NCBI RefSeq assembly: GCF_019052805.1
Contig: NZ_JAHQRJ010000001.1
Span: forward strand, 2,666,001 to 2,730,000
Direction of reading: 5' to 3'
DNA from: Noviherbaspirillum sp. L7-7A
GTDB lineage: Bacteria > Pseudomonadota > Gammaproteobacteria > Burkholderiales > Burkholderiaceae_D
Length of the DNA stretch: 64,000 bases
Part shown: piece after piece, positions 1 through 64,000 of the stretch
Layout: every line of letters starts with the position of its first letter
How positions within the stretch are numbered: the stretch's first letter is position 1
Program-made: the position numbers and the translations under genes
Notes under the pieces: generated by a model
Database searches by the model: none
Told to the model about the DNA's origin: nothing
The model's input: only the letters and a program-made list of their open reading frames with translations

Positions 1-1
1 A

Positions 2-688
2 GCCGCAGCGGCACCGGAGCAAGTCAATGCCGTCGAGCATGCCGCCAGCATCCCGGCAAGCGAAGGCAAGGAAGTTGCAACCAAGGAACAGAAGTGGGTC
101 ACCAACTGGCTGGCCAAGCGTTACCGCGTGGCGGGAGATGCCGCCAACATGCTGGTCGGCGCAACCTACCGCACGGCCAGGGAAGTCAAGATCGACCCGC
201 TGCTGGTGCTGGCGGTGATGGCCATCGAGTCCGGCTTCAATCCCTTTGCCGAAAGCCCGGTGGGCGCGCAGGGGCTGATGCAGGTGATGTCCAAGGTGCA
301 CCATGACAAGTTCCAGCCGCTTGGCGGCGTCAAGGCGGCGCTGAACCCGGTGGCCAACATCAAGGTCGGCGCCACCATCCTGAAGGAATACGTCAGCCGT
401 GGCGGCTCGGTGGAGTCGGGGCTGAAGATGTACGTGGGCGCAGCCGCATTCGAAAATGATGCCGGCTATGGCTACAAGGTGCTGGCCGAATACAAGCGTC
501 TCAAGGAAGTGGCCAGCGGCAAGTCCGTTCCCTGGACCACGGCGACCACGGCAACCGTGGCAGCGAAGACGCCGCCCAAGCCGGCAACACCGCCGGCCGA
601 TGACAAGGTGGATGCGCTGACCCAGGCCGAAACGCCGTCGCGGCATGAAAAGACGCAGGACCAGGACGGCATCGTCGCCGCCCTCTGA
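2..688 (+). CDS. Lytic transglycosylase, SLT domain (5' truncated)
   Basis: The reading frame is open from the first bases of the window, so the N-terminus lies outside it; 228 codons are visible. Residues from about 60 to 150 form a lysozyme-like SLT domain: the catalytic glutamate sits in AIESGFNP, followed by the family motif GAQGLMQVM and a conserved NI.VG pattern (NPVANIKVGATIL). Such enzymes cleave the MurNAc-GlcNAc bond of peptidoglycan with formation of 1,6-anhydro ends, in the periplasm. The C-terminal 50 residues are low-complexity, rich in Thr, Pro and Ala. An internal ATG at 128 would cut off part of the domain and is not the start. A hairpin terminator follows directly, so this is probably a single gene or the last of a transcript. 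Confidence 0.85.
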   Translation, partial: AAAAPEQVNAVEHAASIPASEGKEVATKEQKWVTNWLAKRYRVAGDAANMLVGATYRTAREVKIDPLLVLAVMAIESGFNPFAESPVGAQGLMQVMSKVHHDKFQPLGGVKAALNPVANIKVGATILKEYVSRGGSVESGLKMYVGAAAFENDAGYGYKVLAEYKRLKEVASGKSVPWTTATTATVAAKTPPKPATPPADDKVDALTQAETPSRHEKTQDQDGIVAAL

Positions 689-731
689 TCGTCTGATACC
701 CTGGCAAGCCGATAGCCTCACAACCTGAAAG

Positions 732-756
732 CCGCCGGCAGCCCGGCGGTTTTTTA
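732..756 (+). terminator. Rho-independent terminator after the transglycosylase gene
   Basis: A GC-rich stem (CCGCCGG with CCGGCGG, loop CAGC) is followed by a run of six T. It lies 43 bases after the stop codon at 688 and just touches the 3' end of the convergent aminotransferase gene. Confidence 0.8.
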
Positions 757-1920
757 TACCCTGAAAAAGCCGCGCAGCCGGCTTACCGCTTCCTGCAGGT
801 TTTCCATCGATGTTGCATAGGAAACCCGTATGTACTGGTGTGCGGTGTACGGCCCGAAATCCAGGCCCGGCACCATTACTACACCCGCCTCGTTGAGCAT
901 CTGCAGCGTCAGCCGGTCGGCGTCGTCCGACAACGCGCTGCAATCGGCATAGACATAGAACGCGCCGTCGGGCGTCACCGGCACCTTCAATCCCAGTTCC
1001 CGCAAGGCCGGCACGATATAGTCGCGCCGGCGCCTGAACTCGGCCTTGCGCTCCTCATAGATGGCAATGGCTTCCGGCGTGAAGCAGGCCACGCCCGCAT
1101 GCTGGGCAATGCTGGACGCGCAGATGAACAGGTTCTGCGCCAGTTTCTCGATGGCCCGCACCATGTTTTCCGGCACCACCAGCCAGCCCAGGCGCCATCC
1201 CGTCATATTGAAATACTTGGAAAAGCTGTTGATGACGATGATGTCCTCGCCCAGCGACAACGCCGAGAACGGCGCCTCGTCATAGGTCAGGCCCTGGTAT
1301 ATCTCGTCGACGATGGTGAAGCCGCCCTTTTCCCGCACCACGCCGGCGATGCGGCGCAGTTCATCATGCGCGATCGACGTGCCGGTCGGATTGGATGGCG
1401 AAGCCAGCAGCACGCCGCGGGTGGCATCGCTCCAATGTTCCCGCACCATCGCCTCGGACAGCTGAAAACGCTGTTCCGGACCGCTGGGCACCATGCGCGC
1501 CCGGCCTTCGAAAGCAGCGACGAAATGCCGGTTGCAGGGATAGGAAGGATCGGGCATCAGCACTTCGCTGCCCGGCTCCACCAGCGCGGCGCAGGCCAAG
1601 AGCAGCGCCGCCGAGGCGCCGGCGGTGATGATGATGCGGCCGGGCGCGATGTCCAGGCCGTACACCTGGCGGTAATGATCGGAAATAGCATCGCGCAGCG
1701 CCGGCAAGCCGGTTGCGGCAGTGTATTGCAGCTGCCCGTCGGCCATTGCCCGGGTGGCCGCGGCCACTACCGGTGGCGGCGCTGTGAAGTCCGGCTCTCC
1801 GATGCCCATGTGGATGATGCTGCGCCCTTCCCGCTCCAGCCGGGTCGCCATCTTGGCCAGCTCCATGACATGAAACGGTGCGATATGGTCGAGGCGGGAG
1901 GCGAGATGGTTCAGATCCAT
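754..1920 (-). CDS. Pyridoxal-phosphate aminotransferase, class I/II
   Basis: This 388-residue protein has the fold-type I aminotransferase layout: IHMGIGEPDF near the N-terminus, the SPSNPTGT motif in the middle, the aspartate/tyrosine motif IVDEIYQGL, the PLP-binding lysine in NSFSKYFNMTGWRLGW, and RVSYA near the C-terminus. It transfers an amino group between an amino acid and a 2-oxo acid in the cytoplasm; the substrate cannot be read from the sequence. The frame stays open upstream to 2121, but the ATG at 1920 is chosen because family similarity begins there and the upstream part overlaps nusB. It is the last gene of the minus-strand rib-nusB cluster, a common Burkholderiales arrangement. 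Confidence 0.88.
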   Translation of the reverse strand: MDLNHLASRLDHIAPFHVMELAKMATRLEREGRSIIHMGIGEPDFTAPPPVVAAATRAMADGQLQYTAATGLPALRDAISDHYRQVYGLDIAPGRIIITAGASAALLLACAALVEPGSEVLMPDPSYPCNRHFVAAFEGRARMVPSGPEQRFQLSEAMVREHWSDATRGVLLASPSNPTGTSIAHDELRRIAGVVREKGGFTIVDEIYQGLTYDEAPFSALSLGEDIIVINSFSKYFNMTGWRLGWLVVPENMVRAIEKLAQNLFICASSIAQHAGVACFTPEAIAIYEERKAEFRRRRDYIVPALRELGLKVPVTPDGAFYVYADCSALSDDADRLTLQMLNEAGVVMVPGLDFGPYTAHQYIRVSYATSMENLQEAVSRLRGFFRV

Positions 1921-2023
1921 GAACAGCAATCCTTGGCGGTCGGGGTTGGAACAGGAAAATGATGCGGCCGGAGCAGGCTCCGGCCGGAAATGTGATGCTT
2001 GCTGCGCGCTTGCCGAACGCCGC

Positions 2024-2494
2024 TCAGGCGCCGCGGGCGGCGCCGGTTTCCACCGTGCGCACCCTGGCGGCCAGCTTGTCGAGCACGCCGTTGACGTACT
2101 TGTGGCCGTCGATGCCGCCAAAGGACTTGGTCAGCTCCACCGCCTCGTTGATCACCACCTTGTAGGGAATTTCCAGGTGGTGTTCCAACTCATAGGCGCC
2201 GATCAGCAATGCCGCATGCTCGATCGGCGACAGCTGGTCCAGCGGCCTGTCGATCAGCGGCGCGATCTGCGCGCGCAGCTTGACGACATCGCGGATGGCG
2301 CCATGCAGCACGGTGTCGAAATGGGCGGCATCGGCCTTGTCGAAGCCGTGCGCCTGGCGGATATGGGCATCGATCACGCCAGAGTCTTCATTGTTGAGCA
2401 GCCACTGGTAGAGGCCCTGGAGCGCGAACTCGCGCGCGCGGTGGCGCGGGGTGCGGTTCTTGCTGGGATTGGCATGCTGGGATTTCTGGTTCAT
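2024..2494 (-). CDS. nusB: Transcription antitermination factor NusB
   Basis: NusB is an all-helical RNA-binding protein that joins NusE (ribosomal protein S10) on boxA to stop premature termination, mainly in rRNA operons. The protein shows the family signature [15 protein letters not shown] at its start, then [14 protein letters not shown] and [29 protein letters not shown] start at 2527 is also open, but the ATG at 2494 has an AAGG ribosome-binding site about 8 bases upstream, while the upstream codon has none; this gives 156 residues, normal for NusB. It follows ribH closely, the classic ribH-nusB pair, so it is likely co-transcribed with the riboflavin genes. Confidence 0.95.
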
Positions 2495-2569
2495 AACGGC
2501 CTTGGTCCGCGCCTGGCGGACATACATTCAGATTGATTCAGATTGAGTAAGGAAAAGCGCCCTTGCGGA

Positions 2570-3055
2570 TCACTCTTCTTCGCTGACTTCGGCCAGTTCT
2601 TCCAGCGCCATCGCCAGATTGGCCATCTCGACCGCGACGCGGCCGGCATCCGCGCCCTTCTCGGCCATGCGCACTTCCGCCTGCTCGTCGTTCTCGGTAG
2701 TCAGCACGGCATTGGCGATCGGAATGCCGTAGTCGAGGCCGACGCGGGTGATGCCGGCGCCGGACTCGTTGGATACCAGTTCGAAGTGATAGGTCTCGCC
2801 GCGGATCACCGCGCCGAGCGCGACCAGCGCGTCGAACTGGTGGGTTTCCGCCATTTTCTGCAGCGCCAGCGGGATTTCCAGCGCGCCGGGAACGGTGACA
2901 TGCAGCACGTCTTCATCAGCCACGCCCAGGCGCTTGAGTTCGGCCAGGCAGGCGGAGAGCAGGCCATGGCAGACATCCTCGTTGAAACGGGCCTGGACAA
3001 TACCGATACGCAGGCCCTGGCCGTCCAGGTTGCTTTCATAGATGCCAACTGTCAT
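2570..3055 (-). CDS. ribH: 6,7-dimethyl-8-ribityllumazine synthase
   Basis: RibH condenses 5-amino-6-ribitylaminouracil with 3,4-dihydroxy-2-butanone 4-phosphate to give the lumazine that riboflavin synthase uses. The 161-residue protein has the diagnostic motifs: [12 protein letters not shown], the phosphate-site region [24 protein letters not shown] with the catalytic histidine, and [17 protein letters not shown]. Length is typical. It lies between ribB upstream and nusB downstream on the same strand. Both partner substrates are made by neighbours: RibD for the ribitylaminouracil branch and RibB for the butanone phosphate. Confidence 0.97.
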
Positions 3056-3138
3056 TTTCTTCCTTCGTGCGCCTAAGCGTCATTCGTTGATCAGCGGAGA
3101 CGGCAGCCTGCAGGCTCGCCGTCTCCCAAGTAGTCTGT

Positions 3139-4254
3139 TTAATTTTCCGGGCAGGCCCGAAAGCCCATCACTTCCAAGTCGAAGCCTGTCATGGACGGCA
3201 TTTTCCGCGGACTCGCCAGCAGCGTCATCTTGCCCACGCCCAGGTCTTTCAGGATCTGGGCGCCGATGCCGTAGGTGCGCAAGTCCATGCGCGCGCTGCG
3301 CGACGGCGAGCGCTCCTGCTGCGGCGCGGCCAGCGCCTCGAACTGGGCAAACATCTGGTCGGCCGATTCCTCGCAATTGAGCAGCACCACCACGCCGCGC
3401 TCGGCGGCCTTGATGGCTTCCAGCGCCGAGGCCATGGTCCAGGAATGGGTGGTCGCCTGGCTTTCCAGCAGATCGAGGATGGAGACCGGCTGGTGCACCC
3501 GCACCAGGCTTTCCTGTTGCGGCGACAGCTCGCCATGCACCAGCGCCAGGTGCGCGCCGCGGCTGGGCTTGTCGCGATAGGCGATGGCGCGGAAGGTGCC
3601 GTGCACGGTCTGCATGGTGCGCTCCGCCACCCGTTCGACGATGCTCTCGTGCTGGCTGCGGTAATGGATCAGGTCGGCGATGGTGCCGATCTTCAGGTTA
3701 TGCTCGCGGCCGAATTCGATCAGGTCGGGCAGGCGCGCCATGCTGCCGTCGTCCTTCATGATCTCGCAGATCACCGCGGCCGGCGTCAGGCCGGCCAGTT
3801 CGGCGAAGTCGCAGCCGGCTTCGGTATGGCCTGCGCGCATCAGCACGCCGCCCTTGACCGCCTTCAGGGGGAAGATATGGCCGGGCTGGACGATGTCCGA
3901 CGGTTTCGCATGGCGCGCCACCGCGGTCTTGATGGTGGTGGCGCGGTCGGCGGCGGAAATGCCCGTGGTGACGCCTTCGGCGGCCTCGATCGATACGGTG
4001 AAGTTGGTGCCGTAGGACGTGCCGTTACGGGAAGTCATCATCGCCAGGTTGAGCTGTTCGCAGCGCTCCTCGGTCAGCGTCAGGCAGATCAGGCCGCGGC
4101 CGTACTTGGCCATGAAATTGATGGCTTCGGGAGTGACGAACTCGGCGGCGAGCACCAGGTCGCCCTCGTTTTCGCGGTCTTCCTCGTCGACCAGGATGAC
4201 CATGCGGCCGGCGCGCAGCTCGGCAACGATTTCTTGCGTAGTTGAAAGAGACAT
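3139..4254 (-). CDS. ribB: 3,4-dihydroxy-2-butanone-4-phosphate synthase with degenerate GTP cyclohydrolase II-like domain
   Basis: The N-terminal domain (about residues 5-205) converts ribulose 5-phosphate to dihydroxybutanone phosphate and formate; it has the catalytic acidic loop [26 protein letters not shown] and [16 protein letters not shown]. The C-terminal 165 residues align with GTP cyclohydrolase II (ending [18 protein letters not shown]), but the zinc site of that enzyme, normally SLRCDCG after the VRVH segment, is absent: here VRVHQPVSI is followed by no Cys pair, and the arginine/QEGRG segment is replaced by LLNCEES. The second half is therefore probably not a cyclohydrolase. The ATG at 4254 is used; the open frame upstream lacks similarity. 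Hybrid proteins of this kind (called RibBX) are known in Proteobacteria. A true ribA would then be expected elsewhere in the genome. Confidence 0.92.
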
Positions 4255-4324
4255 AAGACAGTTCCAGGGACAGACCGCTATTTTAATGGATTTGCCTTGC
4301 GGCCCGGCGCTTATTGCCTCCGTA

Positions 4325-5251
4325 TCATTCCGGGCAATTGCTGCGCGCGTCGGCCTGCGACACATTGCTGCCGGGCGCCACGTCATGCGTCAGCCAGACA
4401 TTGCCGCCGATGGTGGAGCCGCGGCCGATGGTGATGCGGCCGAGTATGGTGGCGCCGGCATAGATCACCACATCGTCCTCGACGATCGGGTGACGGGCAT
4501 TGCCCTTGATCAGCGCGCCGGTGGCGTCGGCCGGGAAACGGCGCGCGCCCAGGGTGACGGCCTGGTACAGCCGCACATGCTGGCCGATCACCGCGGTTTC
4601 ACCGATGACTACGCCAGTGCCGTGGTCGATGAAGAAGCTGCCGCCGATCTGCGCCGCCGGATGGATGTCGATGCCGGTGTCGGAATGGGCGATATCGGAA
4701 ATGAGGCGCGCCACCAGTTTGGCGTCGAGCCGGTACAGCGCATGCGCGAGGCGGTAGTAGATGACAGCCACGGTACCGGGATAGCAAAGCAAAATTTCGG
4801 AAATGCTGGTGGCCGCCGGGTCGCCCTGATAGGCGGCCTGCAGGTCGCTGACCAGCAGCGCCCGGATCGCCGGCAACTGGCTGGCGAATTCCCGGGTGAT
4901 CTGCTGCGCCCGCTCGGTGAGCTGGGCGCCGGTGAGCTTGCCGGCATCGGTGCTGAACACCAGCCCGCGGCGGACCTGCTCCGACAGCAGCGACAGCGTG
5001 GTGTTCAGGGTATCGCCGACGAAGTAGTCGATGCTTTCGTCAGTCAGCCCCGCACGGCCGTAATGCGTTGGAAACAGCGCAGCGCACAGCCCCTGCAGTA
5101 TGCCCACCAGCGCCGTCTTGGAAGGCAGTTCGCGGATATTGCCCTGGTACCGGATCTTGTGCGTGACTTCACGCGAATCGCGCAGTTGCGCAACCACGGT
5201 GTCGAGGTTCCAGTGTGCCGGGGCGGAGGCGCCGGGAAGGGTGTCAGCCAT
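4325..5251 (-). CDS. cysE: Serine O-acetyltransferase (EpsC type)
   Basis: The 308-residue protein combines a helical N-terminal half with a left-handed beta-helix of hexapeptide repeats in the C-terminal half. The SAT signature is clear: [31 protein letters not shown], followed by [13 protein letters not shown] and [19 protein letters not shown] (each quoted below the length limit in parts: [24 protein letters not shown]). The enzyme acetylates L-serine with acetyl-CoA, the first step of cysteine synthesis. The N-terminal extension and length match the longer EpsC branch rather than enterobacterial CysE. It sits between ribE and ribB on the same strand, an unusual insertion into the rib cluster; no metabolic link is obvious, and gaps of 70 and 161 bases suggest its own promoter. 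Confidence 0.88.
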
Positions 5252-5412
5252 AGTGTGTCCTGTTGGTCTGGGGCTAGTCGATGCATATCGACGGCCTTGG
5301 ATTGCAATGTTTCCGGATTATAGAAGCGCATTGCAAAACGCACAGGAAGCGCCGGGGCAGCAAGGCTGGGCCGAGGCCGCAAGTAATGACGGGGCGCCGG
5401 CCCGGACTCAGT

Positions 5413-6033
5413 TCAGGCCGCGCCCTTGGCGCTCAGCATCCGCTCGACATAACGCGCAATCAGGTCGATCTCCAGGTTCACCCTGCTGCCGGCCTGCAGG
5501 TGCTTCAGGGTGGTGACCTGTATCGTGTGCGGAATCAGGTTGATCGAGAACTCGCTGCCGGCGGCGGTATCTTCCACCCGGTTCACGGTCAGCGACACGC
5601 CGTTGACCACGATCGAGCCCTTGTAGGCCAGGTATTTGCCCAGTTCGCGCGGCGCTTGCACCACCAGTTCCCAGGACTCGCCCACCGGCTCGAAACGGCG
5701 CACCGTGCCCAGGCCGTCGACATGGCCCGACACCAGGTGGCCGCCCAGGCGGTCGGCCAGGGTCAGCGCCTTTTCCAGGTTGACTTCGCCCGGCTGGTCC
5801 AGCCCGGCGGTGCGGTTCAGGCTCTCGCGCGAGACATCGACGTCGAACTGGCTGTCGGTCTTGGCGACCACGGTCATGCAGGCGCCGTTGATGGCGATCG
5901 AGTCGCCGATGGCGACATCGGCCAGCGGCAGGCCGCCGGCGGCTATCGTCAGGCGCACGCCGGCATCGGCGGCGCTGCCCAGGGGCGTCAGGGTCTGTAT
6001 GCTGCCGACGGCAGCGACGATTCCGGTAAACAT
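5413..6033 (-). CDS. ribE: Riboflavin synthase, alpha subunit
   Basis: Riboflavin synthase dismutates two 6,7-dimethyl-8-ribityllumazine molecules into riboflavin and the RibD product pyrimidine. The 206-residue protein starts with the invariant MFTGIV and contains two homologous lumazine-binding barrels: the first carries GDSIAINGACMTV and the second GSIVVNGVSLTVN, with the linker segment LGGHLVSGHVDG between them. The ATG at 6033 is certain because MFTGIV is the universal N-terminus; the open frame upstream is an overlap with ribD. Only 13 bases separate it from ribD, so the two are co-transcribed. In some naming schemes this gene is ribC. Confidence 0.97.
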   Translation of the reverse strand: MFTGIVAAVGSIQTLTPLGSAADAGVRLTIAAGGLPLADVAIGDSIAINGACMTVVAKTDSQFDVDVSRESLNRTAGLDQPGEVNLEKALTLADRLGGHLVSGHVDGLGTVRRFEPVGESWELVVQAPRELGKYLAYKGSIVVNGVSLTVNRVEDTAAGSEFSINLIPHTIQVTTLKHLQAGSRVNLEIDLIARYVERMLSAKGAA

Positions 6034-6046
6034 AAGCAGATTCAGG

Positions 6047-7138
6047 TCAGGGGAAACGGGCAAGGATACGCAAATCCGGACCGAGTTGCTTGACTTCATG
6101 AAAAGCCAGGCGCGGCTGGCCGCCCAGTTCCTGCAGCGCCGGCAGGTCGAACATGCCCTGCGCATCGCCCAGCAGCGTCGGCGCCAGGTACAGCAGCAGT
6201 TCGTCGACACAGCCTTCGCGCAGCAGCGAGCCGTTGAGCTTGAAGCCGGCCTCGACATGCAGCTCGTTGAGCTGGCGCCGGCCGAGTTCCTTCATCAGTT
6301 CCGGCAGGTCGACCTTGCCGTGCGCATTCGGCAGCAGCAGCACGTCGGCGCCGCGCTCGCGCAGCCGGGCCTCTTTGTCGGCATCCGGCTGCGCGGCCAC
6401 GATCCAGGTGCCGCCGCCTTCCAGGATGCGGGCGTCGGGGCTGATCTGCAGGCGGCTGTCGATCACGATGCGCTGCGGCTGGCGTGGCGTGTCGATCGCG
6501 CGCACCGTCATCTGCGGGTCGTCCTCGAGCACGGTGCCGATGCCGGTGAGCACGGCGCAGGCGCGCGCCCGCCACCAGTGGCCATCGTCGCGCGCCTCTT
6601 GCGAGGTGATCCACTGGCTCACGCCGTTATGCAGCGCGGTGCGGCCGTCCAGGCTGGCCGCCGCCTTCATCCGCACCCAGGGACTGCCGCGCTCCATCCG
6701 CGAAAAGAAACCGATGTTCAGCTCCCGCGCCTGCTGCGCCAGCAGGCCGCTTTCGGTGGCGATGCCGGCGGCGCGAAGCTTTGCCATGCCCTGCCCCGCC
6801 ACCAGGGGATTGGGGTCCTGCATTGCCGCCACCACGCGTGCCAGGCCGGCCGCCACCAGCGCGTCGGCGCAGGGCGGCGTGCGGCCATGGTGGCTGCACG
6901 GCTCCAGCGTCACGTAGGCGGTGGCGCCGCGCACATCGTGGCCTCTGGCGGCGGCGTCGCGCAGCGCCTGGACTTCGGCATGGGCCTGGCCGGCGGCCTG
7001 GGTATGGCCGGCGCCAAGCAGCATGCCGTCGCGCACGATGACACAGCCCACGCGCGGATTCGGGGCGGTGATGAACATGCCTTTTTCGGCCCAGTCCAGG
7101 GCCAGCTGCATGGCTTGCAGGTCGGAATTGATATGCAC
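6047..7138 (-). CDS. ribD: Bifunctional diaminohydroxyphosphoribosylaminopyrimidine deaminase / 5-amino-6-(5-phosphoribosylamino)uracil reductase
   Basis: RibD performs steps two and three of riboflavin synthesis. The N-terminal deaminase domain has the zinc motif HAEVQALRDA and PCSHHGRTPPC; the C-terminal domain is a dihydrofolate reductase-like NADPH reductase with VRMKAAASLDGRTAL and an RIVIDSRLQ segment. The start is a judgement: the first in-frame ATG is at 7111, but family alignment needs a few residues before MQLAL, and a GTG at 7138 supplies them (363 residues). Neither has a strong ribosome-binding site. It is the first gene of the rib cluster on this strand. No FMN riboswitch was found upstream; only 34 bases separate it from fimT. 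Confidence 0.93.
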   Translation of the reverse strand: MHINSDLQAMQLALDWAEKGMFITAPNPRVGCVIVRDGMLLGAGHTQAAGQAHAEVQALRDAAARGHDVRGATAYVTLEPCSHHGRTPPCADALVAAGLARVVAAMQDPNPLVAGQGMAKLRAAGIATESGLLAQQARELNIGFFSRMERGSPWVRMKAAASLDGRTALHNGVSQWITSQEARDDGHWWRARACAVLTGIGTVLEDDPQMTVRAIDTPRQPQRIVIDSRLQISPDARILEGGGTWIVAAQPDADKEARLRERGADVLLLPNAHGKVDLPELMKELGRRQLNELHVEAGFKLNGSLLREGCVDELLLYLAPTLLGDAQGMFDLPALQELGGQPRLAFHEVKQLGPDLRILARFP

Positions 7139-7172
7139 GACGGTGTGTTTTGCAGGGGGAGAGGCGGCTATT

Positions 7173-7688
7173 CTAGCAAGCCGACTTGTCGCGTTCCGGG
7201 TTGCAGGCGCGCGGCCGGCCGAGCAGGTTGACGATGACCTTGCGCCTGAGGTCGCCGGCCCTGAATTCCCATGAACCCGCCTGCGCGCTGCCGCTGCCGG
7301 TGCGGCTGCGGCCATTGGCGCCATAGGCAATATGCGGCACGCGGTTGTCGTTGAAATTGCCGGTGATGGCAATGCCGGCAGGCGGCGGCCCATGGCTGGC
7401 CACGATGTCCTCGCCGGCATCCGGCCGCAGGTTGCCATTGCGGTCGACCAGCACCATCCAGCCGCTGTCCCAGCCGGCGCCGCTTGCCAGCAGCACCACC
7501 GGCGTGCCGCGGCGCAGGGCTTCGGAGCGGGTAAGGGTTACGGCGGCGAAGAAGTCGTTGGCGGTGGTGGTGAGCCTTTGCCGCTGCAGCAGCGCCTGCA
7601 GCGATGGCGCCGCCATGCCCATCAACAGGGCGGCGACCGCCAGCACAGACAGCATTTCCAGCAGCGTATGGCCAGCGCGCCGGTTCAT
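7173..7688 (-). CDS. fimT: GspH/FimT-family minor pseudopilin
   Basis: A 171-residue type IV pilin-like protein. It has a short basic leader and the prepilin peptidase site GHTLLEML, in which the glycine precedes the cleavage point and glutamate is at mature position 5, then a hydrophobic helix (about residues 10-32). The globular part shows the GspH pattern of a RSEALRRG segment and a Trp-containing strand (SGWMVLVDRNGN), ending with GRPRACNP, common in FimT/FimU. These proteins prime pilus assembly in the inner membrane. It overlaps pilE by four bases (ATGA), so the two are translationally coupled; it is the last gene of the pilV-W-X-Y1-E-fimT operon. Confidence 0.87.
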   Translation of the reverse strand: MNRRAGHTLLEMLSVLAVAALLMGMAAPSLQALLQRQRLTTTANDFFAAVTLTRSEALRRGTPVVLLASGAGWDSGWMVLVDRNGNLRPDAGEDIVASHGPPPAGIAITGNFNDNRVPHIAYGANGRSRTGSGSAQAGSWEFRAGDLRRKVIVNLLGRPRACNPERDKSAC

Positions 7689-8134
7689 GGCCAGCAGGCG
7701 GCAAGTTTGCCGTCGGCCCGCCGCTGGCCGCGGCTGTCCAGCCGCAACACGCCGCAGTCGGGGTCGGCATGGTTGGCCCGCGCGCCAGGGCCGCCGGGAT
7801 GGGCGACGACGCTGACGCAGCGCGCCAGGCTTTCGCCGTCGCAGGCGGTGGCGCTGAGAAGATAGGCGCTGTCGGCCGGGCTGGCGCCGGAATGCCATTT
7901 GAAGGGACCTGGCGCCGCGGCGTCGAAGGCATGATAGCGACCGTGTCGTGAAAAATGGCGCTCCTGCTGCTGCATCAGCATCAGCAATGCCGACCTGGCC
8001 TCGGCCCGGCGCTGGCTGCGCGCCAGGCTCTGCCAGCTTGCCGCGCCAACAGCCGCCAGCGCCGCGCAGAGCGCCAGCGCCATCAGCAATTCCGGCAGTG
8101 TATGGCCGCCAGCCTTATCGTTGCGATGCCGCAT
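7685..8134 (-). CDS. pilE: PilE-like minor pilin
   Basis: A 149-residue protein with a prepilin leader, cleavage motif GHTLPELLMALAL (glycine at -1, glutamate at +5) and hydrophobic N-terminal helix. The region QQQERHFSRHGRYHAF matches the alpha-helix/first-strand boundary of PilE minor pilins, and paired cysteines occur near the C-terminus as in the D-loop. The start at 8134 is supported by a GGGAGG ribosome-binding site ten bases upstream. That site lies inside the last codons of the apparent natural 3' end of pilY1, as usual for this operon. Its first residue at the cleavage point is Thr-Leu-Pro rather than Phe-Thr-Leu, an uncommon but accepted variant. Confidence 0.82.
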   Translation of the reverse strand: MRHRNDKAGGHTLPELLMALALCAALAAVGAASWQSLARSQRRAEARSALLMLMQQQERHFSRHGRYHAFDAAAPGPFKWHSGASPADSAYLLSATACDGESLARCVSVVAHPGGPGARANHADPDCGVLRLDSRGQRRADGKLAACWP

Positions 8135-8336
8135 TGCGCATGGCCTCCCAGTCTACGACTTCGCGCCATCCCAGGCGGCCGGCGCGCGACCTGCGCACCA
8201 TGGAGGCCACTGGCTGCCCGCCGGCACTGCCTCCCAGGACGGTGTGGCGTGTTCCGACAATTCCCGCGCCGGCGCCGCCAGCCGGCCATGGCTGTGCCGG
8301 CTGGCGCTCCGCAATGACGTTGAGCGTCCGTGCAGG
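8115..8336 (-). pseudogene. pilY1: In-frame 3' continuation of pilY1 beyond an amber codon
   Basis: Directly after the TAG that ends the annotated pilY1 frame, the same frame continues for 73 codons to a TAA at 8115-8117. The translation (TLNVIAERQPAQPW..., then GIVGTRHTVLGGSAG and RRSRAGRLGWREVVDW) reads like the usual PilY1 C-terminus, in which RxxRxxWREI/V-type residues end the protein. The extension also joins pilE in the overlapping fashion of intact operons. The amber codon is therefore probably a recent nonsense mutation, a base-calling error, or a suppressed stop. It has no plausible start codon of its own. Confidence 0.7.
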
Positions 8337-10124
8337 CTACATCGGCACTGCCAGCCACGGCGCCGTGACACCAAGCGGCGACAGTCCGTTCTGCGCATTC
8401 AGCAGATACAGGCTGCCGTTGGCGGCGCAGGAGGCGGCGCCAGGCAGCATGGTGACGATGCTTGCAATGCCATCCTCGACCAGCGGACTGGCCAGCAGGC
8501 GCTCGCCGGGCACCGGGAAATCGAGCACCCAGCCGGCGGATGAATTAGTCCCGCCATCGAGCCGGTAAGCGCCCGCCTTGTCCGCGACCAGCTTGCGTAC
8601 AGCGAGGTCAGCGCGCGCCAGCGTGGCGGCGGCCTGCCCGTCCGCAACGGCATACAGCGACTGGACCGACTTGTCCTGCGCATCGCCTCCTTCCAGCAGC
8701 CGGCCGGTGCCAAACAGCAGCAGAAGGCCGCCATCCGGACGGTAAAGCGCGCGCGGCGCACTGGTGATGGGCTGACGTCGGCCGCTTGCATCGGCGGCGA
8801 CAAACAGCGGCTGGCCGGAACCGGTGGCCTGCGGCCAGGGCGGCTGGCCGGCGCTGAAATCGAGCCGCCAAAGCCGGCCCTGCAGATCGCCGGCATAGGC
8901 CAGCCGCACGCTGCCATCGGTGTGCGCGATCAGCGCCGGCTGCCCCAGGCCATTGGGCAGCGCGGCGCTGCCGGCGGGCAGCAGGAACTTGAAGTAATTG
9001 CGGTTCTGCTGCCATGGCGCGGCCGGGTCCTTGTCGAGCGAGAGCAGGAACAGCGCGCCCGGCCCGGCCGGATTCGAGCGCCCCTCGCCGTCGGCATGGT
9101 GACTGTTGTAGCCCGAAGCAACCACGATGAAATCACCATACTGCCCGGCACCGGTACGAAAGCGCGCCAGTGCAGGCGGATGAAAGAGATTGCCCATGTC
9201 GGGATCGTCGCCGTCGGTGAACTCGAACAGCACGCCGTCGCCGCTGGCAAAGCGCGCCGGATTGCTGATATCGAGCGCGAACACGCCCTGGGCGCCACTG
9301 CCGAGCGCGCCGGCCAGCACGGTTTTCCAGGCGCCGCGCACCAGCGCATTGCCGGCGGCCAGGCCGCCTTCGGCATACGGGCTGGCGGCATAAGCTGCCG
9401 TGGGCAGCCGTGGCCATCGCGGCCGCAGCGCCAGCGGCAGATAGGCAAACAGTTCGCCGCCGCTGGCTGCGTCGAAGCCGTGCACCATGCTGTCATTGGC
9501 CTGCAGATAGACCGCGGCTGGCCGATTGGCATGCGTTGACTGGAATGCCTGATAGCGCGGATCAGCCCCTGCCGGCGCCGGCGGACCCACGAACAGGGGC
9601 GCGCCGACCACGCTTGCGCCCAGCAGGCTGGCGCGGTGCCGGAACCGGCCTTGCCGGAAGCCGGTTTCCATTGCCCGCGCGCCGCGCAGATAGGCCAACC
9701 GGCTGGCGCCTTCGCCGTCGGCCACGCCGCCGGCGCCGGTCGACAGCAGCGACTGGCCGGCCCGATCCAACGCGGTCCAGTCCAGGGGGACGGTGCGCCA
9801 GCGTTCGCCCTCACGCTGGCCGGTATAGAGCGCGCGCAGCGCCGGATCATGGCTTTCCAGCAGAACAGCGGCATCCCAGGCAGGCGCGCCAGCGGGGACG
9901 GGGCGGCCGGCCTGATCACGTGTCAGCGCGTATTTCTTCAGGTTGCCATCTACGCCCGAGGCGCTGGCTGCGGACTGGTACAGCGCTGTTGCCGCCGGAT
10001 CGATGGCGCTGGCAATGCAGGCGCCCGCCCGCGCCAGCTGCGCGGCATTGGCCAGGTCGAGCGACGGCATGGCAGCAGCCAGTCCGGACAGCAGCCATGC
10101 GACAAGCAGCAGCGCGCATCGCAT
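8337..10124 (-). CDS. pilY1: PilY1-type pilus tip protein, short form, cut by an amber codon
   Basis: 595 residues to the TAG. A signal peptide (about residues 1-18, ending GLAAA) is followed by a PilC/PilY1 beta-propeller: VGAPLFVGPP, VYLQANDSMVHGFDAASGGE, LFAYLPLAL, FALDISNPARF, LAYAGDLQGRLWRLDFS and LLLFGTGRLLEGGD are typical blades, and FTDGDDPDMGNL may be a calcium loop. PilY1 proteins cap the pilus, act in adhesion and regulate retraction. The N-terminal von Willebrand domain of long PilY1 proteins is missing, so this is the propeller-only form. The ATG at 10124 is chosen for the signal peptide. The gene lies between pilX and pilE. See the adjoining entry for the 73-codon continuation. 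Confidence 0.85.
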   Translation of the reverse strand: MRCALLLVAWLLSGLAAAMPSLDLANAAQLARAGACIASAIDPAATALYQSAASASGVDGNLKKYALTRDQAGRPVPAGAPAWDAAVLLESHDPALRALYTGQREGERWRTVPLDWTALDRAGQSLLSTGAGGVADGEGASRLAYLRGARAMETGFRQGRFRHRASLLGASVVGAPLFVGPPAPAGADPRYQAFQSTHANRPAAVYLQANDSMVHGFDAASGGELFAYLPLALRPRWPRLPTAAYAASPYAEGGLAAGNALVRGAWKTVLAGALGSGAQGVFALDISNPARFASGDGVLFEFTDGDDPDMGNLFHPPALARFRTGAGQYGDFIVVASGYNSHHADGEGRSNPAGPGALFLLSLDKDPAAPWQQNRNYFKFLLPAGSAALPNGLGQPALIAHTDGSVRLAYAGDLQGRLWRLDFSAGQPPWPQATGSGQPLFVAADASGRRQPITSAPRALYRPDGGLLLLFGTGRLLEGGDAQDKSVQSLYAVADGQAAATLARADLAVRKLVADKAGAYRLDGGTNSSAGWVLDFPVPGERLLASPLVEDGIASIVTMLPGAASCAANGSLYLLNAQNGLSPLGVTAPWLAVPM

Positions 10125-10125
10125 C

Positions 10126-10716
10126 TCAGCCTCCCCCCGCCCGGCGGTACCAGGCCTGCAACAGCACCCGGGTCTCTTCCTGTACGCCAAAGCCAACGGC
10201 GCTGATGCAGTAAAGCGCGCCGGCGCCGGCGAGGTCGGCGCTGCTGCCGGCGCGGCGGTCGGGATAGGCTTCAATCAGGTAGCGCGGCCGCCGCGCCGGG
10301 AAGCCGCCGCCAGCGACCGGCATGGACTGCCCGGTGAAGCGTCCATAGGGAACGCTGCGCATGCTGGCCTCGCCCTCATCCAGGAAGTCGACGGCAAGCC
10401 AGGCTGGCGCAGTGCCCTGCCCGGCGCACAGGCCCAGCAGCGGATTGCCGACGCCGGCGCCGCAGCCGGCCGGGAACGCTGGCGACACGGAAGCCAGCAA
10501 CGCGGAACGCGGGCTGGCGCCGGCCGGTTGCTCAATGTCGCGCTGGGCGTCGAGCAAGGCGGCTTCGGCCGCCTGGAAAGCCGTCTTGCGGTCACGGTCG
10601 TTGCGCGCCGCCCGCTCCTCCTGCAATGCAATGCGTGCGCCTGACAGGCCCAGCATCAGCGCCACCGCCATGACCAGCAGGCACAGCAGCAAGGCACTGC
10701 CGCCGGGACGGCTCAT
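10126..10716 (-). CDS. pilX: PilX-family minor pilin
   Basis: A 196-residue protein beginning SRPGGSALLLCLLVMAVA: a short leader followed by a long hydrophobic helix, then the PilX N-terminal pattern ERAARNDRDRKTAFQAAEAALLDAQRDIE. The family usually lacks the glutamate at +5, as here. PilX works with PilV, PilW and PilY1 in the priming complex for type IV pilus assembly. The stop codon is one base from the pilY1 start, and the pilX start overlaps the pilW end by four bases, so translation is probably coupled. Confidence 0.9.
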   Translation of the reverse strand: MSRPGGSALLLCLLVMAVALMLGLSGARIALQEERAARNDRDRKTAFQAAEAALLDAQRDIEQPAGASPRSALLASVSPAFPAGCGAGVGNPLLGLCAGQGTAPAWLAVDFLDEGEASMRSVPYGRFTGQSMPVAGGGFPARRPRYLIEAYPDRRAGSSADLAGAGALYCISAVGFGVQEETRVLLQAWYRRAGGG

Positions 10717-11582
10717 GGCGCCACCGGATCAGGATTGCGCAGGTAGACGGTAGCGCCGTAGATCCGGCGCGACAGCCTGCGACTGGCAGTGGGAAGCTGG
10801 GATGCCTGGATCACCGAGCCAGGATCGGCGCTGCCGTCGTAAGCCGGGCCAAACAGCGCGTAGCTGCCGGCATTGGCGGCGTCGGTCTGCGTGCCGCGCG
10901 CCAGCAGCGCGACCCTGACCGCGCCAACTGCCTGCCAGGCGCCGGCCTGCGCCTGCACCCCGGTGGCGTTGACAAAGCGTCCCGGCGTGACGCCGGGCTG
11001 GGCCCGGATGCCGTACAGCACCTGGAAGCCCTCGATGCCACGCACCAGCGCATCGGATTTCCAGCCGTTCGGGCCGCGGTATTTGCAGCGCAGCTCAGGT
11101 TCGCCGCCGGCGTCATTGGCGATATAGAAGATGCTCCAGCCGCCTTGCCCGCCATCGGCGCTAACGGCCGCGCCGGCGCAGTTCTGGATTGCGCCATCGC
11201 CGTCGCCCTGCCCGCTGCCATCGAATCGCAATGCCAGCACGTCGCTGCCATTGACCGCGCTGCCATACGGCCCGTCGATGCCATCGGCGGCATCCTTGAG
11301 CGACCTTGCGTCCAGCCCGCTGACAGGCTGCAGCGTCGCCGCACCGCTGCCGGCCGCGCTCCAGTCGCGGTAGCCGGCCTGCCGCACTGCGCGGCTGATC
11401 AGTTCCAGTGCGAAGCGACCGCTCTCTTCCATTCGCGCCCGGTCGTCATGCAGCAGGTAGGCGCTGCGCACGGCCAATAGCAGGGAGATCGAGGCCAGCA
11501 CCAGCATCATGCCAATGGCCAGCGCCGCCATCAGTTCGGGCAGGGACAAACCGGCCGCATGCCGGCGCGGCGCGGGCTTCAT
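10713..11582 (-). CDS. pilW: PilW-family minor pilin
   Basis: 289 residues. The leader ends at AAGLSLPELMAALAIG, a prepilin peptidase site with glutamate at +5, followed by a hydrophobic helix and the PilW-type segment RMEESGRFALELISRAVRQAGYRD (shorter parts: ESGRFALELIS, RQAGYRD), which is diagnostic. The rest is a pilin globular domain with a Cys-containing FYIANDAGGEPELRCKY strand. The ATG at 11582 overlaps the pilV stop (ATGA). The long open frame upstream to 11954 is an antisense-type overlap with pilV and is not used. Confidence 0.9.
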   Translation of the reverse strand: MKPAPRRHAAGLSLPELMAALAIGMMLVLASISLLLAVRSAYLLHDDRARMEESGRFALELISRAVRQAGYRDWSAAGSGAATLQPVSGLDARSLKDAADGIDGPYGSAVNGSDVLALRFDGSGQGDGDGAIQNCAGAAVSADGGQGGWSIFYIANDAGGEPELRCKYRGPNGWKSDALVRGIEGFQVLYGIRAQPGVTPGRFVNATGVQAQAGAWQAVGAVRVALLARGTQTDAANAGSYALFGPAYDGSADPGSVIQASQLPTASRRLSRRIYGATVYLRNPDPVAP

Positions 11583-12004
11583 GGCTGCGCCGGCGCGACG
11601 ACGATCACCACGTCCGGATGCGGTACAGCGCCGTCGGCCGCGCTGCCCCAGCCCAGCTTCACCACCTGCGGGCCGGATGCCTCGCCGCTGCATGCCCATC
11701 GATAGGCGCCGGCCGCTTCGTCCCAGGGCGCGGCATCCTGGCAGATCAGGGCCCGGCCGGCGGGCAGCGCCGCGGCAACCCGGGCCTGCCAGGCCGCCTG
11801 TTCGGCCGCATCGGGCGCTGCGCCTGCGCGCAGGCGCTCGGCCATGTCGACCGCCAGCTGCATTGCCACGCCATGCAGCGCCGACTGCCGGGCAGCGTGC
11901 AGCGAACGCCACTGCAATTCGAGCAGGCTCAATGCGGCCAGCGACAGCAGGCACAGCACGATCAGCACTTCGATCAGGGTAAAGCCGCGCGCAGTATTTC
12001 CCAT
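11579..12004 (-). CDS. pilV: PilV-family minor pilin
   Basis: 141 residues with the textbook prepilin motif ARGFTLIEVLIVLCLL: glycine at -1, Phe at +1, Glu at +5. The next segment (SLLELQWRSLHAARQSA) matches PilV, and ADMAERLR-like residues (AVDMAERLRA) are a PilV hallmark. It is the first gene of the minor pilin operon on the minus strand. The ATG at 12004 is chosen because it places the leader at seven residues; the upstream alternative at 12058 would give an abnormal leader. The 208 bases upstream to nrdR presumably hold the operon promoter, but I see no strong consensus there. Confidence 0.9.
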   Translation of the reverse strand: MGNTARGFTLIEVLIVLCLLSLAALSLLELQWRSLHAARQSALHGVAMQLAVDMAERLRAGAAPDAAEQAAWQARVAAALPAGRALICQDAAPWDEAAGAYRWACSGEASGPQVVKLGWGSAADGAVPHPDVVIVVAPAQP

Positions 12005-12212
12005 GGTCGCAAACTCCGGCAATAGCCCGCCAGCCGCAGGCGCGGCGGGACAGGACATGCGAGACGAAAGGGGTGGGCAGTGTTCTTACGACCGGCCGGC
12101 ACAGGCCGAACAGGTCAGGCGAACACCGTTCCAGACTGCGACCCGATGGGCACGCGCAGCGAGACAGACGGATGAACAGCGACTTCCGAGAATTGATTTC
12201 TGAAACTACGGA

Positions 12213-12683
12213 TTACTTCTGGGGCTTCTTGCGGTCGGGATCGATTTCCGCAATCACATCGCGGAATTCGGCGACGTCCTGGAAACTGCGGTACACCGAA
12301 GCGAAGCGTATGTAGGCAATCTTGTCCAAACGCTGCAATTCGGCCATCACGAGTTCACCGACCTGGCCGGACGGAATTTCACGCTGGCCGCTGGAACGCA
12401 GCTTTTCCTCGATGTGCTGGATGGCCGTATCCACCGCGTCAGCCGGCACAGGCCGCTTGCGCAGGGCCAGCATCATGGAAGCGCGCAGCTTGGCTGGCTC
12501 GAAATCAGTGCGGCTGCCGTTTTTCTTGACGATGACCGGCATCGCCAGTTCCACCCGCTCATAGGTGGTGAAACGCTTTTCGCAATAATTGCAGCGACGC
12601 CTGCGGCGGATGCTGTCGCCTTCCTCGGACACCCGGGTATCAAGGACTTGCGTGTCTTCGTGCTGGCAGAAAGGACATTTCAT
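12213..12683 (-). CDS. nrdR: Transcriptional repressor NrdR
   Basis: NrdR senses ATP/dATP and represses ribonucleotide reductase genes. The 156-residue protein has a zinc ribbon formed by Cys3, Cys6, Cys31 and Cys34 (CPFC and CNYC), the sequence [20 protein letters not shown], and an ATP-cone domain beginning [20 protein letters not shown]. Length and residues are typical. It lies between glyA upstream and the pilus operon downstream on the same strand; the glyA-nrdR order is widespread in beta- and gammaproteobacteria. Confidence 0.97.
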
Positions 12684-12791
12684 GAGCGGGCACCGGAAGC
12701 GACAGCCGTTGGGGAATTGGCAACGAGTATAAGGGCCGCCTGTCGGCTCGTGCAACCGGCAGGCGGGATGCGCCGCGATGGCGCCCGGCGA

Positions 12792-14039
12792 TTACGCCGC
12801 GTAGACCGGGAAGGCGTCGGTCAGTTTCTTCACCTCGGCCTTGACGCGGTCGATGGTGGCGGCGTCATGCGGATTGTCGAGCACGTCGGCGATCAGGTTG
12901 CCGACCTTGACTGCCTCGGCCTCGCCGAAACCGCGGGTGGTCATCGCCGGGCTGCCCAGGCGGATGCCCGAGGTGACGAATGGCTTTTCCGGGTCGTTCG
13001 GGATCGCGTTCTTGTTGCAGGTGATATGGGCCGAACCGAGGATGGCTTCGGCTTCCTTGCCGGTGATCTTCTTGGCGCGCAGGTCGACCAGCATCACGTG
13101 CGACTCGGTGCGCCCGGAGACGATGCGCAGGCCGCGCTCGATCAGGGTGTTGGCCAGGGCCACGGCATTCTTCACCACCTGCTGCTGGTAAGCCTTGAAT
13201 TCCGGGCTCAGCGCTTCCTTGAACGCCACTGCCTTGCCGGCGATCACATGCATCAGCGGGCCGCCCTGGATGCCGGGGAAGATCGCCGAGTTGATGGCTT
13301 TCTCGTGCTCGGCCTTCATCAGGATCACGCCGCCGCGCGGGCCGCGCAGCGATTTGTGGGTGGTGGAGGTCACGAAGTCGGCATGCGGCACCGGGTTCGG
13401 GTACACGCCGGCGGCGATCAGGCCGGCATAGTGGGCCATGTCGACCATGAAGTAGGCGCCGACTTCCCTGGCAACCTTGGCGAAGCGCTCGAAATCGATG
13501 CGCAGCGCGTAGGCCGAAGCGCCGGCGATGATCATCTTCGGCTTGTGCTCGCGGGCCAGCCGCTCCATCGCCTCGTAGTCGATCTCTTCCTTCTCGTTCA
13601 GGCCGTAGGACACGACATTGAACCATTTGCCCGACATGTTCAGCGCCATGCCGTGGGTCAGGTGGCCGCCTTCGGCCAGCGACATGCCCATGATGGTGTC
13701 GCCCGGCTTCAACATCGCGAAGAACACGCCCTGGTTGGCCTGGGAACCGGAATTGGGCTGGACGTTGGCGGCTTCGGCGCCGAACAGCTCCTTCAGGCGG
13801 TTGATGGCCAGGGTCTCGGCCACGTCCACGTACTCGCAGCCGCCGTAGTAGCGCTTGCCGGGATAGCCTTCCGCATACTTGTTGGTGAGCTGGCTGCCCT
13901 GGGCTTGCATCACTGCGGGCGAAGTATAGTTTTCGGACGCGATCAGCTCGATGTGTTCCTGCTGGCGGGTATTTTCAAGCTCGATGGCGGACCAGAGTTC
14001 AGGGTCGACTTTGGCAATGGTGTGGTCTTTGGCAAACAT
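12792..14039 (-). CDS. glyA: Serine hydroxymethyltransferase
   Basis: GlyA interconverts serine and glycine with tetrahydrofolate and feeds one-carbon units to purine and thymidylate synthesis. The 415-residue protein has the PLP-binding lysine motif [13 protein letters not shown], the N-terminal [32 protein letters not shown] (as [11 protein letters not shown]) and [12 protein letters not shown]. The start is the ATG at 14039 (MFAKDHTI); an ATG four codons upstream is less likely. The leader of about 200 bases contains a ZTP riboswitch, so expression should rise when ZTP accumulates during folate shortage. Confidence 0.98.
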
Positions 14040-14371
14040 GGAGTACTCCAATCGATGGGACGGACAGCAACGATGCGAGGGAATGAGGGCCGGCCGGAAT
14101 GCAGGGGGGATGACGGCAGCCTCAATCTACTTACCATCTTGGCTGCCCAGGCGCACGGCTATTGAAATCTCACGCTTCCCGGTGGATGCCCACCTTGCGC
14201 CGGAAAGCAAGTTCCGGCTTTTCGCCAGTCACGTGAGACGAAATGGTCTGCGCATTGTAGATTAATGGCAGTTTTTGAGCAAGATTGGTGCGCCGCCGCA
14301 CCTGCGTGCCCATATCCTTTCAGCTACAATTTCCGCTTTTCGTCTCTTCCATCCACCGTTTAGGGATTTCC
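14040..14371. other. Divergent intergenic region between glyA and the SDR gene
   Basis: 332 bases without a gene. It holds the glyA leader with the ZTP riboswitch on the minus strand. The remainder toward 14371 should contain the two divergent promoters; on the plus strand I see no near-consensus -35/-10 pair that I would assign. Confidence 0.7.
14141..14240 (-). promoter_or_regulatory. ZTP (pfl-type) riboswitch upstream of glyA
   Basis: Reading the minus strand, the aptamer consensus of the pfl motif appears in order: CGTGACTGGCG (14233-14223), a variable stem, AGGTGGGCATCCACCGGG with its self-pairing GGTGG/CCACC arms, GAAGCG, and the terminal pseudoknot strand GCGCCTGGGCAG (about 14153-14142). 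ZTP riboswitches control purine and one-carbon genes, and glyA is a common target. The aptamer ends about 100 bases before the glyA start, leaving space for an expression platform; I could not define a clear terminator, so translational control through the ribosome-binding site is equally possible. Confidence 0.88.
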
Positions 14372-15121
14372 ATGATTGTTCTGGTTACGGGCGCAACCGC
14401 CGGCTTTGGCGCGGAAATGGCGCGCAAATTCGTGGCACATGGCCACAAGGTCATCGCGGCCGGCCGCCGCAGGGAACGCCTGGACGCGCTGGCCGGCGAG
14501 CTGGGCGCGGCGCTGCTGCCGGTTGAAATGGACGTCACCAGCAAGGACTCGATCGACGCCGCGCTGGCCGCGCTGCCGGCGGACTGGAAGGAAATCGATG
14601 TGCTGGTCAACAACGCCGGCCTGGCGCTGGGCGTGGAGCCGGCGCAGAACGCGTCGCTGGACGAGTGGGAAACCATGATAGACACCAACTGCAAGGGCCT
14701 GGTGACGATGACGCGCCGCGTGCTGCCGCAGATGGTGGCGCGCGGCAGCGGCCTGATCATCAATATCGGCTCGGTGGCCGGCGGCTATCCCTACCCCGGC
14801 GGCAACGTCTACGGCGCCACCAAGGCCTTCGTCGACCAGTTCACCCTGAACCTGCGCGCCGACCTGGTCGGCACCGGCGTGCGCGCCACCAACATCGCGC
14901 CCGGCCTGTGCGGCGGCACCGAGTTTTCCAATGTGCGCTTCCGCGGCGACGACGCCGCCGCTGCCAAGGTCTATGAAGGCACCGAGCCGCTGACGGCCGC
15001 CGACATCGCCGAAACCGCCTACTGGATCGCGACATTGCCCGGGCACGTCAATATCAACATCATCGAGATGATGCCCACCTGCCAGGGCTTTTCGGCATTT
15101 ACCGTCAAACGCAAGCAGTAG
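14372..15121 (+). CDS. Short-chain dehydrogenase/reductase (YdfG-like)
   Basis: 249 residues of a classical SDR. The nucleotide-binding motif is VTGATAGFGAEMARKF at the very start, NNAG (VLVNNAGLAL) follows, and the catalytic tetrad is visible in INIGSVAGGYPYPGGNVYGATKA (shorter: the Ser in IGSVAGG and YGATK). A C-terminal segment EPLTAADIAETAYWIATLP and VNINIIEMMPTCQ matches the YdfG branch, which reduces malonic semialdehyde and oxidises 3-hydroxy acids such as L-allo-threonine with NADP. The frame opens earlier, but similarity begins at the ATG at 14372. Substrate assignment is by similarity only. Confidence 0.87.
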   Translation: MIVLVTGATAGFGAEMARKFVAHGHKVIAAGRRRERLDALAGELGAALLPVEMDVTSKDSIDAALAALPADWKEIDVLVNNAGLALGVEPAQNASLDEWETMIDTNCKGLVTMTRRVLPQMVARGSGLIINIGSVAGGYPYPGGNVYGATKAFVDQFTLNLRADLVGTGVRATNIAPGLCGGTEFSNVRFRGDDAAAAKVYEGTEPLTAADIAETAYWIATLPGHVNINIIEMMPTCQGFSAFTVKRKQ

Positions 15122-15181
15122 TAGAATGTTTGCGCCGCAACATAGGCGCATTTCACAAGGGAAAGTTCCGAAAGTCGTTCG

Positions 15182-15607
15182 ATGACCGCAGCACAGTTCA
15201 CCTGGACGATACGCGTCTATTACGAGGATACCGACACGGGTGGCATCGTTTTCTATGCCAACTACCTGAAGTTCTTCGAGCGGGCGCGCACCGAGTGGCT
15301 GCGCGCGGCCGGTGTGGAACAGCAACAACTGGCGCAGGCCCATGGCGTGATGTTTGTTGTGCGCAGCACCGCAGTGGACTACCATGCGCCGGCGCGGCTG
15401 GACGATGAATTGACGATCAGCGTGAAGGTGGAACGGCTGGGCCGGGCGTCGGTGCAGTTTTTCCAGGAAGCCTGGCGCGCCACGCCAGCCGGGCCCCAAC
15501 TGCTCAGCACCGGCCGGATCAAGGTTGGCTGCGTTGACACCAATACCCTGCGCCCCGGCGCGATACCGGCCCAGGTACTTGACCGCATCACGGGCGACGC
15601 CGCATGA
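15182..15607 (+). CDS. ybgC: Tol-Pal-associated acyl-CoA thioesterase
   Basis: A 141-residue hotdog-fold thioesterase of the YbgC branch. The active-site motif RVYYEDTDTGGIVFYANYLKF (key part YEDTDTGGIVFYANY, with the catalytic Asp) and ERARTEWLR are characteristic. YbgC hydrolyses acyl-CoA thioesters and is encoded at the head of tol-pal operons, probably linking phospholipid metabolism to the envelope complex. It precedes tolQ by 97 bases. Confidence 0.94.
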   Translation: MTAAQFTWTIRVYYEDTDTGGIVFYANYLKFFERARTEWLRAAGVEQQQLAQAHGVMFVVRSTAVDYHAPARLDDELTISVKVERLGRASVQFFQEAWRATPAGPQLLSTGRIKVGCVDTNTLRPGAIPAQVLDRITGDAA

Positions 15608-15704
15608 CCGACTCCGCCAGTGCCGCCTTCAACGCCATGTGCAGTGCTGAACACCGCCGCCGCGCCTAACCAGACTGAATTCGTTTTACCGACAAGCCGA
15701 TTCC

Positions 15705-16403
15705 ATGACCCCCACCGCAGACCTGTCTTTCCTCCACCTGATTTCCAACGCATCGATCCTGGTGCAGCTTGTGATGGCATTGCTGCTGGCCGTCTCGGCG
15801 ATGAGCTGGACCTACATCTTCCGCAAGATGTTTGCCATCCGCAATGCCCGCGCCCAGACCGATGAATTCGAGCGGCTGTTCTGGTCGGGCGGCAATCTGG
15901 ACGCGCTGTACCAGGACGCCACCTCGTCGCGCCGGCAGTACAAGAACGACAGCGGCGCGCTGGAGCGCATCTTCGAATCCGGCATGAGCGAGTTCAACAA
16001 GGCGCGCGCGATCGGCTCGCGCGCCGATGCCCAGGGCGCAGGCCCGCTGGAAGGCGCCCGCCGCGCCATGCGCGCAGCCTACCAGCGCGAGATGGATGCG
16101 CTGGAATCGCATCTGGCCTTCCTGGCCTCGGTCGGCTCGGTCTCGCCTTACGTCGGCCTGTTCGGCACGGTATGGGGCATCATGAATGCCTTCCGCGGCC
16201 TGGGCAATGTGCAGCAGGCCACGCTGGCGACCGTGGCGCCGGGCATCGCCGAAGCGCTGATTGCCACCGCCATCGGCCTGTTCGCGGCGATTCCGGCAGT
16301 GGTGGCCTACAACCGCTATTCCCATGACATCGACCGGCTGGCGATCCGCTTCGAAACCTTCATCGAAGAGTTTTCCAACATACTGCAAAGGCAGGCGCGC
16401 TGA
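15705..16403 (+). CDS. tolQ: Tol-Pal system protein TolQ
   Basis: A 232-residue inner-membrane protein of the MotA/TolQ/ExbB family. Three membrane segments are visible (around residues 17-38, 135-160 and 172-195), with the conserved LASVGSVSPYVGLFGTVWGIM and ATVAPGIAEALIATAIGLFAAIPAV (in parts: VGLFGTVWGIM, PGIAEALIATAIGL). TolQ forms a pentameric channel around TolR and uses the proton motive force to drive TolA. The TGA overlaps the tolR ATG by one base (ATGATGG context at 16403). Confidence 0.97.
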   Translation: MTPTADLSFLHLISNASILVQLVMALLLAVSAMSWTYIFRKMFAIRNARAQTDEFERLFWSGGNLDALYQDATSSRRQYKNDSGALERIFESGMSEFNKARAIGSRADAQGAGPLEGARRAMRAAYQREMDALESHLAFLASVGSVSPYVGLFGTVWGIMNAFRGLGNVQQATLATVAPGIAEALIATAIGLFAAIPAVVAYNRYSHDIDRLAIRFETFIEEFSNILQRQAR

Positions 16404-16834
16404 TGGCCAACTCAAGCATGCGCGGCGGCCGGTCGCGCAAGTTCAAGTCCGAGATCAATGTCGTGCCGTATATCGACGTGATGCTGGTGCTGCTGGTGAT
16501 CTTCATGGCCGCGGCGCCCATGGTGAACCCGAGCGTCATCAACCTGCCCACGGCCGGCAAGTCGGCGCTGCCGCCGCCGGAGTACATCCAGATTTCGCTC
16601 AAGCCCGATGAAGCGGCCAGCATCGGCATTACCGGCGGCAAGAGCGCGGGCCCGCAGCAGACGGTGTCGAGCCGGGCCGAGCTGGTAAAGCGCCTCAAGG
16701 CCATGCATGCCGAGAACGACCAGATGGCGATCATGATCGCCGCCGACAAGAACATCAAATACGATGAAGTGATCCAGATGGTGTCCGAGGCCAAGAAGAT
16801 CGGTTTCGAGCGCGTCGGCCTGGCCACCCGCTAG
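16403..16834 (+). CDS. tolR: Tol-Pal system protein TolR
   Basis: 143 residues, ExbD/TolR family. One transmembrane helix follows the short cytoplasmic start: EINVVPYIDVMLVLLVIFM, with the protonatable aspartate in YIDVMLVLL. The periplasmic part ends with the typical IMIAADKNIKYDEVIQMVSEAKKIGFERVGL pattern (key parts ADKNIKYDEV and GFERVGLAT). TolR dimers sit in the TolQ pore and contact peptidoglycan. Directly coupled to tolQ; tolA follows after 16 bases. Confidence 0.97.
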   Translation: MANSSMRGGRSRKFKSEINVVPYIDVMLVLLVIFMAAAPMVNPSVINLPTAGKSALPPPEYIQISLKPDEAASIGITGGKSAGPQQTVSSRAELVKRLKAMHAENDQMAIMIAADKNIKYDEVIQMVSEAKKIGFERVGLATR

Positions 16835-16850
16835 CACTGTCAAGACGTCC

Positions 16851-17912
16851 ATGAACGACAACGCAACACCCTACTCCATCCCCAAGGAACCCGGCGGCGG
16901 GCGCGCATTCGCGCTCGCTGTGCTGGTGCATCTGGCGCTGGTCGCGCTGTTGTGGATAGGCGTGCGCTGGCAAAACGAGACGCCGGTGGCGGTCGAGGCG
17001 GAAATCTGGAGCCCGCAGGCGCAACAGGCAGCGCCCAAGCCGCAACCGGCGCCCGAACCCGAGCAGCCGCCACCGCCGCCGCCGCAACCGGCGCCGCGCG
17101 TGGTCGAGGCGCCCAAGCCGCCGCCGGCGCCGGCAGTGGAAAAGCCCGTGGAGAAACCGGTGCCCAATCCGGACATCGCGCTGGAACAGGAAAGGAAGAA
17201 GCGCCTGGAGAAAGAGCGCCGCCTGGAAGAGGAGCGCGAGGAACGCGAACGCGAGGAACAGAAGAAGCTGGCGCTGAAGAAGGAAAAGGAACAGGAACAG
17301 GCCCGCAAGAAGGAACTGGCCAAGGCCGAAGCCGAAAAGGAAAAACGCCTGGAAGCGGAGAAGGAACGCCGCGCCGAAGCCGAGCGCGAGCGCAAGCTGC
17401 AGGCCGAAGCCGAGAAGAAGCGCGCCGCCGAGGAAGACAAGAAGCGCGAACTGGCCGAGGCCGAGAAGAAACGCAAGCTGGCTGAAGCCGCCGAGAAGAA
17501 GAAGCGTGCCGAAGCCGCCGCGGAAGCGGCCGCGGCGGAGCAGCGCCGGCTGGAAGACCTGTCGCGCATGACCGCGCAGGCAACCGGCTCCGGCGGCAGC
17601 GGCCAGGCAGCCAAATCGCAGGGCGCGTCGCGGGCCGACGCCGGCTATGCGGCCAAGGTGGGCGGCAAGATCCGCTCCAACACCGTGTTCAATGTGCCGG
17701 ACGAACTGGCCAACAACCCGGCTGTCGAGTATTCGGTCGACCTGCTGCCGGACGGCTCGGTGCGCAGCATCCGCAAGCTCAAGAGTTCGGGCATGCCCGG
17801 CTTCGACGATGCGGTCAGGCGCGCCATCGAGAAGTCGCAGCCCTTCCCGCCCGACAGTTCCGGACGCGCGCCGTCGGGCTTTACCGTCTCCCACAAACCG
17901 AAGGACCAGTAA
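16851..17912 (+). CDS. tolA: Cell envelope integrity protein TolA
   Basis: 353 residues in three parts: a membrane helix near residues 20-40 (ALAVLVHLALVALLWIGV), a proline-rich stretch, a long Lys/Glu/Arg/Ala coiled-coil spanning about residues 105-235, and a C-terminal domain (about 265-353) starting YAAKVGGKIRSNTVF and containing DLLPDGSVRSIRKLKSSG. TolA reaches from the inner membrane to TolB and Pal to coordinate outer-membrane invagination at division. The strong base bias of the coiled coil makes long spurious frames on both strands here. Confidence 0.95.
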   Translation: MNDNATPYSIPKEPGGGRAFALAVLVHLALVALLWIGVRWQNETPVAVEAEIWSPQAQQAAPKPQPAPEPEQPPPPPPQPAPRVVEAPKPPPAPAVEKPVEKPVPNPDIALEQERKKRLEKERRLEEEREEREREEQKKLALKKEKEQEQARKKELAKAEAEKEKRLEAEKERRAEAERERKLQAEAEKKRAAEEDKKRELAEAEKKRKLAEAAEKKKRAEAAAEAAAAEQRRLEDLSRMTAQATGSGGSGQAAKSQGASRADAGYAAKVGGKIRSNTVFNVPDELANNPAVEYSVDLLPDGSVRSIRKLKSSGMPGFDDAVRRAIEKSQPFPPDSSGRAPSGFTVSHKPKDQ

Positions 17913-17915
17913 GCC

Positions 17916-19193
17916 ATGATCAAGAAATTACTCGTACGCGCGGTCGCTGTGGCTGCCCTGCTCACCGGCGCGATGACCCAGGTGCATGCCCAGTTGCGGG
18001 TGGAAATCGCCGGCGTCGGCGCCCAGCAGATCCCGATCGCCGTGGCCGGCTTTGCGGACGAAGGCATCGCACCGCAGCAGGTCAGCGCCATCATCAAGGC
18101 CGACCTCGAACGCAGCGGCATGTTCAAGGTGATGGATGCCGGCGTGATGTCGGACGCCGCCCAGATCAACTACGGCGAATGGAAGTCGCGCGGCGCCGAG
18201 GCGCTGGTGGTGGGCAGCGTGCAGCGCCTGGCCGACGGCCGCTTCGACGTGCGCTACCGCCTGCTCGACACCCTCAAGTCCAGCCAGCTGTCCGCGCTGG
18301 CCCTGGCCGCGCAGCCGCAGTTCACCCGCGTGACCGGCCACAAGATCGCCGACGACATCTATGAAAAGCTGGTCGGCGTGCGCGGCGCCTTCGCCACCCG
18401 GGTCGCCTATGTGACCAAGGTAGGCAATGAATACCGGCTGGAAGTGGCCGACGCCGACGGCGAAGGCGTGAACGTGGCGCTGCGCTCGAACGAGCCCATC
18501 ATCTCGCCGGCCTGGTCGCCCGACGGCACCCGGGTTGCCTATGTATCGTTCGAGAACAAGAAGCCGGTGGTCTATGTGCAGAACCTGGTAACCCGCCAGC
18601 GCACCGTGGTGGCCAACTTCAAGGGCAGCAACTCGGCGCCTTCCTGGTCGCCGGACGGCAGCAGGATCGCGATCGCGCTGGCGCGCAATGGCCTCACCCA
18701 GGTCTATACGGTCAACGCCGACGGCAGCAACCTGCAGCGCCTGACCAATACCGATGGCATCGACACCGAGCCGCAGTTCTCGGCCGACGGCAAGTCGATC
18801 TACTTCACCAGCGACCGCAGCGGCGGACCGCAGATCTACCGCATGCCCGCCAGTGGCGGCAATGCGCAGCGTGTGACCTTCAACGGCAGTTACAACATCA
18901 GTCCGCGCATTTCGCCGGACGGCAAGTCGCTGGCCTATATCTCGCGCCGCGACGGCCGCTTCCAGCTCTATGTGCTGGACCTGTCCAACAACCAGGAACT
19001 GCGCCTGTCAGACACCACCAAGGATGAATCGCCCAGCTTCTCGCCCAACGGCAAGTACATCATGTATGCCACCGAATCGGGCGGACGTCGCGGCACGCTG
19101 GCGGTGGTTTCGGTCGACGGCCGAATCAAGCAACGCGTCACCACCCAGGCAGGCGATATCCGGGAGCCCAACTGGGGCCCCTTCATGAATTAA
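17916..19193 (+). CDS. tolB: Tol-Pal system beta-propeller protein TolB
   Basis: 425 residues. A signal peptide (about 1-25, ending VHAQ) is followed by the TolB N-terminal domain ([12 protein letters not shown]) and a six-blade propeller with repeats such as [53 protein letters not shown] and [19 protein letters not shown]. TolB is periplasmic and binds Pal through the propeller and TolA through its N-terminus. It begins three bases after tolA. Confidence 0.97.
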
Positions 19194-19221
19194 TCCGATC
19201 ACTCAAACAGGAGAACTACCC

Positions 19222-19752
19222 ATGCGCAGCCCAAAAATCCTCGCCCTCATGCTGACCAGCGCCATGCTGGTCGCAGCCTGCTCGTCGCCCGTCAAGCTCG
19301 ACGACAAGGCCGCCGTTGAAGACCGCACCGGCAGCACCACCGGCCAGGGCGCCGACCCGCGCAGCGTCGGCACCGTCAACGCCACCCGTTCCGGCATGGA
19401 CCCGCTGAACGACCCGCAAGGCGTGCTGGCCAAGCGCAGCATCTACTTCGACCTCGACAGCTACAGCGTCAAGGACGAGTTCAAGCCGGTGCTGGACGCC
19501 CACGCCCGCTACCTCAACGCCAACAAGTCGCGCCAGATCGTCATCCAGGGCAACACCGACGAGCGCGGTGGCCGCGAGTACAACCTGGCGCTGGGCCAGA
19601 AGCGCGCCGAAGCCGTGCGTCGCGCACTGTCATTGCTGGGCGTGCAGGAAAGCCAGATGGAAGCCGTTTCCTTCGGCAAGGAAAAGCCGAAGGCCCTGGG
19701 CAGCGACGAAGCCGCATGGGCTGAGAACCGCCGCGCCGACATCGCCTACTGA
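19222..19752 (+). CDS. pal: Peptidoglycan-associated lipoprotein Pal
   Basis: 176 residues. The lipobox is LVAAC with the lipidated cysteine at residue 20. The OmpA-like peptidoglycan-binding domain is clear: IYFDLDSYSVKDEF, IQGNTDERGGREYNLALGQKRA (key: GNTDERGGREYN, the meso-diaminopimelate contacts) and a terminal RRADIAY. Pal anchors the outer membrane to peptidoglycan and is pulled by the TolQRA motor. It has a good AGGAG ribosome-binding site and lies in the tol operon. Confidence 0.97.
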   Translation: MRSPKILALMLTSAMLVAACSSPVKLDDKAAVEDRTGSTTGQGADPRSVGTVNATRSGMDPLNDPQGVLAKRSIYFDLDSYSVKDEFKPVLDAHARYLNANKSRQIVIQGNTDERGGREYNLALGQKRAEAVRRALSLLGVQESQMEAVSFGKEKPKALGSDEAAWAENRRADIAY

Positions 19753-19757
19753 TCGCC

Positions 19758-20507
19758 ATGCGCACCCTGATCAGATCCGCACTGGCGCTGGCTGTTACCG
19801 CGGCTGCGCTGGCCGCGCCGCTGCAGGCGCATGCCGGCCTGTTTGACGACGATGAAGCACGCCGCGCCATTCTCGACATTCGCGCCCGCATCGACGCGGT
19901 CAATGCCCGCGTCGATGGCAAGGCCGACAAGACCACCAGTCTTGACCTGGCAAGCCAGAACGAGCAGCTGCGCGGCGAAATCGCGCGGCTGCGCGGACAG
20001 ATCGAGGTGCTCAACAACGAGCTGGCCAACGAACAGCGGCGGCAGAAGGACTTCTACGCCGACCTCGATGGCCGGCTGCGCAAGCTCGAGCCGCAGCGCA
20101 TGACGGTGGATGGCCGCGAGGTCGATGTGCAGCAGTCCGAGCAGCAGTCCTATGACGCCGCGCTGGCCCAGTTCAAGGGCGGCGACTACAAGGGCGCCGG
20201 CCAGTCCTTCTCTTCCTTCCTGCGCAGCTATCCGCAGTCCGGTTATGCGGCTTCGGCCCAGTACTGGCTGGGCAATGCGCTGTATGCCGAGCGTGACTAC
20301 CGTGGCGCGATTGCGGCGCAGCAGGTGGTGGTAAGCCGTTATGCCGACAACCCGAAAGCGCCTGACGCGATGCTCAACATCGCCAGCTGCTATACCGAGC
20401 TGAAGGACAAGGCGGCCGCGAAGAAGACGCTGGAAACCCTGATTGCGCAGTACCCGGACTCGAACGCGGCGCAAACCGCGCGTCAGCGTCTGGTCGCATT
20501 GAAATAA
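19758..20507 (+). CDS. cpoB: Cell division coordinator CpoB (YbgF)
   Basis: 249 residues: a signal peptide (about 1-25, ending LQAHA), a trimerising coiled coil (about 60-115, with EQLRGEIARLRGQIEVLNNE), a linker, then TPR repeats (YDAALAQFKGGDYKGAGQSF, SGYAASAQYWLGNALYAE, PDAMLNIASCYTELKDKA). CpoB links PBP1B synthesis to Tol-mediated constriction. It starts five bases after pal and is the last gene of the operon. Confidence 0.94.
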   Translation: MRTLIRSALALAVTAAALAAPLQAHAGLFDDDEARRAILDIRARIDAVNARVDGKADKTTSLDLASQNEQLRGEIARLRGQIEVLNNELANEQRRQKDFYADLDGRLRKLEPQRMTVDGREVDVQQSEQQSYDAALAQFKGGDYKGAGQSFSSFLRSYPQSGYAASAQYWLGNALYAERDYRGAIAAQQVVVSRYADNPKAPDAMLNIASCYTELKDKAAAKKTLETLIAQYPDSNAAQTARQRLVALK

Positions 20508-20553
20508 ATGTTGTGGGAGTCTGACCGGCCAGCTGTTAAATCAGTGCAACGAT

Positions 20554-20582
20554 TTGACAGCCCAGGGTGGGCTCCCTATAAT
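20554..20582 (+). promoter_or_regulatory. Sigma-70 promoter of the first tRNA-Lys gene
   Basis: A consensus -35 TTGACA (20554-20559) and consensus -10 TATAAT (20577-20582) are separated by 17 bases. The predicted start lies about five bases before the mature tRNA end at 20594. It is the strongest canonical promoter in the window. Confidence 0.9.
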
Positions 20583-20593
20583 GGCGGTCTTTC

Positions 20594-20669
20594 GGGTCGT
20601 TAGCTCAGCTGGTAGAGCAGCGGACTTTTAATCCGTTGGTCGCAGGTTCGAATCCCGCACGGCCTACCA
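20594..20669 (+). tRNA. tRNA-Lys (anticodon TTT), copy 1
   Basis: 76 bases including an encoded CCA end. The acceptor stem GGGTCGT/ACGGCCT (two G-T wobbles), D-loop AGCTGGTAGA, anticodon loop CTTTTAA (UUU) and T-loop GTTCGAATC are all present. Identical to the second copy 119 bases downstream. Confidence 0.97.
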
Positions 20670-20693
20670 CGAATACCGCAACATGTTGTATTC

Positions 20694-20722
20694 AAGGACT
20701 ACCGCGAGGCAGTCCTTTTTTC
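20694..20722 (+). terminator. Terminator after tRNA-Lys copy 1
   Basis: AAGGACT and AGTCCTT pair around the loop ACCGCGAGGC, followed by TTTTT. It separates the two tRNA genes, which suggests that the second has its own promoter. Confidence 0.75.
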
Positions 20723-20788
20723 ATGCGGTGGTTCAGCATGGATGCAGCAGCGTTGCATGCAGGTTTGAAGTTGCAATAAAAAGTTTTT

Positions 20789-20864
20789 GGGTCGTTAGCT
20801 CAGCTGGTAGAGCAGCGGACTTTTAATCCGTTGGTCGCAGGTTCGAATCCCGCACGGCCTACCA
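20789..20864 (+). tRNA. tRNA-Lys (anticodon TTT), copy 2
   Basis: The same 76 bases as copy 1, again with encoded CCA. No consensus promoter as good as that of copy 1 precedes it; TTGCAT about 16 bases before AATAAA is a weak candidate. Confidence 0.97.
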
Positions 20865-20881
20865 AACACCTTGGTGTTTTT

Positions 20882-20912
20882 CAAAGGACTTCTCCGGAAG
20901 TCCTTTTTCTTT
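20882..20912 (+). terminator. Terminator after tRNA-Lys copy 2
   Basis: AAAGGACTTC and GAAGTCCTTTTTC form a hairpin around TCCG with a T-rich 3' side, similar in stem sequence (AAGGACT) to the terminator of copy 1, which supports an ancestral duplication of the whole unit. Confidence 0.75.
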
Positions 20913-21092
20913 TTGTGCTCGCGCAAATCCTTCTTCCGCAACGCAGCGCAGCGCGCAAACACTTTGCCTTTCCTCCACTGCCGCCCCGGCATGCCTGCTG
21001 CGGCAGCCCGAAATGGCGACTGTTGCATCAGTCGACCAAATGCGTGCGCCTCCTTCCAATGTCTGATGCAGGTCATGGCTGTTTGCCTTACG

Positions 21093-21112
21093 CCTGAAAT
21101 AGTCATCCTTGC
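21093..21112 (+). promoter_or_regulatory. 5' element shared with the second HAF gene
   Basis: CTGAAATAGTCATCCTTGCA, identical except one base to 25384-25403 (CTGAAATAGTCATCCATGCA), and at nearly the same distance from the start codon (element start 68 versus 66 bases before the ATG). A second block TCATGGyTG lies 20 bases upstream in both. The role (promoter, activator site or leader) is not known. Confidence 0.55.
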
Positions 21113-21160
21113 ATCAGCACGAAAACAGCATTCTGTTCATCAGTTGCCTCTGGAGGAGTC

Positions 21161-22261
21161 ATGCGTAGAATTTCGAAACACCCCCTGTCCGCCCTTACCG
21201 CCTCCGCCCTGTTCGGCCTGGCCTCGCATGCAGCCAGCGCCGCGCCGTCGTACACCGTCACCGATCTCGGCACGACAGGCGGACCGGTCAGCGCAGCCAC
21301 GTCGCTCAATGAAGCCGGCGTCGTCGCCGGTTACAGCTATACCAGCACGGGCCAGTCCCATGCAGTCGTCTGGCGCAATGGCGGCGTGCGCGACCTTGGC
21401 ACGCTAGGCGGCAGCTACAGCGGCGTCGCCGGCATCAATGAAGCCGGGGTCATGGCAGGCTATGCCTATACCAGCGGTGACAGCGCAAGCCGCGCAACAA
21501 TATGGCGCAACAATAGCGTCATGGACCTCGGCACACTGGGCGGCACTTACAGTTCGGCCAATGCCATCAATGACTACAACCAGGTGGTAGGCGCAAGCAA
21601 CCTGCCCGGCAACGCCAGTGTGCACGCAACCTACTGGACCAATGGCAGGAAGATCGACCTGGGTACGCTGGGCGGCAGCTACAGCACCGCGCAGGCCATC
21701 AACAACCAGGGCTGGGCAGTGGGCTACAGCCATACCAGCGGCGATGGCGCCAGCCATGCGGCGCTGTGGAGCGGCCAGGGCGCAATCGACCTGGGCACGC
21801 TGGGCGGCACCAACAGCAATGCGCAGGGCATCAACGACGCCGGCCTCATTGCAGGCACCAGTGAACTGAAGGGTGACTTGTTGAGCCGGGCGACTCTGTG
21901 GCGCAATGGCGTCCCGTCCAACCTCGGTGCGCTGCAGGCGGACCATACCAGCGGCGCCTACGGCATCAACAACGCCGGCCAGGTGGTCGGCTATAGCCTC
22001 GCGCCGCTCAGCGGCGCCGGGCGCGCCACCCTGTGGGCCAATGGCTGCATATATGACCTCAATGGCATGGTCGACTTGAGCGGGCGCGACCTTACGCTGG
22101 TGCAGGCTAGCGCCATCAACCACCGCGGGCAAATCGTCGGCTTTGGCATGACCAGCAGTCGCGAAACCCGTGCCGTGCTGCTCACGCCGATTAACAGCAG
22201 CACGCAGGCATACGGCGACACGCGCCGTACAACGCCGCCCTGCACGCGGCCGGCGATGTAG
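21161..22261 (+). CDS. Secreted HAF-repeat protein (no PEP-CTERM)
   Basis: 366 residues with a signal peptide (about 1-28, ending AASA). The rest is a tandem array of about 45-residue HAF repeats: each begins with DLGTLGG (seen five times, with SYS or TYS after it), then a Asn-rich A.AINxxGxVVGYS segment and an ATLWRNG strand. The repeat probably forms a beta-propeller-like surface protein. Function is unknown for the family. Unlike its paralogue 4 kb away, it lacks a PEP-CTERM tail; the last 30 residues are unrelated and no PEP motif occurs in other frames downstream. The GAGGAG ribosome-binding site lies just before the ATG at 21161. Confidence 0.82.
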   Translation: MRRISKHPLSALTASALFGLASHAASAAPSYTVTDLGTTGGPVSAATSLNEAGVVAGYSYTSTGQSHAVVWRNGGVRDLGTLGGSYSGVAGINEAGVMAGYAYTSGDSASRATIWRNNSVMDLGTLGGTYSSANAINDYNQVVGASNLPGNASVHATYWTNGRKIDLGTLGGSYSTAQAINNQGWAVGYSHTSGDGASHAALWSGQGAIDLGTLGGTNSNAQGINDAGLIAGTSELKGDLLSRATLWRNGVPSNLGALQADHTSGAYGINNAGQVVGYSLAPLSGAGRATLWANGCIYDLNGMVDLSGRDLTLVQASAINHRGQIVGFGMTSSRETRAVLLTPINSSTQAYGDTRRTTPPCTRPAM

Positions 22262-22275
22262 CAAGCGCTCGTCCC

Positions 22276-22467
22276 TCAGTCCGGCGTGGACTTCACTCCG
22301 GCGCCGGCGACCTGCGCCTCGCCGCAGGGAGAGCCGGCCATATCCGGCCCGCAGGCAGACGGCTCGGCGGCCTGGCCATGGCTGGCAATGACGCAGGCAA
22401 GCAGCAGCAAGGTAATCGGAAGGATCCGGCGAAGGCGTGCAGGCATGGCAGAGCGGTCGGCAAACAA
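22276..22467 (-). CDS. Small putative secreted protein
   Basis: A 63-codon frame (or 56 from the ATG at 22446) whose N-terminus reads as a signal peptide: MPARLRRILPITLLLLACV followed by ASHGQAAE. The mature part is about 30 residues with two cysteines. I recognise no family. It lies convergently against the end of the HAF gene. It is listed because the signal-peptide pattern is good; the frame could still be chance. Confidence 0.35.
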   Translation of the reverse strand: MFADRSAMPARLRRILPITLLLLACVIASHGQAAEPSACGPDMAGSPCGEAQVAGAGVKSTPD

Positions 22468-22707
22468 TCAAGGCCATCGACGTAGCGGGAGTCAACACGG
22501 CATGGTGCGCTTATGGGCGCTCAGGCTTGTCCCGCTACCCGGCTTCCTGCAGCCTGCATGGCAGAAGGCTTTGATGCGAAACGTGCGATGACGGCCTTAT
22601 CGTTTCGCCAAAACCGAAGGCGATTTGGTAGCAGCGGCAAGCTTGGGGAGATATCAAACCGCACTTTTCCCGCGCGTTGCAGTCGCCATGCTTCTGCTGC
22701 GGCAGCC

Positions 22708-23721
22708 CTAGTGATACCCCTCCCCCGGCTTCACCTTCCCACGAAACAGCCAGAACACCAGCACCGTATAAACCAGAATCATCGGCATCAAAATGGATGC
22801 GCCAATCAGGTAGAACACCTGCGATGACGGATGCGACGCCGCTTCCCAGATCGTCATCGACGGCGGCACGATGTAGGGCGCGTTCGATGCCACCAGGCCG
22901 AGATAAGCCAGCAGGAACAAGCCCACCGATGTGGCGAACGGCAGGATGGGACGGCCTTTACGGATGCTGTAATAGCAGAGCCAGGCCACCAGCAACGTGG
23001 CCACCGGGATCTGGCTCAGGAAGAAAATGTTGGGCATGCTGAACCAGCGCTCGGCGATGCGGCCAATCTGCAGCGGCGTCCAGACGCTGACGATGGCGAT
23101 GAATGCCATCAGCGCTGCCAGGAGCGGCAATGCCAACTGACGCGAGCGCTGCTCGACGCCATCGACCGTCTTCATCATCAGCCAGGTGGCGCCCAGCAAC
23201 GCATAGCCAACCACCACGGCCACGCCGCACATCAGGCTGAATGGCGTGAGCCAGTCCAGCGGGCCGCCGGCGAACTGGTTGCCGCTGATGCGGATTTCCT
23301 GCAGCATCGCGCCCAGTATCAGGCCCTGGGCAAACGCGGCGACGATGGAGCCGACCGCGAACGAGACATCCCACTTGCGGTGATGCGGCTTGGCCACCCA
23401 GCGGAATTCAAAGGCCACGCCGCGGAAGATCAGCGCCAGCAGCAGGAACATCACCGGCATGTAGACCGCCGGCAGGATCACCGCGAATGCCTTGGGAAAG
23501 CCGGCCCACAGGCTCACGCCGCCCAGGACCAGCCAGGTCTCGTTGCCGTCCCAGAACGGCGCCACCGAATTCATGATCTGGTCGCGCTCCTCTTCCCTGC
23601 TGAAGAAGGGAAAGAGGATGCCGATGCCAAGATCAAAGCCGTCCAGCACCACATACATCGCCACGGTGAAACCCAGCAGCAGCGCCAGGATGACGGGAAT
23701 GGTTTCGGATACCTCGCTCAT
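22708..23721 (-). CDS. cydB: Cytochrome bd-type (cyanide-insensitive) ubiquinol oxidase subunit II
   Basis: 337 residues with eight or nine hydrophobic segments. The start has the CydB signature YVVLDGFDLGIGILFPF, then APFWDGNETWLVLGG and the AFEFRWVAK segment. The length and sequence fit the short, CioB branch rather than the 380-residue E. coli CydB. With CydA it oxidises ubiquinol and reduces oxygen to water without pumping protons. The ATG at 23721 overlaps the cydA stop by four bases. I looked downstream for a CydX or DUF2474 small subunit and found none. Confidence 0.95.
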   Translation of the reverse strand: MSEVSETIPVILALLLGFTVAMYVVLDGFDLGIGILFPFFSREEERDQIMNSVAPFWDGNETWLVLGGVSLWAGFPKAFAVILPAVYMPVMFLLLALIFRGVAFEFRWVAKPHHRKWDVSFAVGSIVAAFAQGLILGAMLQEIRISGNQFAGGPLDWLTPFSLMCGVAVVVGYALLGATWLMMKTVDGVEQRSRQLALPLLAALMAFIAIVSVWTPLQIGRIAERWFSMPNIFFLSQIPVATLLVAWLCYYSIRKGRPILPFATSVGLFLLAYLGLVASNAPYIVPPSMTIWEAASHPSSQVFYLIGASILMPMILVYTVLVFWLFRGKVKPGEGYH

Positions 23722-25115
23722 GTGCTTGCCTCCCGGGTGGTTTCCTGTGCGGCCGACAGCGGCCGGTTGGGCAGCGCTTCCGGGTCGGCCGGAATCTGCT
23801 GCGGCCCCTTGCCGATCAGCCGGCTGATGTACCAGATGCCGATCGAGAACACCACGCAGTAGACCAGCACGAACAGCGCCAGAGAAATCAGCACCGAGCC
23901 GAAGGTCACCGGCGACACCGCGTCGGCGGTGCGCAGGACGCCGTAGGCAATCCAGGACTGGCGGCCGATTTCGGTGACCATCCATCCGGCCAGCAGGGCC
24001 ATGAAGCCGACAGGCCAGGCATGCGACAGCGGTCGCAGGAACCAGGTCGCGCGATGAAGCCTGCCACGCCACCAGAGGAAGACGCCGGTGAAGCCGATGG
24101 CCATCATCAGCAGCCCCAGCCCGACCATCAGCCGGAACATGAAGAATACCGGCGCCACCGGCGGCCTGTCTTCCCGCTTGAAGTCACGCAGGCCCTTGAA
24201 GCGGCCATTCCAGTCATGAGTGATGATCAGGCTGCCCAGATTGGGGATCGCGATCTCGGCGTGATTGCGCTCGGCCTCCTTGTCGGGCCAGGCGAACAGC
24301 ACCAGGGCGGCTGGCTCGCTGCCGTCCCAGTGCGCCTCGATGGCGGCGATCTTGGCCGGCTGGTGCTCCAGGGTGTTCAGGCCATGGAAGTCGCCCACCA
24401 CCGCCTGCAACGGCGCCAGGATGGCCAGCATGCCCAGCCCCATGTGGACCATGGTGCGCGCCTCGGCCTCGAAGCGGCCCTGCACCATATAGCGTGCGCC
24501 GGCCGCCAGCACCACCAGCGAGGTGGTAAGGTAGGTCGCGATCATCATGTGGGTGAAGCGGTAGGGAAAGCTGGGATTGAAGATGATGTCGGACCAGTCG
24601 ACCGGATAGGTAATGCCGTTTTCAATGGCGAAGCCGGCCGGCGTGTGCATCCAGCTGTTGGCCGACAGGATCCAGAAACCCGACAGCATGGTGCCAAAGG
24701 CCACGATCACCGATGCCAGCGTATGCAGCCAGGGCGGGAAGCGGTTCCAGCCGAACAGCATGATGCCGAGGAAGCTGGCCTCCAGGAAGAACGCGGTCAG
24801 CACTTCGTAGCTGAACAGCGGACCCAGCGTGTTGCCGATGATTTCCGCAAAGCGGCTCCAGTTGGTGCCGATCTGGTATTCCATCACGATGCCCGACACC
24901 ACCCCCATGGCGAATGAGACCGCGAAGATCTTGGTCCAGAACCGGGCCAGCGTGTGGAAATGCTGCTTGCCGCTGTAAAACCAGCGCAGCTCCAGCGTGG
25001 CGATGAAGGCGGAGAGGCCGATGGTAAAGGACGGGAAGATGATGTGGAACGCAATCGTGAAGGCGAACTGCACCCGTGCAAGCAAGGTTGTATCGACACC
25101 AGCCAGTGTTTCCAT
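23718..25115 (-). CDS. cydA: Cytochrome bd-type (cyanide-insensitive) ubiquinol oxidase subunit I
   Basis: 465 residues, starting METLAGVDTTLLARVQFAFT; the N-terminal histidine ligand is in FHIIFPSFTIG. Family motifs include GVVSGIVMEYQIGTNW, SANSWMHTPAG, and a short Q-loop (GDFHGLNTLEHQPAKIAA, then DRPPVAPVFFMFRLMVGLG) typical of the cyanide-insensitive CioA type. The ATG at 25115 is chosen over those at 25139 and 25259 because only it has a ribosome-binding site (GGAG about ten bases upstream). A divergent HAF gene lies 334 bases away. No FNR box precedes it, in contrast to the cbb3 genes. Confidence 0.95.
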   Translation of the reverse strand: METLAGVDTTLLARVQFAFTIAFHIIFPSFTIGLSAFIATLELRWFYSGKQHFHTLARFWTKIFAVSFAMGVVSGIVMEYQIGTNWSRFAEIIGNTLGPLFSYEVLTAFFLEASFLGIMLFGWNRFPPWLHTLASVIVAFGTMLSGFWILSANSWMHTPAGFAIENGITYPVDWSDIIFNPSFPYRFTHMMIATYLTTSLVVLAAGARYMVQGRFEAEARTMVHMGLGMLAILAPLQAVVGDFHGLNTLEHQPAKIAAIEAHWDGSEPAALVLFAWPDKEAERNHAEIAIPNLGSLIITHDWNGRFKGLRDFKREDRPPVAPVFFMFRLMVGLGLLMMAIGFTGVFLWWRGRLHRATWFLRPLSHAWPVGFMALLAGWMVTEIGRQSWIAYGVLRTADAVSPVTFGSVLISLALFVLVYCVVFSIGIWYISRLIGKGPQQIPADPEALPNRPLSAAQETTREAST

Positions 25116-25449
25116 CGGGGACTCCGGATCCAGGCGCATGGTTTTGGGAAAGCCGCTCGCGGCGGAAAGGGCAGCGCTGTCACGCCTGCCATCCACCTGC
25201 GCTCGCTGTGTGCTGTGGCCGAAATCCGGGGATGAAGTTCCAGCCACCAGATCGATCATTTAGGCCGATCAACACAGAGCGCGGCCGGCTGTGCCGCGGC
25301 GCTGCCCGGTGCTGCGTCCAAGCCGCCATGGAGGGCGTGGATGGCCGGACCTCTGATCTAGCTCATGGTTGCCCGCGGTCTGGCTGAAATAGTCATCCAT
25401 GCAATCGCCTCCCACCAGCGCAACACGGTAACCGCAACACGGGGGAGTC
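25116..25449. other. Divergent intergenic region between cydA and the second HAF gene
   Basis: 334 bases without a gene. It contains the element shared with the first HAF gene at 25384-25403. No FNR box and no strong sigma-70 promoter for cydA could be identified. Confidence 0.6.
25384..25403 (+). promoter_or_regulatory. 5' element shared with the first HAF gene
   Basis: CTGAAATAGTCATCCATGCA; nineteen of twenty bases match 21093-21112, and its first base is 66 bases before the HAF start codon. It overlaps the region where a cydA promoter might also lie. Confidence 0.55.
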
Positions 25450-26679
25450 ATGCCCGTTATCAAGCAACATATGCTGTCCGCCCTTGCTTTCCTTGCCCTG
25501 GGAATGGCAAGCCACACCGCGACCGCAGCCGGTCCCTATGCGCTGACCGATCTCGGCAGCCTGGGTGGCTGGGGCAGCACAAGTTATGGGCTCAACAATG
25601 CCGGGACGGTCGTCGGCAGCAGCGACACCGCCAGCGGCACCTCGCATGCGGCCGCCTGGCGCGGCGGCACGCCGCGCGACCTCGGCACATTGGGCGGCAG
25701 CTACAGCGTCGCCCATGACATCAACAATGCCGGCGTGATTGCCGGCTGGGCCGGCCTGGCGGGCGGGCGGCACGACCAGCCGCGCCACCCTGTGGCAGGG
25801 CGGCACGCCGACGCCGCTCGGCACGCTGGGCGGCAGCTATGCCGCGGCCTATGCCATCAACAACCGCAACCAGGCGGTCGGCATGAGCAGTACCGCCGGC
25901 AACGCCGCCAGCCGCGCCACGCTATGGAATGGCCAGCGCGCCCAGGACCTCGGCACCCCGGGCGGCACCTATGCAGCGCCCACGATATCAATGACCGAGG
26001 CAGGGTCGTCGGCTACAGCAGCACCGCCGGCGATGCCGCCAACCATGCAACGCTGTGGGAAGGCGGCCGCGCGATCGACCTCGGCACGCTGGGCGGTAGC
26101 GGCAGCAGCGCGCAAGCGGTCAACAGCGTGGGCCTGATCGCCGGCAGCAGCGACCTCGCTGGCGACCGCACGCAGCATGCGACGCTATGGCGCAATGGCG
26201 CCATCGTTGACCTCGGGGCACTGTCGAGCGATGGCATGAGCGGCGCGCTGGGCATCAATGCCCGCGGCCAGGTCGCGGGCTACAGCGGCTCGCCGTTTGG
26301 CGGCAGGCCGAATGCCACCCTGTGGGAAGATGGCCGGATCATCGATCTCAACGCCCTGGTGCAAAGCAGCGACCCGAACTTCCTGCTCTACCAGGCCAGT
26401 GACATCAATGACCCCGGACAGATCGCCGCCATCGGCATGAACAGCGACTTCCAGGCGCATGCCTATCGCCTGACACCGACGTTTACCACCCGCGGCGCCG
26501 ACGAACTGCTGAATGCCACGACGCTGGTCAAGGTTGTGGCCGGCGACGCTGCCGGCATGCCGCTGGACCAGGTTTTCGCGGTCGATGTCTGCGCCGTTCC
26601 GGAACCGGCCAGCGCGACACTGCTGGCCATGGGCCTGCTGGCCCTGCTGGCCGGCCGGGGGCAGGTGCTGCGGCGTTAG
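25450..26679 (+). CDS. Secreted HAF-repeat protein with PEP-CTERM anchor, containing two compensating frameshifts
   Basis: 409 codons are open. A signal peptide (about 1-27, ending ATAA) precedes HAF repeats with DLGSLGG, DLGTLGG and AATLWRNG-type segments. Between about 25757-25770 and 25972-25980 the HAF repeat pattern (ATLWQGG, LGTLGGSYAAAYAINN, ASRATLWNG) is found only in the next frame; before and after it is in the main frame. One extra G in the GCGGGCGGGCGG run and one missing G in GCAGCGCCC would explain both. The C-terminus is a PEP-CTERM sorting signal: VPEPASATLLAMGLLALL followed by RGQVLRR, so an exosortase elsewhere in the genome should process it. Confidence 0.8.
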   Translation: MPVIKQHMLSALAFLALGMASHTATAAGPYALTDLGSLGGWGSTSYGLNNAGTVVGSSDTASGTSHAAAWRGGTPRDLGTLGGSYSVAHDINNAGVIAGWAGLAGGRHDQPRHPVAGRHADAARHAGRQLCRGLCHQQPQPGGRHEQYRRQRRQPRHAMEWPARPGPRHPGRHLCSAHDINDRGRVVGYSSTAGDAANHATLWEGGRAIDLGTLGGSGSSAQAVNSVGLIAGSSDLAGDRTQHATLWRNGAIVDLGALSSDGMSGALGINARGQVAGYSGSPFGGRPNATLWEDGRIIDLNALVQSSDPNFLLYQASDINDPGQIAAIGMNSDFQAHAYRLTPTFTTRGADELLNATTLVKVVAGDAAGMPLDQVFAVDVCAVPEPASATLLAMGLLALLAGRGQVLRR

Positions 26680-26905
26680 GCGCCAGCCGAAGACAGGCAG
26701 CGCAGGCGTTCGCCGCATCGGCCCGGCGCCGCCTGCAGAGGAAGTGATGGCCGGGGATGATGATGCCCGGAGGCAGCGCTGCAGTGCAGTGCAGTCAGTG
26801 GCGCACATGGCAGTATCGCGCATGGCTTGCGCAGCCCTTGACCCTGCCATTGCGGGAAGGTTTAGAGTAGCTGCCTCGACATCACTGAAAGCGAAAGGAA
26901 GCACC

Positions 26906-27106
26906 ATGCTGCAATACACCGTCAACGACATGAGCTGCCAGCATTGCGTCAAGGCCATCACCGAGGCGGTGACGCAGGCCGCGCCGGGCGCCAGGGTGGA
27001 AGTGGACCTGGAGCGCCATCTGGTGCGGGTAGACCAGACCAGCGACGATGCCGCCGTGACCGACGCGATCCGCGAAGCGGGCTATACGCCGGTCGCCCAG
27101 CAATAA
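26906..27106 (+). CDS. copZ: Heavy-metal-associated domain protein (CopZ-like)
   Basis: 66 residues forming one HMA domain: MLQYTVNDMSCQHCVKAITEAV with the metal-binding CxxC (Cys12, Cys15 region) and the terminal DAIREAGYTPV. Single-domain proteins of this type act as cytoplasmic copper chaperones that deliver Cu(I) to P-type ATPases or the CueR/CsoR-type sensors. The AAAGGAAG ribosome-binding site fits the ATG at 26906. No copper ATPase is adjacent; the nearest is ccoI, 23 kb away. Confidence 0.85.
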   Translation: MLQYTVNDMSCQHCVKAITEAVTQAAPGARVEVDLERHLVRVDQTSDDAAVTDAIREAGYTPVAQQ

Positions 27107-27129
27107 CGCTGCCGGCCGGGCCCAAACAA

Positions 27130-27165
27130 AAAGCCGGTCAGCTCGCGCCGACCGGCTTCTTGCAT
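27130..27165 (-). terminator. Terminator of aspS (possibly bidirectional)
   Basis: AAGCCGGTC and GACCGGCTT flank a loop of ten bases. On the minus strand the stem is followed by TTTTTG, 29 bases after the aspS stop. On the plus strand the T-run is weaker, but it may also serve copZ. Confidence 0.8.
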
Positions 27166-27193
27166 TGCGCCCTCAGGACAGGACGCTACAGCA

Positions 27194-29002
27194 TCAGGAC
27201 TTGACCGATGGCTCGGCGTTGCGCAGGCGGATGTGCAACTCGCGCAATTGTTTCTCGTCGACTTCGGACGGCGCCTGGGTCAGCAGGCACTGGGCGCGCT
27301 GGGTCTTGGGGAAGGCAATCACGTCGCGGATCGATTCGGCGCCGGTCATCATGGTGACGATGCGGTCCAGGCCGAACGCCAGGCCGCCATGCGGCGGCGC
27401 GCCGTATTGCAGCGCGTCCAGCAGGAAGCCGAACTTCAGCTGCGCTTCCTCGGCATTGATCTTCAGCGCGCGGAACACCTTGCTCTGCACGTCGGCGCGA
27501 TGGATACGCACCGAGCCGCCGCCCAGTTCCCAGCCGTTCAGCACCATGTCGTAGGCCTGCGCGATGGCGCGGCCCGGATCGGTCTCGATGAAGTCCTCGT
27601 GGCCTTCCTTGGGCGCGGTGAACGGGTGATGCAGCGCCACCCAGCGGTCGCCCTCCTCGTCATGCTCGAACATCGGGAAGTCAACCACCCACAGCGGACG
27701 CCAGGCGTCTTCGAACAGGCCGGCCTTGCGGCCGAAGTCGCTGTGGCCGATCTTCACGCGCAGCGCGCCGATGGCGTCATTGACCACCTTGGCCTTGTCT
27801 GCGCCGAAGAAGATCAGGTCGCCGTCCTCGGCGCCGGTCTGCTCGATGATCTGGGCCAGCGCCGCGTCATGCAGGTTTTTCACGATCGGCGACTGCAGGC
27901 CATCGCGGCCGCGGGCCTTCTCGTTGACCTTGATGTAGGCCAGTCCCTTGGCGCCATAGATGCCGACGAACTGGGTGTAGGCGTCGATCTCGGAACGCGG
28001 CATCGCGCCGCCGCCCGGCACGCGCAGGCCGACCACGCGGCCGCCTTCCATGTTGGCCGCGCCCGAGAACACCTTGAAGTCCACGTCCTTCATCACCGCG
28101 GTCAGGTCGGTGAACTGCAGCCTGACGCGCATGTCGGGCTTGTCGGAGCCGTACAGCGCCATCGCGGTGGCGAAGTCCATCACCGGGAACGGGTTGGGCA
28201 GGTCGACATCCAGCGCATTCTTGAACACCAGGCGGATCATGTTCTCGAACAGGTCACGGATGTCCTGTTCCTTCATGAACGAGGTTTCGCAGTCGATCTG
28301 GGTGAATTCCGGCTGGCGGTCGGCGCGCAGGTCCTCGTCGCGGAAGCACTTGGTGATCTGGTAGTAGCGGTCGAAGTTGGCCACCATCAGCAGCTGCTTG
28401 AACAGCTGCGGCGACTGCGGCAGCGCGAAGAAGTGGCCCGGATTGACGCGCGACGGCACCAGGTAGTCGCGCGCGCCTTCCGGCGTGGACTTGGTCAGCA
28501 TCGGCGTCTCGATGTCGATGAAGCCGTTGGCATCGAGGAATTTGCGCACTTCCATCGTCACCTTGTAGCGCAGGCGCAGGTTGTTCTGCATCTGCGGACG
28601 GCGCAGGTCCAGCACGCGGTGTGTCAGGCGGGTGGTTTCCGAGAGGTTGTCGTCGTCGAGCTGGAACGGCGGCGTCACCGATGCGTTCAGCACTTCGAGT
28701 TCATGGCACAGCACCTCGATCGCGCCCGACTTCAGGTTGGCGTTGCCGGTGCCCTCGGGACGGCTGCGCACGATGCCGGTGATGCGCAGGCAGTACTCAT
28801 TACGCACCGATTCGGCGGCCTTGAAGACCTCGGCGCGGTCCGGGTCGCACACCACCTGAACCAGGCCCTCGCGGTCGCGCAGGTCGATGAAGATCACGCC
28901 GCCGTGGTCGCGCCGGCGATGCACCCAGCCGCACAGGCTGACGGTTTGGCCCAGCAACGCCTCGGTGGTGAGGCCGCAGTAATGAGTTCGCATAGAAGAC
29001 AT
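27194..29002 (-). CDS. aspS: Aspartate--tRNA ligase
   Basis: 602 residues of a bacterial-type class II synthetase. The N-terminal OB-fold anticodon-binding domain holds [22 protein letters not shown] (key: [10 protein letters not shown]). Class II motif 2 is in [18 protein letters not shown] and motif 3 in [14 protein letters not shown]; the GAD insertion domain lies between. Bacterial AspRS in Burkholderiales is often non-discriminating when no AsnRS is present; the sequence alone does not decide this. ATGs at 29002 and 28993 are both possible; the first has GGAA at a suitable distance. It starts two bases after the DUF502 gene. Confidence 0.98.
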
Positions 29003-29004
29003 AG

Positions 29005-29676
29005 TCAGTTTCCAGTTTCAGTTTGCTTTGCTTGATGCCGGTCGGTCGCGTCGACCTTGGCCGGATCGATGATCAGTTTCTTTTCAAAGTGCTCGGGCGA
29101 TACCACGCCCATGGACACGATGTATTTCAGCGCCTCGTCGACATTCATGTCGAGCTCGATGGTGTCGGCCCGCGGCACCATCAGGAAAAACCCGGAGGTC
29201 GGGTTGGGCGTGGTCGGTATGTAGATGCTGACATAGTCGCCCTGGAGATGATTGCGCACGTCGCCGCCCGGCACGCCGGTCAGGAAGGCGATGGTCCAGC
29301 TGCCCTGGCGCGGATACTGCACCAGAAGCGCCTTGCGGAAGGCGTTGCCCGACGACGAGAACAGCGTGTCGGACACCTGCTTGACGCTGGAATAGATCGA
29401 GCGCACCACGGGAATGCGGGTCAGCATCCCTTCCCAGAGCCAGACGATGCGCTTGCCGATGAAGTTGCGGGTGGCAAGGCCGGTCAGGAAGATGAACAGC
29501 AGCGTCAGGATGGTGCCGAGGCCGGGAATGTGGAACCCGACCACCGCTTCCGGCCGCCAGCGCTCCGGCAGCAGCAGCAGCGACTGGTCCATGGTGCTGA
29601 TGATCAGGTTGAGCACCCAGATCGTGATGGCCAGGGGCACCAGGATCAGCAGGCCGGTGACGAAATATTTGCGCAT
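29005..29676 (-). CDS. DUF502-family membrane protein
   Basis: 223 residues. Two membrane helices (about 5-27 and 53-76) are followed by the conserved family core [19 protein letters not shown] and [27 protein letters not shown]. The biochemical function is unknown; homologues are widespread in bacteria and plants (where related proteins were named COV for effects on vein patterning). It lies between fmdB-like and aspS genes in one operon, a layout conserved in betaproteobacteria. Confidence 0.9.
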
Positions 29677-29715
29677 GGAGGGCGGCTCAGCGGGCGATTG
29701 CGCAGGCGGCGCGCA

Positions 29716-30009
29716 TCATTCCGACGAGCCGCTGCCGGCGGCCGGCGCCGGCGCGGCCGGGGCCGCCTCGGACTTGGCTTCGCTCTTTGCCGCGCCGGAC
29801 GTGGCGGGCGCGGCGGTGCCGCCCGAGCCGCCGCGGAAATCGGTCACATACCAGCCGGAGCCCTTGAGCTGGAAACCGGCGGCGGTCACCTGCTTCCTGA
29901 ACTCGGCCTTGCCGCATGACGGGCATTGGGTCAGCGGGGCATCGGACATTTTCTGAAGAACATCCTTGGCAAAACCACACGCTTCGCAGCGATATGCATA
30001 AATCGGCAT
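29716..30009 (-). CDS. FmdB-family zinc ribbon protein
   Basis: 97 residues. The N-terminal half is a small zinc ribbon: MPIYAYRCEACG with CxxC, then CPSCGKAEFRK with the second CxxC. The C-terminal half is low-complexity Ala/Ser/Pro/Glu. The family is named after a putative formamidase regulator, but its function is not established. The ATG at 30009 is chosen because MPIYxYxC is the family N-terminus. First gene of the fmdB-DUF502-aspS operon. Confidence 0.88.
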   Translation of the reverse strand: MPIYAYRCEACGFAKDVLQKMSDAPLTQCPSCGKAEFRKQVTAAGFQLKGSGWYVTDFRGGSGGTAAPATSGAAKSEAKSEAAPAAPAPAAGSGSSE

Positions 30010-30075
30010 GAAAATTCCCTGCAAAAATCATCCAAAACCCTGAATTATAGAGGGTTTCACAGTGCCACCGCAGGT

Positions 30076-31584
30076 TTATCGCGGAACCGTCGCCCCGGTC
30101 GTGGCGCGGGTGTATTGCGGCAGCAGCGAGCCCAGCAGCATGCCGGCAAAACTGGCCAGGAGGCCCGCCAGTTGCGGCGGCCAGATCGAGTCGCCGCCGA
30201 AGCGCTCCATCAGCAGCCAGGTCGCCAGTCCGCCGATGACGGCGCACAGCGCGCCCTGGTTGCTTGCGCCCTTCCAGTACAGGCCCATCACCAGCGGCAC
30301 GAAGGCGGTTACCAGCGTGACCTTGTAGGCGTTGCCCACCATGTCGTAGATAGGGGTGCCCTGCGACACCAGCGCGAAGATCGTCACGACAACCGCAAAG
30401 CAGACCACCACCAGCCGGGTCGCCAGCAGCATCTGCCTGTCATTCATCGGAAAGATTTCGCGCAGCACGTTCTCGGTCAGGGTGATGCTGGGCGCCAGCA
30501 GCATCTGCCTGTCATTCATCGGAAAGATTTCGCGCAGCACGTTCTCGGTCAGGGTGATGCTGGGCGCCAGCAGCGTGCCGCTGGCGGTCGACATGATGGC
30601 CGACAGCAGCGCGCCGAAGAACATCACCTGGGCAAATACCGGCGTGTTGTTCAGGATCAGCGTCGGCAGGATCATCTGGGCATCGCTCTCGATCAGCGCG
30701 TCCACCATCTTCGGGTCGATCACATAGGCGGAATAGGCCAGGAACATGGGCACGAAGGCGAACAGGAAATACAGCGCGCCGCCGGACAGCGAGCCGGCCG
30801 CGCCCACGCCTTCCGAGCGGGCCGACATCACCCGCTGGAATACGTCCTGCTGCGGGATCGAGCCAAACATCATGGTCACCAGCGCGCCGGCGAAGGCCAG
30901 CAACTCCCTGGCGGTGAGTGCCGGCGCGATATGGAACTTGCCGGCCGCGGCCGCATGCGCCACCACCTGCTGCGCGCCGCCGGCCATGCCCGAGACCAGG
31001 TAGGCGATGTACAGCAGGCCGATCACGATGATGGTCATCTGGAAGAAGTCGGTCAGCGCGACCGACCACATGCCGCCAAACAGGGTGTACAGCAGCACGA
31101 TGGCCGAGCCGATGCACATGCCGACCGGCATGGAAACGGCGCCCTGCGACAGCACGTTGAACACCAGGCCGAGCGCGGTGATCTGGGCCGACACCCAGCC
31201 CAGATAGGATGCCACGATGCACAGCGACACCAGCACCTCGACGGTACGGCTGTAGCGCTGGCGGTAGTAGTCGCCGATGGTCAGCAGATTCATCCGGTAC
31301 AGCTTGCGTGCAAAGAACAGGCCGACCAGCACCAGGCACATCGATGCGCCGAACGGGTCTTCGATCACGCCGCGCAGGCCGTCCTTGACGAACTTGGCCG
31401 GAATGCCGAGCACGGTTTCCGAGCCGAACCAGGTCGCGAACACGGTCGCGATCACGATATACAGCGGCAGCGAGCGGCCAGCCACCGCATAGTCGCCGGA
31501 TGTCTTGACCCGGCGCGCCGCGAACAGGCCGATGGCAACCGAGACGGCCAGGTAAAGGATGACGAAAACAGTCAGCGTGGTCAT
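30076..31584 (-). CDS. Sodium:solute symporter with a 24-residue internal duplication
   Basis: 502 residues with about thirteen hydrophobic segments, SSS family (transporters of proline, pantothenate, acetate and similar solutes). Motifs include AGRSLPLYIVIATVFATWFG, GDYYRQRYSRTVE and the sodium-site helix FGALLSAIMSTASGTLLAPS. A 24-residue block (from LLAPSITLTENV to FPMNDRQM) is repeated exactly in tandem, because 72 bases are duplicated (30421-30564, period 72). Without one copy the length, 478 residues, is usual for the family. The duplication falls just after the conserved sodium-binding helix, so activity may be affected. The solute is not predictable. Confidence 0.87.
   Translation of the reverse strand: MTTLTVFVILYLAVSVAIGLFAARRVKTSGDYAVAGRSLPLYIVIATVFATWFGSETVLGIPAKFVKDGLRGVIEDPFGASMCLVLVGLFFARKLYRMNLLTIGDYYRQRYSRTVEVLVSLCIVASYLGWVSAQITALGLVFNVLSQGAVSMPVGMCIGSAIVLLYTLFGGMWSVALTDFFQMTIIVIGLLYIAYLVSGMAGGAQQVVAHAAAAGKFHIAPALTARELLAFAGALVTMMFGSIPQQDVFQRVMSARSEGVGAAGSLSGGALYFLFAFVPMFLAYSAYVIDPKMVDALIESDAQMILPTLILNNTPVFAQVMFFGALLSAIMSTASGTLLAPSITLTENVLREIFPMNDRQMLLAPSITLTENVLREIFPMNDRQMLLATRLVVVCFAVVVTIFALVSQGTPIYDMVGNAYKVTLVTAFVPLVMGLYWKGASNQGALCAVIGGLATWLLMERFGGDSIWPPQLAGLLASFAGMLLGSLLPQYTRATTGATVPR
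30421..30574. repeat. Perfect 72-bp in-frame tandem duplication inside the symporter gene
   Basis: Bases 30421-30502 match 30493-30574 without a mismatch (82 bases at a shift of 72). The unit encodes 24 residues, so the frame is kept. The absence of any divergence indicates a very recent event or an assembly artefact. Confidence 0.95.
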
Positions 31585-31680
31585 GGCATGAACGCTTTGA
31601 ATGAAAAGTCCGGAATTATAGCCTCATGGCAACGCCATGGATTCCAGTGCATGGCGAAACCGATTGCGGCAAACCGCCGC

Positions 31681-33252
31681 CTACTCGATCAGGTAATACC
31701 AGCGCATCAGGAACTGCACAAGCACCACGCCCGCTGCCAGGCCGCCGCCGAAATACACGGCCACGCCCAGCAGCATATTGGTGCGCTTCTGCTCGGCCAG
31801 GACCCGCTTCAGCAAATCCGCATTTTCCTGCAGCGCATGGCCCTTGGCTTCCTGCAGTGCCTGCACCGCCAGACGCGGCAGCTGCGGCAGCAGCTGGCTA
31901 TAGCGCGGCGCTTCCTCGCGCAGCTTTTCCAGCAGGCCGCGCCAGCCTATCTGCTCGCTCATCCAGCGCTCCAGGTAAGGACGCGCGGTTTTCCAGAGGT
32001 CGAGATCGGGGTCGAGCTGGCGGCCCAGGCCCTCGATGTTGAGCAGGGTTTTCTGCAGCAGCACCAGTTGCGGCTGCACTTCCACGTTGAAGCGGCGCGA
32101 GGTCTGGAACAGGCGCAGCAGCACCTGGCCGAAGGAAATGTCGCGCAGCGGCCGGTCGAAGATGGGCTCGCAGCAGGCGCGCACCGCGGCCTCCAGCTCG
32201 TCCACCCGGGTTTCCTTCGGCGCCCAGCCGGATTCGATATGGGCCTCGGCCACCCGCTTGTAGTCGCGCCGGAAGAAGGCGAGGAAGTTCTGCGACAGGT
32301 AATCCTTGTCGAAATCGGTCAGGGTGCCGACGATGCCGAAGTCCAGCGCGATATAGCTGCCGAAGGTTTCCGGCGCGACCGACACCAGGATGTTGCCGGG
32401 ATGCATGTCGGCATGGAAGAAGCCGTCGCGAAACACCTGGGTGAAGAAGATTTCCACGCCGTCGCTGGAGAGCTTCTTCAAGTCCACGCCCTCGGCCAGC
32501 AGGCGGTCGATCTGGGAAATCGGGATGCCGTGCATGCGCTCCATCGTGATCACCGATTCCGAGCAGAAGTCCCAGTACATTTCCGGCACCAGCAGCATCT
32601 TCGATTCGGCGAAATTGCGCCGCAGCTGGCTGCCGTTGGCGGCCTCGCGCATCAGGTCCAGCTCGTCGTGCAGATACTTGTCGAACTCCGCCACCACCTG
32701 GCGCGGCTTGAGGCGGCGGCCATCGGCCCAGAAGCGCTCGACCCAGCCGGCCACGATATGCATCAGGGCCACGTCCTCGTCGATAGTCTTCTTCATGTTC
32801 GGGCGCAGCACCTTGACCGCGACCTCGGTGCCGTTGCGCAGCCTGGCGAAATGCACCTGGGCGATCGAGGCCGAGGCCACCGGCTTGCGGTCGAACCAGG
32901 CAAACAGCTGGTCGGGATGGGCGCCCAGCGAGCGCACGATCTGGGCGATGGCCAGGTCGGAATCGAATGGCGGCACCCGGTCCTGCAGCAGCGCCAGCTC
33001 GTTGGCGATGTCGGGCGGCATCAGGTCGCGCCGGGTCGACAGCACCTGGCCGAACTTCACGAAGATCGGGCCCAGCTCTTCCAGCGCGCGCCGCAGCCGT
33101 TCGCCGCGCGGCGCGCTGATGTCGCGCCAGAACAGCAGCCGGTTGGTCAGCAATGCAATGCGCGGCGTCACGCCCGACATCGCGATATTGTCCAGGCCAT
33201 AGCGCAGCGCGACCGACAGAATCTTGAAAACCCGCAGCAGCCTCCGGATCAT
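31681..33252 (-). CDS. ubiB: Ubiquinone biosynthesis kinase-like protein UbiB
   Basis: 523 residues. UbiB is an atypical ABC1/ADCK-family ATPase needed for coenzyme Q synthesis at the membrane. Visible motifs: the KxGQ-type helix [21 protein letters not shown], the alanine-rich nucleotide loop [18 protein letters not shown] with the conserved lysine, [11 protein letters not shown] and LDFGIVGTL (the DFG equivalent). Two C-terminal hydrophobic helices (about residues 485-520) anchor it. The ATG overlaps the ubiJ stop by four bases. Confidence 0.96.
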
Positions 33253-33824
33253 GCCAGCCCTCCGCGCAGGCGCTCGATGCGCTTGGCCAGGCGCTCGACA
33301 TCGTCGCGCAGTTCGGCCACGTCGGCGCTGAAGCCGGTCACGGCTTCCGGCCGCACCAGCAGCGGCTGCTCTTCCAGGAAGTACTCGGCGACGTTTTCCT
33401 CGATGCGGCGGCGGGTGGACTGGGCGGCGCCGAACACGGCGCGGCCACCGGCGACGATGCGGCGGGCGGCGATGTCGCCCACCAGCCGCGCCAGGTCGTC
33501 CTCGGCTTCCCAGCGCACGCCCTGGGCGACCTGCGACACCACGTTGGCGAACTCGGCGTCGCCTTCCACCTGCACATAGGAAAAGGCGCGCTCGCGGTTT
33601 TGCATCATCAGCGGCAGGTCGGAAAGCTTCATGCGGATGGTGACATTGGCCGATGCATCGGGCGCGTCTTCCACCAGGCCGTCAGCGGCAATGCGCAGCT
33701 GCACGGCCACCAGGCCGGTGTCGATGCGCGCGACCTTGCCGGCATGCAGGGCCAGCTTCCGGCCGGCCCAGGCTTCCTGCACGAGCAGATGATTGATGAT
33801 GGCGGGAAATGGAGAGGGAATCAT
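33249..33824 (-). CDS. ubiJ: Ubiquinone biosynthesis accessory factor UbiJ
   Basis: 191 residues. An SCP2-like lipid-binding domain covers the N-terminal two thirds ([11 protein letters not shown]-like strand, [25 protein letters not shown] in parts: [16 protein letters not shown]), and the C-terminus ends in a coiled coil ([20 protein letters not shown]). UbiJ binds ubiquinone intermediates and organises the soluble Ubi complex with UbiK. It lies directly upstream of ubiB with a four-base overlap, the standard ubiE-ubiJ-ubiB order, here with a Tim44-domain gene inserted. Confidence 0.9.
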
Positions 33825-33833
33825 GAACGGTCA

Positions 33834-33870
33834 AAAAGAAACCGCCCGTGAGGTTTCACGGGCGGTTTGG
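33834..33870 (-). terminator. Terminator after the Tim44-domain gene
   Basis: AAACCGCCCGTGA and TCACGGGCGGTTT form a 13-base stem with loop AAC/CTC region; on the minus strand TTTCTTTTTG follows. It stands between the Tim44-domain gene and ubiJ, so ubiJB may have their own promoter. Confidence 0.85.
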
Positions 33871-33902
33871 AGTTTAGCAGTTGCTATAAAAGACGTGTTT
33901 GC

Positions 33903-34820
33903 TCACGACAAGGAGAGTTGCTGAATGCCGGCCAGCACCCAGCCGCCCTGCCCCGACTTCGGCTTGGACAGGTTCCAGACTTCGGCGAACTCGGCGGCCG
34001 ACGCATCCGGCGCTTCCTTGATCAGGCCGGAAAACTTCACGCTGGCCAGGTAGTCATGGTTGCCGCTCTCGATGCCCAGCAGTTCGGCATTGAGCTGCAC
34101 CACGTCGGTGACATTGAGCGCCGCGCCGCGTTCCTCGATCTGCATGCGCAGTTCGGCGAACATTTCCGGGTTGGTGAATTCGCGAATGTCATTCACGTCG
34201 CCCTTGTCCCAGGCATCCTGCAGGCGCAGGAAGTAGCTCTTGGCATGGCGCAGGAAGGCCGGCACGTCGAAGTCGGCCGGCACGCCCCAGGGCGCGGCTG
34301 CGGTTGCAGCAGTGGCAGTGGCGGCAGCCGCGCCGGCCGCCGGCACCGACTGCGGAGTGGACTGCACGCCGGAACCGATCTCGGGCGTGGTGTTGCGGGC
34401 ATAGCCGCCTGCCATCGCCGGACTGACGCTGTCCTTGCGGCGGAACAGGCGCAGGATGAACATCAGCGCCATGGCCAGCAGCGCCACCGTCAGCACGGTG
34501 CCGATCACGCTGGCCAGCGCGCCGCCGATGCCGAGATGCGACAGCAGCGCGCCCAGACCCAGGCCCAGCAGGGCGCCGCCCAGCATGCCGCGCCACGGGC
34601 TGGCAGGGCGGGTGGCCGGCGCGGCTGCCGGCGGCGTGGCCGGACGCGGCGCGGCCTGCTGCATCGGCGCGCTCTGCGGCGAGGAAGGAACGGAACGGCT
34701 TACGCCCTGCGACTGCCGACCGAAGGAACCGCCGCCGCCAAGGCGCTTGGCATCGGCCTCGACCGCCACCATCGACAGCGTGCTGGCGACCAGCATCATC
34801 ATGACCAGATACTTTTTCAT
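33903..34820 (-). CDS. Tim44-like domain membrane protein
   Basis: 305 residues. A signal or anchor helix occupies residues 1-24, followed by a Gly/Ser/Pro/Ala-rich region (GGGSFGRQSQGVSR), two hydrophobic segments (about 85-120) and a C-terminal Tim44 domain (about 180-300) with FLRHAKSYFLRLQDAWDKGD and LREFTNPEMF-type residues. Bacterial proteins of this type occur near ubiE or ubiJ in Burkholderiales. Their function is not known; the domain in mitochondria recruits import motors and binds membranes. Confidence 0.87.
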   Translation of the reverse strand: MKKYLVMMMLVASTLSMVAVEADAKRLGGGGSFGRQSQGVSRSVPSSPQSAPMQQAAPRPATPPAAAPATRPASPWRGMLGGALLGLGLGALLSHLGIGGALASVIGTVLTVALLAMALMFILRLFRRKDSVSPAMAGGYARNTTPEIGSGVQSTPQSVPAAGAAAATATAATAAAPWGVPADFDVPAFLRHAKSYFLRLQDAWDKGDVNDIREFTNPEMFAELRMQIEERGAALNVTDVVQLNAELLGIESGNHDYLASVKFSGLIKEAPDASAAEFAEVWNLSKPKSGQGGWVLAGIQQLSLS

Positions 34821-34829
34821 TTCAGGCTC

Positions 34830-35561
34830 CTAGAGTTTGATGCCGGTATGCAGCGCAGCCACGCCGGCAGTCAGGTTGTAGTACTCGACACGTTCCAAAC
34901 CTGCGTCCTGCATCATCTTTTTCAAGGTGTCCTGGTCCGGATGCATGCGGATCGACTCGGCCAGGTAGCGGTAGCTTTCGGCATCGTTGGCGATGCGCTT
35001 GCCCAGCCAGGGCAGGACGGAAAACGAATAGACATCATACGGCTTCTTCAGCGGCTCCCAGACCTTGGAAAATTCCAGCACCAGCAGCTTGCCGCCGGGC
35101 TTGAGCACGCGCCGCATCTCGGCCAGCGCCGCGTCCTTGTGGGTCATGTTGCGCAGGCCGAAGGCGACGCTGACGCGGTCGAAGTAATTGTCGGGAAACG
35201 GCAGGCGCTCGGCGTCGCACAGCAGCACCGGGTTGGTCAGGCCGTTGTTGATCAGCCGGTCGCGGCCCACGCGCAGCATCGATTCATTGATGTCGGTCAG
35301 CCAGACTTCGCCGGTCGGGCCGGCCTGCCGGGCAAAGGCCTTGGCCAGGTCGCCGGTGCCGCCGGCGATGTCGAGCACCTTGAAGCCCGGCCGCACGCCC
35401 GCCTGGGCGATGGTGAACGCCTTCCAGATGCGATGCAGGCCGGCCGACATCAGGTCATTCATCACGTCGTACTTGGCGGCGACCGAGTGGAAGACCTCGG
35501 CGACCTTGTGCACCTTGTCTTCTTCCTGGACGGTCTGATAGCCGAAATGGGTCTGGGTCAT
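34830..35561 (-). CDS. ubiE: Ubiquinone/menaquinone methyltransferase UbiE
   Basis: 243 residues. UbiE is the SAM-dependent C-methyltransferase of ubiquinone (and menaquinone) synthesis. Motifs: [21 protein letters not shown], the SAM site [36 protein letters not shown] (key: AFGLRNMT) and [16 protein letters not shown]. The ATG at 35561 gives the usual length. It begins the ubiE-Tim44-ubiJ-ubiB series on the minus strand. Confidence 0.97.
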
Positions 35562-35710
35562 GGCGGGGAAGGCTTGATTGAACGATTGCGCATTATACAA
35601 GTGAGCAGACCGGCCGGCGCCGGCGCTGGTTCCCGCCAGCCTTGGCGCAGACGCAAGGCTTTGCGCTGTCGGCGCCCGCTATCGGCGCCCGGACAGTCCG
35701 AAGCGCCGGC

Positions 35711-36232
35711 TCAGCCGTCGACCGGCTGCAGCGGCGTGTCCAGCGTCAGCTGGTAAAAGCCCAGGTCGAGCCAGCGCCCGAACTTGAAGCCGGCCTGCCG
35801 GATGGTGCCGGCATGCACGAAACCCAGGCGGGTGTGCAGGGCGATGCTGGCCTGGTTTTCCATGTCGATGCCGCCGATCAGCACATGGTATTGCTGCTCG
35901 CGGGCGGCGGCGATGAGCTGCTGCATCAGCGCCAGCCCGATGCCGCGTCCGCGCTGCGACGGGTGCACATAGACCGAATGCTCGACCGTGTACTTGTAGG
36001 CAGGCCAGGCGCGGAATGTGCCGTAGCTGCCGAAACCGGCCAGGCTGCCGTCCTCGTTTTCCAGGCCCAGCACCGGGAAATTGCCGCGTGCCTTGGCGGC
36101 AAACCAGTCGGCCATGTTCTGCGCGGTGCGCGGCTTGTAGTCGTAGAGCGCGGTGGAATGCAGGATGGCGTCGTTGAAGATGTCCAGGATGGCGTCGCCG
36201 TGGCGCTCGCGGGTGCATTGCACTGCTTGCAT
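35711..36232 (-). CDS. GNAT-family N-acetyltransferase (phosphinothricin acetyltransferase-like)
   Basis: 173 residues with the GNAT acetyl-CoA loop QRGRGIGLALMQQLI and the PAT/YncA-type features ILDIFNDAILHSTALYDYKPRT, VEHSVYVHP and LHTRLGFVHAGTIRQAGFKFGRW. Members acetylate phosphinothricin, methionine sulfoximine/sulfone or related amino acids; the exact substrate cannot be decided. The ATG at 36232 is used; the frame upstream runs into the intergenic terminators. A TACAAT -10 element 20-odd bases upstream may belong to its own promoter. Confidence 0.85.
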   Translation of the reverse strand: MQAVQCTRERHGDAILDIFNDAILHSTALYDYKPRTAQNMADWFAAKARGNFPVLGLENEDGSLAGFGSYGTFRAWPAYKYTVEHSVYVHPSQRGRGIGLALMQQLIAAAREQQYHVLIGGIDMENQASIALHTRLGFVHAGTIRQAGFKFGRWLDLGFYQLTLDTPLQPVDG

Positions 36233-36274
36233 GTCATTGTCCCGAAAAGAATCAGGCTGGCATTGTAGCGGCCG

Positions 36275-36303
36275 AAAAAAAACCCGGCGCAAGGCCGGGG
36301 AAA
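36275..36303 (-). terminator. Second terminator downstream of the candidate small RNA
   Basis: On the minus strand CCCGGC and GCCGGG pair around CTTGC, followed by eight T. It lies 43 bases before the GNAT start codon and may end a second short RNA whose 5' part contains ACCTCC (about 36332). Confidence 0.8.
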
Positions 36304-36414
36304 GTCGTCGCTTTGGCAACCACTGGAGGTATATGCTGCAGAGCAATTGCCGTGCCAGGTTTCGGGCCGAATGCCGCACCGTCGAGGTGCGGGGAAAAGA
36401 TGGAAAGCCGGGGC

Positions 36415-36478
36415 AAAAAAAACCCGCTGACCTTGCGGTAGCGGGTTAATCCATCCTTGGGAGGGTGGAGGAGACGGT
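36415..36478 (-). ncRNA. Candidate small RNA with anti-Shine-Dalgarno motifs
   Basis: A predicted transcript of about 60-65 bases on the minus strand. It starts about 7 bases after a TATAGT -10 box. The first 35 bases are pyrimidine-rich with CTCCTCC and CCCTCCC, complementary to Shine-Dalgarno sequences. The 3' part is a strong terminator: AACCCGCT and AGCGGGTT, an inner ACC/GGT pair, and a GCAA tetraloop, followed by eight T. Promoter, compact size and terminator agree. There is no ribosome-binding site or open frame. The 5' end is uncertain by a few bases. Known trans-acting RNAs in other proteobacteria carry similar CCUCCUCCC loops; identity with any named family cannot be claimed. Confidence 0.7.
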
Positions 36479-36481
36479 TCA

Positions 36482-36510
36482 ACTATAGTCCGGTAAATTG
36501 TGCAGTGCAA
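36482..36510 (-). promoter_or_regulatory. Sigma-70 promoter of the candidate small RNA
   Basis: On the minus strand TTGCAC (36510-36505), a 17-base spacer and TATAGT (36487-36482), close to consensus. No gene start follows within 250 bases except the terminated small unit. Confidence 0.8.
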
Positions 36511-36610
36511 TAGAAAAATGGCATCCCGCATGATTTTTCTTGATGCTTTCATCTCTCCCCGGTGGTTTTGCAGCGCAAAAACCACACGGCTCCTTGCCGG
36601 CCGCATCCCT

Positions 36611-38056
36611 TTACTGCGGCCCGTGCTTGCCCATCACCAGCGCCCGCAGTTCATTCAATGCGGCGATTTCGCCCTGTTCAAGGGCTACCGGCAGGGCGTC
36701 GTCCCAATCGCCATAAATGAAGCCGACCGGATGGCGATTGACCGTCAGCGGCAGCACGATAAAGCTGCGCACCGTCGGGAAGGCGTCTTTCCACCAGCGC
36801 GGCAGCTTGGCGCGGAATGCCGGGTCGCAGGCATCCTTGACGCAGACCATCTTGTCGTTGGCCAGCGCGGCATGAAACACGTCGGGCTGATAGGCGTCAT
36901 TGAAGACCAGCCGCGGCGCCAGGTGCTCGATGTCTTCGCCAAAGCACATGCCGGCCAGGTACTTGCCTTCCTTGCGGTTGCGCAGGAAGGCCACCGCGCG
37001 CTTCAGGTGCAGCCCCTTGTAGATGGTTTCCAGCGCCATCGTCATCAGCTGGCTGGTGTTGATGGTGCTGATCACATCGCGCATGTCGGCCACGCCGCGC
37101 ACCAGCGCCGGCGTCGCGTCGCGGCGCCGCTCGTCGCTTTCGGGTGCTTCGGCCACTGCCTGCACCGTGGCGGCGCGCGCCAGCGCCGGGTCGTCGCGCG
37201 CAGCCTCGCGGGCGGCGCTGACGGCGGCCAGCACGGTGTCGGTTTCCATGCCCAGCATGTCGGCATAGCCATCGACGATGGCAGCCAGCGCCTCGTCGTC
37301 GCCGGCCTTGTCGCACAGCACCCGCGCACAGGACGAGGACATGGTCGACAGTGCAGCCAGCCAGCCGGCATGGTCGAGCGGCTCGCCGGTTTGCGGCATC
37401 ACGTCATGCAGGCTTTCGATCAGGTCGCGCGGCAGGCCCCAGCGGCGGGCGATCAGCCGCCCGATGTCCACCATGGTCATGCCCAGCACCTTGACCACCG
37501 CCACCGACTCGTCATTGCCTTGCGCCGTCAGCGTCTGGATCGCTTCCCAGTACAGCGGCAGGTAGAACGCCACCACCATGCGACCCAGTCCGTGCAGCAG
37601 GGAGCACACCACCGCTTCCTCGGCGTCGCGGGTACTGGCCTGGGCGGTGACCTGGCGCGCGATATGGCCGGCCAGCACCGCCTTTTCCATCTCGGTGCGC
37701 ACGCCGACCGAGGTGCTGGACACCGTGGCCAGGCTGTCGACCAGCTTCAAGCCCAGCGCCAGATGGCCGATGGACTCGGTGCCAAGCACCATCACGGCGC
37801 GCGACACGGTATTGATCTCGCCAAACATCGCATACATGGCGCTATTGGCCAGGCGCAGCACCCGGTGCGTCAGCGCTGGGTCCGACAGCACCGTGCGCGT
37901 CATGCTGAATTCGCGCTCGTTCTCGCTCTGCATGGCACCGACAATCTGCTGGACGACATTGGAGAACCCGGGCAGGTGGCCCTGCTCCTTGATCTGCTTC
38001 CACAGCAGTTCCTGGGTCTTGCGCGAGTCGCCCAGTTCAGGTGGCATGGTGGTCAT
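36611..38056 (-). CDS. HDOD-domain signalling protein with C-terminal GAF-like domain
   Basis: 481 residues. The N-terminal half (about 20-220) is an HDOD domain: LPGFSNVVQQIVGAM, LSDPALTHRVLRLANSAMYA, GTESIGHLALGLKL and the His-rich segment VCSLLHGLGRMVVAFYLP. HDOD lacks the phosphohydrolase residues of HD-GYP. The C-terminal part (about 325-478) looks like a GAF domain (MALETIYKGLHLKRAVAFLRN, RSFIVLPLTVNRHPVGFIYGDW). Such proteins act in signalling, motility and virulence. The ATG at 38056 has AGGA nine bases upstream; the ATG at 38065 is too close to it. It follows the GGDEF-EAL gene by 22 bases, so both belong to one transcript. Confidence 0.88.
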   Translation of the reverse strand: MTTMPPELGDSRKTQELLWKQIKEQGHLPGFSNVVQQIVGAMQSENEREFSMTRTVLSDPALTHRVLRLANSAMYAMFGEINTVSRAVMVLGTESIGHLALGLKLVDSLATVSSTSVGVRTEMEKAVLAGHIARQVTAQASTRDAEEAVVCSLLHGLGRMVVAFYLPLYWEAIQTLTAQGNDESVAVVKVLGMTMVDIGRLIARRWGLPRDLIESLHDVMPQTGEPLDHAGWLAALSTMSSSCARVLCDKAGDDEALAAIVDGYADMLGMETDTVLAAVSAAREAARDDPALARAATVQAVAEAPESDERRRDATPALVRGVADMRDVISTINTSQLMTMALETIYKGLHLKRAVAFLRNRKEGKYLAGMCFGEDIEHLAPRLVFNDAYQPDVFHAALANDKMVCVKDACDPAFRAKLPRWWKDAFPTVRSFIVLPLTVNRHPVGFIYGDWDDALPVALEQGEIAALNELRALVMGKHGPQ

Positions 38057-38078
38057 GGTCTGCATTCCTCGTTGATTG

Positions 38079-39788
38079 TCATGGCAGCGCCAGTTCGGCC
38101 GCGCCTGCGCCCAGCACATCCATGGCGTCGTCGAACATCATCGGGCGGCCGGTATGGTAGCCCTGTATCAGGCTGCAGCCCTGGTGGGACAGGAACTGCA
38201 GCTGCTCTTCGTTTTCGACGCCTTCGGCCACCGTGGTCAGGTTCAGGTGCTGGGCCAGGCTCAGCACCACGTTGCAGATGGCCGCGTCCTTGACCGATTG
38301 CGGCAGGTCCTTGATGAAGGCGCGGTCGATCTTCAGGGTGCTGATCGGGAAGCGCTTCAGATAGGCCAGCGAGGAATAGCCGGTGCCGAAATCGTCGATG
38401 GCGATCCGAACGTCGCGCGCGGCGATCTGCAGGAGCAGCGCTTCCGCATGCGCCGGGTCCGACATCAGGATGCCCTCGGTGATCTCCAGCAGCAGCTGAC
38501 GGCCATGCAGTCCCGACAGCTTCAGCGCGTCTTCCATCAGGCCCAGGAACTGGTCATTGCGGAACTGGCGCGGGCTGACGTTGACCGACACGTACAGTTC
38601 GCGCCCGGCGACTTCCTGCAGGCGCTTCAACTGGACACAGGCGGCCTTGAGCACCCAGGCGCCCAGCAGGTTGATCAGGCCATTGCTTTCGGCCATCTGG
38701 ATGAACTGGCTGGGCGAGATCAGCCCCAGTTCCGGGTGCATCCACCGCATCAGCGCCTCGAAACCCACGATCTCCCGGGTGACGGCATTGACGATGGGCT
38801 GGTAGTGCAGGAAGAACTCGCCGTTTCGCACGGCCTCGAACAGCGCCGCTTCCATCGACACGTCATGGTCGGGCGCGCTGAAGGTGGCGCGGCTGTAAAT
38901 GACGCAGCGGGCGCGGCCGGTTTCCTTGGCGCGCGCCATCGCGGTGTCGGCATGGGCCAGGAGCCGTACTTCATTGTCGCCGTGCTCCGGATAGATGGCG
39001 GCGCCGACCGAGGTGGACAGATACAGCGACTGGCCTTCGATCTCGAACGGCAGCTGTATCGCGCTGATCATGCGGCGCGCTATCGGGTTGATTTCATCGG
39101 CGTGGGACGCGCCCGGCAGCACCACCATGAATTCGTCGCCGCCGATGCGGGCCAGGGTGTCGTTGTCGCGCAGCGCCTTCTGCAGGCGGCCGGCGGCCTC
39201 GCGCAGCAGCGCGTCGCCGGCGGCATAGCCGAGCGCATCATTGACTTTCTTGAAACCGTCGAGGTCGAGCGCCAGCACGGTGAAGCCGCGGCCGGTGCGC
39301 CGGGCATGGGAAATCGCCATGCGCAGCCGGTCCGACAGCAGCGCGCGGTTGGGCAGGCCGGTCAGTGCGTCGTGGGTGGCCAAATGCAGCAGACGCTCCT
39401 TGGTTTCCTGCTGCCCCGAAATATTGCGCCCCACCACCAGCACTTCGGTGCGCCCATCCAGATCGGGATGGGCGGACAGTTCCAGTTCAAACCAGTGCAG
39501 GCCGGTGCTCGTATGGACCCGCACATTGACCCTGTCATGCAGACCGCTTGCGATCACCTGGGCCATGACCGATACCAGGCCTGCCCGGTCCGGCGTATCC
39601 ACCCGCTCGATCAGCATGCTGCCGCACAGGACGGCGCCCGGCGCGATGATGCCAATGGCGCGCTGGCTGGCGTGCAGAATCTCGCCATTCTCGGTGAGCG
39701 TGAAAACCAGATCCCCGGCCGACTCCGTCAGCCGCGTCAGCTGGCCTTTCAGGTGTTCTATCAAAACGTCATTTGGCATCGAAAACAT
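38079..39788 (-). CDS. PAS-GGDEF-EAL cyclic di-GMP signalling protein
   Basis: 569 residues. A PAS-like sensor domain (about 15-125) precedes a diguanylate cyclase domain with an intact GGDEF (residues 216-220) and an inhibitory site RDND (207-210) exactly five residues before it. The phosphodiesterase domain keeps EAL (344-346, FEALMRW), DDFGTGYSSL, LKIDRAFI and TVAEGVE, so both activities are possible and the net effect is not predictable. The PAS domain has no residues that identify a ligand. It is upstream of the HDOD gene in a two-gene operon, which points to a shared role in surface behaviour. Confidence 0.93.
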   Translation of the reverse strand: MFSMPNDVLIEHLKGQLTRLTESAGDLVFTLTENGEILHASQRAIGIIAPGAVLCGSMLIERVDTPDRAGLVSVMAQVIASGLHDRVNVRVHTSTGLHWFELELSAHPDLDGRTEVLVVGRNISGQQETKERLLHLATHDALTGLPNRALLSDRLRMAISHARRTGRGFTVLALDLDGFKKVNDALGYAAGDALLREAAGRLQKALRDNDTLARIGGDEFMVVLPGASHADEINPIARRMISAIQLPFEIEGQSLYLSTSVGAAIYPEHGDNEVRLLAHADTAMARAKETGRARCVIYSRATFSAPDHDVSMEAALFEAVRNGEFFLHYQPIVNAVTREIVGFEALMRWMHPELGLISPSQFIQMAESNGLINLLGAWVLKAACVQLKRLQEVAGRELYVSVNVSPRQFRNDQFLGLMEDALKLSGLHGRQLLLEITEGILMSDPAHAEALLLQIAARDVRIAIDDFGTGYSSLAYLKRFPISTLKIDRAFIKDLPQSVKDAAICNVVLSLAQHLNLTTVAEGVENEEQLQFLSHQGCSLIQGYHTGRPMMFDDAMDVLGAGAAELALP

Positions 39789-39997
39789 GTTCGGTGATGG
39801 TTATTGGCTGAATTTCCAAACGCTCGTTCCTGAAGCCGCCAGGGCAAAGTTCGTACGGTCCGCCGTGCAAAAAAGCAATGATCCGCTTTGCCCGGCGCTG
39901 ACGTCTTTCCCCGGGGACGCCTGAGCGCATCCACGGTACCGAAAGCCTATCTTCGGGTGAGACCCCAAACTTATTTACGGCAGGAAATAATCTAACT

Positions 39998-41029
39998 TTA
40001 ACCGAGAGCTTGCCCGGAAGGAAGTCCTGTCAGGCCGAATGCCTGTGCCAGGAGGGTGTAGGAGTGACGCCGCGCGGCCGGATCGTGGGTCCAGGTATTG
40101 ACCACGATTTCATCCAGGTTCAGCTGGGCCGCCAGTGCATGCAGCCTTGCAGCCACCTGCCCGGCCGTTCCGACGATGGCGCGGCGGCGCAGTGCGGCGA
40201 TACGGGCCTGGTCCGCCTCGTCATAGGCGGTCGCCGCCGCTTCCTCCGGAGAGACCAGAGGCAGGCGCAGGCCGCGCTCGAAGCCGATGCGCCAATGCTC
40301 GCGGGTCCTGAGCAGATGGCGCGCCTGTTCCTCGGTATCGGCCGCCAGCGCCCAGACGCAGATCGTGGCCTGTGGCATGGGATGACGTTCGCTGGGCTGG
40401 TACAGCCTGCGGTACAGGTCCAGCGCTTCTTCCACGCCCTCCCCTTCGCTGAAGAAATAGGCATAGGCATAGGGCAAGCCAAAATGCGCCGCCAGCTGGG
40501 CGCCATAGTTCGAGCTTCCCAGTATCCACATCTCCGGCGAAGTCGGCCCTTGCGGATGGGCGCGGCTGGCGCCAAACGGATGGCCGGGCGCCAGCGGCAT
40601 GCCGCTGACCCAGGCCTGCAGATCCTGCACCTGCTGTGGAAAGCGTTCCGCAGCCTGGCCGGCGTCCGGATTCAATGCATAGGCGGTGAGACGGTCCGAA
40701 CCGGGCGCCCGGCCGATGCCGAGGTCGATGCGGCCGGGCGCAATGCCTTCCAGCACCCGGAACTGTTCCGCCACTTTCAGGGCCGAGTAATGCGGCAGCA
40801 TCACGCCGGCGCTGCCGACCCGGATGCGTGAGGTGGTGGCAGCGATGGCCGCCATCAGCACCTCCGGCGCACTGCCGACGATGCTGCCGCTGTGATGGTG
40901 CTCGGATACCCAGTAGCGATGGTAGCCGAGCCCGTCGCAATGCCGGGCCAGCGCCAGCGACTCGGCGATGGCATCGGTCTGGGGCCGGCCGCTGACAGCG
41001 GTGGATTGGTCAAGAACGGAAAGCTTCAT
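39998..41029 (-). CDS. Luciferase-like flavin-dependent monooxygenase (MsnO8 type)
   Basis: 343 residues of a bacterial luciferase-like TIM barrel: LSVLDQSTAVSGRP at the start, RYWVSEHHHSGSIVGSAPEVL, IRVGSAGVMLPHYSALKVAEQF and GRIDLGIGRAPGSD. These match the MsnO8 branch of LLM-class enzymes, which use reduced FMN. The substrate is unknown. The ATG at 41029 gives the family N-terminus. Not obviously linked to its neighbours; 209 bases without recognisable features separate it from the GGDEF-EAL gene. Confidence 0.87.
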   Translation of the reverse strand: MKLSVLDQSTAVSGRPQTDAIAESLALARHCDGLGYHRYWVSEHHHSGSIVGSAPEVLMAAIAATTSRIRVGSAGVMLPHYSALKVAEQFRVLEGIAPGRIDLGIGRAPGSDRLTAYALNPDAGQAAERFPQQVQDLQAWVSGMPLAPGHPFGASRAHPQGPTSPEMWILGSSNYGAQLAAHFGLPYAYAYFFSEGEGVEEALDLYRRLYQPSERHPMPQATICVWALAADTEEQARHLLRTREHWRIGFERGLRLPLVSPEEAAATAYDEADQARIAALRRRAIVGTAGQVAARLHALAAQLNLDEIVVNTWTHDPAARRHSYTLLAQAFGLTGLPSGQALG

Positions 41030-41142
41030 GGTGTGGCCGCAAGCTGCCAGTGAAAAACCGATACTGTAATGCAACACGGCGCGTCATGCGCGCCGTGCCA
41101 TTTCTGCAAACCGTGCCGGGAAAGTCCCGGCAACGACCTGAA

Positions 41143-41730
41143 TTACTTGCCTGGAGCCGGGTTGCCGCCGCCAGCGCCGCCATCGGCCGGCATGATACGG
41201 GTGCCTTCGCTGCCAGCCGGCCTTGCGGTGGCGTCAGCGCTACGCTTGGCGCGCCGTTCGGCGGTGCGCTGCTTGCGTGCCTCGCGGCGGGCGGCGCGCT
41301 CTTCCGGCGTCAGCGCCTTCGGATTGCGCAGATTCGGCTGCGACGAAGTGCCGGGCGTTGGCACTTCGGTATTGGCGCGCAGCTGGCCGGCGCCGGCGTT
41401 GCGCTCGGCCTTGACTTCCGCGCGGCTGCGGCTTGCTCCGGAGTTACGAGCAGGCTTGTCCTCGAACTGGTTGACCTTGTCGATATCGGCGGCGCTGGCG
41501 CCGGACTTGACCTCGGCGCGGCTGGTGCCGCTGCCCTTCACCGCAGCGCCCGGACGGTCACTGAATTCATTGACCCGGTTCGTATTCGCCGCGCTGGCGC
41601 CTGACTTGACTTCGGCGCGGGATTGGCTGGCCGATGGGTCGGTGGAAGTGGCGGCAGGCGCTTGCGCGAAAGCCGAAACCATCGCGGCCTGAGCCAGGGG
41701 AAGTGCCAACAGCGTGAACATTTTTTTCAT
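41143..41730 (-). CDS. Secreted repeat protein of unknown function
   Basis: 195 residues. A signal peptide (about 1-22, ending AFAQ) is followed by two near-identical repeats SRAEVKSGASAA..(N/D)..(R/K)VN(E/Q)F(S/E)D(R/K)P, and a third, shorter SRAEVKAERNAGAG. The remainder is a basic, Arg/Ala/Glu-rich segment (EERAARREARKQRTAERRAKR) and a Gly/Pro tail. I recognise no characterised family; the xRAEVK motif resembles that of DUF4148 proteins but the similarity is short. ATGs at 41739 and 41730 are both possible. The protein is divergent from fnr. Confidence 0.6.
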   Translation of the reverse strand: MKKMFTLLALPLAQAAMVSAFAQAPAATSTDPSASQSRAEVKSGASAANTNRVNEFSDRPGAAVKGSGTSRAEVKSGASAADIDKVNQFEDKPARNSGASRSRAEVKAERNAGAGQLRANTEVPTPGTSSQPNLRNPKALTPEERAARREARKQRTAERRAKRSADATARPAGSEGTRIMPADGGAGGGNPAPGK

Positions 41731-41992
41731 TTTGCGCATCCAGTCGTTGAGAGTGAAGAAAGGGAGTAGCACCAGCACAGCCACATCGTGCAAAAAAGAT
41801 ACCGATTTTTCCGCAGACCGACTGTGCGCTGGCGAACACAAGCGTCATTCCACTTAACTATTTGATAAACAGCTAATATCTGTTGTATCCGCGTTACGAT
41901 GTGTTTGCTACACTTCGCCGTACCAACCGTTCTAATCCGCAGATCAGTACTGCGACACGTTTCATACCGTAGCGTTTCGTGTTTCCAACGGC

Positions 41993-42006
41993 TTGAGATA
42001 TATCAT
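41993..42006 (+). promoter_or_regulatory. FNR-box-like site at the fnr start
   Basis: TTGAGATATATCAT, which matches TTGAT-N4-ATCAA in eight of ten informative positions. It lies nine bases before the fnr ATG, a position fit for autorepression rather than activation. Confidence 0.55.
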
Positions 42007-42014
42007 TGGCGACC

Positions 42015-42776
42015 ATGATCCAGTCCATTCCAGTCAGCAGCCAGCCAGCACCCATCAACGTCAATGCCCTGAAGGCAAGCTGCGCGGCCTGCAGCATGCA
42101 CCAGCTTTGCCTGCCTATGGGGCTTGACGATGCCGACATGTCGCGCCTCGACGCCATCATCGGACGCCGGCGCAAGGTGCCGCGCGACACCCATCTCTAC
42201 CGCATGGGCGACCCGTTCACCAACCTGTACGCGATCCGGCTCGGGCATTTCAAGACCTTCCAGATCAACGTCAGCGGCGAGCAGCAGATCACCGGCTTCC
42301 AGATGGCGGGCGAGCTTCTCGGCATGGACGCCATTGGCACCGAGCGCCATCACTGCTCGGCGGTGGCGCTGGAAGACAGCGAAGTCTGCGACATTCCGTT
42401 CGCCCGCCTGGAAGAACTGTTTAGCCACATTCCCACGCTGCTGCACCATTTCCACCGGATGATGAGCCAGGAAATCACGCGCGAGCAGAGCGTCATGCTC
42501 CTGCTGGGCAATATGCGCGCCGGCCAGCGCTTTGCCGCCTTCCTGGTCAATCTGACGTCGCGCTATGCCGCCCGCGGCTATTCCTCCACCGCCTTCCAGC
42601 TGCGCATGTCGCGCGAGGAAATCGGCAATTATCTCGGCCTGACCATCGAGAGCATCAGCCGCCTGCTGTCGCGCTTCAAGAAGCTGGGCGTGCTGCAGGT
42701 AAGCAACCGCGAGATCGTGGTCCTCGATCCGGCCCGCCTGAAGGCGATGGCAGCCGGCACCGAGAAATGCGACTAG
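42015..42776 (+). CDS. fnr: FNR-family oxygen-sensing transcription regulator
   Basis: 253 residues from the ATG at 42015. The [4Fe-4S] ligands are visible: Cys23, Cys26, Cys32 (CAACSMHQLC) and Cys114 (HHCSAV). The cyclic-nucleotide-like effector domain covers about 40-150 and the helix-turn-helix is MSREEIGNYLGLTIESISRLLSRF (key: the ESxSR pattern, here ESISR, that reads TTGAT half-sites). It activates microaerobic genes when the cluster is intact. The cbb3 oxidase and hemN genes next to it carry FNR boxes. A TTG nine bases upstream is open but less likely. Confidence 0.95.
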   Translation: MIQSIPVSSQPAPINVNALKASCAACSMHQLCLPMGLDDADMSRLDAIIGRRRKVPRDTHLYRMGDPFTNLYAIRLGHFKTFQINVSGEQQITGFQMAGELLGMDAIGTERHHCSAVALEDSEVCDIPFARLEELFSHIPTLLHHFHRMMSQEITREQSVMLLLGNMRAGQRFAAFLVNLTSRYAARGYSSTAFQLRMSREEIGNYLGLTIESISRLLSRFKKLGVLQVSNREIVVLDPARLKAMAAGTEKCD

Positions 42777-42798
42777 CGTGATGCCGCCAATGTCGCTG

Positions 42799-43038
42799 TC
42801 ATAGCGGCGGCTGGCGGTCGGCCGGCACATTGGCCAGGTAATAGCTGAGCATTGCAGCCAGCGAGCAGAACAGCCAGAACAGGAAAAATCCCACCGTGTA
42901 GGCTGCCAGCGGCGACAGCGTGAACTCCACGCCGCCCAGGTGCAGGTCCTGCGGATCGAGCAGGGAAAAGAAAAAGCCTTCCGCCATCGCCGCCACCAGG
43001 AAGGACGGCCACAGGATCACCATTGCCAGACGCCGCAT
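42799..43038 (-). CDS. Small membrane protein of the cbb3 cluster
   Basis: 79 residues with two predicted membrane helices (about 5-25 and 42-68), beginning MRRLAMVILWPSFLVAAMAEG. The ribosome-binding site AAGGAGG is eight bases before the ATG at 43038. I recognise no named family. It follows ccoH by 11 bases and is the last gene of the ccoNOQPGH transcript, convergent with fnr, so a role in oxidase assembly is an inference from position. The annotated frame is longer upstream, but that part overlaps ccoH. Confidence 0.75.
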   Translation of the reverse strand: MRRLAMVILWPSFLVAAMAEGFFFSLLDPQDLHLGGVEFTLSPLAAYTVGFFLFWLFCSLAAMLSYYLANVPADRQPPL

Positions 43039-43049
43039 CTGTGCCTCCT

Positions 43050-43571
43050 TCAGGGTTGGTCGGCCGACAGCGCCACGGAGGCCTGCTGCGGCCAGGGCCA
43101 CACGCCGTTGATGCGCCAGCTGCGGCCCTGGTCTTCCAGCATCACCTGCCAGCGCGCCATTTCCAGCATCGGCAGGCTCACGCCGAAATTGCCTTCTGCA
43201 TCCGCCACCACCGGCAGCACGATGTCCTTTTCCGGACGGGTCGAATGGACCAGGCGCAGCGTCATCGCGCCCCGCGGAATGCCCTGCGCGCCGCGCATCG
43301 TGCCTGTCAGCCGGCCAGCGGCGGCATCGTAGCGCAGTGCCAGCGACAGCCCCAGCCGGCTGGCAGCCTGGTCGCGCCGCAGGTCCTGGTTGATGGCCTT
43401 GCCCTGCCGGTAATAGTCGCCCACCACCAGCGCATCCTGCTGCGAGTAGGAAAGCCAGATCGTGTAACTGCCCGCCAGCACCACCAGGAACGGACCCAGC
43501 ATGATCAGCCAGGGCCAGCGGTGCTTGTACCACGGTGTGGCGGGACGTTCGAGGGTATTCATGGATGGCAT
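43050..43571 (-). CDS. ccoH: FixH-family cbb3 oxidase assembly protein
   Basis: 173 residues. One membrane helix (about 22-45, WPWLIMLGPFLVVLAGSYTIW) is followed by the FixH core DALVVGDYYRQGKAINQDL and a periplasmic Ig-like domain (LRLVHSTRPEKDIVLP). CcoH is required for maturation of cbb3 oxidase. Three ATGs lie close together; the one at 43571 is seven bases after AAGGAG and is preferred. It follows ccoG by 12 bases. Confidence 0.9.
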   Translation of the reverse strand: MPSMNTLERPATPWYKHRWPWLIMLGPFLVVLAGSYTIWLSYSQQDALVVGDYYRQGKAINQDLRRDQAASRLGLSLALRYDAAAGRLTGTMRGAQGIPRGAMTLRLVHSTRPEKDIVLPVVADAEGNFGVSLPMLEMARWQVMLEDQGRSWRINGVWPWPQQASVALSADQP

Positions 43572-43583
43572 TTGCATTCTCCT

Positions 43584-44999
43584 TCAGCGCGGCACATAAA
43601 AGACCGCTTCTTCCCTGACCTGCAGGCCGGATTCATCCAGCGCCTGCAGGCCGATATGTATCTTGTTGGATCCCTTGCCGGCCTGCCCGCCATCGATGCG
43701 CAGCCGCACCGGCACGGAACGGGTCTCGGTGCCATTGAGGGTTACCTCATCGGCGCCGGCAAGCCGCAGCGATGGCAGGCCGTCCACCACGATCCGGTAG
43801 CGATGCGGGCTCTCGGACGTGTTCATGATCTGCAGGCGGTAGACATTCTCTATCATGCCGTCCTCGATCTCGCGCCCCATCGCGCCGCGGTCGCGCAGCA
43901 CGTCCATCTTCAGCGGCGTGCGCATTGCCAGCGACAGGCCGAAAGCAACGACGATGGCCAGCAGGATGGCCAGATAGATCAGCACCCTGGGCCGCAGCGC
44001 CCGGCGCCGGATGTCGGCGCCGGACAGGCCCTGCTTCATTGCATGGTCGGTGCTGTAGCGGATCAGGCCGCGCGGCGAGCCGACCTTGTCCATCACGCCG
44101 TTGCAGGCATCGACGCAGGCGGCGCAGCCTATGCATTCATATTGCAGGCCCTGACGGATGTCGATGCCGGTCGGGCATACCTGCACGCACATGCTGCAGT
44201 CGATGCAGTCGCCCAGCTTCGCCTTCAGCGCACCGCCATCCGCCCTGGCGCTCTTGGCCCGCGCGCCGCGCGGCTCGCCACGCTTTTCATCGTAGGTGAT
44301 GATCAGCGTGTCCTTGTCGAACATCGAGCTCTGGAAGCGTGCATACGGGCACATGTACTTGCAGACCTGCTCGCGCATCCAGCCGGCATTGCCGTAGGTG
44401 GCAAAGGAGTAGAACAGCACCCAGAACCACTCCCACGGGCCCAGCCCGAGGGTGACGACCTCGCGCGCCAGCGTATGGATGGGCGTGAAATAGCCGACGA
44501 AGGTGAAGCCGGTCCACAGCGCCACCGCGCCCCAGGCGGCATGCTTGCCGAACTTGCGGGCAAACTTTTCCAGCGAGGCCGGCTGGCGGTCCAGGCGCAT
44601 GCGGGCGCTGCGGCTGCCTTCGATCTTGCGCTCTATCCACATGAAGATTTCGGTATAGACCGTTTGCGGACAGGCGAAGCCGCACCAGACCCGGCCGGCA
44701 ATGGCCGTGGCCAGGAACAGCAGATAGGCCGAGATGATGAGCAGCGCGGCCAGGTAGATGAAGTCCTGCGGCCACAGCACGATGCCGAAGATGTAGAACT
44801 TGCGCGCCAGCAGGTCGAACAGCACTGCCTGGCGGCCGTTCCAGTTGATCCACGGCAGGCCGTAGAACAGGATCTGCGTCAGCCACACACAGATCCAGCG
44901 CAGGCTGGCGTAGCGCCCCTGCACCTCGCGCGCATAGATTTCCTCGCGCGCCGCATACATCTTCACAACCGCCACTTCGGGCGTGGTATTGCTGCTCAT
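43584..44999 (-). CDS. ccoG: CcoG/FixG-family iron-sulfur protein, cbb3 oxidase accessory
   Basis: 471 residues with several membrane helices in the first half, two 4Fe-4S ferredoxin motifs (CIDCSMCVQVCP and CIGCAACVDAC), an additional Cys-rich membrane segment (RVWCGFACPQTVYTEIFMW; CKYMCPYARFQSSM) and a C-terminal periplasmic domain. CcoG reduces Cu(II) to Cu(I) for the oxidase active site. It lies between ccoP and ccoH. Confidence 0.95.
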   Translation of the reverse strand: MSSNTTPEVAVVKMYAAREEIYAREVQGRYASLRWICVWLTQILFYGLPWINWNGRQAVLFDLLARKFYIFGIVLWPQDFIYLAALLIISAYLLFLATAIAGRVWCGFACPQTVYTEIFMWIERKIEGSRSARMRLDRQPASLEKFARKFGKHAAWGAVALWTGFTFVGYFTPIHTLAREVVTLGLGPWEWFWVLFYSFATYGNAGWMREQVCKYMCPYARFQSSMFDKDTLIITYDEKRGEPRGARAKSARADGGALKAKLGDCIDCSMCVQVCPTGIDIRQGLQYECIGCAACVDACNGVMDKVGSPRGLIRYSTDHAMKQGLSGADIRRRALRPRVLIYLAILLAIVVAFGLSLAMRTPLKMDVLRDRGAMGREIEDGMIENVYRLQIMNTSESPHRYRIVVDGLPSLRLAGADEVTLNGTETRSVPVRLRIDGGQAGKGSNKIHIGLQALDESGLQVREEAVFYVPR

Positions 45000-45056
45000 T
45001 TCAATGCTCTTTAACTTTGGCTGGCCGTTTCCGGCCAGCGCGGCTCAGTGCGGCCT

Positions 45057-45992
45057 TTACTGCGGAGCCGCTCCCTTGACATTGGACAGGCCCCAGACAT
45101 AAGCGGCCAGCACATGCACCTTCGCCTCGCCGAGGAAATCCTTAAACGCGGGCATGGTGTTGGTGCGGCCCTTGCGGATGGTTTCCATGATGGTGTCGGC
45201 GCTACCGCCATACAGCCAGGTCTTGTCCGACAGGTTGGGCGCGCCCAGCATCTGGTTGCCATGGCCATCGGCGCCATGGCAGGCGGCGCAGGCAGCGGAG
45301 AACTTGGGCTTGCCCAGCACCGACTTGATCGGGTCGGAGGTCGAACCCGACAGGCTCAGCACATAGTGCGCGACATTCTCCACATCCTTTTCCGAGCCGA
45401 CCGCGGCTGCCATGGGCGGCATCATGCCGTTGCGGCCGTTCATGATGGTGGTCTTGACCACGTCGGGCTCGCCGCCATGCAGCCAATCATTGTCAGCCAG
45501 GTTGGGAAAGCCCTTGCTGCCGCGGGCATCGGATCCATGGCACTGCGCGCAATAGGTCAGGAACAGCCGCTCGCCGATGGCGCGGGCCTGCGGGTCGGCG
45601 GCCACCGCCTTCAGGTCCTGCTGCTGGTACTTCGCAAACAGCGGGCCATAGTCGGCCTCGGCCTGCTTGAGTTCCTGCTGGTAGGCGCCAGCCGACTTCC
45701 AGCCCAGCTTGCCCGCATACTCGCCCAGGCCCGGATACAGCACCAGGTAGGCCAGGCTGAACACGATGGTGATATAGAACAGCCACATCCACCAGCGCGG
45801 CATCGGCGTATTCAGCTCGGTCAGGTCCTCATCCCACATGTGGCCGGTGGTCTGGGTCTGCACCCTGGAGCCGGGCGGCAGCGTGATCTTGTGCTTGGAC
45901 TGCGACCACAGCAGCAGGCCGCAGCCGAGGATGCCGATCAGTGTCAGCACCACGATATAGATGTTCCAGAAACCGCTGGTGAAGTCAGACAT
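45057..45992 (-). CDS. ccoP: Cytochrome c oxidase cbb3-type subunit CcoP
   Basis: 311 residues. Two membrane helices in the N-terminal part are joined by the conserved DEDLTELNTPMPRWWMWLFY; two c-type haem sites CAQCH and CAACH follow, with distal methionines in MMPPMAA and TMPAF. CcoP passes electrons from soluble cytochrome c to CcoO. Its start overlaps the ccoQ end by eight bases. Confidence 0.97.
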   Translation of the reverse strand: MSDFTSGFWNIYIVVLTLIGILGCGLLLWSQSKHKITLPPGSRVQTQTTGHMWDEDLTELNTPMPRWWMWLFYITIVFSLAYLVLYPGLGEYAGKLGWKSAGAYQQELKQAEADYGPLFAKYQQQDLKAVAADPQARAIGERLFLTYCAQCHGSDARGSKGFPNLADNDWLHGGEPDVVKTTIMNGRNGMMPPMAAAVGSEKDVENVAHYVLSLSGSTSDPIKSVLGKPKFSAACAACHGADGHGNQMLGAPNLSDKTWLYGGSADTIMETIRKGRTNTMPAFKDFLGEAKVHVLAAYVWGLSNVKGAAPQ

Positions 45993-46173
45993 GGCCCTGC
46001 TCCTGCTGTGCTTGGTCGGATACGCCTTCGTCAGCGAAGGGCAGCTGCGCCGCGGCGTGGAAATCCTGGTCCTTGTGACGAATGAAGGTCCACCACAGGA
46101 TGCCGAGGAAGGTGAGGAAACTCACCACGGTCATGGCGCTGCTGGCCTGGTCGAATAATGTTTGGATATTCAT
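45985..46173 (-). CDS. ccoQ: Cytochrome c oxidase cbb3-type subunit CcoQ
   Basis: 62 residues with one membrane helix (about 13-33, SAMTVVSFLTFLGILWWTFI) followed by a charged tail (RHKDQDF, ADEGVSDQ). This is the small subunit that stabilises the complex. It lies between ccoO and ccoP in the usual order. Confidence 0.93.
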   Translation of the reverse strand: MNIQTLFDQASSAMTVVSFLTFLGILWWTFIRHKDQDFHAAAQLPFADEGVSDQAQQEQGHV

Positions 46174-46201
46174 GATGACAGTGTCGATTGATTAAGCGGG
46201 C

Positions 46202-46816
46202 CTAGTTGCGGGCCTTGATCTGCGTGCCCAGGCCCTGCAGGTAAGCGACCAGCGCGTCCTGCTCGGTCTTGCCGGCCAGCTCGGCAGGCGCGGCGGCGAT
46301 TTCCTCGTCGCTGTAAGGCACCGACAGGCGGCGCAGCGCGCGCATCTTGGGCTGCACTTCCTGCGGGTCCAGCCTGGTCTTGGCCAGCCACGGATAGCCG
46401 GGCATGTTGGACTCGGGCACCAGGTCGCGCGGGTTGTCCAGGTGGGCGCGGTGCCATTCGTCGCTGTAGCGGCCGCCAACGCGTGCCAGGTCCGGACCGG
46501 TGCGCTTGGAACCCCACTGGAAGGGCCGGTCGTACACGAATTCACCGGCCACGGAATAGTGGCCATAGCGCTCGGTCTCGGCGCGGAACGGGCGGATCAT
46601 CTGCGAATGGCAGCCATAGCAGCCTTCACGCACATAGATATCGCGTCCCACCAGGCGCAGCGGCGAGTACGGCTTCAGCCCGGCAACCGGCTCGGTGGTG
46701 GACTTCTGGAAGAACAGCGGAATGATCTCCACTGCGCCGCCAATGCTGATCACCAGAACCACCAGCACGATCAGCAGCCAGGGATTCTTTTCTATCGACT
46801 CATGCGAAAACTTCAT
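46202..46816 (-). CDS. ccoO: Cytochrome c oxidase cbb3-type subunit CcoO
   Basis: 204 residues. An N-terminal membrane anchor precedes a monohaem cytochrome c domain with CYGCH in the context [20 protein letters not shown], and the axial methionine in [14 protein letters not shown]-regulated ccoNOQP order is conserved. It follows ccoN by 21 bases. Confidence 0.97.
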
Positions 46817-46837
46817 GTCTTGCTCCGTCTTTCTTAA

Positions 46838-48265
46838 TCAAGCGTGCGCGGCATTAAGTGCCGGGATACGCGCGGCAACCGGCTTGGCGTCACGCACCGT
46901 CATATAGGTGTTGTAGGCCATCAGCAGCATGCCGGTCAGGTAGAGCGTGCCGCCGGTGAAGCGGATCACGTAGTACGGGTAGGTTGCCTTGACGCCTTCC
47001 ACGAAGCTGTAGGTCAGGGTGCCGTCGGCATTGACCGCGCGCCACATCAGGCCCTGCATCACGCCGGCGATCCACATCGATGCGATGTAGAGCACGATGC
47101 CGATGGTGGCGACCCAGAAGTGCAGGTCGATCAGGCGGGTGCTCCACATGGCCTGCTTGCCCGACAGGCGCGGCAGCAGGTAGTACAGCGAACCCATGGT
47201 GATGAAGCCGACCCAGCCCAGCGCGCCGGCATGGACGTGGGCGATGCCCCAGTCGGTGTAGTGCGACAGCGAGTTCACGGTCTTGATCGACATCATCGGG
47301 CCTTCGAAGGTGGCCATGCCGTAGAACGACAGCGACACGATCAGGAACTTCAAGATCGGGTCGGAGCGCAGCTTGTGCCAGGCGCCCGACAGGGTCATCA
47401 CGCCGTTGATCATGCCGCCCCACGAAGGCGCCAGCAGGATCAGCGAGAACACCATGCCGATCGACTGGGTCCAGTCGGGCAATGCCGTGTAGTGCAGGTG
47501 ATGCGGGCCGGCCCACATGTAGGTGAAGATCAGCGCCCAGAAGTGGACGATGGAGAGGCGGTAGGAATACACAGGGCGCTCGGCCTGCTTGGGAATGAAG
47601 TAATAGACCATGCCCAGGTAGCCGGCGGTCAGGATGAAGCCCACCGCGTTATGGCCGTACCACCACTGGATCATTGCATCCTGCACGCCCGAATAGGCCG
47701 AATACGACTTGGTCAGAGAGGCCGGCATGCTCATGCCGTTGACCACATGCAGCAGGGTCACGGCCAGGATGAAGGCGCCGAAGAACCAGTTGGCCACATA
47801 GATATGCGCCACCTTGCGCTTGATGACGGTGCCGAAGAACACCACGGCATAGGCGATCCACACCACCGCGATCAGCAGGGTGATCGGCCATTCCAGTTCG
47901 GCGTATTCCTTGCCGCGGGTCAGGCCCATGGGCAGCGTGATGGCCGCGGACACCAGCACCAGTTGCCAACCCCAGAACGTGAAGGCCGCCAGCTTGTCCG
48001 AGAACAGCCTTACCTGGCAGGTGCGCTGCACGACGTAGTAGGACGTGGCGAACAGGCCGCAGATGCCGAATGCAAAGATCACCGCATTGGTATGCAGCGG
48101 GCGCAGCCGACCATAGGTTAGCCAGGGGATATCAAAGTTCAGGGCCGGCCATGCCAGCTGGGCAGCGATGAATACGCCAGCCAGCATGCCAATGACGCCC
48201 CACACCACAGTCGCGATCGCAAACTGCTTCACGATCCGATAGTTATAGTTCAGTGCAGTGTCCAC
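46838..48265 (-). CDS. ccoN: Cytochrome c oxidase cbb3-type subunit CcoN (catalytic)
   Basis: 475 residues with twelve or more membrane helices. It binds haem b and the haem b3-CuB centre: conserved histidines are visible in [41 protein letters not shown] and [14 protein letters not shown]. It reduces oxygen with high affinity and pumps protons. The start is a GTG at 48265, preceded by GGAG; no ATG fits the family N-terminus. An FNR box lies 67 bases upstream. Confidence 0.96.
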
Positions 48266-48303
48266 GCAAACGCTCCAGAAGAAACAAGTAATGTCATGGC
48301 TGG

Positions 48304-48345
48304 AGCGTACGTTTCGGGTGTTCGAAAATCCTTGATATGAGTCAA
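48304..48345 (-). promoter_or_regulatory. FNR-activated promoter of ccoN
   Basis: FNR box TTGATATGAGTCAA (48332-48345, a full TTGAT/GTCAA match). A weak -10 element TACGCT on the minus strand (48309-48304) puts the start near 48297, so the box centre is at -41.5, the class II activation position. The weak -10 fits a dependence on the activator. Confidence 0.85.
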
Positions 48346-48652
48346 AAATGACCGGGTTGTGGAGAAGCGGTGCGGGGACGCTGAATATGCGGTCCGAAAA
48401 GCATGACAATGCGCCATGCTTGTGGATGAAATACGTCAGCCATGGTGGGAGATGGCATTTTGGCCTTTATTTAAAGGGCTTTTTCAACTTGTGGGTTTTT
48501 GATGCGTGAAGGGCTTTGGTTTATAGCCTGAATGGCAAAGGTTATGGTGCTTGTTAAGCAAGGCTTTAATTCTGTAGCGCTTGCTGTAACTCTTCAAGTC
48601 CCGTTGAGCGCATCCTGTCAGCGATGTCTGGAGCAGATAAGGCGTGGTGTTC

Positions 48653-48685
48653 GTAGGGTGCAATACCCCGAAGGGGCATTGCACC
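48653..48685. repeat. Hairpin repeat, left member of an inverted pair
   Basis: GGTGCAATACCCC and GGGGCATTGCACC pair around GAA, preceded by GTAG. An inverted copy lies at 48738-48768. Palindromes of this type are dispersed repeats in many proteobacterial genomes. Confidence 0.85.
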
Positions 48686-48737
48686 TTTGGTCGATCAGGG
48701 AAGTCGGCCCACAATGCGAGCCCGGTTTGCGAACGGC

Positions 48738-48768
48738 GGTGCAATGCCCTTTGGGTATTGCACCCTAC
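48738..48768. repeat. Hairpin repeat, right member of the inverted pair
   Basis: GGTGCAATGCCC and GGGTATTGCACC pair around TTT and end with CTAC. Together with 48653-48685 it forms an outer inverted repeat of about 115 bases. Confidence 0.85.
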
Positions 48769-48795
48769 AACTGCAATCGCAGTTACGCGCAGCGA

Positions 48796-48840
48796 CAGTT
48801 GCAGTTGCAGTTGCAGTTGCTTTTGAAGTTGCAGTTGCAG
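48796..48840. repeat. GTTGCA tandem repeat next to element copy A
   Basis: Four GTTGCA units, then TTTTGAA, then two more units. The same arrangement, with GGCC-containing units, precedes copy B at 49458-49522 in inverted orientation, so the tandem tract appears to be part of the element. Confidence 0.85.
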
Positions 48841-48845
48841 TGAAA

Positions 48846-49070
48846 TCCCGTTGAGCGCGCCGTGTCAGCGGTGCCCGGAGCGGGAAAAGGTGCGGCGTCT
48901 GTCTGAGCGCAACGCAGTGGAGCGAGTTTAGCCGCGCCCCGCTCCGGGTACCGCTGACACGGGAACCCTGCGTCAGCAGGGCGCGATCACCGGGTCGCCT
49001 TTTTTTGGTTACTTTTTTTGGCGAAGCAAAAAAAGTAACCCGGCCGCCGGGACGGACTCCCGGCTTGTGT
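48846..49070 (+). repeat. Structured repeat element, copy A
   Basis: Starts CCCGTTGAGCGCGCCGTG. Four hairpins follow in order: P1, arms 48862-48884 and 48938-48960 (23 pairs with one G-U), enclosing a conserved core with GCGGCGTCTGT and GAGTTTAGCCGCG; P2, CCCTGC/GCAGGG (48966-48981); P3, GGTTACTTTTTTTG/CAAAAAAAGTAACC with loop GCGAAG (49007-49040); P4, GCCGGG/CCCGGC (49046-49064). Copy B keeps the order but changes arm sequences on both sides. Confidence 0.85.
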
Positions 49071-49237
49071 CCACGGCAGTGCAGCCGCATTGCGTCACCC
49101 GGCAAGGCACGGGCAGCACTGTCGGTGTTGACGTTCGATGTGTTCGTTGAACAAGACCCTTAACTTCAAAAGCAACTGCTGCTTCGCAGTGACGTCTTTA
49201 TCCCTGATAAAACAAGCTTACTGCACTGTCGTCATGA

Positions 49238-49457
49238 CCAGGCCGGGTGTTCGCCCCGGCAGGCGACTTACTTCTTTTGCTTCGCCAAAAGAAGCAGGCA
49301 AGAAAAGGCGACCCGGTGATCGCGCCCCGCTGCGCGGGGTCCCCGTGCCGTCGATGGCTGAAGCGGGGCGCGGCTAAACTCGCTGCGCTGCGCTCAAACA
49401 GACGCCGCACCTTTTCCCGCTTCAGCCATCGACGGCACGGCGCGCTCAACGGGACTT
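49238..49457 (-). repeat. Structured repeat element, copy B (inverted relative to A)
   Basis: Reading the minus strand from 49457: CCCGTTGAGCGCGCCGTG, P1 with arms 49438-49416 and 49367-49345 (23 perfect pairs), the same core as copy A, P2 with CCCCGC/GCGGGG (49325-49339), P3 CTTCTTTTG/CAAAAGAAG with the loop GCGAAG (49271-49294), and P4 GCCGGG/CCCGGC (49242-49260). It shares the flanking text ATCACCGGGTCGCCTTTT with copy A. Confidence 0.85.
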
Positions 49458-49522
49458 AAAAGCAACGGCCACTGCAACGGCCACTTCAAAAGCAACGGCC
49501 ACTGCAACGGCCACTGCTTCCG
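49458..49522. repeat. GTTGC-type tandem repeat next to element copy B
   Basis: Units of AGCAACGGCCACTGCAACGG occur twice, separated by CCACTTCAAA; on the minus strand this reads GTGGCCGTTGC...TTTTGAAG, the counterpart of the tract beside copy A. Confidence 0.85.
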
Positions 49523-49532
49523 CTGCCCCGGC

Positions 49533-49685
49533 TTAACCCTCCCCCTTATCATCATCCTGCAGCACCCGCAGCGCCGGCCCCACCATGTCATCAAACTGTC
49601 CACTATCAGACATCCGAAAAAACACCCAGATCGCCGCGAACACAATCACGATACTCAGCGGCACCAGCAGATATAAGGCATCCAT
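49533..49685 (-). CDS. ccoS: Cytochrome oxidase maturation protein CcoS
   Basis: 50 residues, below the usual ORF cut-off. It begins MDALYLLVPLSIVIVFAAIW, continues FFRMSDSGQFDDMVGPA and ends DDDKGEG. One membrane helix and the FF.W..SGQFDD motif are diagnostic of CcoS, needed for cofactor insertion into cbb3 oxidase. It starts three bases after the ccoI stop. Confidence 0.93.
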   Translation of the reverse strand: MDALYLLVPLSIVIVFAAIWVFFRMSDSGQFDDMVGPALRVLQDDDKGEG

Positions 49686-49688
49686 TGC

Positions 49689-52136
49689 TTAACTTCCTTT
49701 CCGTCCGCCGCGCAAACGAAGCGCGTTGGCAATCACCAGCATGGAACTGACCGACATGCCGATGCCCGACATCCATGGGGTGATCAGTCCCGCCGCCGCC
49801 GCGGGGATGGCGATCATGTTGTAGACCATCGCCCACGCCAGGTTCTGCCGCACCACCGCCATCGCGGCATCGGCGCTTTCAGCGGCATCGGCAAGCGCTT
49901 CCAGTTTGCCTGTCAGGAGCACTGCATCCGCATGGCTCTGGGCCAGCGCAGCGCCGCTGCCCATGGCGAAGGAGACATCGGCAGCGCCCAGCACCGCGCA
50001 GTCGTTGATGCCATCTCCCACCATCGCCACCACCGCGCCTTCACGCTGCAGGCGCTGCACATAGGCCAGTTTCTGTTCCGGCAACTGGTTGCCCAGCGCT
50101 TCGGCTATGCCCAACTTCTGCGCCACTTCCTGCGCCATCGCCTGCTGGTCGCCGCTCAGGAGGATGACCTGCTTGCCTGCCTTCCTGAATCTCTCCACCA
50201 CGTCATGCGCATCGTCACGCAAGCCATCCGCCAGGTCGAAGCGGGCCAGCAGGCTGCCTTCCCTGCCCAGCCAGACTGCGCTGACACCAGGCATGTCGGC
50301 CGGCGCCAGGAAACGGCCACTGAGCTGCGCGACGAAGTCAGCCCGGCCCAGCCGGTATGGGATGCCGTCGATCGAGCCGGCGACGCCCTGCCCGGGAAAC
50401 TGCATCAGGTCGCTGGCGCAGAGCCGATGCCCGCCAGCGGCGCTTGTGAGCGCCTGCGCCAGCGGATGGGCGCTGCAGGCTTCCAGCGCGGCGGCAATGT
50501 CGAGGCAGGCTTCACGCTCGACGCCGCCATACAGGCCGACATCGCGCACGACCGGCTTGCCCACCGTCAGCGTGCCGGTCTTGTCGAAGACCACATGGGT
50601 GGCGCGGTGCAGGGTTTCCAGGACATGCGGCCTCAGGATCAGCACGCCGCGGCGCAGCAGGCTGTCGGTGGCGGCGGCCAGTGCGCTGGGCGTGGCCAAT
50701 GACAGCGCGCACGGACAGGACACCACCAGCACCGCGATCGCCACCGACCAGGCGCGGGCGGCATCATGCCATTGCCAGAACAGGAACACGGCGGCAGCCA
50801 GCAGCAGCAGGCCCGCAACGAACCATGCCGCAACCCGGTCAGCCCATTGCGACAGGGCCGGCTTGCCCTGGCCGGCGCTTTCCGCCATGCGCACCAGGGA
50901 GGCCAGCGTGCTGGCGCCGGCACGGCGGCTGACCTGCAGCAGCGCCGCCTGGCCGGCATTGACCGCGCCGCCGGGAATGGCGTCGCCCGCAACCTTCTGC
51001 TGCGGCGCGCTTTCGCCGGTCAGCAATGAGACGTCGATGCTCGTCTGGCCTTCCAGCAGCACCGCGTCGGCCGCGACCGGCTCGCCGGGCCGCACCAGAA
51101 TCACGTCGCCCGGCTCGAGGTCGCCTGCCGCCACCGTCACCGTATCGCGGCTGGCCGGATAGGCCGGCAGGCGTTGCGCGGCATCGGGCAGGCCATGCTG
51201 CAGCCGCTCCAGCGCATGGGCGGCGCGACGACGCGCGGTCAGCTCCAGCAGCCGGCTGCACAGCAGCAGGAAGATGAACATCGTCACCGAGTCGTAGTAG
51301 ACCTCGCCGCTGCCGCGCAGGGTGGCAGCCACGCTGGCGATGAAGGCGGCGCCGATGCCGAGCGCCACCGGCACATCCATGGTCAGCGCGCGCTGGCGCA
51401 ATGCGGCCCAGGCGCCGCGGAAGAAAGGCTGCGCGGAATAGACGACAACCGGCAGCGTCAGCAGCAGGCTGGCCCATTGCATCAACGCGGCCATGTCCGC
51501 TTCCAGCGTGCCGTCGGTGGCGAGATAGGCCGGCACCGCATACATCATCACCTGCATCATCGACAGGCCGGCGATGAACAGTTGTCGGCCCAGCGTCTTG
51601 CCGCTTCGGCGCAGTTGCGCCTCATGCCGGGCCGGATCGAAGGGATAGGCGGGATAACCGATTTCCCGCATCGCGCCCAGGATGCCGCTGAGCTTGCATT
51701 GCGCCGGATCCCAGCGCACGAACAGGCGCCCGGTCGCGACATTCATGTTGGCCGCCACGACGCCGGGCAACTGGCCGAGACGCCGCTCGATCAGCCAGAC
51801 ACAGGCGGCGCAGCGCAAGCCGTCGACCGACAGCGTGGCTTCAAGCATGCCGTCGGGATTGCGCGACACATCGTTCGATGTTGACTGGTCATACAGCCGC
51901 AGCTGCGCCGGCAGTGCAGCGCCCTGCTCCGCCGTGACCGCAAAGTCGGTGCGATTGCGATAGTAATCCGTCATGCCGTTCTGCACGATGGCCTGCGCCA
52001 CCGCTTCGCATCCCGGGCAGCACATGCTGCGCGCAAGGCCGTCGATCTCCACCGCCCAATGGCTGTTGGCCGGGACCGGCAGGCCGCAATGGAAGCAGCC
52101 GTCGGCAGCCTTGATTTCCCTTGGCAGCGCGCTCAC
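49689..52136 (-). CDS. ccoI: Copper-translocating P-type ATPase CcoI/FixI
   Basis: 815 residues from a GTG at 52136, which overlaps the upstream stop (GTGA) and has GGGAG seven bases before it; another GTG at 52169 is open but lacks a site. Domains: a Cys-rich N-terminus (CFHCGLPV, CCPGCEAV), an HMA domain with LRCAACVWLIER, membrane helices including the CPC copper motif SCPCALS, the phosphorylation site DKTGT, and MVGDGINDCAVL. It exports Cu(I) toward the periplasm for cbb3 assembly. Confidence 0.95.
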   Translation of the reverse strand: MSALPREIKAADGCFHCGLPVPANSHWAVEIDGLARSMCCPGCEAVAQAIVQNGMTDYYRNRTDFAVTAEQGAALPAQLRLYDQSTSNDVSRNPDGMLEATLSVDGLRCAACVWLIERRLGQLPGVVAANMNVATGRLFVRWDPAQCKLSGILGAMREIGYPAYPFDPARHEAQLRRSGKTLGRQLFIAGLSMMQVMMYAVPAYLATDGTLEADMAALMQWASLLLTLPVVVYSAQPFFRGAWAALRQRALTMDVPVALGIGAAFIASVAATLRGSGEVYYDSVTMFIFLLLCSRLLELTARRRAAHALERLQHGLPDAAQRLPAYPASRDTVTVAAGDLEPGDVILVRPGEPVAADAVLLEGQTSIDVSLLTGESAPQQKVAGDAIPGGAVNAGQAALLQVSRRAGASTLASLVRMAESAGQGKPALSQWADRVAAWFVAGLLLLAAAVFLFWQWHDAARAWSVAIAVLVVSCPCALSLATPSALAAATDSLLRRGVLILRPHVLETLHRATHVVFDKTGTLTVGKPVVRDVGLYGGVEREACLDIAAALEACSAHPLAQALTSAAGGHRLCASDLMQFPGQGVAGSIDGIPYRLGRADFVAQLSGRFLAPADMPGVSAVWLGREGSLLARFDLADGLRDDAHDVVERFRKAGKQVILLSGDQQAMAQEVAQKLGIAEALGNQLPEQKLAYVQRLQREGAVVAMVGDGINDCAVLGAADVSFAMGSGAALAQSHADAVLLTGKLEALADAAESADAAMAVVRQNLAWAMVYNMIAIPAAAAGLITPWMSGIGMSVSSMLVIANALRLRGGRKGS

Positions 52137-52912
52137 AGTCCGGCTCCCATCATCGAGGGCGTCAGGCACAGCGCATCCAGCCAGCCGGCGCTGATGCCGT
52201 GGCCGGCGCGCGCCAGGCCAAGCAGGCCGAAGGCCAGCACCAGCAGTCCGGCGCCCAGGCGCACGTCACGCCGGCGGGTCCATGCCTGCAGGCGGTTGCC
52301 AAGCAGGCCTATGGTCACCAGCGCGGGCATGGTGCCCAGGCCGAAGGCCAGCATCACCGCCGCGCCGCCGGAGGCCGAGCCGGTCAGCATCGCTGTCAGC
52401 AGCATGCTGTAGACCATGCCGCATGGCAGCCAGCCCCACAGCGCGCCCAATGCCAGCGCCTGGCCGGGATGCCTGATCGGCAGCAGGTGCCGGGTCAGCG
52501 GCTGCAGCCGTTGCCACAGGAAGCGGCCGCCGGCTTCCAGCCTGGCCAGGCCGCGCCAGGCATCCATCAGGTACAGGCCCAGCGCCACCAGCATCAGATT
52601 GGCCATCCAGTAGGCAGCCATCTGCAGGGGCGCGACGCCCGCCAGGTGGCGCACGCCGCCCAGCATGCCGCCGGCCAGCGCGCCCGCAGCCATATAGCTG
52701 CCAAGCCGGCCGGCATTGTAGGCCAGCACGCGCAGGCCGCCGTCCAGCGCGGCCGTGGCAGGAAAGGCGGGAACGGTGGTGACAAGCACGGGAAACGCCG
52801 GCCGCGGCGCGGCCATCGAAAAGGCGCTGACGATGCCGCCGCACATGCCCACGCAATGGACGCTGCCCACCAGTCCGGCGACAAAGAAGGGAAACAGGGA
52901 CAGCGCGTTCAT
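52133..52912 (-). CDS. Sulfite exporter TauE/SafE-family membrane protein
   Basis: 259 residues with six or seven membrane helices. The start is FFVAGLVGSVHCVGMCGGIV, with the HCxGMCGG motif that marks the short family members found in cbb3 loci, and WGWLPCGMVYSMLL lies in the second half. Family members in this context (sometimes called CcoJ-like or CopA-associated) are thought to handle copper or sulfur for oxidase assembly; this is inference. It is five bases after hemN and overlaps ccoI. Confidence 0.88.
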   Translation of the reverse strand: MNALSLFPFFVAGLVGSVHCVGMCGGIVSAFSMAAPRPAFPVLVTTVPAFPATAALDGGLRVLAYNAGRLGSYMAAGALAGGMLGGVRHLAGVAPLQMAAYWMANLMLVALGLYLMDAWRGLARLEAGGRFLWQRLQPLTRHLLPIRHPGQALALGALWGWLPCGMVYSMLLTAMLTGSASGGAAVMLAFGLGTMPALVTIGLLGNRLQAWTRRRDVRLGAGLLVLAFGLLGLARAGHGISAGWLDALCLTPSMMGAGL

Positions 52913-52917
52913 GAGCT

Positions 52918-54339
52918 TCAGATGGTGCGTGAGTAGCGCGGCGTGTCAGCCTGGCGCGATTGCAGGTAACGATCGAACACCATGCAGATATTGCGTATCA
53001 GCAGGCGGCCGCGCGGACTCACCGAGATCCATTCGGCATCGATGGTCAGCAGGCCATCCTGTTCCAGCGTCTTCAGCTGGGCCAGCTCGGACTCGAAGTA
53101 GGCGGCGAAGGTGATCGGATAAGCCTGCTCGACCGATGCGATGGACAGTTCGAAATTACACATCAGCATCTGGATGATGAGCCGGCGCAGCACGTCATCC
53201 ATGGACAGCCGGATGCCGCGCGCGATCGGCAGCTCGTTGCGGTCGAGATGGCTGTAGTAGGCATCGAGCGTCTTGACGTTCTGGCTGTAGGTCAGGCCAA
53301 CCGCGCTGATGGCAGACACGCCGCAGGACACCAGGTCGGCGTCGGCATGCGTTGAATAACCCTGGAAGTTGCGATGCAGGCGGCCCTGGCGCTGCGCCAC
53401 GGCGAGCTCATCGTCCGGCTTGGCGAAATGGTCCATGCCGATGTACACATAGCCGGCGGCGCGCAGCTTGTCGATGCACAGCTGCAGCATGCGCAGCTTC
53501 TCGTCGGGCGCCGGCAGTTCGGCATCGAGGATGCGGCGCTGCGGCTTGAACAGATGCGGCAGGTGGGCATAGTTGTAAATTGACAGCCGGTCCGGGCTGG
53601 CGGCGATCACGCGCTCCAGCGTGTCTTCCATGGTGTCGCGCGATTGCCGCGGCAAGCCGTAGATCAGGTCGATGCTGACCGAGCGGAAGCCGGCGTCGCG
53701 CGCGGCCTGGATGATGGCGCGGGTTTCCTGCTCGGGCTGGATGCGGTTGACCGCCTTCTGCACATCGGCATTGAAATCCTGCACGCCCAGGCTGATGCGG
53801 TTGAAACCCTGCTGCCGCAGCGCATGCACGCGCTCGACGCTGACCGTGCGCGGGTCCACTTCGATCGAATATTCGCCTACGGCGTCGGGCGCGAACTGGA
53901 AGCAGCGGCGCAGGTGCGCCATCAGGTCGGCCATCTGCTCATTGGACAGATAGGTTGGCGTGCCGCCGCCCAGATGCAATTGCTCGACGTGGTTGAATCC
54001 GGCGAACAGCTGCCCCTGCAATTCGATCTCGCGCTTCAGGTAGCTGAGGTAGGTCGCCGCCTTCTCGCGGTTCCTGGTCACGATCTTGTTGCAGGCGCAG
54101 TAGTAGCACACCGTGTCGCAGAACGGGATGTGCAGGTACAGCGACAGGGGATGCAGGCCGCCGCGGTTGCGCACATTGGCGACCGCCTGCAGGTAATCAC
54201 CGTAATCGAATGCTTCGGAAAACCGGTCGGCGGTGGGATACGAGGTATAGCGCGGACCGAGCTGGCTTTGTCGCTTGATCAATGCCGCATCGAACTCTAC
54301 AACCGGAGCAGCGCACACGGCTGCATGAGGGGCCAACAT
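52918..54339 (-). CDS. hemN: Oxygen-independent coproporphyrinogen III oxidase
   Basis: 473 residues. Radical SAM enzyme that decarboxylates coproporphyrinogen III in haem synthesis without oxygen. The cluster motif is CxxxCxxC in FCDTVCYYCAC, preceded by YIPF-type residues (YLHIPFCDTVC). GGGTPTYL and the GVQDFNADVQKAVNRIQ segment follow. The ATG at 54339 gives the family N-terminus. An FNR box upstream at -41.5 fits microaerobic induction. First gene of hemN-safE-ccoI-ccoS. Confidence 0.97.
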   Translation of the reverse strand: MLAPHAAVCAAPVVEFDAALIKRQSQLGPRYTSYPTADRFSEAFDYGDYLQAVANVRNRGGLHPLSLYLHIPFCDTVCYYCACNKIVTRNREKAATYLSYLKREIELQGQLFAGFNHVEQLHLGGGTPTYLSNEQMADLMAHLRRCFQFAPDAVGEYSIEVDPRTVSVERVHALRQQGFNRISLGVQDFNADVQKAVNRIQPEQETRAIIQAARDAGFRSVSIDLIYGLPRQSRDTMEDTLERVIAASPDRLSIYNYAHLPHLFKPQRRILDAELPAPDEKLRMLQLCIDKLRAAGYVYIGMDHFAKPDDELAVAQRQGRLHRNFQGYSTHADADLVSCGVSAISAVGLTYSQNVKTLDAYYSHLDRNELPIARGIRLSMDDVLRRLIIQMLMCNFELSIASVEQAYPITFAAYFESELAQLKTLEQDGLLTIDAEWISVSPRGRLLIRNICMVFDRYLQSRQADTPRYSRTI

Positions 54340-54395
54340 AATCTTTCTCCTGCGGCCTGACGGGTACGGACTGCACCATCGATTCAGGCGAGTGC

Positions 54396-54437
54396 AGTGT
54401 AAGAACGGGGAGGGCCGATTTCCTTGATGTAAGTCAA
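54396..54437 (-). promoter_or_regulatory. FNR-activated promoter of hemN
   Basis: FNR box TTGATGTAAGTCAA (54424-54437). A -10 element TACACT lies at 54401-54396 on the minus strand, giving a start near 54389 and a box centre at -41.5, the same geometry as ccoN. Confidence 0.85.
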
Positions 54438-54633
54438 AATGGTCCGAGCCCCTTGTTTTAACAGTGTTTTTGGCGTTGGCTAATCTGCAAGCCATGTGCA
54501 TTTAGGCTATCCTTGTCGCCTTTAGCAGATCGCCATCCTCTCGCCTTGCCCATCCGGAGCGACGCCCTTGTTCCACGCCTTCGGGCCTGGGCTGCATCGT
54601 GCCTCGCGCTGCGCCGGCATCGCAAAAAAAACA

Positions 54634-55884
54634 ATGCATAAACCCGATCAGACTGACCAGGCCACTCCGCCAACCCCAGGCCCGGCGCTTCATCCCGGCA
54701 TTACTTCCTCGGCGCTGGCCATCATGCTGGCCGCGCTGGCCATGCTGGGACCCTTCGCGGTCGACACCTACCTGCCTGCCTTTCCCGACATCCAGGCCAC
54801 GCTCAATGCCAGCGCCATCCAGGTGCAGCAGACGCTGACGGCCTACATGCTTTCGTTCGGCATCATGACCTTGTGGCATGGCGCCTTGTCCGATGCCTAT
54901 GGCAGGCGCAACATCATCCTGATCTCGCTGGCCGCGTTCGCGGTTGCCACGCTGGCCTGCGCGTCGGTGCACAGCGTCGAGTACCTGTGGATCTTCCGCG
55001 TGATGCAGGGCATGTCGGCCGGCGCCGGCGTGGTCATTGGCCGCGCCATCATCCGCGACCTGTATGCCGGCGCGCCGGCGGCGCGGCTGCTGTCGCTGGT
55101 GACGATGATCTTCTCGGTGGCGCCGGCGATCGCGCCCATCATCGGCGGCTGGATCGTCAAGCTGGCCAACTGGCGCGCCATCTTCATCGCGCTGTTCTTC
55201 TACACGGCGCTGCTGTTGTGGTACTGCTACCGGCGGCTGCCGGAAAGCCTGCCGCCGGAAAGGCGCCAGCCCTTCAACCCGCATCACCTGTGGCAAAGCT
55301 ACCGTTCGGTATTCCGCTCGCAGCTGTTCCATCTGGAGGCCGGCACCATCGCCTTCAACTTCGCCGGCCTGTTCCTGTATGTGTCAGCGGCGCCGGTATT
55401 CATTACCCAGCACCTGAAGCTGGGCGCGGACCAGTTCGCCTGGCAGTTCGTGCCCTCGGTGGCCGGCATCTTCTTCGGCGCGCTGGCGGTCAACCGCCTG
55501 GCCGGGCGCTACTCCATCCAGCGCCAGGCGCGCATCGGCTTCACGCTGCTGCTCGGCGCGGCCAGTGCCAACCTGCTCTATCATCTGCTGCTGCCGCCGG
55601 CGCTGCCATGGTCGGTGCTGCCGCTGTTCTTCTACACCTTTGGCATGTCGATGGTGGCGCCCGGCGCCACGCTGCTGGTGCTCGACCTGTTCCCCGATAT
55701 CCGCGGCATCGTGGCTTCCTGCCAGTCCTGCGCGATGACGGTGCTGGCATCGGCGGTGTCGGGCCTGGTGGCGCCGCTGCTGTGGGACTCGGTGCCCAAG
55801 CTGGCCGCGGGCCAGCTGGCGCTGACCGGCATCGCGCTGGCATTGTGGCTGCGCGCCGGACGCCTGCGGCAGCGCATCGGGTAG
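54634..55884 (+). CDS. Bcr/CflA-family multidrug efflux MFS transporter
   Basis: 416 residues with twelve membrane helices. Family motifs: LAMLGPFAVDTYLPAFP in helix 1, the loop GALSDAYGRRN, and QGMSAGAGVVIGRAIIRDLY in helix 4-5. Bcr/CflA proteins export drugs such as bicyclomycin, chloramphenicol or sulfathiazole with protons; the substrate here is not known. The ATG at 54634 is chosen over an upstream TTG at 54568. It is divergent from hemN. Confidence 0.9.
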   Translation: MHKPDQTDQATPPTPGPALHPGITSSALAIMLAALAMLGPFAVDTYLPAFPDIQATLNASAIQVQQTLTAYMLSFGIMTLWHGALSDAYGRRNIILISLAAFAVATLACASVHSVEYLWIFRVMQGMSAGAGVVIGRAIIRDLYAGAPAARLLSLVTMIFSVAPAIAPIIGGWIVKLANWRAIFIALFFYTALLLWYCYRRLPESLPPERRQPFNPHHLWQSYRSVFRSQLFHLEAGTIAFNFAGLFLYVSAAPVFITQHLKLGADQFAWQFVPSVAGIFFGALAVNRLAGRYSIQRQARIGFTLLLGAASANLLYHLLLPPALPWSVLPLFFYTFGMSMVAPGATLLVLDLFPDIRGIVASCQSCAMTVLASAVSGLVAPLLWDSVPKLAAGQLALTGIALALWLRAGRLRQRIG

Positions 55885-56044
55885 GGTTTTGCCGATCTAT
55901 CCTTGCTGCCAGGCGATCGGATGGCCGTGGGGATATTGCCAACACATCCCCCTTTTTGATTGCACGCAACCGGCCGCATTGACTCGCTCGTGAGGCCTGC
56001 TGCGCCTGCCTACACTGTCTGTTTGACATGCAGCGGAGCGGATG

Positions 56045-57037
56045 ATGGCCACAGGCAAGGACGGCGACGTCGAACAGGTAGCGGCGCAGCAGCGCAAGAT
56101 ACAGCAGGAAACCGACCGGCGCGACGCCAGCAAGCCCGCCGAGCCGGAGCAGGAAGGCGCGGTGCAGGCGGGCGAGCGCAAGCAGCCGGAGCCGCCCTTG
56201 CCGCAACAGCATCTGGTCAAGCCCGGCCTGGAATCGGACCTGAAGCCGCGGCCGCAGTTCGAGGCGCCCGGCTACAAGGGCAGCGGCAAGCTGGCCGACA
56301 TGGCGGCCATCATCACCGGCGGCGATTCCGGCATCGGCCGCGCAGTGGCGGTGCTGTTTGCGCGCGAAGGCGCGGACGTGGCCATCGTCTACCTGAATGA
56401 ACACAGCGATGCCGAGGAAACCCGCCAGCATGTGGAGCGCGAAGGCCGGCGCTGCCTGCTGATCCCGGGCGACGTGAAGGACGCCGCCTTCTGCCGCGAC
56501 GCGGTGGAACGCACGGTGCGCGAATTCGGCAAGCTCGATGTGCTGGTCAACAATGCCGCCTTCCAGGAACATGCGGATGGCCTGGCCGACCTGACCGAAG
56601 AGCATTTCGACCAGACCCTGCGCACCAATGTCTATGGCTACTTCCACATGGCCAAGGCCGCCCTGCCGCACCTGAACAATGGCGCTTCCATCATCAACAC
56701 CGGCTCCGAGACGGGTCTGTTCGGCAGCGCCAAGCTGCTCGACTATTCGGCCACCAAGGGCGCGATCCATGCCTTCACCAAGGCGCTGGCAAGCAACCTG
56801 GTGTCACGCGGCATCCGGGTCAATGCGGTTGCGCCGGGGCCGGTCTGGACGCCGTTGAATCCCGCCGACCGTCCGGCTGATGAAGTGGCCCAGTTCGGCG
56901 CCAGCACCGACATGAAGCGCCCGGCGCAGCCCGAGGAGATATCGCCGGCCTATGTGTTCCTGGCCTCGCCTGTGTGCTCCAGCTTCATTACCGGCGTGGT
57001 GCTGCCGGTAATGGGCGGCGTGACCGGCGGCCAGTAA
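56045..57037 (+). CDS. Short-chain dehydrogenase (YhdF/GS39-type)
   Basis: 330 residues. The N-terminal 80 residues are a charged Gln/Glu/Pro-rich extension typical of this branch. The SDR core has IITGGDSGIGRAVAVLFAREGA, VLVNNAAFQ, a serine in NTGSETGLFGS and YSATKGAIHAFTKALA. Homologues in Bacillus are general-stress dehydrogenases. The ATGs at 56042 and 56045 are adjacent; the second has better spacing to GGAG. It is followed after 31 bases by a small conserved protein. Confidence 0.88.
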   Translation: MATGKDGDVEQVAAQQRKIQQETDRRDASKPAEPEQEGAVQAGERKQPEPPLPQQHLVKPGLESDLKPRPQFEAPGYKGSGKLADMAAIITGGDSGIGRAVAVLFAREGADVAIVYLNEHSDAEETRQHVEREGRRCLLIPGDVKDAAFCRDAVERTVREFGKLDVLVNNAAFQEHADGLADLTEEHFDQTLRTNVYGYFHMAKAALPHLNNGASIINTGSETGLFGSAKLLDYSATKGAIHAFTKALASNLVSRGIRVNAVAPGPVWTPLNPADRPADEVAQFGASTDMKRPAQPEEISPAYVFLASPVCSSFITGVVLPVMGGVTGGQ

Positions 57038-57068
57038 GCAATAGGCAACGCGGAAAGGAAAACCCATC

Positions 57069-57323
57069 ATGAGCAAACTGGACCAGGAAGACCGCGACGA
57101 CCTGCCGAAGCGGGAATTCGCCTTTCCCAAACAGCGCAAGGAGCCACTGGAAGATGCGGGCCACGTACGTAATGCAATAGCCCGCTTCAATCAGGTCAGG
57201 GATGTCAGCGACGATGAGCGCGACGAGGCATGGCGGCGCATCATTGCCGCAGCCCGCAAGTTTGGCGTCGAGGTTGCCGAAGGCAGCTGGCGCGAACTCA
57301 AGGTTAGCGGCAAGAGCAAGTAA
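57069..57323 (+). CDS. Small conserved protein (DUF6582-like)
   Basis: 84 residues. The pattern LPKREFAFPKQRKEPLEDAGHVRNAIARFNQV (key: LPKREFAFP, GHVRNAIARF) and the C-terminal EAWRRIIAAARKFGVEV is found in small soluble proteins of unknown function in soil bacteria and in phage capsid-associated proteins. GGAAAGG supplies a ribosome-binding site. Probably in one transcript with the SDR upstream; it converges on the ThiF gene. Confidence 0.75.
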   Translation: MSKLDQEDRDDLPKREFAFPKQRKEPLEDAGHVRNAIARFNQVRDVSDDERDEAWRRIIAAARKFGVEVAEGSWRELKVSGKSK

Positions 57324-57329
57324 GCCGAA

Positions 57330-58190
57330 TCAATCCTTGAACTGGGCGCGGATGATCTTCAGCAGCAGTTTCTGCATCGGGTTGGCATTTCCGCCCGGCC
57401 GCCAGGTGAAGCGCAGCTTCTGCTCGTAGGCATCGAACTGCATGCTCCACGGCGCCGGCCTGACCTTGCCGCGGCCCAGCAGGATCTTCAGCACCTGGGT
57501 GCCGGTAAAGCCCGCGCACAGCTCGCAGGACATGATGGTCGACGGCCCACGCTCCTCGGCGAAATGCACTGCCTCTGGCGCCACCAGGTAGTGCCGGTGC
57601 AGCGCCTTGGGCGCCAGGCCTGCCATGAAGCGCAGCAGTTGCTCGCGGCGGGTCTGGCCTTCCAGCAGGAAGTAATCCTCGAAGCTCATCCTGCCCGGCT
57701 TGAAGTACAGGAAGCCCACACCCATGCCCAGCGGCGCGGCTGTGACTGCCGGAATATTGCGCTTGTAGCATTCGGCAAACAGCAGGCGGCGCGACTCCAC
57801 CGAGAAGTAATCGATGCTGTCGATGTAGATGTCGACATCCTTCAGGAAGGCATCCACGTTCTCGGGCGTGACGCCTTCATTGAAGACCCGGATGTCCGCC
57901 GTGGGATTGATATCCCTTGCCATGCGCGCCAGCGTGTCCGACTTGGGCTGCCCCACCGTGGACATCATCGCGCCTGCCTGGCGGTTGAAGTTGTGCACTT
58001 CGAAATGATCGAAGTCGGCGATGGTGAAGTTGCCTATGCCCAGCCGGGCCAGCGTCAGCAGATGTCCGCCGCCTACGCCGCCCAGCCCTGCGATCGCGGC
58101 ACGCGCGTTGCGCAGCCGGCTTTGCTCATCGACGGTGACCCAGCCGATATTGCGCGAGAAGGCCTGCGAATAATTGAATTCAGTTTGCAT
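57330..58190 (-). CDS. ThiF/MoeB/E1-like adenylyltransferase
   Basis: 286 residues. The ATP-binding glycine motif is AIAGLGGVGGGHLLTLARLG (about residues 32-51), followed by the conserved DFDHFEVHNFNRQ, the arginine/aspartate face and a VDIYIDSIDYFSVESRR segment. The last third contains one CxxC (SCELCAGFTG), where MoeB and ThiF have two pairs, so zinc binding is uncertain. E1-like enzymes adenylate a carboxylate, commonly a peptide or sulfur-carrier C-terminus. No ThiS/MoaD-like carrier is nearby. It is divergent from a methyltransferase across a 239-base region. Confidence 0.85.
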   Translation of the reverse strand: MQTEFNYSQAFSRNIGWVTVDEQSRLRNARAAIAGLGGVGGGHLLTLARLGIGNFTIADFDHFEVHNFNRQAGAMMSTVGQPKSDTLARMARDINPTADIRVFNEGVTPENVDAFLKDVDIYIDSIDYFSVESRRLLFAECYKRNIPAVTAAPLGMGVGFLYFKPGRMSFEDYFLLEGQTRREQLLRFMAGLAPKALHRHYLVAPEAVHFAEERGPSTIMSCELCAGFTGTQVLKILLGRGKVRPAPWSMQFDAYEQKLRFTWRPGGNANPMQKLLLKIIRAQFKD

Positions 58191-58347
58191 GATGAACGAC
58201 TGCGGTACTGCAAGGCAGTGGTCGGCTCAAGGCCTTGCCGCATGCGTCGAAAACGTGAAAGGAGGAAACTGTACCAGAAAAAAAGCGTCTATCAGTCAGG
58301 GCTTTGACTTAGTCCCACACTAACCCGACGGTTCTCGACGATGATTC

Positions 58348-58376
58348 TTGATAGTTGTCAAATGTCATCTTATAGT
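58348..58376 (+). promoter_or_regulatory. Sigma-70 promoter overlapped by an FNR box, upstream of the methyltransferase
   Basis: TTGATA (58348-58353), 17-base spacer, TATAGT (58371-58376). The FNR box TTGATAGTTGTCAA occupies 58348-58361, i.e. it covers the -35 box. FNR bound there would be expected to block RNA polymerase, unlike the class II sites of ccoN and hemN. The start of transcription would be near 58383, with a 47-base leader. Confidence 0.65.
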
Positions 58377-58429
58377 CGGGCTCCGATTCCCGGCATCCAA
58401 CCCTGCAACAGCAAGAACAGGAAGGCTTA

Positions 58430-59104
58430 ATGAGCACAGGCAAAACCCGCGACGAAATCGCAGAAGCATATTCCTCCGAGCCATGGTGGTATGACCTGCG
58501 CGGCTTCTTCATTCTCACATTCGCCTACAACAGCACCATCAATACCCAATTGCGTTTCTTCGGTCCGCATTTCGGGCCGAACCATCTGGAGGTGGCATGC
58601 GGTACGGGCACGCTGCTGGAGCTGGTGCTCAAATGGCGGCGCTGGAAGAGGATGAAGCCGGTGAAGGTCACCGGCATCGACTACGCTCCCTCGATGCTGG
58701 CTGGCGCGAAGAAGCGTTTCGCCAAGGACCCGAATGTGACGATCCAGCATGCCGATGCCGCCGACCTGCCCTTTCCGGATGCATCGTTCGACACCGCCAA
58801 TATCGCCAACTCCATCCACTGCTTTCCGACCGTGGACGGCGCGCTGCGCGACATTCACCGGGTACTGAAGCCGGGCGGCACGCTGGCGGCCAATGTGCTG
58901 CTCTATCCCGATGGCTTGCCGCCGCTGCGCTGGGCGGCCCAGCGCATCAACGACTGGGGCATCAGGAAAGGGATCCTGTATAGCCCCTTCGAGGAACATG
59001 ACATCCGCCAGCGCCTGATTGCCGCCGGCTATGAAATCTCGCGCGAGTTCAAGTCCGGCAATACCTGGAATGTGGTGGCGCGCAAGCCGGTGAAGCCGGC
59101 ATAG
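58430..59104 (+). CDS. Class I SAM-dependent methyltransferase
   Basis: 224 residues. The SAM site is HLEVACGTGTLLELVLK, the acidic residue VTGIDYAPSML, followed by HADAADLPFPDASFDTANIANSIHCF (key: ADLPFPDASFD) and HRVLKPGGTLAANV. It belongs to the UbiE/COQ5-like Methyltransf_11 group; the substrate is not predictable. The ribosome-binding site GGAAGG fits the ATG at 58430. Its two neighbours, an E1-like protein and FeeM-like synthases, make a role in a small-molecule pathway plausible. Confidence 0.87.
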   Translation: MSTGKTRDEIAEAYSSEPWWYDLRGFFILTFAYNSTINTQLRFFGPHFGPNHLEVACGTGTLLELVLKWRRWKRMKPVKVTGIDYAPSMLAGAKKRFAKDPNVTIQHADAADLPFPDASFDTANIANSIHCFPTVDGALRDIHRVLKPGGTLAANVLLYPDGLPPLRWAAQRINDWGIRKGILYSPFEEHDIRQRLIAAGYEISREFKSGNTWNVVARKPVKPA

Positions 59105-59150
59105 AGGGTTGCCATGGATCCCGGGAGAGATCCATGGCACGCCTGAACGT

Positions 59151-59915
59151 TCAGCCCAGCGACACCAGGCGGCCGTGGATGCCGGCCTCTTCGCGGGGCG
59201 AGAAGAAATAGGGGTAGAGCGAGCGGGTGGTGTCGGGGTTGTCGCTGGTGCCGCCGTACTTGTGGATCTGCTCCTCCACATAGCCGATGTCCACCCACAG
59301 CAGCACCGCCGGCGCATTCACGCGCGGATTGGTGCGGATCTCGCATTGCCGCCTGAAGCCCAGCATGGTTTCGTAGAAGCGGCGGTGGCGCGGATTGACT
59401 TCGATGAAGACGTCGGTGCAGTTATGCATGCGCCGGCCGTAGATGAAGACGATGTGGAACAGCGAGGCCAGCGCGAATTTGGAGCGGATATCCGGATCGA
59501 ACGCCAGCTTGGTCAGCTCGCACACCTTGCCGCCCGCGTTGCGTCGCTTGTCGATCTCGGGCTTGAAGATCTCGTCGGCCAGCAGGCCTTCCTCGGAATC
59601 GATGCCAAGGGTCACCGTGCCGATGACCTTTTCCTTGTCGGAAGCGGTCAGCGTGATGCGGGACGGGCTGGCCTTGACCTGATGCGCGCTGCCATAGCCG
59701 CGCCACGCATACATCTTGTTGATCAGCATCGAGGCTGAGTTGCGGCCGCTCTCGGTGTCGGCCAGGCGGATGCGGAAGTTCTTCTGCTCGATGACGAGGT
59801 CGTCGGCATCATCGGGAATCGCGGTACTGTCCAGGCCAAGGGCATGCACATCGCCGATCAGTCCATTGCCGTCGGGAGCATCCAGCGATTTGTTCGGTCC
59901 GATCTTGCCGGACAT
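59151..59915 (-). CDS. FeeM-like N-acyl amino acid synthase, copy 1
   Basis: 254 residues. Central GNAT-related domain with VIEQKNFRIRLADTESGRN (key: FRIRLADT), INKMYAWRGYG, GTVTLGIDSEEGLLADEIF, KVCELTKLAFDPDIRS and DVFIEVNPRHRRFYETMLGFR. This matches the FeeM group, which joins an acyl chain from acyl-ACP to an amino acid, and PEP-CTERM/exosortase-associated acyltransferases. The paralogue upstream shares the motifs at about half of the positions. No strong ribosome-binding site precedes the ATG at 59915. Confidence 0.8.
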   Translation of the reverse strand: MSGKIGPNKSLDAPDGNGLIGDVHALGLDSTAIPDDADDLVIEQKNFRIRLADTESGRNSASMLINKMYAWRGYGSAHQVKASPSRITLTASDKEKVIGTVTLGIDSEEGLLADEIFKPEIDKRRNAGGKVCELTKLAFDPDIRSKFALASLFHIVFIYGRRMHNCTDVFIEVNPRHRRFYETMLGFRRQCEIRTNPRVNAPAVLLWVDIGYVEEQIHKYGGTSDNPDTTRSLYPYFFSPREEAGIHGRLVSLG

Positions 59916-59959
59916 CAGATGGGGAATCTATTAGATGATCGCCGGAGTTCCATGTTTCC

Positions 59960-60838
59960 CTAATGCGATAGTGTCAAACTTTCCACCGAAGTGGCGCCTC
60001 TGCTTGCCTGATAAATTGCCGCCAGCGCATTGACTGCGTTGGCATTGCCCTGGTCAGTATGCAGCACTGCCAGTTGCCTTTCAATTGCTGCCTTGTTCTG
60101 CTTCTCGCTGATCGGGCAGAAGAAGTAGGGGTACAACGATTTTTCAGCATTGTCATGGCTGCTGGTGCCACCCATCTTCTGGATCTGCTCCTCGACATAA
60201 TCGGTTTCAACGCACAGCAGGTAAGCGGGCGCATTGACCCGTGGATTCATCTTCTTGGGGCCATGCTTCTTGAAGCCCAGCATGCGCTCGTAGAAACGAC
60301 GATGCCGCGGATTGACTTCAATGAAGATGTCGGTGCATTTTTGCACGCGCCGCAAGTAAATGAAAATAATATGGAATAGCGATGCTAAAGCAGTTTTGGA
60401 ACGTGTCGTAGGATCAAACGCAAGCTTCGTTAATTCACATACCTTGCGGCCACGCGCGCGGTAGGCATCGACCTCGTCCTTGAAGATTTCATCCGCCAGC
60501 AGGCCGGAGGGGGAGTCGATACCGAGGGTGATCGTGCCGATGACCTTGTCCTCTTCGGAGATCGTCATGGTGACGCGGTGAGGATTTTCCTGCAGGGGAT
60601 TGTTTACTGTATAGCCACGCGATGCATACATCCTGTGTATCAGGGAGCTGGCATGACTACGCACCGTTTCGGTGTTGGCAAGACGGATCTGGAATGTTCT
60701 TTCGTCAACATCAAGTTCATGAGCATCTGTCTCGTCGGGCTGTTCGGCGCGTACTTGCCTGATCGTTACTTCGGGCTGTGCATCCTGGCCATTCAGCTCG
60801 TGCTCCAGATAGGTCTTGCTTTCTTGATAGTCAAACAC
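59960..60838 (-). CDS. FeeM-like N-acyl amino acid synthase, copy 2
   Basis: 292 residues from a GTG at 60838 with AGGAG eight bases upstream. The same core as copy 1: FQIRLANTETVRSHASSLIHRMYASRGY, GTITLGIDSPSGLLADEIF, KVCELTKLAFDPTTRSKTALASLFH (keys: CELTKLAFDP) and DIFIEVNPRHRRFYERMLGFK. An N-terminal extension of about 40 residues and a C-terminal extension of about 40 distinguish it. The 44-base gap to copy 1 suggests one transcript. Base composition is less GC-rich than neighbours. Confidence 0.8.
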   Translation of the reverse strand: MFDYQESKTYLEHELNGQDAQPEVTIRQVRAEQPDETDAHELDVDERTFQIRLANTETVRSHASSLIHRMYASRGYTVNNPLQENPHRVTMTISEEDKVIGTITLGIDSPSGLLADEIFKDEVDAYRARGRKVCELTKLAFDPTTRSKTALASLFHIIFIYLRRVQKCTDIFIEVNPRHRRFYERMLGFKKHGPKKMNPRVNAPAYLLCVETDYVEEQIQKMGGTSSHDNAEKSLYPYFFCPISEKQNKAAIERQLAVLHTDQGNANAVNALAAIYQASRGATSVESLTLSH

Positions 60839-61567
60839 TGTACAGGCTCCTCGTCACAAATATTACTCGATAGAAAATAGTTGCTGAATTAAAAAATTAC
60901 CCTGCGAACAAGGTTTTGACTAAATGCAACACGCGAGATTAGAAGGGGGTGCCGCCAATAGGTTCGCGAAGTGCAAAATTAGGCGACGAACGGCATGTTT
61001 TTCCCTGAATAAACTATTTAAATGACATCAAACACGGGTAAAAAGGTGATTTCGGCATGCATAGGCTGGTATGCGCGACAAGATGAAATGCACGTCAAGT
61101 CCGCATAGCTGACAGATTTACAATGTCGTTTCAGGCTGATTTTGTTAAACCGTAGTCAACAAGACTTGCCGAAATCGCTACTTATGCAGAAGAACATTTA
61201 AGAAAACCATGCCTCCATAATGAGGCAAGTCGAAAAGCCAGACTGTCTGGCGTTTGCCAAACGTGCAAGTCAGAACTATTTACTATGCCGGATCAGGCCG
61301 TCGGCAGACGCCTGTGCAAGACAATCGCGGCACTAGTCCTTATAAGATGTCGGTTATTTTTTTCGTACTTGTTGCCTAACCGGTTTTCCTCTCCCCACCG
61401 CTTCCCTGGCTCGGCCAGACCCCTCTCCCGTAGATACAACCTTTTAGTTTCAAGCCCCTCTGGTACAGCAATTATTAATCCAGTGCCGGACGAATTCGGG
61501 CGTTGAGAATAATCAATTCCCAAGTTGATTTCTTTGCGCTTAAACAATAATTAAGTTTCACGCGAAA

Positions 61568-61598
61568 TTTAATGAAATTTATCAACTATTTCATTAAA
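61568..61598. promoter_or_regulatory. Inverted repeat, possible enhancer site for pepA
   Basis: TTTAATGAAAT and ATTTCATTAAA separated by nine bases. It lies about 200 bases upstream of the predicted sigma-54 start, a usual distance for enhancer-binding proteins. Confidence 0.45.
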
Positions 61599-61761
61599 GA
61601 AAGCTTTTACCAAAAGAAACCATTTAATTTTGTAATTCTTACAAGAAACGATTATTCTTGGAAATATTAATTGTTTGAACTTTGTCGATTATTTTTACAC
61701 AGCTCAATTTCATTTAGGAAAATAACTTATTAACTCTTTGAAAATAAAGGATTATATTTAG

Positions 61762-61778
61762 TTGGCACACTAAATGCT
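61762..61778 (+). promoter_or_regulatory. Sigma-54 (-24/-12) promoter of pepA
   Basis: TTGGCACACTAAATGCT: the -24 GG (61764-61765) and -12 GC (61776-61777) are exactly ten bases apart, and the -24 block TTGGCAC is perfect; the -12 block is ATGC instead of TTGC. RpoN together with the PrsK/PrsR system is known to drive PEP-CTERM genes in floc-forming betaproteobacteria. Confidence 0.7.
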
Positions 61779-61900
61779 ATGTGTTGAAAGTCGGACAATA
61801 AGTTAAAAATATAAAACGAAAACACCACGACTTTAGGGGCTAATCCAATGCAGGGGAGGCTCGGAAAGTTGATTACATTTAACACTCTCGGAGAAACAAA

Positions 61901-62728
61901 ATGAAAAAAATGGTTAGCAAGACTCTGGTAGCAGCTGCAGTCACCGCAGCTCTGGGCGTTTTCAGTTCCGGCGCAATGGCGCAAACAAACTTCCCTGATT
62001 TCGTCGTGAATGAAACGATCGCCGGAGGCACCTTGACCGGCATTACCGCAGACAAGATCACCGGCAACTACACCGAAGTAATCACCTTCTCCGGCAACAC
62101 CTTCCAGGCTTCGCTGCTGTGGAACGCCGGCCAGTTCGTCGCCAACAACGGCACCACGCCGGTTGCATCGAATCTCAGCCCCACCGGCGGTACCGCTGCC
62201 CAGTACGGCATGTATGCGCTGTACCAGGCTACCGGCACTTTCACCCAGTCCGGCGGCGTGACCACGTTCAACTTTGCGCCTAGCGCCGGCAGCAGCCTGC
62301 GCCTGTTCCTCGATCCGAACTCGAACACCACCTTCGGTGCACCGGGATCTGGCTCGGTGGCATGGACCACGGGCGCCTCCGGCGACGATATCCTGATCGC
62401 CAACGGCACCCCGACGACCGGCCAGGGTACGCTGGACCCGAACCTGCCGACATGCGGCACTGGCATCAACTGCGGCAGCTTCGGCGCGACGTCGACCTTC
62501 GCGCTGACCGCTTCCGGCAGCCAGTACTTCACCTCGCCGAACCCGTTCTACAACGTGTCGTTCCAGTCCGGCCAGCTGAACAACTTCACACCAGCCGGCA
62601 CCCAGACGATCAACGGTTCCCTGGACGTGGTGTTCAACAACGCCGTGCCTGAGCCAGCAAGCGTTGCTCTGATCGGTCTGGGCCTGATGGGCCTGGGTCT
62701 GAGCCGTCGTCGCAGCAAGAAGGCTTAA
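61901..62728 (+). CDS. pepA: Flocculation-associated PEP-CTERM protein PepA
   Basis: 275 residues. A signal peptide (1-28, ending AMAQ) is followed by FVVNETIAGGTLTGITADKITGNYTEVITF (keys: ADKITGNY, LLWNAGQFVANNG) characteristic of the PepA family of flocculation. The C-terminal sorting signal is AVPEPASVALIGLGLMGLGL followed by SRRRSKKA, i.e. PEP motif, membrane helix and basic tail. An exosortase cuts the signal and the protein ends at the cell surface or in the floc matrix. The GGAGA ribosome-binding site supports the ATG at 61901. No exosortase or EPS genes occur in this window. Confidence 0.9.
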   Translation: MKKMVSKTLVAAAVTAALGVFSSGAMAQTNFPDFVVNETIAGGTLTGITADKITGNYTEVITFSGNTFQASLLWNAGQFVANNGTTPVASNLSPTGGTAAQYGMYALYQATGTFTQSGGVTTFNFAPSAGSSLRLFLDPNSNTTFGAPGSGSVAWTTGASGDDILIANGTPTTGQGTLDPNLPTCGTGINCGSFGATSTFALTASGSQYFTSPNPFYNVSFQSGQLNNFTPAGTQTINGSLDVVFNNAVPEPASVALIGLGLMGLGLSRRRSKKA

Positions 62729-62779
62729 GAAGCAACAGAAGGACACTTGCCAGCGCAGCGCGGTGGCAAGCCGGTAACA

Positions 62780-62818
62780 GGAATCCATGACTGGCAACAG
62801 TCATGGATTTTTTTTTGG
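62780..62818 (+). terminator. Terminator of pepA
   Basis: AATCCATGACT and AGTCATGGATT pair around GGCAAC, followed by seven T. Confidence 0.88.
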
Positions 62819-62882
62819 AGAAGACGTTGATGGCAAGCCGGTTTGCCTGCCGTTTCGGAAATTGCGTAAAATGCACGTTCCC

Positions 62883-62956
62883 GCGGGTGTAGTTCAATGG
62901 TAGAACGAAAGCTTCCCAAGCTCTAGACGAGGGTTCGATCCCCTTCACCCGCTCCA
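62883..62956 (+). tRNA. tRNA-Gly (anticodon CCC)
   Basis: 74 bases with encoded CCA. Acceptor stem GCGGGTG/CACCCGC, anticodon loop TTCCCAA, T-loop GTTCGATCC. The anticodon stem AAAGC/GCTCT has one A-C mismatch at the second pair, where E. coli glyU has a G-C pair. Confidence 0.93.
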
Positions 62957-63228
62957 GTTGCCTGGCATTCCTCGCCGCTCCGGCGGCAATATCCCGGCCA
63001 CGCAGGCCGGCGAGCCGGGGCCAGATCAGGACAGCGTTATCAGGGTGAACAGAAGCTGCCTTGCCGGCAATCCTTTTCCGCGCTTTGGTCCTGTGACATA
63101 ATCGCGCCGGCCCGCAGGCGCTTGTACAAGCCAGCGCATCAGCTGCCCTCCTGGGCAACCTGCTCCACTGTCCTCGTCCCCGATGTGCCATTGTCCGGCG
63201 CACTTTCCCTTACCCATACGACTCCCGC

Positions 63229-63951
63229 ATGTCCGATCACCTCCCTGCCAACGAAGCCGGCAAACCCCTGTTCTACGACCCGACCGAGCGCCGCATCCGA
63301 AGCTTCGTGACCCGCGCCGGCCGCCTTTCCCCGGCGCAGGCGCGCGCGCTCGATACCCTGGGGCCGCGCTTCTGCCTGCCTTATCAGAAAACGCCGCTGG
63401 ATCTCGATGCCGCCTTCGGCCGGGCTGCGCCCACCGTGCTGGAAATCGGTTTCGGCATGGGCGGCACCACGGCGACGATCGCCGCCGGCATGCCGGACAA
63501 GAATTTTCTGGGCGTCGAGGTCCATACGCCGGGCGTGGGCAGCCTGCTCAAGCTGATCGGCGAGGAGCAACTGGAGAATTTGCGCCTGATCCAGCATGAC
63601 GCCGTCGAAGTGGTGAATCACATGCTGGCGCCGCAGTCGCTGGCCGGCGTGCATGTCTTCTTCCCCGACCCCTGGCACAAGGCGCGCCATAACAAGCGCC
63701 GCCTGGTGCAGCCGGACTTCGTCGCGCTGCTGGCATCCCGGCTGGCGCCGGGCGCCTACCTGCATTGCGCCACCGACTGGGAAGACTATGCGCAGCAGAT
63801 GCTGGAGGTGCTGGGCGCCGAGCCCTTGCTGCAGAACACGGCGCCAGGCTTTGCGCCGCGGCCGGACTACCGGCCCGTGACCAAGTTCGAGAACCGCGGC
63901 CTGAAGCTGGGCCACGGCGTCTGGGATCTGGTATTCGTCAAGCGCGGATAG
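63229..63951 (+). CDS. trmB: tRNA (guanine-N7-)-methyltransferase TrmB
   Basis: 240 residues. TrmB makes m7G46 in the variable loop of tRNAs. The SAM motif is [16 protein letters not shown], followed by the [32 protein letters not shown] (key: FPDPWHKxRHxKRR, the family signature) and a terminal segment [19 protein letters not shown]. Length and start are typical. Located just after tRNA-Gly in the same direction. Confidence 0.97.
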
Positions 63952-64000
63952 GAGCCTGCGCGCCGGAAGTTTCAGCCTCAGCCAGGATGGTGGAATACCT

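Follow-up and report, generated by a model that had tools for sequence, protein, structure and literature searches.

A dispersed family of inverted repeats with a predicted triple-helix pseudoknot in Noviherbaspirillum and other members of its class

The inverted pair of structured repeat elements found between positions 48796 and 49522 of the window (the whole stretch of 64,000 nucleotides from Noviherbaspirillum sp. L7-7A, genome G000, that was analysed) is probably, if with some reserve, one copy of a dispersed and non-autonomous repeat family that extends across the class and would act through a predicted fold. Sequence comparison supports the fold, a pseudoknot stem within it (S1), a pairing rule for a triple helix, an asymmetry of wobble pairs, the existence of many copies, and their presence or absence between species; mobility of the element is likely. 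In the mechanism that we propose, each half-unit would specify a single-strand fold of ~200 nt, composed of a three-way junction (P0/P1/P2), an H-type pseudoknot and then the hairpin P4, with a pyrimidine linker (L1) lying as a third strand in the major groove of the stem S2. The folding strand would be RNA from a read-through transcript, and not single-stranded DNA; a trans-acting enzyme would recognise the fold and spread the units, here nearly always as inverted pairs, and the host would tolerate them between genes.

The original prediction had described two copies in an inverted pair, and every part that it named was found in its place; what had been overlooked is that half A, a spacer and half B together are the unit that recurs here, with ~615 bp plus tracts. 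A period-6 tract (GTTGCN; 48787-48842, plus strand) runs into half-element A (48843-49067, plus strand), which is followed by a spacer between the two tails (49068-49238), conserved among copies save for about 49120-49160, and by half-element B (49239-49456, minus strand), into which runs an imperfect tract with repeat spacings of 12 and 18 (49456-49518, minus strand). The P1 arms of half A (5' arm 48860-48884, 3' arm 48938-48962, plus strand) are 96% complementary with a single G-U, and those of half B (3' arm 49343-49367, 5' arm 49416-49440, minus strand) are 100% complementary. As had been claimed, the 5' arms of A and B differ at seven positions, each with a matching change on the opposite arm, and the differences in P2 (48966-48981 in A, plus strand; 49325-49339 in B, minus strand) and P3 are also as described, except that the P3 of B is flawed in its lower part. 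Above P1 in half A, a short stem, P1b (5' arm 48890-48896, 3' arm 48931-48937), leads to a conserved apical core, TGTCTGAGCG...GCGAGTTT (48899-48929, plus strand).

The CCCGTTGAGCGCG block, which had been listed as a separate part, is present; it is the 5' arm of an additional stem, P0, that had escaped notice. In the fold of half A the partner of this block is GGCGCGATCACCGGG, located 3' of P2, so that P0 closes a three-way junction around P1 and P2, after which P3 follows. The P0 5' arm of half A (CCCGTTGAGCGCGCC, 48847-48861, plus strand) is indicated by both the fold and covariation, and its 3' arm lies at 48982-48994. In half B (5' arm 49439-49453, 3' arm 49312-49324, minus strand) the minimum-energy fold pairs the region otherwise, and it is covariation that backs P0.

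Compensated differences in the stems had been taken as a sign of selected pairing rather than decay, and this is strongly supported. The fold energies lie well below those of dinucleotide shuffles (z -9.7 for A and -7.5 for B, with 0 of 200 shuffles folding as well). Twenty-four genus-level halves were used to build a covariance model, half L039A having been dropped after the first alignment because it was chimeric. Among them, 30 of 63 pairs carry two-sided changes (shuffle mean 15.5) and pairing extends to 96.6% of cells (87.6 on average in shuffles), a figure that falls to 40-45% with slid partners; the observed values are matched by none of 500 shuffles, save in the count of further pair types, where 1 of the 500 does so, these covariation shuffles being of a kind that ignores kinship. 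When the model was applied to 90 chosen loci, 157 matches were obtained, of which 150 were aligned and 141 were distinct, partial and opposite-strand matches included. In these 141 rows from many genera, in an alignment that is fitted to the model, two-sided changes occur in 62 of 63 pairs (shuffle mean 53.3), 2480 cells are changed on both sides (shuffle mean 754) and the covariation score is 0.620, versus 0.155 in shuffled data. Free of any alignment, the P1-side strands of 84 elements pair with a mean of -69.5 kcal/mol within their own element, versus -47.1 when swapped between loci. Uncompensated arm differences across many copies, which would have spoken for decay, were looked for, and what was found instead is that substitutions in the element track base pairing. 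A single-strand fold is strongly supported by these comparisons.

P3 is not the plain hairpin that it was first taken for; it belongs to a predicted pseudoknot. A polypyrimidine linker precedes P3 and mirrors its 5' arm, and the five bases located 5' of this linker pair with the P3 'loop', giving a stem, S1, that crosses S2 (the P3 stem). In half A, on the plus strand, the order is S1 5' strand (TCGCC, 48995-48999), L1 (TTTTTTT, 49000-49006), S2 5' strand (49007-49019), S1 3' strand (GGCGA, the 'loop', 49020-49024) and S2 3' purine strand (49028-49040), followed by P4 (49045-49064, ends approximate). Half B repeats this arrangement on the minus strand, with the S1 5' strand (TCGCC) at 49307-49311, L1 (TTTTCTT) at 49300-49306, the S2 5' strand at 49287-49297, the S1 3' strand (GGCGA) at 49282-49286, within the 8-bp GCTTCGCC (49279-49286), and the S2 3' purine strand at 49267-49278.

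The tally of S1 was made on distinct sequences (26 from the own genome and 177 from others, a few of which are chance matches). UCGCC/GGCGA is the main type, with 161 distinct sequences, and compensated alternatives are CCGCC/GGCGG (11), CGGCC/GGCCG (3), UGCCC/GGGCA (3, two of them read by hand), and the rarer GCGCC/GGCGC (2), UCGUC/GACGA (2), UGGCU/GGCCA (1) and UGUCU/GGACA (1). Uncompensated combinations also occur, namely GCGCC/GGCAA (5), GCGCC/GGCGA (2), UCGCC/GGGCG (2) and several single cases. Counting one more type from the loci added below, support for S1 rests on ~8 alternative types, mostly rare. Fifteen loci were added from the order and class sets, 14 of which could be parsed, giving 20 structures; S1 has at least 4 pairs in 15 of these, and a further compensated type, CCACC/GGUGG (1), appears among them; here a sequence's own S1 averages 4.25 pairs, versus 2.80 after swapping between types.

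With regard to the third strand, L1 matches the purine arm of P3 in parallel orientation, U.A and C.G. In one register, 352 of 362 positions obey this triple rule, versus 63-74% in the others, and 49 of the 53 distinct combinations follow it without exception, where shuffles reach a mean of 9 and no more than 18; this count is conditional on S1, because only the 311 of 321 parsed pseudoknots with an S1 of at least 4 pairs were kept. Among the structures from the added order and class loci, the triples are perfect in 15 of 20, and some of the 5 imperfect rows reflect a misplaced linker (e.g., in UGCCC/GGGCA, read as GGTGC plus CC); these were scored as misses. Wobbles are unevenly spread along S2: among 116 sequences of other species, 8 fall in pairs 1-8, under the triple, versus 98 in pairs 9-13 below it, pairing of pairs 1-5 having been required. 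The element thus has an S1 that crosses S2 with compensated changes, as is expected of an H-type pseudoknot with a major-groove triple helix, and an L1 that runs parallel to the purine strand of S2 with U.A and C.G, as is expected of a triple-helix pseudoknot, and a triple helix in P3 is predicted. A direct-repeat rule for the linker was discarded, because 10 of 85 C-sites agree with it, whereas with the parallel rule 41 of 51 do; from H-DNA alone the mirror is expected, and S1 is not. The requirement of C.G-C triples for a protonated C counts against the triple-helix reading.

As to which strand folds, G.T mismatches amount to 416, versus 106 for A.C and 425 for other mismatches, in the 120 distinct rows among the best 125 of the wide set, where the model slightly favours G.T; in other species, when pairs 6-13 of S2 are counted with no covariance model, G.T again exceeds A.C (101 versus 18). 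In the own genome, G.U to A.C counts are 90 to 43 in P1, 69 to 4 in P1b and 70 to 24 in P3, with no excess in P0 (25 to 22) or P2 (11 to 16), and in the P4 of the genus set the relation is reversed (1 to 8). The overall excess of G.U over A.C suggests that only one of the two strands folds, and on balance points to a strand running from the 5' tract to the 3' tail, either RNA or single-stranded DNA, with RNA being likely.

The same counts bear on the proposal that the pairing is generated by copying and not by selection, through template switching between palindrome arms or gene conversion. Near-perfect palindromes such as the P1 arms are a known substrate of arm correction, and P1 is the stem with the closest wobble counts (G.T 153 versus A.C 84 in the wide set). 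Recombination between A and B halves is also suggested by the counterpart of locus L019 in the relative G002 (L218, G002:C32:51300-53300), in which A and B look collapsed to a short hybrid hairpin, suggesting a deletion across the inverted pair. However, template switching would not give more G.T than A.C, nor does the proposal account for the compensation of a 5-bp S1 that crosses S2 or for the parallel triple rule. Since compensation is seen in S1 and L1, copying is unlikely to be the whole cause of the pairing, and we consider this explanation very improbable.

A weightier alternative is that the element functions as single-stranded DNA, for instance in a lagging-strand template or a transfer intermediate, serving as the substrate of a DNA transposase, with any RNA being incidental. 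A single DNA strand also permits G.T wobbles and pyrimidine triplexes (PMC4666352), the hairpin-forming REP doublets provide a known analogue (PMC3116915), and the P3 loop is the sole target found for an IS66-family element in this genome. This insertion sequence has 1,495-1,496 bp and encodes a 465-aa DDE_Tnp_IS66 protein, whose nine protein matches in the own genome correspond to seven copies (five intact and two frameshifted), with no further match there at E 1e-30 or better and none in the genomes G001-G003. Each of the seven copies found (L237-L243, C1:162652 to 2852914) sits in the P3 loop of a B half, and in every case the plus strand of contig C1 encodes the transposase. The 8-bp target, GCTTCGCC or its complement, which includes the S1 3' strand, forms a direct repeat at five copies and an inverted one at two, as after inversion. 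The known use of palindromic REPs as specific targets by insertion sequences (PMC1525189) is comparable, the pair here being an IS66-family element and a pseudoknot loop. The DNA form is opposed by the finding that Y1_Tnp, the one HUH family tested, tracks the element poorly, and to our knowledge the hairpins of HUH systems are far shorter and less elaborate than a half-element. We regard it as somewhat unlikely, and RNA from a read-through transcript is retained as the preferred form. Among the three options of the original prediction (a structured RNA, a cruciform target of a nuclease or transposase, and a non-autonomous mobile element), the last one and a structured single strand are those that fit, with the P3 loop being the IS66 target at 7/7 copies.

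Candidates for the mover were sought among known enzymes. A retroelement with its own reverse transcriptase was discarded, with 0 RVT_1 matches in G000, a result that speaks against a resident enzyme and leaves room for one that was lost or foreign. Y1_Tnp, the transposase of the RAYT/IS200 type, has matches in 181 of the 300 genomes taken from the order, and its association with the element is weak (it occurs in 73 of 106 genomes with the element and in 108 of the 194 without; odds ratio 1.76, p 0.027, uncorrected for kinship), in a comparison that assumes the same 300 genomes in both searches; it was also rejected as the mover. This frequency of Y1_Tnp, together with inverted pairs and high copy number, could be accommodated if the element belonged to a REP/RAYT (BIME, REPIN) system, whose inverted doublets likewise act as a mobile unit (PMC3116915, PMC2817692). 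Nevertheless, no Y1_Tnp match was found in 33 of the 106 element-bearing genomes, nor in G003, which carries the element, although REPINs and BIMEs go with a RAYT (Y1_Tnp). Size and architecture are also unlike: REPs are palindromes of 20-40 nt with a GTAG or CGTC tag, according to the sections considered of PMC3733652, whereas the half-unit has about 220 nt and no such tag was seen at its ends. Moreover, GTAG-tagged REP-like doublets adjoin the element as a separate entity. Membership in a REP/RAYT system is therefore hardly credible in our estimation.

One such inverted doublet lies in the window (GTAGGGTGCAATACCC...GGGTATTGCACCCTAC, 48653-48768), the REP label being given by resemblance, and adjoins a truncated third half-element (48596-48634, plus strand), which continues into the REP-like sequence. 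Open frames run across the repeat on the minus strand (48695-49105; e.g., one of 136 aa); they look like chance frames and carry the risk of being annotated as hypothetical proteins.

In the own genome, 87 matches to half A were obtained, many of which cover no more than one arm, and 37 loci were examined after duplicates had been removed, with at least one further copy, at C1:2502059, recovered by the covariance model search. BLAST detected two or more halves, mutually inverted, in 35 of the 37 loci; in the other two, L022 and L025, a partner half is present that a REP-like doublet truncates at its core. The spacer and tails are conserved among copies, as are the halves. Seven B halves are interrupted by an insertion sequence, and four (L012, L022, L025 and L032) end at the core and continue into REP-like sequence. 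The tract GTTGCNGTTGCNGTTGCNGTTGC has 388 matches in the genome, and among the matches listed there are 15 clusters, all of them beside element loci. Loci of other species comprise 73 singles, 38 divergent pairs and 7 convergent pairs, the last being the type in the window. Since singles and divergent pairs are commoner there than convergent ones, the half is the basic unit, in a variable arrangement. Different tract units, e.g., GTTTTG, are also seen in other species.

Turnover was addressed by searching two relatives, G001 and G002, for the flanking coding pieces of 14 loci. Six of the 14 were resolved in G002, four of which (L010, L011, L012 and L017) are occupied, partly as judged from positions; the remaining eight are split over contigs, several of which end within the repeat, or are represented by a single flanking piece. 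The site of L007 lacks the element in G002, with about 25 bp in place of about 880 in G000, and the sixth site, that of L019, holds the collapsed A/B remnant. Three loci were resolved in G001, with L010 occupied and L008 and L011 without the element. L012 is apparently complete in G002 and truncated by the REP-like sequence in G000. Orthologous sites thus differ in the presence or absence of the element, as do those of mobile elements, with three element-free sites; no clean target-site duplication was observed at these, where the flanks are highly diverged, and the empty sites may stem from either insertion or loss.

The distribution of the family is wide. With filters stricter than those used elsewhere, which make these figures lower bounds, the covariance model detected the element in at least 106 of the 300 genomes taken from the order (at least 55 of 135 genera) and in at least 82 of 369 genomes of the class (at least 69 of 272 genera). 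Among the matches listed, the carriers include Variovorax, Polaromonas, Herminiimonas, Collimonas, Undibacterium, Methylobacillus, Iodobacter and a Pasteurellaceae record (L154, which matches the covariance model). The remark that similar GTTGC-flanked elements exist in other proteobacteria was correct, such elements having been found in the comparisons. Carriage by phages or plasmids was rejected: half A had no match in 50,697 phage records, and a Variovorax half had five in 72,556 plasmid records, one of them full-length, in a 2.48-Mb Variovorax replicon. Three Pasteurella multocida plasmid records (H2-H4) match part of the Variovorax half.

The scan of the window with Rfam 15 at the gathering threshold returned three tRNAs and a ZMP/ZTP riboswitch (RF01750, 14138-14242, minus strand), and no family for the element; a permissive scan of 48500-49700 gave 29 matches, all of them under the thresholds, with miRNA hairpin models at the top. 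In ten loci of relatives, Rfam matched rRNA and RNase P alone, away from the element. Searches of the open-licence PMC literature brought up no account of the element among the records listed, which does not mean that none has been published.

H-type pseudoknots with a major-groove triplex are known from telomerase RNA, SAM-II/SAM-V and preQ1-II. The element resembles them in the order S1-L1-S2, in an L1 parallel to the purine strand of S2, and in U.A-U and C.G-C triples; it differs in that most copies are predicted to have 6 to 8 triples in a row and in being a dispersed repeat, with the pseudoknot placed behind a three-way junction. The element's family was not found named in our searches. 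As regards repeats, BoxC, PIT and TM are dispersed bacterial intrastrand triplex repeats that have been linked to genome variation. BoxC spans about 36 nt and is a class II triplex of G/C-rich purine motif, whereas the element has a pyrimidine motif, in the class IV order of that work, within a pseudoknot and a larger fold; the associated database tallies class IV motifs in bulk, and the element is not described in the sections considered of this article (PMC4666352). BRE is similar in being dispersed in Betaproteobacteria, including Polaromonas, Rhodoferax and Acidovorax, with transcripts reported from a BRE-containing region; in Bordetella it has 75-91 bp and forms head-to-tail arrays of up to 8, and by this description the element would differ from it, though the two may overlap (PMC3110155, sections considered). 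The nearest prior art in the sources considered would be the BoxC/PIT triplex repeats and BRE, the latter compared by description.

Triple helices at RNA 3' ends are a known stabiliser, as in MALAT1 and PAN, which raises the question of whether the element is a cis-acting RNA at gene ends, stabilising or ending transcripts in the manner of eukaryotic ENE triple helices, with its multiplicity being secondary. A position at gene ends is indeed apparent in the own genome, where 20 loci without insertion sequence, out of 30, comprise 9 convergent, 10 tandem and 1 divergent setting, with both neighbours assigned by codon composition. However, the bias is absent in other species, in which 18 convergent, 41 tandem and 9 divergent settings, versus 92, 260 and 79 for gene pairs that lack it, give no clear preference, and singles are sense in 16 cases and antisense in 10, with genes assigned by ORF length. 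The sites also vary between close species. We thus consider a role at gene ends quite unlikely. An intrinsic terminator was set aside on inspection of the sequence alone.

The reading as a dispersed repeat acting through its fold can be carried further, to class-wide mobile RNA elements that would move or persist via a pseudoknot of the telomerase kind, placed behind a three-way junction and holding 6 to 8 triples without a break, and a putative partner protein, the six-base tract being a by-product of copying; this extension is tentative, and we give it rather less than an even chance. If the proposal is true, long pyrimidine-motif triple helices would be present in many copies across a considerable fraction of a bacterial class, and chance open frames crossing the element could pass for genes in annotation. 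It would also offer many natural compensated variants in which triple-helix formation could be tested, as well as a starting point in the search for the enzyme that acts on the element.
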